DNA of 36,761 nucleotides from Ardenticatenales bacterium (GTDB lineage Bacteria; Chloroflexota; Anaerolineae; Promineifilales; UBA4811), in NCBI GenBank assembly GCA_030593075.1, contig JAUVHW010000008.1, forward strand, positions 1-36,761, written 5' to 3'. Below the pieces are notes generated by a model. It had not been told where the DNA came from and searched no databases. It saw nothing but the letters and a program-made list of their open reading frames with translations. Shown here in pieces: positions 1-36,761 of this stretch. The first letter of the stretch is position 1; each line of letters begins with the position of its first letter. The translations under genes and the position numbers were made by a program.

Positions 1-313
1 GCGAAAGGCCAACAAGGCGGTCATCACGGGCGGCGACCGCTCGGACGTCATCACGGCAGCGCTTCGCACTTCGACGAGGTGCTTCATTCTGACCGGCAAC
101 CTGCGGCCGGCGGTGCGGGTGCTCAGCGCGGCAGCCGACCAGGGCGTTCCCATGATCCTGGTCAAGGAGGACACGCTCTCCACGACCGAGAAGGTGGAAC
201 AGACTATGGGCCACGTGCGCCTATCGAGTCCGAAACAGATAGCGCGCCTCAAGGAGACGCTGCCCGAGTATCAGGGGATGGTTCAGGCAGTGCAGCAGGC
301 GCTGAACTTATAG
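1..313 (+). CDS. DRTGG-domain protein, C-terminal end (partial)
   Basis: The reading frame is open from base 2 and ends with TAG at 311-313, so only about the last 103 residues are present. The stretch KAVITGGDRSD followed by TRCFILTGNLRP and GVPMILVKEDTL matches the DRTGG domain found at the end of BioD-like/phosphotransacetylase-associated proteins and in some CBS-domain regulators. The visible part carries no catalytic residues I can name, so the function is not resolved. In the family, DRTGG domains are thought to be ligand-binding or regulatory. It lies upstream of pyk in the same direction with a gap of about 130 bases, so co-transcription is possible but not shown. The start lies outside the window. 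Confidence 0.75.
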   Translation, partial: RKANKAVITGGDRSDVITAALRTSTRCFILTGNLRPAVRVLSAAADQGVPMILVKEDTLSTTEKVEQTMGHVRLSSPKQIARLKETLPEYQGMVQAVQQALNL

Positions 314-448
314 CCGCATGGCCATGCTCAGACAGGTCAGTAGACGCTGGCTCTTGCGGATGGTAGCCCACAGACTAGAGGTTCGCCCGCACCAATCCGT
401 GGCCGATTTCTCTCTGACCAGGCCGACAGGTGGCCGGTCCGATTGCCT

Positions 449-2251
449 ATGCTCAAAACGAAAATCGTCTGCACCATAGGACCCGCCAGCCGAGAGCCGG
501 AGACTCTCCGCCAGCTGATGCTGGCAGGGATGAATCTAGCGCGGCTTAATTTCTCCCACGGCGATCAGGCATTCCACGGCGAGAACATCGCACGAATACG
601 GCAGGCCTCGGCCGAACTGGGCCGGCCGGTAGCCATTCTGGTGGATCTGCAAGGGCCCAAGCTGCGAGTCGGAGAGGTGGCGGCCGAGGGAATCCACCTG
701 GCTGATGGCGATACTCTGATCCTCACCAATAGACCGACCGCGGGCCACGGCGCGGGGGCGAATGGCGAGCCGGCTGAGGCTCCACTGCAGTACGCGAGCC
801 TGCCGCAGGAGGTCGAGCCGGACGAGCGCATTCTCATTGACGACGGCCTGCTGGAACTCCGGGTGCTGGAGACCACGCCGACCGACATCTTCTGCCGCGT
901 GATTACCGGCGGGGTGCTGAAATCGAACAAGGGGCTGAACCTGCCCAACGCGGCCCTCTCGATTCCCGCCATCACCGACAAGGACTGGGACGACCTGGAG
1001 TTCGGACTGGCGGCCGGAGCTGACTGGGTCGCTCTCTCTTTTGTCCGCACGACCTGCGAAGTGCTTCAGCTGCAGGAGCGGATTGCGGAGCTGAGCGAGT
1101 TCGGGCGGCCGGTGCCGGTCATCGCCAAGATCGAGAAACCAGAAGCGCTAGAGCACATCGACGCCATCATCGCGGCCGCTGACGGCGTCATGGTGGCGCG
1201 GGGTGACCTGGGTATCGAGACTGCGCCCGAGAGAGTGCCGATGGTCCAAAAGATGATCATCGCCAAGTGCAATGCGGCGGGAGTTCCGGTCATCACCGCG
1301 ACCCAGATGCTGGATTCGATGATCCGCAACCCCCGCCCTACTCGCGCGGAGGCCTCTGATGTTGCCAACGCGATACTCGACGGTACGGACGCGGTAATGC
1401 TCTCCGGCGAGACGGCCGTCGGCCTGTACCCGGTGGAAGCGGTGGAAACGATGGTAGACATAGCCCGGGAGGTGGAAGTAGCTCAGGGTGACCGCTGGGA
1501 GCTCCCATCCTACATACAGCGGCCGGTGGCCACGGTGACCGAGGCGGTCAGCCACGCCACCTGCGAGACGGCGCACGATCTGGGGGCGGCCGCCATCCTG
1601 AGTGCCACTGCTACCGGCAGTACCGCCGTGGCGGTAGCTCGCTACCGGCCGGCATGCCCCATTGTGGCCGTAACCCCCAGCCCCATGGTCCAGCGCCGGC
1701 TGCTGCTCTCGCGAGGAGTCTGGCCGGTGCTGGGCAAGCGGGCGGCCGACACCGATGAAATGCTGGACGGCGCCATCGAGGCCGCGGTAGAGAGCGGCCT
1801 GATACGCCGCGGAGAAACGGTGATCATTACGGCCGGGATATCACCCAGCCTGCCCGGCTCTCCAGGCTCGACGGACCTCATGAAGGTAGAGACCATCCCA
1901 GAGATACTGGCGCGGGGCACCGGAATCCAGGACCAGGTCGTCGTGGGCCGAGTCCGCCTGCTGGAGGCTCCCGAGGCCGTGGCGGCCGAAGAGATCAGGC
2001 CGGATGATATCCTGGTGCTGGACCAGAGCAGCCGGTCGCTGGTGCCGCTGGCTCGCCGGGCGGCCGGTTTGGTCACCCAGCAGGGCGGCCCCGAGTGCCA
2101 CGCCCAGCAGCTGGCAATGGAGCTGGGGATCCCCGCCATCACGGGAGTCGAGGACGTCTATCAGAAGCTGGCAGACGGCATGGACGTCACCCTGGACTGC
2201 CGGCGGGGGTTAATCATCGCCGGCCGGCATACCGATCTAGTCGACGAGTGA
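449..2251 (+). CDS. pyk: pyruvate kinase with extra C-terminal phosphohistidine-like domain
   Basis: Catalyses phosphoenolpyruvate + ADP to pyruvate + ATP, the last step of glycolysis, in the cytosol. The N-terminus KTKIVCTIGPAS, the metal/substrate segment around VIAKIEKPEAL, and the signature block NPRPTRAEASDVANAILDGT followed by DAVMLSGETAVG are canonical. The protein is about 600 residues against about 470 for the E. coli type. The extra about 110 residues form a PEP-utiliser-like mobile domain ending in GGPECHAQQLAMELGIPAI, as in Geobacillus-type enzymes. The start is uncertain: ATG at 449 gives MLKTKIV, while TTG at 443 is in frame and better spaced from the AGGTGG at 427-432. eno lies downstream after a small membrane-protein gene. 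Confidence 0.96.
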   Translation: MLKTKIVCTIGPASREPETLRQLMLAGMNLARLNFSHGDQAFHGENIARIRQASAELGRPVAILVDLQGPKLRVGEVAAEGIHLADGDTLILTNRPTAGHGAGANGEPAEAPLQYASLPQEVEPDERILIDDGLLELRVLETTPTDIFCRVITGGVLKSNKGLNLPNAALSIPAITDKDWDDLEFGLAAGADWVALSFVRTTCEVLQLQERIAELSEFGRPVPVIAKIEKPEALEHIDAIIAAADGVMVARGDLGIETAPERVPMVQKMIIAKCNAAGVPVITATQMLDSMIRNPRPTRAEASDVANAILDGTDAVMLSGETAVGLYPVEAVETMVDIAREVEVAQGDRWELPSYIQRPVATVTEAVSHATCETAHDLGAAAILSATATGSTAVAVARYRPACPIVAVTPSPMVQRRLLLSRGVWPVLGKRAADTDEMLDGAIEAAVESGLIRRGETVIITAGISPSLPGSPGSTDLMKVETIPEILARGTGIQDQVVVGRVRLLEAPEAVAAEEIRPDDILVLDQSSRSLVPLARRAAGLVTQQGGPECHAQQLAMELGIPAITGVEDVYQKLADGMDVTLDCRRGLIIAGRHTDLVDE

Positions 2252-2389
2252 GGCTCCTCGAGCCGCTGTCAGCCGGCCGCGGGGCGCCATCTCAAGCGTG
2301 GCGGCAGCGCTCATGGTCCCGGCAGTGCGCTTGGGCGCCCCCTCCGGGTGTGGGACTTGTCTCACCCACGTCTTACCGTGAGGCACTCG

Positions 2390-2842
2390 ATGGATGCCAA
2401 GATCAAGGCAGCTCTGGCAGTAGGCGGGGGCTTGCTGGTCCTCAACCTCGGTCTGGGGTTGGTCTGCCAGGCCTTGCCGGTGACGCTCACCGTTATCGGA
2501 GGCGCACTGGCAGGCTGGCTGGCGATTTCGTGGGCCAAGGATAGGGACCTTGAAGAGAGTCCGGCCGCAGAAGGCGCCATCGCAGGAACCCTGGCTGGAA
2601 TTGCCGGCTTCCTTGGGCAGGTGGGCGCCGCCGTCATCAACGCGCTGTTTGTGGTCTCCACCCCTCTGGAGAACCCTTTCAGCGGGATCCCCTTCACCGA
2701 GCAGGAGGCTGCCGCTGGCGGAGCGTTCGCTGTGGTCTGCTGGGGCTGCGCCGGAATGGCGGCGGTGGCGGCTTCTGTCGGAGCAGCGGCGCTGGCGGCC
2801 AAGTACGCGGCCGAGCGCCCGACTCTGGAGCCATTCCGGTGA
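2390..2842 (+). CDS. small hydrophobic membrane protein, unknown function
   Basis: About 150 residues, very rich in Ala, Gly, Leu and Val, with roughly four hydrophobic stretches (residues about 5-30, 30-45, 60-90 and 110-135) that look like membrane segments. I chose ATG at 2390 because GTGAGG at 2378-2383 lies 6 bases upstream; the frame stays open further 5' but without a better site. Short charged loops (AKDRDLEES and EQEAAAG) separate the segments. I do not recognise a named family; similar small glycine-zipper-like proteins are common in Chloroflexota. It sits between pyk and eno on the same strand but shows no link to glycolysis. Coding status is supported by the SD, its length and the regular hydrophobic pattern. 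Confidence 0.65.
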   Translation: MDAKIKAALAVGGGLLVLNLGLGLVCQALPVTLTVIGGALAGWLAISWAKDRDLEESPAAEGAIAGTLAGIAGFLGQVGAAVINALFVVSTPLENPFSGIPFTEQEAAAGGAFAVVCWGCAGMAAVAASVGAAALAAKYAAERPTLEPFR

Positions 2843-2874
2843 CCCTCTTTCCGTGCCCAGCCTGTTTTGTGTGC

Positions 2875-2903
2875 TTGCCAGAACCCCGCGCCGGCTGTAC
2901 ACT
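2875..2903 (+). promoter_or_regulatory. sigma70-type promoter for eno
   Basis: TTGCCA at 2875-2880 and TACACT at 2898-2903 are separated by exactly 17 bases, just upstream of eno. Transcription would start near 2910, giving a leader of about 60 bases. The -35 matches the consensus at 5 of 6 positions and the -10 at 4 of 6. This is sequence matching only. Confidence 0.45.
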
Positions 2904-2911
2904 CTGCATGA

Positions 2912-4264
<1,353 letters not shown>

Positions 4265-4309
4265 CGCGTATCCGAGCACTGATAGTCACTACGCGAAGAC
4301 AGTCACAGT

Positions 4310-5287
4310 ATGAGTAGCGAGCCGCTTTTCCTGGGTATTGACCTGGGCGGCACCAAGATATTCACCGGGCTAGTCAATAGCTCCGGCGAGGTGGTCACCC
4401 AGGACTACCGAAAGACCAAGGCCAAGAGAGGCCCAGAGGCAGTCGTGCAAGGGCTGATTGCCTCCGCAGGCCAGGTGATGCAGGATGCTGGCGTGCCGGC
4501 CGAGCAGATCAGGGCGGTCGGCGTCGGTTCGCCTGGGCCGGTGGACGCTGCCGAAGGCCTGGTCGTCGCCCCTCCTAACCTGCCAGGCTGGGACCGAGTC
4601 CCGCTGCGGCAGACGATTGAGGAGGCACTCGGGATCCCCACCCACCTCGAGAACGACGCCAACGCGGCCGCCTTGGGCGAGAATGTCTTTGGCGCCGGCC
4701 GGGGCAGCAAGGAGATGATCTACATGACCGTCAGCACCGGTGTTGGTGGCGGTTTCATCTTCGGAGGCAAGCTGTATGGCGGTGCGTCTGGCGCGGCGGC
4801 CGAGGTTGGCCACATGACCATCCTGCCGCGCGGCCCGCACTGCGGCTGCGGCAACCGCGGCTGCCTGGAGGCAGTGGCATCCGGCACCGCCATCGCGCGG
4901 GAGGGCCGCGAGCTGCTGCTGAGGAATGTGCCGACGCTGATCGCCGAGCTGGCGGGAGGCGACCCTGACCTGGTCAGCGCCAAGCTGGTTGCCCAGGCCG
5001 CGCAGCAAGGGGATGCCGAGGCAGAGGAGATCATCTACGAGGCCATGAGCTATCTGGGAGTGGGAGTGGCCAATCTGGTCAACCTCCTCAACCCAGAACT
5101 CATTGTCATCGGTGGTGGGCTGACCAACATGGGCGATGCCCTCTTCGGCCCCGTGCGCCGGGCTGTAGATAGACGAACGTTCCCCATCGCCGCACAGAGA
5201 GTCCGGATTGTCCCGGCCGAATTGGGAGACCGGGTAGGGGTGCTGGGAGCGGCAGCGGTGGCGATGCAGAGAGCGAGGGTAGCATGA
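4310..5287 (+). CDS. glk: ROK-family glucokinase
   Basis: Probably phosphorylates glucose to glucose-6-phosphate with ATP; the exact sugar cannot be read from sequence. The ATP-binding DLGGTK is at residues 11-16, the catalytic Asp at about 116 in ENDANAAALGE, and the ROK zinc site is H168 with C178, C180 and C185 in HCGCGNRGCLE. E165 and H168 of EVGHM are the usual glucose-contacting residues. The length of 325 residues is typical, and there is no N-terminal helix-turn-helix, so it is a kinase rather than a ROK repressor. Its stop overlaps the prs start by the ATGA arrangement at 5284-5287, indicating translational coupling. Other ROK kinases such as fructokinase or ManNAc kinase remain possible. 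Confidence 0.9.
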   Translation: MSSEPLFLGIDLGGTKIFTGLVNSSGEVVTQDYRKTKAKRGPEAVVQGLIASAGQVMQDAGVPAEQIRAVGVGSPGPVDAAEGLVVAPPNLPGWDRVPLRQTIEEALGIPTHLENDANAAALGENVFGAGRGSKEMIYMTVSTGVGGGFIFGGKLYGGASGAAAEVGHMTILPRGPHCGCGNRGCLEAVASGTAIAREGRELLLRNVPTLIAELAGGDPDLVSAKLVAQAAQQGDAEAEEIIYEAMSYLGVGVANLVNLLNPELIVIGGGLTNMGDALFGPVRRAVDRRTFPIAAQRVRIVPAELGDRVGVLGAAAVAMQRARVA

Positions 5288-6288
5288 GCCAAGATACTGC
5301 CTTGGGCCAAGATACTGCCTTGGGCCAAGACACGCTGGATAGGCTGCTGATCTTCAGCGGCAACGCGCACCCCAGACTAGCGCACGAGATCGCCCACTAC
5401 CTGGGGCTGGAACTCGGCCCCGCAACCGCGACCAAGTTCTCCAACGACAACATCAGCGCCCACCTGGGGGTCAGCGTGCGGTCCAGACACGTTTTCATAG
5501 TCCAGCCCCTCTCACCGCCGTGCAGCGACCACTTGATGGAGTTGCTCCTGATGCTGGACGTGGCTCGAGGCGCCGGCGCCAGGAGCGTTCACGCGGTAAT
5601 CCCCTATTTCTCCTACGCACGTTCGGACAAAAAGGACGCTCCCCGCATCTCAATCGCCGCTCGCCTGGTGGCTGACCTGCTGGTTACGGCCGGGGCCACT
5701 CACGTGGTGGCGATGACACTCCACTCGCCCCAGGTCCACGGTTTTTTCAGCGTCCCGGCCGACCACCTCACGGCCCATTCGGTGTTTGTGGACTATCTGA
5801 ATGGACAGGACCTGAGCAACGCGGTCATCGTCTCGCCCGACATTGGCCACTCCAAGCGGACAGCCAACCTGGCGCGGGCTCTGGGTCTGCCGTTGGCAGC
5901 CGCGGACAAGGTACGCCAGTCTGACGATTCGGTGGTTATGTCGGGATTCATGGGCCAGGTGCGCGGAAAGTGGGCCATCATAGTAGATGACGAGATCGCC
6001 TCGGGCGCCTCGACGGTTGCCACCACGGACCTCCTCAGGAGAGAGAACGTCTCTCGCGTGACGGTGATGGTCACACACGGCCTCTTCACCGGTCCAGCCG
6101 TTGAGCGGCTCAATGCGGTGAAGGAGATCGACGAGATAGTAGTCACCAACACGGTGCCTCTACCGCCGGAGCGCCGGCCGGAGCGGCTGAAGGTACTCTC
6201 GGTGGCTCACATCTTTGGCGAAGTGATTCGCCACCACGTACTGGGCGAATCCATCGGGGCACTGTTCGAGTTCTGGCCTACGGGGTAG
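5284..6288 (+). CDS. prs: ribose-phosphate diphosphokinase (PRPP synthetase)
   Basis: Makes PRPP from ribose-5-phosphate and ATP for nucleotide, histidine and tryptophan synthesis. Visible motifs are FSNDN (residues 52-56), YARSDKKDAPRISIAARL (111-128), TLHSPQVHGFF (145-155), the flexible-loop pair K209/R211 in DKVR, and the PRPP loop VDDEIASGAST (234-244). It belongs to the FSNDN/SDKKD subgroup rather than the Bacillus FSDGE/QDRK type. The ATG overlaps the glucokinase stop by four bases. The first 17 residues are an unusual tandem repeat, (QDTALG)2 plus QDT, absent from typical family members. An internal start is possible, but no internal ATG or strong ribosome site is seen before the conserved LLIFSGN. 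Confidence 0.92.
   Translation: MSQDTALGQDTALGQDTLDRLLIFSGNAHPRLAHEIAHYLGLELGPATATKFSNDNISAHLGVSVRSRHVFIVQPLSPPCSDHLMELLLMLDVARGAGARSVHAVIPYFSYARSDKKDAPRISIAARLVADLLVTAGATHVVAMTLHSPQVHGFFSVPADHLTAHSVFVDYLNGQDLSNAVIVSPDIGHSKRTANLARALGLPLAAADKVRQSDDSVVMSGFMGQVRGKWAIIVDDEIASGASTVATTDLLRRENVSRVTVMVTHGLFTGPAVERLNAVKEIDEIVVTNTVPLPPERRPERLKVLSVAHIFGEVIRHHVLGESIGALFEFWPTG
5290..5331 (+). repeat. 18-bp in-frame tandem repeat at the start of prs
   Basis: The 18-base unit CAAGATACTGCCTTGGGC occurs twice without mismatch (5290-5307 and 5308-5325), followed by six more bases that match the first five positions of the unit. It encodes QDTALG-QDTALG-QD. The unit is a multiple of three, so copy-number changes would keep the frame. 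Confidence 0.95.
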
Positions 6289-6333
6289 GCCTCGCTCATC
6301 CCCGAAATTGCCCCCCCACCGGCGCAACGCTGG

Positions 6334-7539
6334 TCAGCGCAGTAGCCAGCGGCGCAGGCGGTCGATAGCTCGGGTGCTGGCCCAGGTACTCAGGTACTCC
6401 GGCGGTCCCCCATAGCCACGTTCCTGGCTCTCCCCGGCGTCCGGTGCCGACAAGGCAAACCCAATCACCGACCGGCCGCTCTCCTCCCTTTCAACTAGCA
6501 CCGCCAACCCCAGCCGGGCCTTGGCAGCCAATCGGGCCTGTCGCGCAGCTGATTCGGCTCGTTCAGCCAGAGGAGCATCGAGACCGGTGGCCAGATCCAG
6601 CGCGGCCGCCAGTTGCTGCCAGTCAGACCCGGCAAACACCCGGCGTAGCGTCTTTGCGGCCGGCGGAGAGGCGCTGAGCCGCTCGCCAGTCACGCCGCCG
6701 GTGCCGGCTTCGGCCACTGCGACCGTCAGTTCCCTTCGCACCAGCAGGGGGAGAACCGCCTCCTCGATTGTCTCGGTCCCCTCTCCGTAGACGCTCATGC
6801 CCAGCCGGCCGCGGATGTCCCGGACAATGGGCTCGATCAGCGCCTCTGCCTCTTCGCGGGTGGCTGCCTTGGCAGCAACGCGGATGTCCGTCTGACCGGC
6901 GTGGGCCGCCAGGCCGACAGTGGGGTTGGCGAGTCGCTCCAGGTCCTGGATAGCCGCATCGATCGCGCTCTCCCCGATTCCGGCCGTGCGGAGCACGCGG
7001 GAGAGGATCACGGCCGGCGCGCCCATCTTTTCCTGCAGATAGGGGATTACGGCACTGCTGAGCATATAGGTCATCTCTTTGGGGACCCCTGGAAGGCTGA
7101 CCACACTACCCCGCTCAGTCTCGACGATAAAGCAAGGCGCCGTACCCACTGGATTCTCCAGCCCGATGGCGCCGGCCGGCACGTAGGCCTGCTGGCGGCT
7201 GTTGGGGCTCATCTTGGCCCCCCAGCGGGCGTAGCGGGCCGAAATCTGCTCCAACAAATCGGCGCGCAACTCCAGCGGGCGGCCCGTTGCCTGGGCGACT
7301 GCCTGCCGAGTCACGTCGTCCACAGTGGGTCCCAGCCCTCCGGTGGTGATAACCACGTCGGCCCGGTCGAGGGCGGCATTGACGGCGGCCGCGGTTCTTT
7401 CGACATTGTCCCCCACGGTAGTCAAGTAATAGAGGTCCAGTCCAATGTCGCGCACGGTGCGAGCGATGTGGGCCGAGTTGGTGTCCACGATGTCCCCTAG
7501 CAGCAGTTCGGTGCCAATAGTCACTATCTCAGCATTCAT
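6334..7539 (-). CDS. cinA: CinA-like protein with degenerate C-terminal amidase domain
   Basis: The N-terminal half is a clear CinA/MoaB-MogA-like domain: EIVTIGTELLLGDIVDTNS, then VITTGGLGPTVDDVT and VVSLPGVPKEM. In characterised CinA proteins this half hydrolyses ADP-ribose and the C-terminal half deamidates nicotinamide mononucleotide (PncC activity). Here the C-terminal half starts with AEAGTGGVTGERLS where the family has AESCTGG, and the later GIAGP-like block is missing, so deamidase activity is doubtful. I chose ATG at 7539 because GGAG at 7547-7550 is 7 bases upstream; an ATG at 7545 is too close to it. The gene converges on prs with only about 45 bases between stops. Length is 401 residues, normal for the family. 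Confidence 0.88.
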   Translation of the reverse strand: MNAEIVTIGTELLLGDIVDTNSAHIARTVRDIGLDLYYLTTVGDNVERTAAAVNAALDRADVVITTGGLGPTVDDVTRQAVAQATGRPLELRADLLEQISARYARWGAKMSPNSRQQAYVPAGAIGLENPVGTAPCFIVETERGSVVSLPGVPKEMTYMLSSAVIPYLQEKMGAPAVILSRVLRTAGIGESAIDAAIQDLERLANPTVGLAAHAGQTDIRVAAKAATREEAEALIEPIVRDIRGRLGMSVYGEGTETIEEAVLPLLVRRELTVAVAEAGTGGVTGERLSASPPAAKTLRRVFAGSDWQQLAAALDLATGLDAPLAERAESAARQARLAAKARLGLAVLVEREESGRSVIGFALSAPDAGESQERGYGGPPEYLSTWASTRAIDRLRRWLLR

Positions 7540-7608
7540 TCCCATTCTCCAGCCACGCCCCGGTCCGAGAATCGCGCCCGGCGACCTTCCCGATCCGGCG
7601 AAGGGAGC

Positions 7609-7637
7609 ATTCTAGCACGAACCAGAAAGGCAAGCAA
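7609..7637 (-). promoter_or_regulatory. extended -10 promoter for cinA
   Basis: Read on the minus strand, TTGCTT (7637-7632) is followed after 17 bases by TAGAAT (7614-7609). The base triplet TGC just before the -10 makes it an extended -10 element. It would start transcription near 7602, about 60 bases before the cinA start. Confidence 0.5.
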
Positions 7638-7712
7638 TTCTCGCAAATTCGCGCTCACCGGGGGATGCACGAAATGGCACCTTGCGATAACATTCCAGCC
7701 AGAGGGATGACG

Positions 7713-8912
7713 ATGAAGATCGGCATGCTGACCGACTGCTACCGGCCGGTGATCAATGGAATCACCCATTTCATCTGCCTGTGCAAACGCGAAATGGAGG
7801 CGGCCGGACATCAGGTGTGGATCTTTACCTATGGTGATCAGGATAGCGCGGATGCCGAACAGGGTGTCGTGCGATCACCAGGCATACCGTTGGCCGACAG
7901 CGGCTACTACTTTAGCCTGACCTACTCGCGCCAGGCACGAGAGAAGCTGTCAGAGATGGACGTCCTACACGCCCATCACCCGTTCTTCAGCGGCCGGATG
8001 GCGGTCCGCTATGGGCGGCGGCTTAACCTGCCCATTGTATTCACCAACCACACCCGATACGACCTGTATGCCCAGGCCTATCTCCCGGCCGTGCCGCCGG
8101 TGCTGACCGGCTACTACCTCGAGAGCTACATGCCCGCCTTTGCCCGCCGGTGCGACCTGATGATCGCTCCCTCGGCCGGGCTCAAGCAGGTCCTGTTGGA
8201 GATGGGGGTCGATCAGGAGATCGCCGTCATCCCCAACGGAATCGACCTGGAGCCACTCTACCACCCAGCCACAGCGGTGTCACGGCGAGAACTGGACATT
8301 CCGGACGATGCCACCGTACTGATCTATTGCGGCCGGTTGGGGCCCGAAAAGAACGTAGACTTGCTGCTCCAGGCCTTTGCGGGCGCGGCCCAGGCGGTTC
8401 CCAGCGCTTACCTGGTGCTGGTGGGGGGTGGTCCGGCCGAGAGCAGCATACAGGAACAGGCTGAACAGCTCTCCAGGGTCCGCTGCGTCGGCCAAGTGCC
8501 TTACGAAGAAGTGCCAGCCTATCTAGCGCTGGCCGACCTCTTTGCCACCGCCTCGGTGACCGAGGTACACCCGCTGTCGGTGATCGAGGCGCTGGCGGCC
8601 GGCCTCCCGGTGCTCGGCATCCACTCACCGGGCATCAGTGACACGGTCCGCGACACAGTGGACGGGTTCTTGACCACTCATGATCTGGCATCCTTCACCG
8701 CACTGATGGTGCGGCTGCTGCTCCAACCCGAACTGCGGGCGGCAATGGCAGCCAACGCTCGGGAGCGGAGCAGCTACTATGACATCCGGACCTGCACCGC
8801 CACGTTGTTGGACCACTACCGGTGCCTGGTCGACGATGCCCGAACGCGGTCGCCCAGGGAAGAGCTCTGGGAGACTCTGGTTCAGGAGGTCCGGCAGGTG
8901 CTGGGTGAGTAG
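7713..8912 (+). CDS. GT4-family glycosyltransferase
   Basis: A GT-B fold retaining glycosyltransferase. The N-terminal domain begins MKIGMLTDCYRPVINGI and includes AHHPFFSG and FTNHTRYDLYAQAY, typical of the group that adds glucose or mannose to diacylglycerol or phosphatidylinositol. The C-terminal donor-binding domain has YCGRLGPEKNVDLLLQAF, LVLVGGGP and the EX7E-type element in TEVHPLSVIEALAAGLPVLG. I chose ATG at 7713 because GAGGG at 7702-7706 is 6 bases upstream, whereas the ATG at 7707 directly abuts it. Glycolipid synthesis at the cytoplasmic face of the membrane is the likely role, but the acceptor and sugar are inferred. yraN overlaps its 3' end by 8 bases, so the two are probably coupled. 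Confidence 0.88.
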   Translation: MKIGMLTDCYRPVINGITHFICLCKREMEAAGHQVWIFTYGDQDSADAEQGVVRSPGIPLADSGYYFSLTYSRQAREKLSEMDVLHAHHPFFSGRMAVRYGRRLNLPIVFTNHTRYDLYAQAYLPAVPPVLTGYYLESYMPAFARRCDLMIAPSAGLKQVLLEMGVDQEIAVIPNGIDLEPLYHPATAVSRRELDIPDDATVLIYCGRLGPEKNVDLLLQAFAGAAQAVPSAYLVLVGGGPAESSIQEQAEQLSRVRCVGQVPYEEVPAYLALADLFATASVTEVHPLSVIEALAAGLPVLGIHSPGISDTVRDTVDGFLTTHDLASFTALMVRLLLQPELRAAMAANARERSSYYDIRTCTATLLDHYRCLVDDARTRSPREELWETLVQEVRQVLGE

Positions 8913-9276
8913 CGACCGGAAGCAGTTAGGGCATTGGGGAGAAGAGGCGGCCGTACGCCAGCTGGCAGCGGCCGGCCACGAGATAGTCGAGCGCAACTAC
9001 CGCTGCTCCGAAGGCGAGATGGACCTGATTGCCCGGCAAGAGGACGTCTGGGTCTTTGTGGAGGTCAAGACCCGGCGCGGGGACGCATACGGCCGGCCGG
9101 AAGACGCCGTCACCCCGGCCAAGGCGGCCCGGCTGCTGCGGGTGGCGGAGAGCTACCTGCAGGAGCGCGGCCTGGCGGACGTCGCCTGGCGAGTGGACGT
9201 AATCGCGGTGGAACTGGATTCCGGCGGCAAGCTGCTCCGGATCGAGCAGATCGAGAACGCGGTGTCCGGATGGTAG
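8905..9276 (+). CDS. yraN: YraN/UPF0102 family nuclease-like protein
   Basis: 123 residues with the UPF0102 pattern: GHWGEEAAVRQL near the N-terminus, RNYRCSEGEMDLIA, and FVEVKTRR. E38, D40, E53 and K55 form the acid-D-ExK arrangement of restriction-endonuclease-like folds. Family members are often next to rnhB or in genome-maintenance clusters, but the biochemical role is not settled. I chose GTG at 8905, which overlaps the glycosyltransferase stop by 8 bases and has GGCAGG about 6 bases upstream; the frame extends further 5' only as the shadow of the upstream gene. Its own stop overlaps the miaA start by 7 bases, so the three genes form one translationally coupled unit. Confidence 0.9.
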   Translation: MSSDRKQLGHWGEEAAVRQLAAAGHEIVERNYRCSEGEMDLIARQEDVWVFVEVKTRRGDAYGRPEDAVTPAKAARLLRVAESYLQERGLADVAWRVDVIAVELDSGGKLLRIEQIENAVSGW

Positions 9277-10322
9277 CGGACCACTCCCTCAGCCAGGACC
9301 CTGGCCCTGCGGCTGCCTCGCTGCTCGGCCCCCTGGTTGTCCTGGTCGGCCCAACGGCCGTGGGCAAGACCGAGATATCGCTAGAGTTGGCCGAAGCGGT
9401 AGAGGGCGAGATTGTCTCGGCCGATTCGCGCCAGGTCTACCGAGGGATGGACGTGGGCACCGCCAAGCCAACGCCGGCCGAGCAGCAGCGGGTCCCGCAT
9501 CACCTGGTAGACATACTGGACCCGAACCAGATACTGACGCTGGCCGAGTACCAGCGCCGGGCGTATGCCGCCATCGAGGACATCGACCGGCGGGGACGCG
9601 TACCGTTATTGGTAGGCGGCAGCGGGCAGTACGTGCGCGCGGTAGTAGAGGGATGGGGTATCCCCGAGGTGCCGCCCGACCATGCCCTGCGGACTCAGCT
9701 GGAGGCGCTGGCGGCCAAGCGCGGCGCTGCCACCCTTCACGCTCGTCTGGCCGAGCTGGACCCGGCCGCAGCCGGCCGGATCGACTATCGCAACGTGCGC
9801 CGGGTCGTCCGCGCGCTGGAAGTGATGCTGCTTACCGGCCAGCCGATCAGCGAGATCCAGACCAAAGTTCCCCCACCCTACCGGATCCTGCAGGTGGGCT
9901 TGACCCGCCCCCGGCCGGCGCTCTTTGCCCGGATCGACGGCCGGGTGGACAGGATGCTGGAAGCCGGCCTGGTGGACGAGGTGCGCGGCCTGGCTGCAGC
10001 CTGGGCGTCCGGCACAGACAGCGTAAGGGAACTCCCGGCCCTCTCGGGCCTGGGCTATCGGCAGATCGGCCTCTATTTACAGGACCAGATCACCCTGAAG
10101 GAGGCCATCCAGCTCATGCGCAAGGAAACCCGGCGTTTCGTGCGTCAGCAGGGCACTTGGTTCCGGCTGGACGACCCAGAGATACACTGGTTCGACCTGG
10201 AAGAGACAAGCGCGGAGCAGGTGATCGGCTTTGTGTCCGAGTGGCTCGCCGGCCGGACACGGGAGCCGCCGACCCAGGAGTATGAGGTGTCACCAAGGCG
10301 GCAGACCCACCCGTCAGAGTGA
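9270..10322 (+). CDS. miaA: tRNA dimethylallyltransferase
   Basis: Transfers a dimethylallyl group to N6 of adenosine-37 in tRNAs that read codons starting with U. The P-loop GPTAVGKT is at residues 27-34 and DSRQVYRGMDVGTAKP starts at D52; both are MiaA hallmarks, as are HHLVDILDP, GGSGQYVRAVVEG and the RNVRRVVRALEVM segment. The 350-residue length is a little above the usual 300-320 because of an about 20-residue N-terminal leader before the P-loop. ATG at 9270 overlaps the yraN stop and is the first methionine of the real frame; the longer open frame upstream is non-coding shadow. The C-terminus is polar and poorly conserved. Confidence 0.95.
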   Translation: MVADHSLSQDPGPAAASLLGPLVVLVGPTAVGKTEISLELAEAVEGEIVSADSRQVYRGMDVGTAKPTPAEQQRVPHHLVDILDPNQILTLAEYQRRAYAAIEDIDRRGRVPLLVGGSGQYVRAVVEGWGIPEVPPDHALRTQLEALAAKRGAATLHARLAELDPAAAGRIDYRNVRRVVRALEVMLLTGQPISEIQTKVPPPYRILQVGLTRPRPALFARIDGRVDRMLEAGLVDEVRGLAAAWASGTDSVRELPALSGLGYRQIGLYLQDQITLKEAIQLMRKETRRFVRQQGTWFRLDDPEIHWFDLEETSAEQVIGFVSEWLAGRTREPPTQEYEVSPRRQTHPSE

Positions 10323-10384
10323 TTTGGGAGGCCACAGTGTCAGTCTCAGAATCAACCCGGTCCGAATCCCAGAGGGGATCTATG

Positions 10385-12121
10385 ATGCCTGGCTTCTACG
10401 GCCGGGTCCTGATCGTGGATCTCTCCACGCGCAGCTGGAGCCATGAAACGATCGCAAAGGAGATTCTGACCCGCTATCTGGGCGGAAAAGGGCTGGGCGC
10501 CCACCTACTCCTGAAACACGCCCCAGCCGGAGCAGACCCTCTGCCGCCGGACAGTCCCCTCATCATTGCCACCGGCCCGGCGACCGGCACCGTCCTGGCC
10601 CCCGCCAGTCGCTACGGCCTCGTCGCCAAATCTCCGCTGACCGGCATCTTTGGCGAATCCTATTCGGGCGGGCACGTGGCGCCCCGAATCAAGGCTTCCG
10701 GCTGCGACGCGGTGGTCATCAGAGGAGCTGCCAACCTGCCCACCTACCTGGAGATCACCGACCAGGGAGTCACCTTCCATGATGCCGCACCGTTCTGGGG
10801 GATGGATGCCTACCGGGCGGAAGAAGCGCTGGAGAAAGACGTGGGGGTGCGCGGGGCCAAGGCAGTCGTGATTGGACCGGCCGGCGAAAAGCTGGTCCCC
10901 TTTGCCCTGGTGTCGAACGACAAGGGGCGCCAAGCCGGCCGCACCGGCATGGGCGCCATCATGGGTGCCAAACGCCTGAAGGGAATAGTGTTCCACGGAA
11001 ACGCCAGCTGCCCGCTATTTGACGAGCGGGCGGTCAAGCAATATGACCGTGACCTCAGAGCGCGGGGCAAAGATGATGCCGGGGCCAAGGCCTACCGGAG
11101 GATAGGTACTCCCATGGTAGTGGCCCTCGCCAATACGGCCGGCGGGTTCCCCAGCTACTACTGGTCGGCCGGTACGCTGCCGGACTGGGAAAAGATCAGC
11201 GGCGATGCGCTGGCGGAGCAATTCCGTCCGCGTCCCAAAGCCTGCTACCGCTGCTTCTTTGCCTGCGGACGCGACACCACCGTACCCTACGGCCGGCACA
11301 AGGGTCTGAACGTGGAGGGTCCGGATTATGAGACCATCTATGCTTTCGGCGGACTGTGCGCCATAGACGACCTGGCCGAGATCATCTACCTGAATGACAT
11401 CTGCGACCGGCTGGGGCTCGACACCATAACGGCCGGCAACGTGGCGGGTCTTGCCATCGAGGCATCGCGGCGAGGCGCCCTGGACCTGGACCTTGACTAC
11501 GGAGACGTGGACGGCATCGCCCGCCTGCTACATCAGATAGCGGGTCGAGAGGGGCCGGGCGAGCTGCTGGCCGGCGGAGTGCGCGCGGCCGCCGAGGAGC
11601 TGGGGCTGGAAGATCTGGCCGTCCACGTCAAGGGACTGGAACCTAGCGGCTATGATCCCCGGGCGCTGAAGGGCATGGGACTGGCCTTTGCGGTGTCGGA
11701 CCGTGGCGCCTGCCACCTGCGGGCCACGGTCTACAAGGCGGAGTTCTCTGGGTGGGTGGACCGCCAGTCGGCCGAAGGAAAGGCAGAGCTGGTCCTTGAT
11801 TTCGAGGACCGGCACACCATCTTTGACACCCTGATACTCTGCCGCTTCTATCGCGACATGATAGGCTGGGAGGATCTGCCGGTCATCATCCGGGGGCTGA
11901 CGGGTCTGGAGCTGGACAAGGCCGGGCTGCAAGAGATGTCGGCCGGCATCGCCGACATCATCCGCCAATACAACCTGCGAGAGGGTATGGTATCGGCCGA
12001 CGACACTCTTCCCCAACGTCTGCTGAAAGAGCCCCTGGAGCCCAGCGGCGAGACGCTGACCGAGGCAGAGCTGCGCCACATGGTTGACGAGTACTACACT
12101 CTGCGGGGATGGGAGCGGTGA
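10385..12121 (+). CDS. aor: aldehyde:ferredoxin oxidoreductase (tungsten-type AOR)
   Basis: Oxidises aldehydes to carboxylates, passing electrons to ferredoxin, with a tungstopterin and one [4Fe-4S] cluster. The cluster ligands are visible as C287, C290, C294 (CYRCFFAC) and C486 (LILCRFY), close to positions 288/291/295/494 in the Pyrococcus enzyme. The N-terminal domain has GGKGLGAHLLL, TGPATGT and GGHVAPRIKASGCDAVVIRG; the pterin-binding middle part includes GRQAGRTGMGAIMGAKRLK. Length is 578 residues, typical. ATG codons at 10382 and 10385 are both possible; GAGGGG at 10372-10377 is better spaced for 10385. It follows miaA by about 60 bases. Two MoeA-type cofactor proteins are encoded 9-12 kb away. 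The substrate aldehyde is unknown. Confidence 0.93.
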   Translation: MPGFYGRVLIVDLSTRSWSHETIAKEILTRYLGGKGLGAHLLLKHAPAGADPLPPDSPLIIATGPATGTVLAPASRYGLVAKSPLTGIFGESYSGGHVAPRIKASGCDAVVIRGAANLPTYLEITDQGVTFHDAAPFWGMDAYRAEEALEKDVGVRGAKAVVIGPAGEKLVPFALVSNDKGRQAGRTGMGAIMGAKRLKGIVFHGNASCPLFDERAVKQYDRDLRARGKDDAGAKAYRRIGTPMVVALANTAGGFPSYYWSAGTLPDWEKISGDALAEQFRPRPKACYRCFFACGRDTTVPYGRHKGLNVEGPDYETIYAFGGLCAIDDLAEIIYLNDICDRLGLDTITAGNVAGLAIEASRRGALDLDLDYGDVDGIARLLHQIAGREGPGELLAGGVRAAAEELGLEDLAVHVKGLEPSGYDPRALKGMGLAFAVSDRGACHLRATVYKAEFSGWVDRQSAEGKAELVLDFEDRHTIFDTLILCRFYRDMIGWEDLPVIIRGLTGLELDKAGLQEMSAGIADIIRQYNLREGMVSADDTLPQRLLKEPLEPSGETLTEAELRHMVDEYYTLRGWER

Positions 12122-12154
12122 GACCAGAGAGGGGTGATGGTTCGGGGCCAGGTG

Positions 12155-12562
12155 ACCCCGTGATGTGAACTGGGGGAGGAGGCCATCAGCGATGTACATC
12201 GCTGCGAGCCTTATGTGTACGCCCAGATGATCGCCGGGCGGGATGCCCCGGCCCACGGCGAGGCCAAGAACTCCTGGCTGACCGGCACGGCCGCCTGGAA
12301 CTATGTCGCCGTCACCCAGTGGATCCTGGGCATCCGGCCGGCCCACAACGGGCTGCGGATCGCTCCCGTCATCCCCAGCGGCTGGCCTGGCTTCAAGGCC
12401 ACCCGCGTCTTTCGGGGGGTGCGGTACCAGATTACGGTCGAACGGGCGGGCGAGGGCACCACAGTCTCGCACACCGTGGACGGCCGGCCTGCCGAGGGGG
12501 AGACCGTCCCGCTACCGGCGGCCGGCACGGCCGAGGTGAGGGTGGAGGTGACCCTCAGGTGA
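12155..12562 (+). pseudogene. GH94 phosphorylase C-terminal remnant
   Basis: The frame is open from 12155 to the TGA at 12560-12562. From about 12185 it reads like the end of GH94 cellobiose/chitobiose phosphorylases: HRCEPYVYAQMIAG, HGEAKNSWLTGTAAWNYVA, and ILGIRPAHNGLRIAPVIPSGW in adjoining pieces. Full enzymes have about 800 residues; only the last 125 or so survive. The catalytic acid and phosphate site lie in the missing part, so the fragment cannot be an active phosphorylase. An in-frame TGA at 12152 and the AOR stop at 12121 bound the truncation point. A GTG at 12215 could start a 115-residue peptide, but I see no good ribosome site. It looks like a deletion or rearrangement scar. Confidence 0.82.
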
Positions 12563-12572
12563 TGACGGGCGC

Positions 12573-12601
12573 TTGCGGCCGGCCCGTACGCTGAGTACAA
12601 T
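12573..12601 (+). promoter_or_regulatory. promoter for the PrcB-like lipoprotein/protease genes
   Basis: TTGCGG at 12573-12578 and TACAAT at 12596-12601 have a 17-base spacer. The -10 matches 5 of 6 consensus bases and the -35 only 3 of 6. It would give a leader of about 115 bases before 12723 and could drive the lipoprotein and the protease. Confidence 0.4.
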
Positions 12602-12722
12602 GTAGGCGCGTTCACCGGCTGGCGACTGAAAGACCAGGCGGATAGGGATAGCCACCGGGGTGCTTGGTGTAGCGTGGGCAACGCGCTACCTGAGTTCTGA
12701 CCGGTACGTAGGAAGCGGCAAA

Positions 12723-13337
12723 GTGCTCGAGAGAAGAGGGATCATTGACCTGGTACTGGCAACCCGCACAGCGGATGTGTTGCTTCCGCTGGGTCTTGCG
12801 CTTCTCCTTGGCGCGAGCGCCTGTGCGCGCAGAGAGCCCCCAAGCGAACTGGATCCCGAAGGCACTGGTGTAACACGAATCCAGCCCACCCAGACCGATC
12901 TGCCGTTCGATACCATTGAGAAGGAAATGGGCATCAGGCTTGGTGCAGAGCCATACGAGGCAGAAGATCCCCTGCTAATTGTTGTGTCAGCCCGCGAGCA
13001 GGTTTCTGCACTGAAGCCCAGCCTGTCCCCCGAAGCTCAATCTGAACTCAGCAGCACCAAATTCGGTGACTACTTTGTTGTCGCTGTCTTCCAGGGCCGC
13101 AAGCCCACATTCGACTATGGGGTTGATATTCAACGCGTTGTATTGCAGGACGAGACGATCAAAGTGTTTGCCGAGTTCGTCGAGCCTACTGAGGGCCAAA
13201 TGCTGCATCTTGCCGATTCCTCGCCCTATCACGCTGTGCGAGTCGAAAGGTGCCAGGGCCTCGCAGATAGGGAGATCCAGTTCATCTTGATTGCCAACGG
13301 ACGGGAGACTGCCAGCAGCGTGCACCGACTTCGTTGA
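12723..13337 (+). CDS. PrcB-like lipoprotein
   Basis: 204 residues starting at GTG 12723, chosen because AGGAAG at 12710-12715 is 7 bases upstream. A hydrophobic stretch (residues 18-33) ends in GASAC, a plausible though imperfect lipobox with C34 as the lipidated Cys. Residues about 110-170 form a compact beta-rich domain: DYFVVAVFQGRKPTFDYGVDI, then V..F.EF..P and SPYHAVRVER. This pattern resembles the PrcB C-terminal domain, named after the Treponema denticola lipoprotein that stabilises the subtilisin-like protease PrtP (dentilisin). The neighbour, 46 bases downstream, is an S8 protease, which supports that reading. The assignment rests on pattern and context, not on an alignment. A paralogue is encoded beyond the protease. 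Confidence 0.68.
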   Translation: MLERRGIIDLVLATRTADVLLPLGLALLLGASACARREPPSELDPEGTGVTRIQPTQTDLPFDTIEKEMGIRLGAEPYEAEDPLLIVVSAREQVSALKPSLSPEAQSELSSTKFGDYFVVAVFQGRKPTFDYGVDIQRVVLQDETIKVFAEFVEPTEGQMLHLADSSPYHAVRVERCQGLADREIQFILIANGRETASSVHRLR

Positions 13338-13383
13338 GGAGGTTCTGCGTGGGTGGTCTCATCATGAAAGTAGGGTGAAGGTC

Positions 13384-15558
13384 ATGAGAAGGTCAAACCA
13401 GTTTCTGATGATACTCGTTGCCATTCTGGCCGTTGCGCTTGCGGTTGTCGCACGAACGGAGTCGTCTGTGGTGCATGGGACTTGGAGCACCAATCTGGAT
13501 TCAAGGTACAATGTGGCCTCTGGTGGTGCCTATCCGGCGGATCAGCAGATGTCCGCCTTGGCGTCCCCCCTTCCCCCGCCGCCACCGGCACCGCGAGAGC
13601 TGACCCAAATCGCCCTTGAGCATGTCGCTGATAGGGAAGGAGCACGTCTGACCGACCTGGTTGCGGTCAACGAGCACAGCCGCAGCTACGCGCTGACGGG
13701 GCAAGATCTGTGGGCGGTGACAGTGCTGGACCGTCAAACAGCACACTTCCATCATGTGCTGATAAACCCAGCCAATCGAAGTGTTGCGGACCCGGAAGCC
13801 GTGAGCCGCTCTGAGCGTGAGGCCCACCTGGCACGCTACGGCAAGCTGGAGCCCGCGCTTCGCATGCTCCTGCAAAGCAAGGACCGGGACGATGAAGTAA
13901 AGGTGATGATCTGGGCGACGCCCATTGACCTGGAATCTGTTCTGGACCAACTTGGTGCGATGCATCCGGAGATGAGACATGACTCAGCCCGGCCCATGGA
14001 CGTGAGCGATCCCAGTCTCTCAGAAGCCATCGCCGCTGACTATCGAGAGCTACTGGCTGCGGCACACCTGGCCAAGGTGCAGGAGGTGACGAGATCTCTC
14101 GAATCTCAGGGCTACGAGGTTACCAGGTACCGCTTCATCCCTGCGGTGGTAGCCGAATTGCCCAAGTCCACTATTCACCAGCTAGCTCAGCGAGAGGATG
14201 TGTCTTCCATCTACATCACAGGAAGGGCTATCCAGCCCGCATTGGATTCCGCGGTGCCCACGGTCCGCGCACCTGAGGTCTGGGCGAGAGGCATTGACGG
14301 CAGCGGCGTTCGAATCGCCGTTGTCGAAGACGGCAAAGTGGAGAATCATCAGGGTTTGAATGTGGTTGCCACACGTACTATCACGTTGGGGGTCACCAAT
14401 CACGCAACCTATGTGGCAGGGGTTGCGGCCCTGGATCACCCGAGTTGGCCTGCCTACAGGGGCGTTGCACCCGATGCCGGCATCGTCAGCGCCGCTACGT
14501 ATGGTAGCAGTGATGATGTAGTGGAGGCTATTGAATTCGCCCTGATTGAGGGAGTCGGTGTCATCAACAGCAGTTTCTCAGTGAGCAGTGAGGACGATGA
14601 CATGCACGAACTAGATAGGGTGTATGACTACTTTGCCAGGTACGTTTGGCTGTCAATGCCGACTGGTGCAGGTAACATGGAAGCAGGCAATCACACCGGA
14701 ACACCGGGCAAGGCATACAACGTCATCACGGTGGGCGCTTTCGATGATCACAATGACCCCAGTTGGGCACACGATTCCATGCGCACAAGCTCCGCCTACA
14801 GGAATCCCAAGACAGACGATGGGACTTATGGTGATCGGGAGAAGCCAGAGGTGGTGGCCGTTGGCGCGGACGTTGTGGTATTGGGCACAAATGGGGATTG
14901 GGTGAGTGTTGCGGGGACCAGCATTGCGACGCCTCAGGTCAGTGGCATGGTGGCGTTGTTAATGCAGCGCGACAGCATGCTGCGTTTCTGGCCAGAGGCT
15001 GTCAGGGCCATCATCATGGCTTCTGCCATGCACAATATCGAGGGACCCAGTATCATGCGAGTAGATGGCCTTGACGACAGGGACGGCGCTGGTGGTATCG
15101 TTGCTGACCGGGGCGATGTCATCGCGCTGACGCGTGGAGACTATGGCAGCACATGCCTCCTGCCCTGCTGGTGGGGCGACACCATTGGCAGCCAGTCGTT
15201 TCCGGTTGGCACCTACCGCTACTACACTTTTACGGCGAGCGCTGACGCTCTCGTGCCCGTCGTTATCGCCTGGGATTCAGCTCCCGCCGACGATTATAGC
15301 ACCGACCCGTTGAAAACGAACTTGGATCTGCTCCTCCTTGATCCCGATGGACAGCCTCTCGACGGCGTAGGTGGATACTCCGCCAGTTGGGACAACAGCT
15401 ACGAGATTGCCGAGTTCATGAGCCGCAGAGCCGGCAATTACCGGATTGGAGTCTACAAGCATAGTGCCGAGGAAGACTCGAACTCGCTAGGGGTGGCTTG
15501 GACGCAACGACTAATGCCATACAAAGTCAACCTTCCATTGTGTCTTAAGGAAGCATGA
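13384..15558 (+). CDS. secreted subtilisin-like (S8) serine protease with C-terminal LPL tail
   Basis: 724 residues. Residues 7-23 are a hydrophobic signal or anchor. Residues about 190-290 look like an I9-type propeptide (PKSTIHQLAQREDVSSIYIT). The catalytic domain has H340 in NHATYVAGVAA, oxyanion N431 in TGAGNMEAGN and nucleophile S513 in AGTSIATPQVSGMVALL. The Asp block reads IAVVEDGKVE (E315-D316) where S8 enzymes have DTG or DSG, so the Asp is shifted or replaced by one position. Residues about 610-705 form a pre-peptidase C-terminal (PPC)-like beta domain. The last residues are VNLPLCLKEA. I chose ATG at 13384 because it starts the signal sequence; the longer frame is non-coding. It is flanked on both sides by PrcB-like genes. 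It probably acts outside the cell or at its surface; substrates are unknown. Confidence 0.88.
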   Translation: MRRSNQFLMILVAILAVALAVVARTESSVVHGTWSTNLDSRYNVASGGAYPADQQMSALASPLPPPPPAPRELTQIALEHVADREGARLTDLVAVNEHSRSYALTGQDLWAVTVLDRQTAHFHHVLINPANRSVADPEAVSRSEREAHLARYGKLEPALRMLLQSKDRDDEVKVMIWATPIDLESVLDQLGAMHPEMRHDSARPMDVSDPSLSEAIAADYRELLAAAHLAKVQEVTRSLESQGYEVTRYRFIPAVVAELPKSTIHQLAQREDVSSIYITGRAIQPALDSAVPTVRAPEVWARGIDGSGVRIAVVEDGKVENHQGLNVVATRTITLGVTNHATYVAGVAALDHPSWPAYRGVAPDAGIVSAATYGSSDDVVEAIEFALIEGVGVINSSFSVSSEDDDMHELDRVYDYFARYVWLSMPTGAGNMEAGNHTGTPGKAYNVITVGAFDDHNDPSWAHDSMRTSSAYRNPKTDDGTYGDREKPEVVAVGADVVVLGTNGDWVSVAGTSIATPQVSGMVALLMQRDSMLRFWPEAVRAIIMASAMHNIEGPSIMRVDGLDDRDGAGGIVADRGDVIALTRGDYGSTCLLPCWWGDTIGSQSFPVGTYRYYTFTASADALVPVVIAWDSAPADDYSTDPLKTNLDLLLLDPDGQPLDGVGGYSASWDNSYEIAEFMSRRAGNYRIGVYKHSAEEDSNSLGVAWTQRLMPYKVNLPLCLKEA

Positions 15559-15920
15559 TCACAAATAGGTTCGCAGGCGACTGAGTGAGGCCTGGTCCTG
15601 TGTCATCGGGCGGCCCCGAGGCGAGTTTCGTTGCCCACGAGCCGATACGCACAACTCTCGAATTGTCACGGCAAAGCCTGCTGAGGGACAGAACAACCAC
15701 CCTGGGCAGAACACCGTCTGCTAGTCATGCCAGCGCCCGCCTTCGCCGCCGAGAATGCTCTTGGACGACAGCCTGGAATTCTAGGTGGCTGTGCGGCCTA
15801 GCCTGTGGAGGTCGCGAAGGACTTCCGTCCCAGCATCAGCGCGGCCACAGGAACCATGCTGCAGGCCCACCAAGCGGCGCTCATTGCGCTGCCAGGATCG
15901 GCGGACGTTGCGGCGTTCTC
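15559..15920. other. spacer without a convincing gene between protease and second PrcB-like ORF
   Basis: About 360 bases. All three forward frames contain only short or arginine/serine-rich translations that look non-coding. One frame (about 15787-15923) reads PVEVAKDFRPSISAATGTML and then HQAALIALPG before a stop; this looks protein-like but I do not recognise it. It may be the decayed 5' part of the following ORF or an unrelated remnant. No clear promoter or terminator was found. Confidence 0.4.
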
Positions 15921-16502
15921 ATGAGCATGTCCCAACTGCCGAGGCTCGTCCTCTCTCGCGAATCCGCGCCCGCTCTACCACTGCGACGCAACGTGTGGGG
16001 CAGCGACACCGGCCGCGAGTACGACGCGGATGAGCCTGGCCTCGCCGTCATTGTCAATCCGGAACAAGCTAGCCAGGCGGAAGAATGGGCTAACCTGCAC
16101 GCCCAGGCCAAACTGCGAGCACTGGACTATGATGCATACCTGGCCCTGGTCGCGTTTCAAGGATTGAAGCCAAGCAGCGAATACGGCGTTGAGATTGCCC
16201 GTATCACGCGGCTGGGAAACACGGTCAACGTATACGCCCGTTTCGACCGACCTGAGCCACGCCAGGGGGTGGCCGATTTCATCATGTACCCATACCATCT
16301 AGTGAAGGTGGAGAAGGCCGGCGACTGGGGCCAGATGACGTTCAACCTGGTAGTGGATGGCAGAGTGGTGGCTACACTACAGCCCGCTACCGTGAACCCT
16401 GCGCCACAATGCACGCTGCCAGCGCCGCCAACCTCAGCCGATAGAGAACGGCCGATTGACACGACCGGCTCGGCCGGTATAATCCCCCACACAACAGAAT
16501 AG
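15921..16502 (+). CDS. second PrcB-like protein, N-terminus doubtful, possibly decayed
   Basis: 193 residues from ATG 15921. Residues about 70-140 align by eye with the lipoprotein upstream of the protease: DAYLALVAFQGLKPSSEYGVE, then VNVYARFDRPEP and YPYHLVKVEK. The segment YDADEPGLAVIVNPEQA also matches its partner's pre-domain region. Unlike that paralogue, there is no signal peptide or lipobox in this frame; the frame is open back to 15585, but the translation there is Arg/Ser-rich and not convincing. There is no good ribosome site. So either the N-terminus was lost (pseudogene) or the protein stays in the cytosol. The 3' end contains the valS promoter, which suggests the tail after about residue 160 is not under strong constraint. 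Confidence 0.5.
   Translation: MSMSQLPRLVLSRESAPALPLRRNVWGSDTGREYDADEPGLAVIVNPEQASQAEEWANLHAQAKLRALDYDAYLALVAFQGLKPSSEYGVEIARITRLGNTVNVYARFDRPEPRQGVADFIMYPYHLVKVEKAGDWGQMTFNLVVDGRVVATLQPATVNPAPQCTLPAPPTSADRERPIDTTGSAGIIPHTTE
16456..16483 (+). promoter_or_regulatory. consensus sigma70 promoter for the valS T-box leader
   Basis: TTGACA at 16456-16461 and TATAAT at 16478-16483 are both perfect consensus hexamers with a 16-base spacer. Transcription would begin near 16490 and run into the T-box leader. The promoter lies inside the 3' end of the upstream PrcB-like reading frame. Confidence 0.8.
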
Positions 16503-16783
16503 CGTCTCCCTCCGGGAGGAGTAGGCGGCCTGAGCACTGGTAGAGACGGAGCGGCCACAGGCTGAAAGCCCCCACAGCCGCCCACCGCCGAACGTCGCCC
16601 GGATTGCCTGCCAAAGAAAGCCGCTCCGGCGGTAAGTAGACTGGCACGGGTGAGCCCGTTACAGCGAAGCCCGGATGATGGTCGGGGCGTGAGAGCGCCG
16701 GCCCGGAAACGGCCGGCGAATTGAGGTGGTACCGCGGAAGGTGTGCCCTTTCGTCCTCATAGGGACGAAAGGGCTTCTTTTCT
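16503..16783 (+). promoter_or_regulatory. T-box riboswitch controlling valS
   Basis: A tRNA-sensing leader. The T-box core AGGTGGTACCGCGG lies at 16724-16737, the sequence that pairs with the uncharged tRNA acceptor end and forms the antiterminator. Upstream is a perfect 8-bp stem, 16696-16703 with 16711-16718 (Stem III position), and a Stem I-like region with GGAGTAGG near 16516 and GGCTGAAAGCC near 16560. GTC at 16594-16596 in GAACGTCG is the likely valine specifier codon, fitting the downstream valS; this assignment was made by eye. In the family, uncharged tRNA-Val stabilises the antiterminator and switches valS on. Confidence 0.88.
16745..16783 (+). terminator. T-box conditional terminator
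   Basis: A 12-bp perfect stem (16745-16756 with 16763-16774), a 6-base loop and the U-rich run TTCTTTTCT at 16775-16783 make a strong intrinsic terminator directly before valS. It competes with the antiterminator that contains the T-box core. Confidence 0.9.
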
Positions 16784-16796
16784 GCAGGAGGACGAC

Positions 16797-19241
16797 ATGG
16801 ACCTGCCCAAGCGATACAACGCTGTCAGTGAGGAGCGGCAGCTTCAGGCCCGCTGGGAGGAATCGGGCGTCTACCGCTTCTTGACCCAGTCCGATGCGCC
16901 CGTCTATTCCATCGACACCCCACCGCCGACCGTCTCCGGTCGGCTCCACCTGGGCCACGTTTACTCCTACAGCCAGCCTGATTTCATGGCCCGCTTCTGG
17001 CGCATGAACGGCCGCAACGTCTTCTACCCCATGGGATGCGACGACAATGGCCTCCCCACCGAAAGGTTGGTGGAACGCCGGCAGGGGATCACCGCGGCCG
17101 AGGTCGGCCGCCAGGCGTTTATCGAGGAATGCCTGCGGGTGAGCGAGGAGATCGAGAGGGACTACCAGGCGCTCTGGCAGCGGCTCGGGCTTTCGATCGA
17201 CTGGCGGTTCACCTATCGGACCATCAACACTCTCTCCCGGCGGACGTCGCAGTTCTCTTTCTTGGATCTCTACGCGAAAGGGCTGGCCTACCGGCACAAA
17301 GCGCCCACCATCTGGTGCCCCGAGTGCAGCACAGCCATCGCCCAGGCGGAACTGAGCGACCTGGAAAGGGAAACCGAGTTCGTCACCCTGGTTTTCAGCC
17401 TGGAGGATGGGGGTGACCTGCTCATCGCAACGACCCGGCCGGAGTTGCTGCCGGCCTGCGTGGCGGTGTTCGTCCACCCGGACGACGACCGATACCGGGA
17501 ACTGGTTGGGCGGCGGGCGACCGTGCCCCTCTTTGGGCAGGCGGTGCCGGTGCTGCAGGACCCGGCCGCCGACCCCGAAAAGGGCACCGGTGCCGTGATG
17601 TGCTGCACCTTTGGGGACGTGACCGACGTAGAGTGGTGGTTCACCCACCAGCTGCCGCTGGTAGAGGCCATTCGGCCCGACGGACGCCTGACTCAGACGG
17701 CCGGCGCGTTTGCCCGGCTCTCCGTGCCCGAAGCTCGCCGCCAGATCACCGAGGCTCTGGATGATGCCGGATTGCTGGTGGTTCGGGAACCGGTCAAGCA
17801 GTCGGTGCGGGTCCACGAACGCTGCGACACGGCCGTCGAGTACACGGTGACGCCGCAGTGGTTCATCCGCGTGCTGGACTACAAAGACGAACTCCTGGCA
17901 GCAGGGGAGCAGGTTATCTGGCACCCGGCCCACATGAAGACGCGCTACCGCGAGTGGGTGGAGAACCTACACTGGGACTGGTGCATCTCGCGCCAGCGCT
18001 ATTTTGGCGTCCCCTTCCCCATCTGGTACTGCACAGATTGTGGACGAGTGGTGGTGGCTGATGAGGAGCAGCTGCCGGTGGACCCGGCCGAGCGGAGGCC
18101 CACCAGATCCTGCGAGTGCGGGAGCACCTCGTTCGTCCCCGAAGAAGACGTCATGGACACCTGGGCAACATCCTCTCTCACCCCTCAGATCGTGGGCAGA
18201 TGGCTGGCCGATGAGCGGCTGTACCGGCAGCTCTTTCCCATGTCCTTACGCCCCCAGGCGCACGAGATAATCCGAACCTGGGCCTTTTACACCATCGTCA
18301 AATCCTACCACCACTTTGGGACTCTGCCCTGGAAAGAGGTAGCTATCTCCGGCTGGGGCCTGGCGCCCCACGGAACCGGGAAGATCAGCAAGAGCCGGGG
18401 CGGCGGACCGGTGGCGCCGCTGAAAATGATCGAGAGGTACTCGGCCGACGCGGTCCGTTACTGGGCAGCCAGCACCGGTCTGGGCAGGGATTCGACCATC
18501 AGCGAGGAGAAGATTCAGGCTGGAGCCAGGCTGGTCACCAAGCTCTGGAACGTGGCCCGCTTCAGCCAACGCTTTCTGAGGGACTATCGCCCGCCGGCCG
18601 CGACCCCAGGCCTCACACCGGCCGACCGCTGGATACTTTCTCGTCTCCAGCGCCTCGTCGCCAAGGCAACCGAGGCTTTCCGCGGCTACGACTTTGCCAC
18701 CGCCAAGAGCGAAACAGAGAGCTTTTTCTGGAATGCCCTGGCGGACAACTACCTGGAGATGTCCAAGCAGCGCCTGTACGATGAAACCCACCCCGCGAGA
18801 GAGGGCGCACGCTACGCCCTCTGGCGCGTTATGTCAACAGTCGTCAAGCTCTTTGCGCCGGTTCTACCCCACGTGACCGAGCGAATCTACCTGGAGTTGT
18901 TCGCACCGGCAGAGGGCAGCGACTCGATCCACACAGCCCATTGGCCGGCGGCCGATGAAAGCCTGTGCAATGATGCAGCCGAAGCGGCCGGAGACGCACT
19001 GGTAGCAGTAGCCACGGCCGTGCGCCGATTCAAGAGCGAACACAGCATGCCCCTGGGGGCAGAGATAGCGCGGTTGCAGCTAGCGATTCGGGACCCTGCC
19101 CTCGCGAGCGCGCTGCAGGGGGCGGAGGCGGACATCACCAGCATCACCCGCGCGCGGCAGGTGGAAGTGGCCGAGAGCCTAGATCCGAAACTGGAAAAGA
19201 TCGCGGCCGGTGACATTATCAGCGCGGCGCTCGCGCTCTAG
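16797..19241 (+). CDS. valS: valyl-tRNA synthetase
   Basis: Charges tRNA-Val, a class I synthetase. HLGH is at residues 51-54 and the KMSKS variant KISKS at 529-533. The block WCISRQRYFGVPFPIWYCTDCG (given here as one known motif region around residues 393-414) carries zinc-site Cys residues, and ATTRPELLPACVAVFVHPDD marks the start of the editing domain. The 814-residue length and this block resemble the archaeal-type ValRS rather than the about 880-950-residue bacterial type with a C-terminal coiled coil, which is absent here. ATG at 16797 has AGGAGG at 16786-16791, 5 bases upstream. It is controlled by the T-box leader just upstream. The next gene is convergent, with about 45 bases between stops. 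Confidence 0.95.
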   Translation: MDLPKRYNAVSEERQLQARWEESGVYRFLTQSDAPVYSIDTPPPTVSGRLHLGHVYSYSQPDFMARFWRMNGRNVFYPMGCDDNGLPTERLVERRQGITAAEVGRQAFIEECLRVSEEIERDYQALWQRLGLSIDWRFTYRTINTLSRRTSQFSFLDLYAKGLAYRHKAPTIWCPECSTAIAQAELSDLERETEFVTLVFSLEDGGDLLIATTRPELLPACVAVFVHPDDDRYRELVGRRATVPLFGQAVPVLQDPAADPEKGTGAVMCCTFGDVTDVEWWFTHQLPLVEAIRPDGRLTQTAGAFARLSVPEARRQITEALDDAGLLVVREPVKQSVRVHERCDTAVEYTVTPQWFIRVLDYKDELLAAGEQVIWHPAHMKTRYREWVENLHWDWCISRQRYFGVPFPIWYCTDCGRVVVADEEQLPVDPAERRPTRSCECGSTSFVPEEDVMDTWATSSLTPQIVGRWLADERLYRQLFPMSLRPQAHEIIRTWAFYTIVKSYHHFGTLPWKEVAISGWGLAPHGTGKISKSRGGGPVAPLKMIERYSADAVRYWAASTGLGRDSTISEEKIQAGARLVTKLWNVARFSQRFLRDYRPPAATPGLTPADRWILSRLQRLVAKATEAFRGYDFATAKSETESFFWNALADNYLEMSKQRLYDETHPAREGARYALWRVMSTVVKLFAPVLPHVTERIYLELFAPAEGSDSIHTAHWPAADESLCNDAAEAAGDALVAVATAVRRFKSEHSMPLGAEIARLQLAIRDPALASALQGAEADITSITRARQVEVAESLDPKLEKIAAGDIISAALAL

Positions 19242-19286
19242 GGCGCCCCATAGATGGGATGCCACTGGCGCAGGCCCGCGGCGCCG

Positions 19287-21299
19287 TCATGGGCTATCCG
19301 GCGCCAGGAAAACCGCCTCGCCCATGCGGGAGGCATCGTAGCCCGGCATGGCAGCCACGGCGGACCGGAAAGCCTCGTCGAACAGCAGTTCCAGCAACGG
19401 CCGCAAGAGCTCACTCTCGTGGTGCTGGCGGGGTATGACCAGCTCGTAGCGCTCCGAGGTGAGGGGGACAAAGCCCAGCTCCAGCGCGGTGGCGGCCGCG
19501 CGAATGCCCAGCCCATAGTCGGCCGTGCCCGACGCCACGGCGGCCGCCACCGCCAGGTGAGTGTACTCCTGGCGCTCGTAGCCGGATACATCTTCAGGCA
19601 TGATGCCCCGCCGCTCCAGCTCATAGTCGAGCAGGACCCGCGTACCCGCGCCACGCTGCCGGTTCACGTACCGCAACTCGCGCCGGCGCAGGTCGTCCCA
19701 GCCAGAGAGCCCGGTCGGGTTGCCGGCCGCCACGATAAAGCCCTGCTCCCGCTCTACCAGGGCTACCAAAACCACCTCCCGGCCGGGAAGATACCGCTCG
19801 ACGTAGGCCCGGTTGTACTCCCCGGTCGCGGGGTCCAACAGGTGGGAGCCCGCCAGGTGCGCCTCGCCGCGCCGCAACGCTACCAGCCCCCCTAGGCTGC
19901 CGACGTTGGCGCTGGTTAACCGCATGCCAGGAGCGCGTTCTGCCAGGTACTGGGCCAGCAGGTCCAGTGCCAGGTCATGGCTACCCGTCGCCACGATGGT
20001 GCTGGCGATCGAACGGGGCGAACGGTAGAGCTGCACGGTGACGGCCTCGCCGGCCTCCAGACCCTCGCAAAAGCGGGGAATGCGCACGATCCCATCTGCC
20101 CGCACCAGGCTGGTGATGGTCCCCGCACCACGTCCGAGCGGGGTCGCCACCACTCGCTCCCCCACCTGCCCCACCGCCACCCGCAGGAACTCGTCATCAC
20201 CCATGGGAGAGAGCACCTTGCGCGATATGATAGCCTCCTGGCAGGAAGGCTCGGCCGGCGGCCGGCCCAGCCAGCGGGCCAAAAGAGGCTCCACAAAGAT
20301 CTCTCCGGTGAGCGCGGCGCTGACCGGGTAGCCTGGCACCCCTAGCACGGGAGTCTCGCCCACCAGGCCCAGAATGACCGGATGGCCCGGCCGCACGGCG
20401 ACGCCGTGCACCAGCAGCTCTCCCAGGTCGGCGACCACGGCCGCGGTGTAGTCTCGCGTTCCAGCGCTAGAGCCGGCGTTCACTAGCACCAGGTCATGGG
20501 TCGCGGCCGCTTCTGCCACCGCCGCGCGGATGGCATCGAAATCATCAGCTACGATAGGCCAGCGGGTGGGCTGACCGCCCCAGGCAGTCACCTGAGCCGC
20601 CAGCACGATGCTGTTGTACTCTATGATCTCGCCCGGCCGGGGCTGCTCCTCCCGATCCCAGGAGACCAGTTCGCTCCCCGTCGGTAGGACTGCAACGCGC
20701 GGCTTGCGCCGCACCATCACGGCCGAGTGACGTGACCCAGCGATGGCCCCCAGGTCAACCGGCCGCAGAGTGTGATTGGCCGGCAGGACCAGTTCGGTGG
20801 CGACCATGTCCTCCCCCATCGGCCGGACGTGCTGCCAGGGAGGGGCGGAAGCTCGAATCTCTACCGAGGAGGCTGGAAGGCAGGCAGTTGGCGCCCCATC
20901 GGCGCCCAGCAGCTGGGCGTTCTCCACCATCACCACGGCGTCGGCCCAGAGGGGGAGCGGTTGGCCGGTGTCCACCGGTTGCGCCGAGCGCGGTACTCCA
21001 TCCGGGTCCTCGACAGTCGCCAGCTCAACGATCTCGAGATGCACGGGCCGGGTCTCTGTGGCGCCGGCCGTATCCTGGCCGCGGACCGCAAAGCCATCCA
21101 TGGCGCTGGCGTGATAGTGAGGAGAGGACAGCCGGGCCCAAACCGGCTCGGCCGTGACCCGGCCGAGCGCCTCGGCTACCGGGACTGACTCACCGGGCAG
21201 GGGCTCCCACCGGGACGCCGCTTCCAGCGCTGCCTTGAACCGCGACCAGGCCCGGTCCAGGGGGATGTCATGCAGGTAGACATCTCGGTCGCTCTTCAT
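19287..21299 (-). CDS. MoeA fused to a periplasmic-binding-protein-like domain
   Basis: 670 residues. Residues 1 to about 425 form a full MoeA, which inserts molybdate or tungstate into molybdopterin: HASAMDGFAVRG, then VLPTGSELV, NAGSSAGTRDYT, and LGVPGYPVSAAL. Residues about 430-655 form a LysR-substrate/PBP-like domain (HDLALDLLAQYLAE, ATGEYNRAYVERYLPGREV, GSGTADYGLGIRA-type segments). This fusion is known in archaea and some bacteria; the PBP domain may bind an oxyanion or cofactor ligand. The start ATG at 21299 has only a weak ribosome site. The single-domain MoeA gene lies 74 bases upstream in the same operon. An AOR that needs such a cofactor is encoded about 7 kb away. Metal specificity cannot be read from sequence. 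Confidence 0.9.
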   Translation of the reverse strand: MKSDRDVYLHDIPLDRAWSRFKAALEAASRWEPLPGESVPVAEALGRVTAEPVWARLSSPHYHASAMDGFAVRGQDTAGATETRPVHLEIVELATVEDPDGVPRSAQPVDTGQPLPLWADAVVMVENAQLLGADGAPTACLPASSVEIRASAPPWQHVRPMGEDMVATELVLPANHTLRPVDLGAIAGSRHSAVMVRRKPRVAVLPTGSELVSWDREEQPRPGEIIEYNSIVLAAQVTAWGGQPTRWPIVADDFDAIRAAVAEAAATHDLVLVNAGSSAGTRDYTAAVVADLGELLVHGVAVRPGHPVILGLVGETPVLGVPGYPVSAALTGEIFVEPLLARWLGRPPAEPSCQEAIISRKVLSPMGDDEFLRVAVGQVGERVVATPLGRGAGTITSLVRADGIVRIPRFCEGLEAGEAVTVQLYRSPRSIASTIVATGSHDLALDLLAQYLAERAPGMRLTSANVGSLGGLVALRRGEAHLAGSHLLDPATGEYNRAYVERYLPGREVVLVALVEREQGFIVAAGNPTGLSGWDDLRRRELRYVNRQRGAGTRVLLDYELERRGIMPEDVSGYERQEYTHLAVAAAVASGTADYGLGIRAAATALELGFVPLTSERYELVIPRQHHESELLRPLLELLFDEAFRSAVAAMPGYDASRMGEAVFLAPDSP

Positions 21300-21373
21300 G
21301 AAGCCAAACCAGGTCGATCAGGGCCCGCCTGCACCCCAGCAATTCTGCGTTCTGAGGGCACTGCCGGCAGGGC

Positions 21374-22606
21374 CTAGAAAAGCCGTACCTCAACCCATTC
21401 GCCGGCCGTCACGCCGGCGGCGTCGAGTGGGACCACAAAGGTACCGTCGGCGTGCACCAGAGTATAGATCAGGTTGCTCTTGCCGAACACTGGCTCGGCC
21501 CACAGCTCCCCGTCCCGGCGGACCAACTTGGCAGGCACCCGGTCCTCCCGGCCCGGCGTAGCCGCGACATTGCGGGCAACCCGCGCCCGAACAACAGAGT
21601 GCTGAGGTGGGTTGTGGCAATCGAGCAAGCGATGGATGGTAGGCACGACCAGCAAGTCGAAAAGGTTCATGGCGCTCACGGGGTTGCCGGGCAGGCCAAT
21701 GGCTGGTTTGCCGTCTGCAATGGCGCCAATCGTGGGCTTTCCCGGCCGGATCGCGACCCCGTGGAAGAGAATGCCCGGCTCGCCCAGGCCGGCAATGACT
21801 AGAGCAGTGGCGTCGCGCACACTCACTGAGGAACCGGCCGAGAAGACCAGTAGATCTGCCTCCGCCATCGCGCGGGCCGCGGCGGCCTCCAGGGCCGGCA
21901 AGTCATCAGGTATGATGCCATACAGAAGAGGCTCGCCGCCCGCCCGGAGGGTCTGCGCGGCCGTGGTGTAGCTGTTGATGTCCCGCACCTGACCCGGCCC
22001 AGCCTCCTGGTCCGGCGGTATCACTTCATCGCCGGTAGCGATGAGCGCCACCCGCGGCTTGCGAGCAACCGGCACCTCGGTGATTCCCAGGGCCAACAGG
22101 CCTCCCAGGTCCTGCGGCCGGAGCCAGTGACCTGCTGGCAAGATCTCCTCCCCCGTCGCTACGTCCTCTCCCACCTGGATCACGTTCTCCCCAGCTGCCA
22201 CCGCCTTGACAACTTCTATCTCACCGTCGCCCACAGGCTGGGTGTTTTCGACTTGCACCACCGCGTCGGCGGTCTCGGGCAGCGCTCCGCCGGTATGGAT
22301 GATGGCTGCCTGGCCCGGACTGAGGGTCACGTTGGGCGGCCGGCCCATCGCCACCTCGCCGACCACCTGCAGAAAGGCCGGGAGAGAGCCGGTGGCGCCA
22401 TAGGTGTCCGCGGCGCGCACCGCATAACCATCCATGGTGCCGCGGCGAAACGTCGGCAGTGGATGGGGCGCGGCCAACGGGGCAACGGTCACCCGGTCCA
22501 GAGCCTCTACGGTTGGGAGGGTCTCAGCCTGCACCCGCGGCCGGACGTGGCTGAGGAGAAGCAAAAGGGCCTCGGAGGGCGGCAATACGTTGAAAAAGAT
22601 GGGCAC
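21374..22606 (-). CDS. moeA: molybdopterin molybdenumtransferase MoeA
   Basis: 410 residues with the full MoeA/gephyrin-E layout: RRGTMDGYAVRAADTYGA near residue 55, IHTGGALPETADAVVQVE, VALIATGDEVIPP, FSAGSSVSVRD, and the highly conserved RPGKPTIGA with GLPGNPVSAMNLF. It catalyses metal insertion into adenylylated molybdopterin. The start is GTG at 22606 with a GAGGA about 8 bases upstream. The stop is followed after 74 bases by the MoeA-PBP fusion gene, so two MoeA homologues sit in tandem; in organisms with two, they often serve different metals (Mo versus W) or different steps. An aldo/keto reductase gene lies 45 bases upstream on the same strand. Confidence 0.95.
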   Translation of the reverse strand: MPIFFNVLPPSEALLLLLSHVRPRVQAETLPTVEALDRVTVAPLAAPHPLPTFRRGTMDGYAVRAADTYGATGSLPAFLQVVGEVAMGRPPNVTLSPGQAAIIHTGGALPETADAVVQVENTQPVGDGEIEVVKAVAAGENVIQVGEDVATGEEILPAGHWLRPQDLGGLLALGITEVPVARKPRVALIATGDEVIPPDQEAGPGQVRDINSYTTAAQTLRAGGEPLLYGIIPDDLPALEAAAARAMAEADLLVFSAGSSVSVRDATALVIAGLGEPGILFHGVAIRPGKPTIGAIADGKPAIGLPGNPVSAMNLFDLLVVPTIHRLLDCHNPPQHSVVRARVARNVAATPGREDRVPAKLVRRDGELWAEPVFGKSNLIYTLVHADGTFVVPLDAAGVTAGEWVEVRLF

Positions 22607-22651
22607 GGAGGTCCTCAGGTCAGCGAGTTCCCTGGTGCCGGCCGCAGAGGG

Positions 22652-23758
22652 TCATTGGCGGAGCAGGGCAGCCAGGCGAGCAATGGTGGCCCGCGGCCAG
22701 CGGGCCACCGCCAGGTTCTCTGCGACGTGTTCGCGGCTGCTCATACCCACGAGCGCTGACGCTACCCCCGGAGCAGAGCGGGAGAACTGAATGGCCGCCT
22801 GCGCCTTGGTCTGGGCCTCAGGAAAGGCTGCCTGGACTCGCTCGGGCACATGCAGCGCCAACTGCCCCCTCCAGAGCGTCGCACCTCCGATGACCACGAT
22901 ACCCAGCTCCTGCGCCGCCTCCACCAGGGTCATACGGCGCCCGTCCACGACCTGGTTCATGTGGACCATTGTCTCCCGCTCTGCCAGGCTCAACGGCGCC
23001 TGGACGTAACGGAAGTGATGACCGTCACCCCCGGCCTCGCGTGCCAGTTCTACCAGGCGGGCCAGGGATAGGTGAGACGAGTCGACTGGCGTCACGCGGA
23101 ACCCGTCTCGACTGGCGACGCCATAAGAGGCGAGCCGTTCGGCCCTGATCTGCGACTCAAGCTCAGCAAAGGCAGCCAGCATGCGGCGCTCAAAGATCTC
23201 TGGGCCGCGCTCAGCCCGCTGCGCCTCGGGGTCGTGGACGTAATAGATGTCCACCGCGCCTAACCCCAGATTGGTCAGGCAGCGGCGGAACTGCATCCGC
23301 AGGTGCCGGGCCGAGATGCAGTGGTGCCACCCTCGCGCAAACTCGTCGGCCGCTGCAATCCCGGCGTCTATCAGGCGGGTGCTCACATAGGCGGCCGCCT
23401 CCTCTGGATAAGAGTCGCTGAACAGAACGTACCCGCCGCGGGCGGCGACGATGACCTCATTCCGCGCCACACTTCCTCGGGCAAAGGCGGCCGCAAGCAT
23501 CTGGCCCACGACTCTCTCGTTCAGGTCGCTGCGGTGGGTATTCGCCGCGTCGATGTGGTTGCAGCCACTCGCAACCGCGGCCGCCAGGGCCTCCCTGCAA
23601 CCCTCGGCCGCCGCGGCATCACCGTCTTTCAGATGGACTCCGGCTCCAACAGAGGAGAACCAGAGTCCATTGCGGAGGCCGAAATGGCTGGGGTGCAAAC
23701 GCTCCAAGAAGCGAGCCCGGTATTGCGCGGTGCCGTCGGTTGTAGCGTGCCTTACCAC
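22652..23758 (-). CDS. aldo/keto reductase family protein, altered active site
   Basis: 368 residues with an AKR TIM-barrel pattern: NHIDAANTHRSDLNERVVGQML, then VIVAARGGYV, VDIYYVHDPE, and a C-terminal VASALVGMSSREHVAENL cofactor block. Canonical AKRs use Asp-Tyr-Lys-His. Here Asp is kept in HIDAAN, the His in YYVHDP is kept, but the Tyr position reads His (ANTH) and the Lys position reads Arg (AARGG). So either the family has a different chemistry or my alignment of these two positions is off by a residue. The start is GTG at 23758. It lies between the RmlC-like cupin and moeA in one operon. The substrate is unknown. Confidence 0.82.
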   Translation of the reverse strand: MVRHATTDGTAQYRARFLERLHPSHFGLRNGLWFSSVGAGVHLKDGDAAAAEGCREALAAAVASGCNHIDAANTHRSDLNERVVGQMLAAAFARGSVARNEVIVAARGGYVLFSDSYPEEAAAYVSTRLIDAGIAAADEFARGWHHCISARHLRMQFRRCLTNLGLGAVDIYYVHDPEAQRAERGPEIFERRMLAAFAELESQIRAERLASYGVASRDGFRVTPVDSSHLSLARLVELAREAGGDGHHFRYVQAPLSLAERETMVHMNQVVDGRRMTLVEAAQELGIVVIGGATLWRGQLALHVPERVQAAFPEAQTKAQAAIQFSRSAPGVASALVGMSSREHVAENLAVARWPRATIARLAALLRQ

Positions 23759-23791
23759 AAGTGATCTCTCGGTGCCATCAGCACAGTGCCG

Positions 23792-24253
23792 TCAGCGGTT
23801 GCCGATGGACCAGTCAAAACCAATCTCAGGGTCGTCCCAGGGAATGCGCTCCTCGTCCGGATCGGCCGGGTCATAGGAATGCGTTACGTGGTAGAAGAGC
23901 AGGGCCGGTTTGGTCCCCAGGACCTGGTAGCCATGGGCCACGCCAGCAGGTATCAGGATAGCAACCGGGCTGTCTTCTCCAGCAAAGACAACCTGCGTCT
24001 GCCGGTAGGTGACCGAATCCGGCCGGATGTCGTGCAGCACCACCCGCACCATACCGTCGGCGACGTACCAGATGTCATCCTGGTTCTTGTGCCAGTGAAA
24101 GGCCTTGATGACCCCAGGGTAGGTCTTGGTGACGGAGGTCTGTCCAAAGCGACTAAGCAGCCCATTGTCGTCGCGCAGAATCTCGCGAAAGTAGCCGCGG
24201 TCGTCAGAATGGGTCACCAGCCTCTTGATCACCACATCGTGTATGGCGGACAT
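23792..24253 (-). CDS. RmlC-like cupin (dTDP-sugar 3,5-epimerase-like)
   Basis: 153 residues with a single cupin barrel: HSDDRGYFREILRDD at the N-terminus, GVIKAFHWHKNQDDIWYV, VLHDIRPDSVTY, LIPAGVAHGYQVLG and a C-terminal IPWDDPEIGFDW. The last block and the Arg-Asp-Ser loop are typical of dTDP-4-dehydrorhamnose 3,5-epimerase relatives. The canonical RGLHYQ motif is replaced by KAFHWH, so it belongs to a divergent branch that includes sugar ketoisomerase- and WxcM-like proteins. I cannot say which sugar it acts on; no other rhamnose genes are near. The stop of the DinB-like gene is only 3 bases upstream of the ATG, so the two are translationally linked. Confidence 0.82.
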   Translation of the reverse strand: MSAIHDVVIKRLVTHSDDRGYFREILRDDNGLLSRFGQTSVTKTYPGVIKAFHWHKNQDDIWYVADGMVRVVLHDIRPDSVTYRQTQVVFAGEDSPVAILIPAGVAHGYQVLGTKPALLFYHVTHSYDPADPDEERIPWDDPEIGFDWSIGNR

Positions 24254-24256
24254 GGT

Positions 24257-24754
24257 CTACTCCAGTACCTGCTTGGCGTCGCGCAGGTGAAGCATGTTGT
24301 GCCGGTAGATCAGTTTGAACAGTTTCTCCAGGGTGGCGCGGCCAAAGAACGGATGGCGCCCTTCCCGGTCGAAATCCGGCTCAGACAGCGACACCACCAG
24401 GCCGACATTGGCCTTGCGGGCCTGCTCGAGGGCAGCCAGCAACTCGGCCGGAGGCGAATGTTCTAGCCTGGCCACCTCGGGGGCGTTGAACTCGTCAATG
24501 TCCATCCCGTCGGGCGCCCCCTCGCCGCCAGCCAGTACGTCCAATGCCATCCGGTGGAAACCCCGTTCCGCACTCAACTGGTGAGCGACCAACTGGCGCA
24601 GATTCCACGGCTGGCCTCCTTCGGCTCCACCCTCGGCCGGTCGCGGATAGATTTCTCGCTCCCAGTCGGCCGGATCCAGCGCCCTCAGGTAGGTCAGCAT
24701 CTTCTGCCCTTCCTCCCGCAGGCGCCGCGCAATCAGCTCTGATCGCTCACCCAT
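24257..24754 (-). CDS. DinB/YfiT-like four-helix protein
   Basis: 165 residues, mostly helical by eye. The three metal-type His positions of the DinB/YfiT superfamily are visible: VAHQLSAERG in the middle and the pair in YRHNMLHLRD near the C-terminus. Known members are metal-dependent thiol-S-transferases (bacillithiol or mycothiol) or of unknown role. It starts at ATG 24754, immediately after the fabL stop codon (24757-24755), and ends 3 bases before the cupin gene, so it is in the middle of a packed operon. The function in this cluster is not known. Confidence 0.8.
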   Translation of the reverse strand: MGERSELIARRLREEGQKMLTYLRALDPADWEREIYPRPAEGGAEGGQPWNLRQLVAHQLSAERGFHRMALDVLAGGEGAPDGMDIDEFNAPEVARLEHSPPAELLAALEQARKANVGLVVSLSEPDFDREGRHPFFGRATLEKLFKLIYRHNMLHLRDAKQVLE

Positions 24755-25567
24755 TCAGCTCACCTCACCTTCGCCGGGCGGCTCAAGATGTCCGGTGCTG
24801 GCGCTGTGCGCCAGAGTGTAGCCCCCGTCCACCAGGATTACCTGCCCGCGAATCATCTCGGCGGCCGGAGAACACAAAAAACCAACTACGCCAGCCACTT
24901 CCTCAGCGGTGACCAGCCGGGCGGCCGGCGTCCTCTTCTCAACATAGCTCATACTTGCGTCCAGGTCAGCCTGCAACTGGCGAAAGTGGGTCAGCGCCTT
25001 GGTGGCAACCATGCCCGGCGCAACGGCATTGACGATGACATTATGGGGGGCAAGCTCCACTGCCAGATAGCGGGTAATGGCTTCCAGCGCCGCCTTGGAC
25101 GCGCCCACGACCACATAGTCAGGCAGCACATCCTGGGAGCCTCTGCTGGTTATGTTGACAATGTGCCCCCCGCCCCGCTTCCGCATGAGCGGCACAGCGT
25201 GCTGCGCCCCAAACAGCGCAGCACGAGCGTTGATGTTCATGGTCCATTCCCAGCCGCGGGGCTTTTGCTCCAGGACCGGCCGATTGTAGCCGGAAGCCGC
25301 GTTGTTCACCAGTATGTCCAGGCCTCCATACTCGTCTTCCGCGGCCTCGAAAAGGGCCGCCAGTTGATCGAGGTCCCCGATGTTTGCTTTGACTACCAGT
25401 GCTCTGCGCCCCATATCGCGGATGGCGGTTGCCGTCTCGTCGGCCGGCTCCCGGTTGCGGAAAAAGTTGATCACCAGATCGGCGCCGTCACGGGCGAGGC
25501 GAAGCGCTATCGCGCGGCCAATGCCCCGCCCGGAACCGGTGACCAGTGCGACCTTGTTCTCAAACAC
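24755..25567 (-). CDS. fabL: enoyl-ACP reductase FabL (SDR family)
   Basis: 270 residues. Reduces enoyl-ACP with NADPH in fatty-acid elongation. The SDR nucleotide loop is TGSGRGIG (residues 10-17), and NNAASG follows at 88-93. The active site is Y151 and K158 with six residues between (DYVVVGASKAAL); ordinary SDRs have three, while Bacillus FabL has Y-x6-K at these same positions. SGYNRPVLEQK, WTMNINARAALF and ITRYLAVELAP also match the FabL pattern. The start is GTG at 25567, with a strong promoter 43 bases upstream but a weak ribosome site. It begins the tight run fabL-dinB-cupin-AKR-moeA-moeA. The C-terminal about 17 residues are an extra polar tail. Confidence 0.87.
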   Translation of the reverse strand: MFENKVALVTGSGRGIGRAIALRLARDGADLVINFFRNREPADETATAIRDMGRRALVVKANIGDLDQLAALFEAAEDEYGGLDILVNNAASGYNRPVLEQKPRGWEWTMNINARAALFGAQHAVPLMRKRGGGHIVNITSRGSQDVLPDYVVVGASKAALEAITRYLAVELAPHNVIVNAVAPGMVATKALTHFRQLQADLDASMSYVEKRTPAARLVTAEEVAGVVGFLCSPAAEMIRGQVILVDGGYTLAHSASTGHLEPPGEGEVS

Positions 25568-25609
25568 AGAATCTACACAGCATTCGTCGCAAGCCAGAGA
25601 TGGTCACAG

Positions 25610-25638
25610 ATTCTACCGCCCGGCAGGAGGGCTGTCAA
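25610..25638 (-). promoter_or_regulatory. consensus promoter for fabL operon
   Basis: On the minus strand TTGACA (25638-25633) and TAGAAT (25615-25610) have a 17-base spacer: a perfect -35 and a 5/6 -10. The start site would be near 25603, about 36 bases before the fabL GTG. It can drive the downstream genes through the moeA-PBP fusion. Confidence 0.78.
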
Positions 25639-25693
25639 ACAGCTGCCGGACCTTGGTGCCCACTCCGCCGCAGAGGTCGCTCGAATTCAGCCT

Positions 25694-26443
25694 TCAGCTG
25701 ATCTCCAGCTCGGCGATCTCGAGCCACTGAGGCTCTGGGATCTCCAGCAGCCCCCACCCGATCCGGCCGCGCGGGGTAGCGACGGCATACTGGTTGTCCA
25801 CCCAGGCCACGAAGCCAAGGGGACCCCGCGGAGCTACCGGGGCATCCAGCACCGGCCTCCCGTCTACGCGAAACTTGGCTCCGTCCGGGCGCCATTCCAG
25901 CGCGTAGTGGTGCCACCGCTTCAAGTCCACAGGAACCACCGCCTCGCTCACACCGAGAGCCCTTTGGACGTGCGGCCAGAGTCGCCGGTACAGGGCCTCG
26001 CTCTGGTTCATGAGCACGACGAGCGGCGCCCAGGGAGCCCAGAGAAGCGCCGCCGGCCGTCCCGCATCCAGGCAAGCCGCCTTCCACCCGTTCCCCGGTA
26101 CACCAGCAGCCAGAGAGACGTCATGTGGCGGCGAGCCAAAGAAGAACCAGGTGGCGCGGGGCAGCGCTGGCAGCATCGCCCGGCCGGGTCCAAAGGGTAC
26201 GTTCCAGAAGCCAAAGCCGGCCGTGCCTACCAACTCACTGGCAGAGTGCGAGAAGCGTGCTCGCAGAGACAGCCGTAGGGGCGGCCGCCACCGGTGTTTA
26301 CGGCGCGGCAGCCCCCGCGTGTCGTCAATCTGTGCATCGGCATATCGGCGAGCCCCAGAGCTCGGCAGCGACAGGCGCCACAGATCCCCTTCCCGTTCCA
26401 CTATGCCTCCCCCGACCTCTGTCCGCGAGCCTAGCCAGTGCAT
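25694..26443 (-). CDS. GH16/concanavalin-like lectin-fold protein
   Basis: 249 residues with a beta-sandwich pattern: SLRARFSHSAS, then GTAGFGFWNVPFGPG, and the characteristic RWHHYALEWRPDGAKFRVDG near residue 180, the strand pair seen in GH16/laminarinase and LamG-type folds. The GH16 ExDxxE active-site motif is not visible, so it is probably not an active GH16 hydrolase; a sugar-binding or structural role is possible. The stretch ends in a beta-rich WLEIAELEIS. I chose ATG at 26443, just downstream of a TATAAT box, rather than the longer open frame that crosses the promoter region. No signal peptide is seen. The stop is 56 bases before the fabL promoter. Confidence 0.72.
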   Translation of the reverse strand: MHWLGSRTEVGGGIVEREGDLWRLSLPSSGARRYADAQIDDTRGLPRRKHRWRPPLRLSLRARFSHSASELVGTAGFGFWNVPFGPGRAMLPALPRATWFFFGSPPHDVSLAAGVPGNGWKAACLDAGRPAALLWAPWAPLVVLMNQSEALYRRLWPHVQRALGVSEAVVPVDLKRWHHYALEWRPDGAKFRVDGRPVLDAPVAPRGPLGFVAWVDNQYAVATPRGRIGWGLLEIPEPQWLEIAELEIS

Positions 26444-26449
26444 GTGTCG

Positions 26450-26478
26450 ATTATACCCGCCTTGCCTCGCTTTGGCAT
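26450..26478 (-). promoter_or_regulatory. promoter for the GH16-like gene, possibly leaderless
   Basis: On the minus strand ATGCCA (26478-26473) and TATAAT (26455-26450) have a 17-base spacer. Only six bases separate the -10 from the ATG at 26443, so transcription would start at or next to the start codon. Confidence 0.55.
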
Positions 26479-26500
26479 CGCGTTCCGAATGCGGTATAAT
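26472..26500 (+). promoter_or_regulatory. promoter for the MBL-fold/TPR operon
   Basis: TTGGCA at 26472-26477 and TATAAT at 26495-26500 have a 17-base spacer (5/6 and 6/6 matches). Its -35 overlaps the -35 of the divergent minus-strand promoter. The leader to ATG 26534 would be about 27 bases. Confidence 0.75.
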
Positions 26501-26533
26501 CGCGTCCTCACGAACGGGAGCCACTGGCACGAA

Positions 26534-27175
26534 ATGGAGATCACCTGGCACGGTCTGAGTTGCTTCCGCCTTACCGAGCGGGGAAACGCATCGGTTGTCA
26601 CTGACCCCTTCCCGGAGGACCACGGTTACGTTCTTCCCAAGGCGCGGGCCGACATAGTCACTGTCAGCTGCGACCATCCAGCCAGGACCGGCTACAGGGC
26701 AGTGCGCGGACCCTCTCAACTGCTGGTCGGCCCAGGGGAATATGAGATCGGCAATGTCTTTGTGACTGGAGTCTCCGTGCTAGGGCCGAAGAAGCGCTCC
26801 GTGCCGGCTATGCGAAACGTGGTCTTTGTGTTCGAGTACGGTGGCTTGACTGTCTGTCACCTGGGAGGGCTGAACCGCGTGCCGACCAGGTCGCAGACTG
26901 AGGCGCTGGGTACCGTTGACGTCCTGCTCACGCCCATCGGCGGTAAGGACCTGATCAGCGCTGCACAAGCGGCCGAGGTGATCTCAATGCTGGAGCCCAG
27001 CCTGGTGATCCCCATACACTACCATACCGGTCATGGTGCCCTCAAGCTGTCAAGGGTCAGCGCGTTTCTCAAGGAGATGGGCGCCGACAAGGTTGAATCG
27101 GTCGACCACCTCAAGCCGGCCAAGTCGGCGCTGCCGCACGAAACACAGATCGTGCTGCTAAACCCCCGCCAGTAG
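26534..27175 (+). CDS. MBL-fold (UlaG-like) protein, degenerate metal site
   Basis: 213 residues with the UlaG/metal-dependent hydrolase pattern: MEITWHGLSCFRLTERG at the N-terminus, VVTDPF, then VTVSCDHPAR, GPGEYEIGNVFVTGV, CHLGGLNRVP, DVLLTPIGG and VIPIHYHT. Family enzymes bind metal through an HxHxDH motif; here that position reads S-C-D-H-P-A-R, with most of the ligands missing, whereas the later GL and IHYHT elements are kept. It may have lost catalysis or use fewer metals. ATG at 26534 is preferred over the longer frame that covers the promoter. The TPR lipoprotein gene begins 17 bases downstream, so the two share an operon. Confidence 0.85.
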   Translation: MEITWHGLSCFRLTERGNASVVTDPFPEDHGYVLPKARADIVTVSCDHPARTGYRAVRGPSQLLVGPGEYEIGNVFVTGVSVLGPKKRSVPAMRNVVFVFEYGGLTVCHLGGLNRVPTRSQTEALGTVDVLLTPIGGKDLISAAQAAEVISMLEPSLVIPIHYHTGHGALKLSRVSAFLKEMGADKVESVDHLKPAKSALPHETQIVLLNPRQ

Positions 27176-27192
27176 GAACCAAGGAGTCGAAG

Positions 27193-28014
27193 ATGCGCCG
27201 ATCACTATGGCTACTACTGCTGACGACTATTGTGCTGGTTTCTTGCCGGGGAGCCCCGAGTCCAGAGTCGGAGCTGGCAGTCCAGCGGACGCCACAGTCC
27301 GAGCGAAACGCCGGCGAGCTACTGGAGGTGGGTAGATCGCTACTAGAACAGGACGATTGCGAAGCGGCGCTGGAACCCCTACGGGAAGCGGTCCAGCTGG
27401 ACCCCGAGCTGGCCGAGGCCTACCTGACGCTGGGCAACGCATACGTCCGCAACGGTCAGGTGGAGAAGGCAATCGGCGCCTACCAGAGGGCACTGGAACT
27501 TGATGAGGGTTTCGCGGCCGCCTATACCAACCTGGGAGCAGCCTACCTCCGCCAGGTAGACAGCCCGGAGGTGATCGAGTCGGCCATTGAGGCCTTTCAG
27601 TCCGCCATCGCCCTGGAGCCCGAGGACGCCGATACGCATGCCAATCTGGGAGCCGCACTGCTACAGACCTCTCGGTTCCCTGAGGCCAAGCAGGAGTACG
27701 AGGAAGCCCTACGTCTGGATCCGGACATGGCAGAGGCCCGCGTAGGGCTAGGCTGGCTGCACTGGTTTCTCGGGCAACCGGCCGAGGGCACGGCCCAGTT
27801 CAAGCAAGCAGTCGAGTTGGAGCCCGAGATGCCCGAGGCTCTGTTCGCACTGGGTGTCAGCTACGCAGAGACGGATCAGCCTGAAGAGGCCATTGCTGCC
27901 CTGGAAGCATTCCTGGCCATTGACGTTCCCACGGAATGCAAGGGCGACCAGACGGCGGCTGCCGAGTACCAGCAGCAGGCCGCGCTGATCCTTGAGCAAC
28001 TGCGCGGCGAGTGA
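27193..28014 (+). CDS. TPR-repeat lipoprotein
   Basis: 273 residues. The N-terminus MRRSLWLLLLTTIVLVSC is a lipoprotein signal with lipobox LVSC (C18). Residues about 40-245 contain about six tetratricopeptide repeats (for example EAYLTLGNAYVRNGQVEKAI, AAYTNLGAAYLRQ, DTHANLGAALLQTSRFPEA, ARVGLGWLHWFLGQP). It is probably a scaffold on the outer face of the cytoplasmic membrane that binds other proteins; the partner is unknown. ATG at 27193 has AAGGAG at 27180-27185. It lies between the MBL-fold gene and a small unknown gene 17 bases downstream. Confidence 0.88.
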   Translation: MRRSLWLLLLTTIVLVSCRGAPSPESELAVQRTPQSERNAGELLEVGRSLLEQDDCEAALEPLREAVQLDPELAEAYLTLGNAYVRNGQVEKAIGAYQRALELDEGFAAAYTNLGAAYLRQVDSPEVIESAIEAFQSAIALEPEDADTHANLGAALLQTSRFPEAKQEYEEALRLDPDMAEARVGLGWLHWFLGQPAEGTAQFKQAVELEPEMPEALFALGVSYAETDQPEEAIAALEAFLAIDVPTECKGDQTAAAEYQQQAALILEQLRGE

Positions 28015-28031
28015 CAGGAAGAGGCGAGTTG

Positions 28032-28340
28032 ATGGCAGGCAAAGTGAAGCTCCTCATGAGCTGGGACATCCCGCCAGACCAGGAGGCAAGAACCCTCGAG
28101 TTCATGGCCAACGAACTCGCTCCAGCCATCCAGGAGCTCGGTATCACTCCCACGGAAGCCTGGTACACAGTGTACGGCGACAAGCCGCAGATCCTGGTCG
28201 GCGGAGTGACGGATGACCTGGCCACGATGCACGAGATCCTGGGTAGTCAGGGGTGGAGTGACCTGCTCGACAGACTGGGCGAGCTGGTCAGCAACTATGA
28301 GCAGAAACTGGTCCGAGCCAGGGGCCGCCTACAGCTATAG
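28032..28340 (+). CDS. small conserved-looking protein, unknown function
   Basis: 102 residues. ATG at 28032 has AAGAGG at 28019-28024, 7 bases upstream. The sequence KVKLLMSWDIPPDQEARTLE at the start, then AWYTVYGDKPQILVGGVTDD, and a helix EILGSQGWSDLLDRLGELV suggests a small alpha/beta fold, perhaps a dimeric ferredoxin-like barrel (NIPSNAP/ABM-like), but I do not recognise a named family. It is the third gene of the MBL-TPR operon. No signal peptide or membrane segment is seen. Confidence 0.62.
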   Translation: MAGKVKLLMSWDIPPDQEARTLEFMANELAPAIQELGITPTEAWYTVYGDKPQILVGGVTDDLATMHEILGSQGWSDLLDRLGELVSNYEQKLVRARGRLQL

Positions 28341-28531
28341 CGTTTCGCCGTTCTACATGGAAGAGGCACCAGGGTTAGGCCAGCCCGCGACCCTGCAGAC
28401 AGCTCCTGCGTACCGCGCCACGGCGGTCCGCCCCACACAGAGCGCACCATACGCGAATGGGGCAAGCAGCTATTGCTCAGAGGCGGCGCAGAGGAGCACA
28501 GTGACCATGAGGGCCGCTGAATTCGGAGCGG

Positions 28532-28831
28532 CTACTCCGACGTGCTTTCGCTAGCCGGCTCCTTGCTTGATTCGCCCTGGGTGCTCTCCTCCCCCTTGGT
28601 GCTCTCGGTGTGGGATTCGCCGGCGGTACTGCTCCTACTGCGACCAGAACCTGACTTTCGGTTGTCGGTGACGTAGAAACCAGAACCCTTGAAGATCACA
28701 CCCACTGGCGAGATCGCTCGGTGCGCGTTTCCCCCGCACTCGGGGCAAGATGAAACGTGATCTGCAGACATTGGCTGCAGGCATTCGAACCTAACACCGC
28801 ATTCCTCGCACTGATACTCGTACACTGGCAT
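28532..28831 (-). CDS. FmdB-family zinc-ribbon protein
   Basis: 99 residues. Starts MPVYEYQCEECGVRFECLQP, the diagnostic FmdB/CxxC N-terminus. C8, C11, C29 and C32 form a zinc ribbon; GVIFKGSGFYVTD follows, also a family hallmark. The last about 35 residues are a low-complexity Ser/Glu/Thr/Lys tail. FmdB proteins were named as putative regulators of formamidase or methylamine-type operons, but most are of unknown role. ATG at 28831 is used; the frame upstream covers the promoter. It converges with the small unknown gene at 28340 after a 190-base spacer and diverges from the LysM lipoprotein gene. Confidence 0.87.
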   Translation of the reverse strand: MPVYEYQCEECGVRFECLQPMSADHVSSCPECGGNAHRAISPVGVIFKGSGFYVTDNRKSGSGRSRSSTAGESHTESTKGEESTQGESSKEPASESTSE

Positions 28832-28871
28832 AGTACTGCTGCCCCTGGGCGCCGGACTCTCGCAATGCAGA

Positions 28872-28900
28872 ATTCTACCGCAATTCCAAGCGGGTGGCAA
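28872..28900 (-). promoter_or_regulatory. promoter for fmdB-like gene
   Basis: Minus strand TTGCCA (28900-28895) and TAGAAT (28877-28872) with a 17-base spacer. Transcription would start near 28865, about 34 bases before the ATG at 28831. Confidence 0.68.
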
Positions 28901-28966
28901 TGCCGGCCTGTGCGGGGGGTCAGCGAGAGCCGGTGCCGAGATTGCTGTCAGTGGGTGCGGTGCCGA

Positions 28967-29977
28967 ATGAGGAGAGCAGGAGCGGGTTCTTTCTTGATAG
29001 GCGGCAATGGAACAGCCCTGGCCTGGGCATTGCTGGCCGCCCTTCTCTCAGCATGCGGGCGGGCGCCAACTCTGCCCGGTCCCATTCCCACGCCGACATC
29101 GCCTCTGGTCGCGGTCGCCCTGAGCACTCCCGTGCGCACCGCCACCGTCACTCGCATTCCGGCGGTTGCGGCTCCCGCGACAACGCCCTTCCCAACGGCT
29201 ACGCCAATCATCTACGTTGTGGAACCGGGTGACACGCTGCTAGCCATCGCTGCCCATCATGGAGTGGCCCTGGAGGTCCTTCAGTTGATGAACCCTGACG
29301 TCCGGCCGGAGCTACTCCAGATCGGCCAGCGGCTGGTCATCCCGGCCAGCGAGGAGAGCACGGGAGGTGGAAGCCAGGTGTGGGCGCCGACGCCCGTGCC
29401 GCTGGTCATCACCCGCTTTGGCCTCTACGAGACGCCGGTAGGTGGCCTGTGGGGCCTTGGTGAGGTAGCCAACCAGACCGATAGGCCAGTGGAGAACGTG
29501 CTGATAGAGGTCACCCTGTATCTGGCCGACGGCGCCCAGTACGGGTCCCTGAATACCTGGGCCGCCCGCGGCCTGATCCCACCGGGGGAGACCTCACCTT
29601 TTGGAGTCCTCTTCCAGGAAGTGCCGGCCGATCCCGTGAACCACCGCATCTCGCTGCTGGGCGGCGAGTGGGCAGCGCGCCCCGAGAAGTGGTATCTCGA
29701 CCTTGCGGTCGCTGACGAGAATGGGGGCCCGGTCGGGGCCACGTATCGCGTCACCGGGGTCGTGCGGAACAGCGGTGGCGAGACGGCCGAACAGATAAGC
29801 CTACTGGTCACTCTCTACGATGCCGCTGGTCAAGTCACCGGTTTCCGGAAGGTATTCCTGCCTGACGCCCTGCCCTCGGGAGCGGAGACGCCCTTTGACA
29901 TCCGCCTTTCCCCTGGCGGTCCGGGCACCGAATACCACACAGTAGCTGTCAGCGGCCGGCGGAGCGACTCACAGTAG
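28967..29977 (+). CDS. LysM-domain lipoprotein
   Basis: 336 residues. The hydrophobic segment ends in the lipobox LLSAC (C30), so the protein is probably lipid-anchored. A Pro/Thr-rich linker (residues about 35-80) leads to one LysM domain (82-126, IYVVEPGDTLLAIAAHHGV) that binds peptidoglycan or chitin-like glycans. The rest forms two FxLYD-like beta-sandwich repeats (GEVANQTDRPVENVLIEVTL and TGVVRNSGGETAEQISLLVT), usually adhesive or ligand-binding. ATG at 28967 is chosen over longer frames that cover fmdB's promoter; the ribosome site is weak, so the start could be GTG 28955. The acyltransferase gene follows after about 18 bases. Confidence 0.82.
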   Translation: MRRAGAGSFLIGGNGTALAWALLAALLSACGRAPTLPGPIPTPTSPLVAVALSTPVRTATVTRIPAVAAPATTPFPTATPIIYVVEPGDTLLAIAAHHGVALEVLQLMNPDVRPELLQIGQRLVIPASEESTGGGSQVWAPTPVPLVITRFGLYETPVGGLWGLGEVANQTDRPVENVLIEVTLYLADGAQYGSLNTWAARGLIPPGETSPFGVLFQEVPADPVNHRISLLGGEWAARPEKWYLDLAVADENGGPVGATYRVTGVVRNSGGETAEQISLLVTLYDAAGQVTGFRKVFLPDALPSGAETPFDIRLSPGGPGTEYHTVAVSGRRSDSQ

Positions 29978-29995
29978 AGCCCAAGGAGCGAGCAC

Positions 29996-30754
29996 ATGTC
30001 CAAGGATCTCCTCACAGCAGCATACCTGAGCACGGCCAGAGCACTGGTGCGCGCGATTCTACTGTTGGTCGGACGGCTGGAGGTGCGGGGTCAGGAGAAT
30101 GTGCCGCCGGCCGGACCCTTCATTCTGGTCACCAACCACCTGAGCACAATCGACTCCCCCCTGATCCTGGCCGCGTTTTCTGGGCAGCAGCTGCGGGTCT
30201 TTGCGGCCCACAAGTGGCGCCGTCACCCGATCATTGGCCCGCTGTTGGGCCTCGCCGGCGCCATCTGGGTGAAGCGCGGCCAGGTGGACCGCAGAGCTCT
30301 AGCCACTGCGATTAAGGCCTTGGAGGGGGGCGCGGTGCTGGGGATGGCCCCGGAAGGCACGCGAAGCCGTTCACACGTTCTGCAGCGGGCGCGAAATGGG
30401 GCAGCCTTTATCGCCAGCCGGGCGGGAGTGCCTCTGCTTCCCGTCGGGATCATCAACACCGATCGGTTCCAGGAGAATCTCCTGAGGTTGCGTCGCAGCC
30501 ATTTCCAGATCAACATCGGCCGGCCCTTCGAGTTGCCGGACCTGGGCACCCATCCGGACTTGAGGCGCCTGGCCGCCTATTCTGAGTTGATCATGGCTCA
30601 CATTGCCTGCCTGCTGCCGGAACGGTATCACGGGCTGTACGCTGACAGCCCGGCGCTGGCTGCCCTACAGGCCGGCCGACCAGCGTGGCCGGCCGCGTGC
30701 CAGGCCGCCGGCATCCAGGAGAGTGCAGACACAGCCAGCCCGGCACTGGAATGA
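29996..30754 (+). CDS. 1-acyl-sn-glycerol-3-phosphate acyltransferase-like (PlsC family)
   Basis: 252 residues. The HX4D acyltransferase motif is H48-D53 in TNHLSTIDSP, and the glycerophosphate motif is E120-R123 in PEGTRSRS; both are intact. LLPVGIIN and the hydrophobic N-terminal segment (about residues 15-27) also fit. It likely makes phosphatidic acid from lysophosphatidate in membrane lipid synthesis, though related enzymes acylate other lipids. The C-terminus has an extra Ala/Pro-rich tail of about 40 residues. ATG at 29996 has AAGGAG 8 bases upstream. It follows the LysM lipoprotein gene and converges with the nucleotide-sugar dehydrogenase. Confidence 0.87.
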   Translation: MSKDLLTAAYLSTARALVRAILLLVGRLEVRGQENVPPAGPFILVTNHLSTIDSPLILAAFSGQQLRVFAAHKWRRHPIIGPLLGLAGAIWVKRGQVDRRALATAIKALEGGAVLGMAPEGTRSRSHVLQRARNGAAFIASRAGVPLLPVGIINTDRFQENLLRLRRSHFQINIGRPFELPDLGTHPDLRRLAAYSELIMAHIACLLPERYHGLYADSPALAALQAGRPAWPAACQAAGIQESADTASPALE

Positions 30755-30988
30755 GGCAATAGGCCCCCGGCTGGGGCCGACAGTAGAACTCGACGCTTCT
30801 CTGCCGCTCCCGTTCTCACAGAGACAGAGGAGTGGCCTGTGGCAGAGGACGTTGGCCCCTGGCTGAACCCCAGTATCCCAACACGGCCAGACTGCTGGCT
30901 TGGCGCTCAAAGCAATCCGGCCCGGGAATCACCGCTCTGTTCGGCCCTGCAGTCAGACATCCCCCCCTCGGGCAGCAGTGAGCCCGGT

Positions 30989-32353
30989 CTATCGAGAGGC
31001 GCAGGTGCCCGAACCCGGCCGGCCGATTCCCACGCAGCGGTAGATCAGACCCGCCCGATCAGCTTCTTTGCCAGAGAAGACGTGGCGTCCGTCCACCAGC
31101 ACAGGTGTGGATAGCAGCTCTTTCAACGCCGCCAGCGGGATTTCGCGATAGGCATCGTGGGCAACCATCACGACGGCCGCATCACACCCCCGCACGGCCT
31201 CCCCCCACCCACCCGCTTGCGCATAGGGATTGACGTAGGGATCGTGCACAACTGCTGCCGCGCCGGCGAGGTCCAGTAGCTCCACCAGCCGAGAGGAGGG
31301 AGAGTTGCGCGTATCATCCGAGTTCTCCAAGTAAGCATAGCCCAGCACCGCCACTCTCGCCCCGCCCAGCTCCGCACCGGCTTCCGCCAGAGCACCGGCC
31401 AGTAGATCCAGCACGTGACCTGGCATGCCGTCGTTCACCGCCCGTGCGGCTGGGACAAGCCGGGCCAGGCCATCGCTCCCCGCGCCGCCGACCAGGAGCC
31501 AAGGGTCCTTGGGTATGCACTCTCCGCCGACACCGGCGCCCGGCATGAGCATGATCCGTCCCGGGCTCTTGTTCAGCAAGTCTCGCACCCGATACACGTC
31601 CGCCCCGGCCGCTTCACAGATCAGCGCCATCTCGTTGGCAAAGGCAATGTTCACATCCCGATAAGCGTTCTCGCCCGTCTTGACCAGTTCTGCGGTAAGG
31701 AGGTCGGTCGGATCGAGTTCCGCCTGGACGATGTGCCGGTACAGAGAGATCATCACCTCAGCGACGGCCGGGGTCATTCCGCCGACCACGCGGTCGCAAG
31801 AGGCGATGTTGTGCAGCAGCCTGCCGGGCATCACGCGCTCGGGGCAGTGTCCGAGCCAAAAGTCCTTTCCAGCCTCCAGGTCAGAGACCCGTTCCAGGAG
31901 TGGCAGGACCAGCCCTTCCATCGTTCCCGGAGCGAGCGTGGACTCGACAATCACCAGCGTCCCTGGCTGCATGCGCTCCGCCAAGCTCTCCAGAGCCCCC
32001 CGCAGAGCACCGTGACGCGGTTCGTGGGTCTGATCATCCACCGGGGTAGGGACCGCAATCAGCGCCACACGCGCCTGTGCCAGCCCTGTGGGGTCCGTTG
32101 TTGCTCGTAGCCGGCCGCTCCCCACCGCCTCTGTGACTAGCTCCGCCAAGCCGGGCTCAATCCCTTCGATCGGGCAGACACCGTCATTGACGGCCTCTAC
32201 CAACGCTGCGTCCAGATCCAGCCCCATCACGCGGAAGCCAGTCTGGGCGAATTTGCAGGCCACCGGCAGCCCAACGTACCCCAGCCCGATCACCGCCAAG
32301 GGAGCAGTACGCGCCTCGATCTGCTCCGCCAACTGTGCCAGCACGTCAGCCAA
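30989..32353 (-). CDS. wbpA: UDP-N-acetyl-hexosamine 6-dehydrogenase (WbpA/WecC type)
   Basis: 454 residues. NAD-dependent oxidation of UDP-GlcNAc (or UDP-ManNAc) to the uronate, with two-step four-electron chemistry. The Rossmann motif is VIGLGYVGLPVA (residues 21-32), the catalytic Cys is C279 in GGECIPKDPW, and FANEMALICEAAG lies just before. The last about 15 residues are low-complexity. It is the last gene of the operon and overlaps the Gfo/Idh gene by 8 bases. Together with the other genes it fits WbpA of the WbpA-B-E-D pathway; WecC or a UDP-glucose dehydrogenase of this family cannot be excluded from sequence alone. Confidence 0.88.
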   Translation of the reverse strand: MADVLAQLAEQIEARTAPLAVIGLGYVGLPVACKFAQTGFRVMGLDLDAALVEAVNDGVCPIEGIEPGLAELVTEAVGSGRLRATTDPTGLAQARVALIAVPTPVDDQTHEPRHGALRGALESLAERMQPGTLVIVESTLAPGTMEGLVLPLLERVSDLEAGKDFWLGHCPERVMPGRLLHNIASCDRVVGGMTPAVAEVMISLYRHIVQAELDPTDLLTAELVKTGENAYRDVNIAFANEMALICEAAGADVYRVRDLLNKSPGRIMLMPGAGVGGECIPKDPWLLVGGAGSDGLARLVPAARAVNDGMPGHVLDLLAGALAEAGAELGGARVAVLGYAYLENSDDTRNSPSSRLVELLDLAGAAAVVHDPYVNPYAQAGGWGEAVRGCDAAVVMVAHDAYREIPLAALKELLSTPVLVDGRHVFSGKEADRAGLIYRCVGIGRPGSGTCASR

Positions 32354-33350
32354 GCTCTATGACCTCCTGCCTCTGGCCGGATTCGACCAGCGCTCGGGCC
32401 AGACGCAGCGCCGCCAGCGCATCGGCGCCGGTAACCTTGGGCGGCCGGCCCTCTAACACCGCCCCGACCACGTCATCGAGTTCGGCGCGCAATGGCTCCT
32501 TCTTGTCCACGACAAAGCGGATCATCTTTCCGACGCTCACTCCTCGCAGTACGTCCAACCGGTCCCAGCCCCCTGCGCGGACGGCCTCGTCGTTCTCGTA
32601 CAGATAGAGTTCCTGCGTCAAATAGTCCACCAGGAACATCCCCTGCGCGCCGGTAACGGCCAACTGGCGCACCTTGGTTGGGGTGAGCCAGTTGATCTCG
32701 AGCGTGCCCGTTGCGCCGCCAGAGAAGCGCAAGATTCCAGTCACCGAGTCCTCGCGCAGAGTGTGGATCTGCTGCTGGATCTCGGCGTACACACGCACCA
32801 CCTCATCACCACTGACGAATCGCATTATGTCAAGATCGTGGCTTGCCAGGTCGATTATCACACCAACATCCCGGATGCGGGCAGGGAATGGGCCCAGTCT
32901 GTAGGCGCGCATCTGGAAGATCCTCCCCAGCTCTCCGGCGTCGAGATGGCTCTTCAACGCAGTCACGGCCGGGTTGTGCCTCTCGATGTGCCCCACCGCC
33001 AGGGTCACTCCCGCCTGCTTCGCGCCCGCGACCAGGGCCTCCCCATCTTCTACGGTGGCGGCAATAGGCTTCTCAATTAGAACATTGATGCCGGCCTCAA
33101 TGGCCGCCTGCGCCACGGGCCGGTGTATTGCAGTAGGGACCGCCACGGAGACGAGGTCAGGGTGAGCATGCTTGAAGAGTTCCTGGCAATCGGCATAGGC
33201 GGGCGCGCCAAAGCGTTGGCCCACTCTCTCCGCGACCTCGCGGGTTGCGTCTGCAACCCCCACCAAATCCACCCCAGGCATGTCGGCATAGACCCGCGCG
33301 TGATGCCGGCCCATGCTCCCCACACCCACGACGGCCGCTCTGAGGTTCAT
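32346..33350 (-). CDS. wbpB: Gfo/Idh/MocA oxidoreductase (WbpB-like)
   Basis: 334 residues. The N-terminal NAD-binding motif is VVGVGSMGRHHARVY and the catalytic-region hallmark is EKPIA (93-97). VGHIERHNPAV and IIDLASHDLDIMRFV also match sugar-nucleotide dehydrogenases of this family. In the Wbp pathway WbpB oxidises the C3 of the UDP-uronate so that WbpE can aminate it. The start overlaps the aminotransferase stop by four bases (33350/33347), and its stop overlaps the start of the dehydrogenase by 8 bases. The specific substrate is inferred from the neighbours. Confidence 0.88.
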   Translation of the reverse strand: MNLRAAVVGVGSMGRHHARVYADMPGVDLVGVADATREVAERVGQRFGAPAYADCQELFKHAHPDLVSVAVPTAIHRPVAQAAIEAGINVLIEKPIAATVEDGEALVAGAKQAGVTLAVGHIERHNPAVTALKSHLDAGELGRIFQMRAYRLGPFPARIRDVGVIIDLASHDLDIMRFVSGDEVVRVYAEIQQQIHTLREDSVTGILRFSGGATGTLEINWLTPTKVRQLAVTGAQGMFLVDYLTQELYLYENDEAVRAGGWDRLDVLRGVSVGKMIRFVVDKKEPLRAELDDVVGAVLEGRPPKVTGADALAALRLARALVESGQRQEVIELG

Positions 33351-34417
33351 AATGCGTTCACCGCAGCCACAATCGTCTCCAGGTCATCCGGCGTCAGCGA
33401 TGGGTGCACCGGGAGAGAGAAGACCTCCCGGGACAGTCGTTCCGTCACCGGCAGCGAGACCTCATATCCGAGCTCGCGGTATAGCTTCTGGTGATGAACG
33501 GGGACCGGATAAAAGATGGCGACTCCCACCCCGGCCTCCCGGACTGCTTCAACAGCAGCCTCACGGTCCGTACCGTCGGGAACCCGCACCGTGTACTGAT
33601 GCCAGGCGTGCGTGGTGCCCGGTCGCTCTTTCGGCGTGGTCACGCCGGCAAGGTTCTGGCTCAGGAAGCGAGCGTTGGCTGCCCGGCGGGCATTGGCGGC
33701 CGGCAGCTTCTCCAACTGCACCAGCCCGATGGCCGCACTGATGTCGGTCATTCTGAAATTGAACCCCAGTGAGTCGTGGCAGTACCGACGAGGCATGCCG
33801 TGGCTGCGCAGCAGACGGCACTTCTCGGCGAGAGAATCATCATCCGTGGTGATCATGCCGCCCTCCGCGGTGGTCATGTTCTTGGTGGCGTAGAATGAAA
33901 AGCACCCGGTGCCAAGAGAGCCACACATACGGTCCCCAATCGCCGCGCCATGCGCCTGAGCCGCATCCTCAATCACCGCCAAGCCGTGTTGGTCTGCAAG
34001 GTCCAGAAGCGCATCCATCTCGGCTGGGTTGCCATAGAGGTGCACCGGCATAATTCCCTTGGTGCGAGGGGTGATCGCGGACTCTACGGCCGCAGGACTG
34101 AGATTGAAGCTCTCGGCGTCAATGTCGGCAAAGACCGGACGCGCACCAGTGAACAGCACACTGTTCGCGGAGGCGATAAAGGTAAAGGCCGAAGTGATCA
34201 CTTCGTCGCCGGGGCCAACCCCATGCGCCAGCAGCGCAACGTGGAGCGCCGCGGTACCCGAGGAGATGGCAACGGCATGTTTGACCCCGACCATCCGGGC
34301 AAACGCCTCCTCAAAAGCGGCCGTGCGAGGACCTTGGACAATGTAGCCAGAAGCCAACACCTCGGCCACTGCCCGTTGCTCTTCGGGTCCAATCTGGGGC
34401 TTGGCTATGGGAATCAT
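33347..34417 (-). CDS. wbpE: DegT/DnrJ/EryC1 aminotransferase (WbpE-like)
   Basis: 356 residues. PLP-dependent sugar aminotransferase: SSGTAALHVALLA, then VITSAFTFIASAN, DAAQAHGA and the PLP Lys K179 in SFYATKNMTTAEGG. It would transfer an amino group to the 3-keto UDP-uronate made by the Gfo/Idh enzyme. The C-terminal GTTHAWHQYTVRVP also fits the family. The ATG at 34417 is about 53 bases after the acetyltransferase stop, and the stop overlaps the next gene, so the operon is continuous. Other DegT enzymes could act on other sugars, so the substrate rests on context. Confidence 0.9.
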   Translation of the reverse strand: MIPIAKPQIGPEEQRAVAEVLASGYIVQGPRTAAFEEAFARMVGVKHAVAISSGTAALHVALLAHGVGPGDEVITSAFTFIASANSVLFTGARPVFADIDAESFNLSPAAVESAITPRTKGIMPVHLYGNPAEMDALLDLADQHGLAVIEDAAQAHGAAIGDRMCGSLGTGCFSFYATKNMTTAEGGMITTDDDSLAEKCRLLRSHGMPRRYCHDSLGFNFRMTDISAAIGLVQLEKLPAANARRAANARFLSQNLAGVTTPKERPGTTHAWHQYTVRVPDGTDREAAVEAVREAGVGVAIFYPVPVHHQKLYRELGYEVSLPVTERLSREVFSLPVHPSLTPDDLETIVAAVNAL

Positions 34418-34470
34418 CTCTTGCTCCTGGCAGTCAGCCGCCAGCTCTTTCCAGCGGGAGTCACTCCCAC

Positions 34471-35055
34471 CTATTCTCCCGAGACCGGGACAACAACCTC
34501 ACAGTGATCACAGTACCAGAGCCCCCCGTTCTGCTCAACCAGGCGCCGGCCGCAGCGACACACGTAGCCAATCAGTCGCGCCGGATTTCCCGCCACCAGT
34601 CCGTGGTCGGGAACGTCCCGCGTGACCACTGCACCCGCGCCTACCATAGCCCACCGGCCGACCGTAACGCTGGGGAGGATAATGGCGCCAGCTCCCACAG
34701 CGGCCCCTTGGCGGATGGTGACCGGGCCCACCTCCCAGTCAGCATCTTCCTTGAGTACACCGTCCGGCGTCACTGCCCGCGGGAGCTTGTCGTTTGTAAC
34801 GATGACTCCCGGACCCAAGAAGACCCCATCTTCCAGGGTAGCGGGGTGGTAGACATAGACGCCATTCTGGAGCTTGCAGTTGTTGCCAACCGTGACGTCG
34901 AGATCCAGATAGACGCCTTTGCCCAAGATGCAGCGCCGGCCGATGACGGCTCGCTCTCTCACCTGCGCCTGGTGCCAGATTGAGGTTCCCTCGCCAATCT
35001 GCGCGTCAGGCGAGACGTCGGCTGTGTCATGAATCCTTATCTGGTCCGCTTTCAT
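34471..35055 (-). CDS. wbpD: hexapeptide acetyltransferase (WbpD-like) with C-terminal zinc ribbon
   Basis: 194 residues from ATG 35055. Left-handed beta-helix of hexapeptide repeats: VSPDAQIGEGTSIWHQAQ, AVIGRRCILGKGVYLDL, KLQNGVYVYHPATLEDGVF, and VGAGAIILPSVTVG. The SIWH/GVFLGPGVIVTND pattern is close to WbpD, which N-acetylates the 3-amino sugar. A C-terminal extension has C166, C168, C182 and C185 in a CxC-x13-CxxC arrangement, a likely zinc ribbon not present in ordinary WbpD. A GTG at 35067 in frame could be the start instead; neither has a strong ribosome site. The epimerase gene lies upstream after a 337-base spacer. Confidence 0.87.
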   Translation of the reverse strand: MKADQIRIHDTADVSPDAQIGEGTSIWHQAQVRERAVIGRRCILGKGVYLDLDVTVGNNCKLQNGVYVYHPATLEDGVFLGPGVIVTNDKLPRAVTPDGVLKEDADWEVGPVTIRQGAAVGAGAIILPSVTVGRWAMVGAGAVVTRDVPDHGLVAGNPARLIGYVCRCGRRLVEQNGGLWYCDHCEVVVPVSGE

Positions 35056-35392
35056 CCCTTCGTCCACGCGTGGCCTACGGCACGCTCAACTGTTGTCTGG
35101 AAGCAAAGACACCGCCGGATAGCTCCGGAGCGTCTCGCGCCTGCAAGGTCAGCGCCAGACAATACGAGACTGACCCACCTGCATATCATCACCCAGGGTT
35201 GCGAATTGTAAACCAGGACCAGCCTGGGCGCAACCCCAAGACCATGCCGCGGCCTGAAAGCGGCCAAGACACGCATTTGCCTGCCCTTGGCGGGTCTCCG
35301 GCAAACGTTGAGCCAGGGCGGCGCCCTCGCCAAGAGCGAAATGACGCCCGTTTATCGTGCTACTCATCAGTTGCCGTCAGGCTGCTCGGGCG
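35056..35392. other. 337-base spacer between epimerase and acetyltransferase genes
   Basis: I see no convincing gene on either strand. A weak minus-strand promoter-like pair (TTTACA, 18-base spacer, TGATAT near 35190-35210) might restart transcription for the wbpD-E-B-A genes, but it matches poorly. No clear terminator or riboswitch was seen. Confidence 0.35.
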
Positions 35393-36325
35393 CTACTCCA
35401 AGGCAGCTTCCTTCTGCCGAAAGTAGGCGGCCGTCTTTCGGAGCCCGTCGTCAAGGTTGACGGCCGGCGTCCAACCAAGCTCGTCGGCCGCTCGGGCGGC
35501 GTCCAGATAGATGTGCAGGGTCTCGCCGAGCTTGGGAGGGTCGTGAATCGGTTCCCGCTGGTACCCGGTAAGTGCCTTCAAGCGGTCAAAGATCTGGTTG
35601 ATGGACGTACCCAGCCCAGAGCCTAGATTGTAGATCTGCCCACTCCCGCGCTCCAGCGCCAGCAGGTTAGCTCGCGCACAGTCGCCCACGTAGACGAAAT
35701 CGCGGGTCTGCTCACCGCTCCCGTTGATGATCACTGGCCGGCCGTGCAGCATCTGGCCGGCAAAGATGGCTACTACCCCTGCCTCTCCGTGGGGATCCTG
35801 GCGTGGCCCGTACACATTGCCGTAGCGCAATACCGTGTAGTCGAGCCCGTGGTTTGTCCAGTAGAGATCCAGGTAGTGCTCCACCGCGTGCTTGCTAGCC
35901 CCATACTGGCAGAGCGGGCTGATCGGATGATCCTCCTCGCACGGGAGATGGACCGGCTCGCCGTAAACCGCCCCGCCGCTCGATATGTAGATGAACTTTC
36001 GTGTGCCGTACCTGACCGCGTATTCGAGCAGGCGCACAGTCCCCACGATGTTGACCTCGGCGTCAAAGACAGGCTCTGCAACAGAGCGGCGGACGTCGAC
36101 CTGGGCAGCGTGGTGGTTGACTATCTCCGGGCGCTCGGCGGCAAACAGCTCTTCGACGGCCGGATCACGGATGTCGAGCTGGTGAAACCGGGCTTCTGGG
36201 TTCAGGTTGGAGGCGCGGCCGGTAGAGAGATCGTCCACCACGATCACCTGGTGCCCGGCCGCGATGTATGCATCTACCACGTGGGAGCCGATGAACCCCG
36301 CGCCTCCCGTAACCAAGATCTTCAT
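35393..36325 (-). CDS. NAD-dependent epimerase/dehydratase (UDP-hexose 4-epimerase-like)
   Basis: 310 residues. Extended SDR: NAD loop GGAGFIGSH (7-15), acid-site DDLSTG, and the catalytic Y141-x3-K145 (YGASKHA) with SSGGAVYG at about 116-122. VLRYGNVYGPRQ and the final NLGSG match UDP-glucose/UDP-GlcNAc 4-epimerases (GalE/WbpP type). It opens the sugar-nucleotide operon and could make the UDP-GalNAc isomer or interconvert the sugars. The ATG at 36325 has GAGG about 9 bases upstream (TGAGGTGCGAGG). Which hexose it prefers cannot be read here; the motif between residues about 80 and 130 would need an alignment. Confidence 0.88.
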   Translation of the reverse strand: MKILVTGGAGFIGSHVVDAYIAAGHQVIVVDDLSTGRASNLNPEARFHQLDIRDPAVEELFAAERPEIVNHHAAQVDVRRSVAEPVFDAEVNIVGTVRLLEYAVRYGTRKFIYISSGGAVYGEPVHLPCEEDHPISPLCQYGASKHAVEHYLDLYWTNHGLDYTVLRYGNVYGPRQDPHGEAGVVAIFAGQMLHGRPVIINGSGEQTRDFVYVGDCARANLLALERGSGQIYNLGSGLGTSINQIFDRLKALTGYQREPIHDPPKLGETLHIYLDAARAADELGWTPAVNLDDGLRKTAAYFRQKEAALE

Positions 36326-36421
36326 CCTCGCACCTCAGTTCGCCTACCTGCTAGCTCGGGAGCCAACGCGGGGAAGGCCAGACCGCCGCCGGTGCACCCC
36401 GAACAGGTTCAATGCGTTCAC

Positions 36422-36761
36422 TCAGCGGCCGCGCATGACCAGCGGTAGGTAGGCATGACAGCAGCCGGCGAGGAGACCCGAGTGGATGATGTCATCGTAA
36501 TCATAGTCACCATCGTGCTGGTCACGATACGCTTCGAACGTCACGTTGGCACCGTCGACGTGTACCATGACGAAGGTGCTCGGTGCGCCAGTGTCTCCCG
36601 CACCTCGAGAGTGGCCGACGTCCACTTGCCACACGCCGTGCATGTTGACCACGCTGTAGCCGTGGGTGTGCCCGCAAAAGTAGGCCACAACGCCCTCGTT
36701 CCTCAGCAGGTTCCAGAAATGATCGCGATGCTCGACATCCGCGTCGAGGCTGTCGCCGACA
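36422..36761 (-). CDS. metallophosphoesterase C-terminal part, LPL tail (partial)
   Basis: The frame is open to the right edge; about 112 C-terminal residues are visible. VGDSLDADVEHRDHFWNLL precedes VAYFCGHTHGYSV, the GH[ST]H metal motif of calcineurin-like phosphoesterases. A beta-strand segment and an acidic DGDYDYDD run follow. The last residues are CHAYLPLVMRGR, like the LPL tail of the S8 protease in this window. The N-terminal metal ligands and any signal peptide lie beyond the window. Probably a secreted or surface phosphoesterase of unknown substrate. Confidence 0.82.
   Translation of the reverse strand, partial: VGDSLDADVEHRDHFWNLLRNEGVVAYFCGHTHGYSVVNMHGVWQVDVGHSRGAGDTGAPSTFVMVHVDGANVTFEAYRDQHDGDYDYDDIIHSGLLAGCCHAYLPLVMRGR

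Follow-up and report, generated by a model that had tools for sequence, protein, structure and literature searches.

The closest described relative of the system reported here is dentilisin of Treponema denticola, which comprises PrcB, PrcA and PrtP. In that organism PrcB interacts with PrtP and, together with PrcA1, has been proposed to anchor the complex, and a non-polar deletion of prcB resulted in loss of the PrtP protein though prtP was transcribed (PMC8167434). PrtP is acylated and has an Asp203-His258-Ser447 triad, and PrcB was considered in the same 2021 paper to be without homologues outside oral Treponema (PMC8167434). Use of a glutamate is known from the S53 sedolisins, which have a Glu-Asp-Ser arrangement (PMC9549277). 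Among subtilases with an Asp-type triad, ProN-Tk-SP of Thermococcus kodakarensis and KP-43 join an S8 domain to a C-terminal beta domain, and Tk-SP also has a propeptide. Subtilases with a Glu-His-Ser triad were reportedly proposed among novel subsets of the family by Siezen, Renckens and Boekhorst in 2007. We know of no lipoprotein partner for these Glu-His-Ser subtilases, nor, to our knowledge, is there one for ProN-Tk-SP or KP-43. A search of the open literature found no paper dealing with Glu-His-Ser subtilases or with PrcB from any genus but Treponema.

The locus studied here is on contig JAUVHW010000008.1 of an Ardenticatenales bacterium (GCA_030593075.1), a stretch of 36,761 nt that was analyzed whole and is referred to as the window. 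The cassette under study occupies positions 12,723-16,502 and has, on the plus strand, a PrcB-like gene (PB1), an S8 protease gene and a second PrcB-like ORF (PB2), so that both PrcB-like ORFs flank the S8 gene (Table 1). To its left, the remnant of a GH94/GH65C phosphorylase gene lies between an aldehyde ferredoxin oxidoreductase gene and PB1. Directly downstream of PB2 are the perfect promoter, T-box leader and terminator of valS, all within 16456-16774.

Table 1. Features in and around the cassette (window coordinates).
Feature	Position	Strand	Basis
Phosphorylase remnant, GH94/GH65C-type, final 115 codons, 5'-truncated, outside the system	12215..12562	+	Pfam GH94 profile 383-420/420 and GH65C
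PB1, PrcB-like lipoprotein	12723..13337 (ORF 12660-13337)	+	Likely GTG start at 12723; PrcB_C domain 13077-13247
S8 protease, Glu-type clade, secreted, 724 aa	13384..15558 (ORF 13291-15558)	+	Pfam S8, structure prediction, tree
E315 codon, at the catalytic Asp place (D32 of subtilisin)	14326..14328	+	Aligned with subtilisin Carlsberg and S1P
H340 codon, catalytic His	14401..14403	+	Invariant in alignments
N431 codon, oxyanion-hole Asn	14674-14676	+	Invariant in alignments
S513 codon, catalytic Ser, in GTSIATP	14920..14922	+	Invariant in alignments
PB2, PrcB-like domain remnant	16002..16379, in ORF 15585-16502	+	PrcB_C 16146-16313, Pfam E 1.2e-9
valS promoter, sigma-70-type consensus TTGACA-16-TATAAT, within the PB2 ORF tail	16456..16483	+	Sequence, 12/12
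valS T-box leader, right border of the cassette	16505..16761	+	Rfam RF00230, 69.3 bits, E 4.2e-15, under the 93-bit gathering score
Terminator of the valS leader	16745-16774	+	Sequence

The initial annotation, which had proposed a dentilisin-like cassette, held that both small ORFs encode PrcB-like proteins. Profile searches bore this out at the level of the domain, as each ORF matched Pfam PrcB_C (PF14343) with an E-value of 1.2e-9, at 38.7 bits for PB1 and 38.6 bits for PB2 (curated cut-off 24 bits). A profile search of the whole 3.86 Mb genome (422 contigs) identified only these two PrcB_C places, with PB1 scoring 41.5 bits. The signal peptide of PB1 ends in the expected lipobox, LLLGASA/C (Cys codon 12822-12824), the protein contains an LPFDTIE element, and exactly 46 bases separate its stop (13337) from the ATG of the protease (13384), in agreement with the gap given in that annotation. 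The predicted structure of PB1 was poor (pLDDT 51); Foldseek with this model returned no significant match, and profile searches identified no PDB relative of PB1.

Analyses of the protein encoded by the middle gene confirmed it as a subtilisin-like protease with a signal peptide. The Peptidase_S8 match had 91.8 bits (Pfam cut-off 21.8; E 6.1e-26 to 7.4e-26) and was accompanied by a weak match to PPC. AlphaFold predicted (mean pLDDT 60) a signal helix, an N-terminal domain, a prodomain-like beta-alpha-beta segment (~168-278), the catalytic domain (307-555) and a C-terminal beta domain (~595-706), and the nearest solved structure to this model was ProN-Tk-SP (Foldseek, 1.5e-24). The signal region contains no Cys and no lipobox.

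Alignment to subtilisin Carlsberg and site-1 protease placed a Glu, within the motif VVEDG, at the position of the catalytic Asp. This residue, E315, was invariant together with H340, N431 and S513 both in an alignment of the paired proteases described below and in an alignment of homologues from Bacteroidota, Pseudomonadota, Actinomycetota, Gemmatimonadota and one archaeal MAG. The domain score and the His, Asn and Ser motifs are those of Peptidase family S8, and the Glu at the catalytic Asp position, which is conserved in the clade with one Asp member, is the feature of the Glu-His-Ser subtilases. In the protease tree the Glu-type S8 proteins were all on one side of a branch with 100/100 support, and rows labelled as Asp inside this clade were truncated or gapped with a single exception. 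That exception, L161 (G405, 3941-5437, minus strand), has a true Asp (IAILDIGNV) within the clade, an apparent reversion. The HGTHVAG motif usual around the catalytic His is eroded in the Glu clade to HATYVAG, HTTRVAS and others. The window protease is probably active, via a Glu-His-Ser triad.

The locus thus shares with dentilisin a PrcB_C lipoprotein whose gene precedes, in the same operon, that of a secreted, C-terminally extended S8 protease. However, prcA lies between prcB and prtP in dentilisin, whereas the 46 bases between PB1 and the protease gene leave no PrcA here, as had been observed at the outset. In addition, PrtP is an acylated Asp-His-Ser enzyme, whereas the window protease has E315-H340-S513 and no lipobox. 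The NCBIfam equivalog for dentilisin PrcB (NF033596, cut-off 125 bits) did not match PB1 and gave 13 bits for PB2. By the features tested, the proposal of a dentilisin-like complex was therefore not upheld, and the system plausibly works like the PrcB-PrtP pair. The window protease shares with the Glu-His-Ser subset reportedly proposed in 2007 the S8 fold and an equivalent Glu in place of the catalytic Asp. Like the sedolisins it would have a Glu acting in a subtilisin-like fold, but it retains the catalytic His. It resembles ProN-Tk-SP and KP-43 in its C-terminal beta domain and differs from them in lacking their Asp-type triad.

The second half of the claim about two flanking PrcB-like proteins did not hold, as PB2 is not an intact gene. 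The similarity of PB2 to its best relative, in L103 (45% identity), extended only over codons 140-265 of the 305-codon ORF, beginning ~18 residues past the lipid-bearing Cys of the L103 protein and stopping five residues short of its C-terminus. There is no signal peptide or lipobox for PB2, and no upstream reading frame contains a signal peptide. Coding-like codon-position composition was found in this region only from ~15945 to 16388, and the final ~40 codons of the ORF overlap the valS promoter and end at the start of the T-box leader. Based on the limits of homology, the missing signal peptide, the coding composition and the promoter-overlapping tail, the most fitting reading of PB2 is that of a relic or, at most, of a domain in the cytoplasm. 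Its truncation at both ends led us to reject an operon of three intact PrcB, S8 and PrcB genes, and makes the three-gene symmetry weaker than it had looked. We likewise rejected the idea that a frameshift had put the signal peptide of PB2 into a different frame, as none was found there.

To place the locus among its relatives, we sampled genomes for PrcB_C, which yielded 15 of 301 across the phylum and 33 of 396 across the class, and scanned the neighborhoods with HMMs built from the sequences of this analysis. A pair was counted where an S8 gene lay on the same strand no more than 600 bases from a PrcB gene. Seventeen such loci were found in the class, in different genera, against ~0.14 expected by chance (38 PrcB places and 336 S8 genes in 162 Mb). 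The pairing of a PrcB-domain lipoprotein with a secreted S8 protease, as proposed in the initial annotation, is therefore a recurrent feature of the class, and neither result named there as refuting the proposal, a lack of PrcB-profile hits or of adjacency to S8 genes in relatives, was obtained. In the 35 PrcB-bearing class genomes, PrcB adjoined 15 of 17 Glu-type S8s and two of ~319 other S8s (Fisher p = 4e-22); since these genomes were picked for PrcB, the comparison is one between S8 types inside them and gives no pair frequency. A search from the S8 side found 21 readable Glu-type loci, of which 16 had an adjoining PrcB, a fraction that is not selection-free because the search alignment was built from paired proteases. 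Most of the loci newly found in this way had no PrcB, and several of those were close to contig ends; L160 had a PrcB neighbor though the search from the PrcB side had missed it.

The two partners also diverged together. Over 15 pairs, PrcB distances and S8 distances were correlated (Spearman 0.68, permutation p = 1e-4), a value to which the common descent of the genomes contributes. A properly placed lipobox was present in all paired PrcBs of the phylum with a readable N-terminus, PB2 excepted, and the paired S8s with a readable N-terminus had ordinary signal peptides with no lipobox. Together, these data indicate that the association of PrcB with S8 is real and conserved, and suggest that lipoprotein-protease pairs of this sort are much commoner than described.

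Other arrangements were also observed. One of the 17 class loci, L109, repeats the sandwich, with a PrcB, an S8 and then more PrcBs. Four tandem genes for PrcB-like lipoproteins lie near a contig end in L117 (G624, 6472-9206, minus strand), with no S8 in view. The genes for a D-type S8, a fusion of FAD reductase and polyprenyl synthase, and a PrcB-like lipoprotein form a conserved cluster in L096 and L097, which are from different families; these two were left out of the pair count because the fusion gene separates the S8 from the PrcB. Inside the phylum and outside the class no pair shared a strand, a convergent arrangement was found once (L055), and many or most PrcB_C lipoproteins were without an S8 neighbor. 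Outside the phylum, PrcB genes were found in one of 18 sampled loci, which is the whole basis for a spread beyond it. In that locus (L044, a Thiotrichaceae MAG contig, 7810-9448), two near-identical PrcB-like genes are directly 3' of a Glu-type S8, and their signal peptides have no lipobox.

The PrcB tree indicated that the usual partner and the intact lipoprotein beside the window protease are not orthologues. PB2 clustered with the PrcBs upstream of Glu-type S8s in L103, L160 and L113 (support 98/93), and PB1 with the PrcB-like protein of L123 (support 100/99; 44% identity to PB1). Given these placements, we also rejected a recent duplication of PB1 as the origin of PB2. No Glu-type S8 match was found in the L123 genome, the PrcB of which is an S8-less orphan, and PB1-like proteins can therefore exist without such a protease. 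The simplest story is that PB2, the decayed remains of a more typical partner gene, was replaced by PB1 as a second, intact partner paralogue, and PB1 may instead have some other role.

We think it probable, on balance, that PB1 and the S8 gene constitute an operon of two genes, one for a secreted Glu-triad subtilase and the other for a lipoprotein by which the subtilase is stabilized and tethered. The protease would be exported by its type I signal peptide, fold with its own N-terminal prodomain and cleave by the Glu-His-Ser triad. PB1 would be lipid-anchored outside the membrane, where it would bind the protease, keep it stable while or after it is exported and retain it on the cell surface, by analogy with PrcB and PrtP in T. 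denticola. The part of this proposal that concerns tethering has to be set against the C-terminus of the protease (15520-15555), VNLPLCLKEA, a degenerate form of a VYLPLVLKN-like tail. Tails of this kind are frequent at the ends of secreted proteins, with many of the proteases considered here among them, in L103, L104, L110, L113, L160, L163, L099, L096 and L060, and were found in 15 of 1182 ORFs of 200 or more residues, with 0.13 expected from internal occurrence. The tail is possibly a surface-sorting signal, and if so it could attach the proteases to the surface without PrcB, which counts against tethering by PrcB.

A small dedicated partner whose gene adjoins that of a secreted protease might also be an inhibitor, or self-protection factor, that caps the protease at the membrane and spares the surface proteins of the producer. 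The expansion of paralogues, several in L109 and four in L117, is as in changing inhibitor-target pairs, and PrcB genes without an S8 exist. However, the sole PrcB to have been studied was needed for the PrtP protein and was not inhibitory (PMC8167434), and neither profiles nor the low-confidence fold model gave any likeness to known inhibitor structures; we regard this explanation as unlikely. The replacement of the catalytic Asp throughout the clade and the erosion of HGTHVAG raise a different question, that of whether the Glu-type S8s are pseudoproteases or near-inactive binding or structural proteins for which PrcB is a surface anchor. Against this, the His, the oxyanion Asn and the Ser of GTSxAxP are invariant across many phyla, Glu retains a carboxylate, and L161 has an Asp, as expected if the acid matters. 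We therefore consider loss of activity very unlikely.

It could further be argued that the adjacency is incidental, with PrcB_C lipoproteins being general surface proteins and the cassette a remnant of gene shuffling. The decay of PB2, the truncated GH94 gene just upstream and the PrcB_C genes outside the class, mostly without an S8 neighbor, are in keeping with such a history. Nevertheless, the number of kept pairs in different genera far exceeds the chance expectation, the pairs largely involve one S8 clade and the partners have diverged in correlation. Incidental adjacency is strongly disfavored by these observations, and we give it the least credence of all. Our preferred reading is still that of a protease with a stabilizing and tethering lipoprotein.

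Until now PrcB was regarded as exclusive to treponemes of the mouth and was familiar only from the context of a single virulence protease. With its S8 pairing also conserved in other bacteria, it becomes a general module of lipoprotein and protease, open to study without a pathogen, and a predicted partner is now at hand for the Glu-type subtilases, on which there has been hardly any work. More tentatively, we speculate that PrcB lipoproteins may be dedicated chaperone-anchors of the whole Glu-His-Ser subtilase clade. If this speculation is correct, they would constitute, together with these subtilases, a so far undescribed system of two components for proteolysis at the surface, a counterpart of dentilisin with a different catalytic triad, that runs through the class and into the Gammaproteobacteria.
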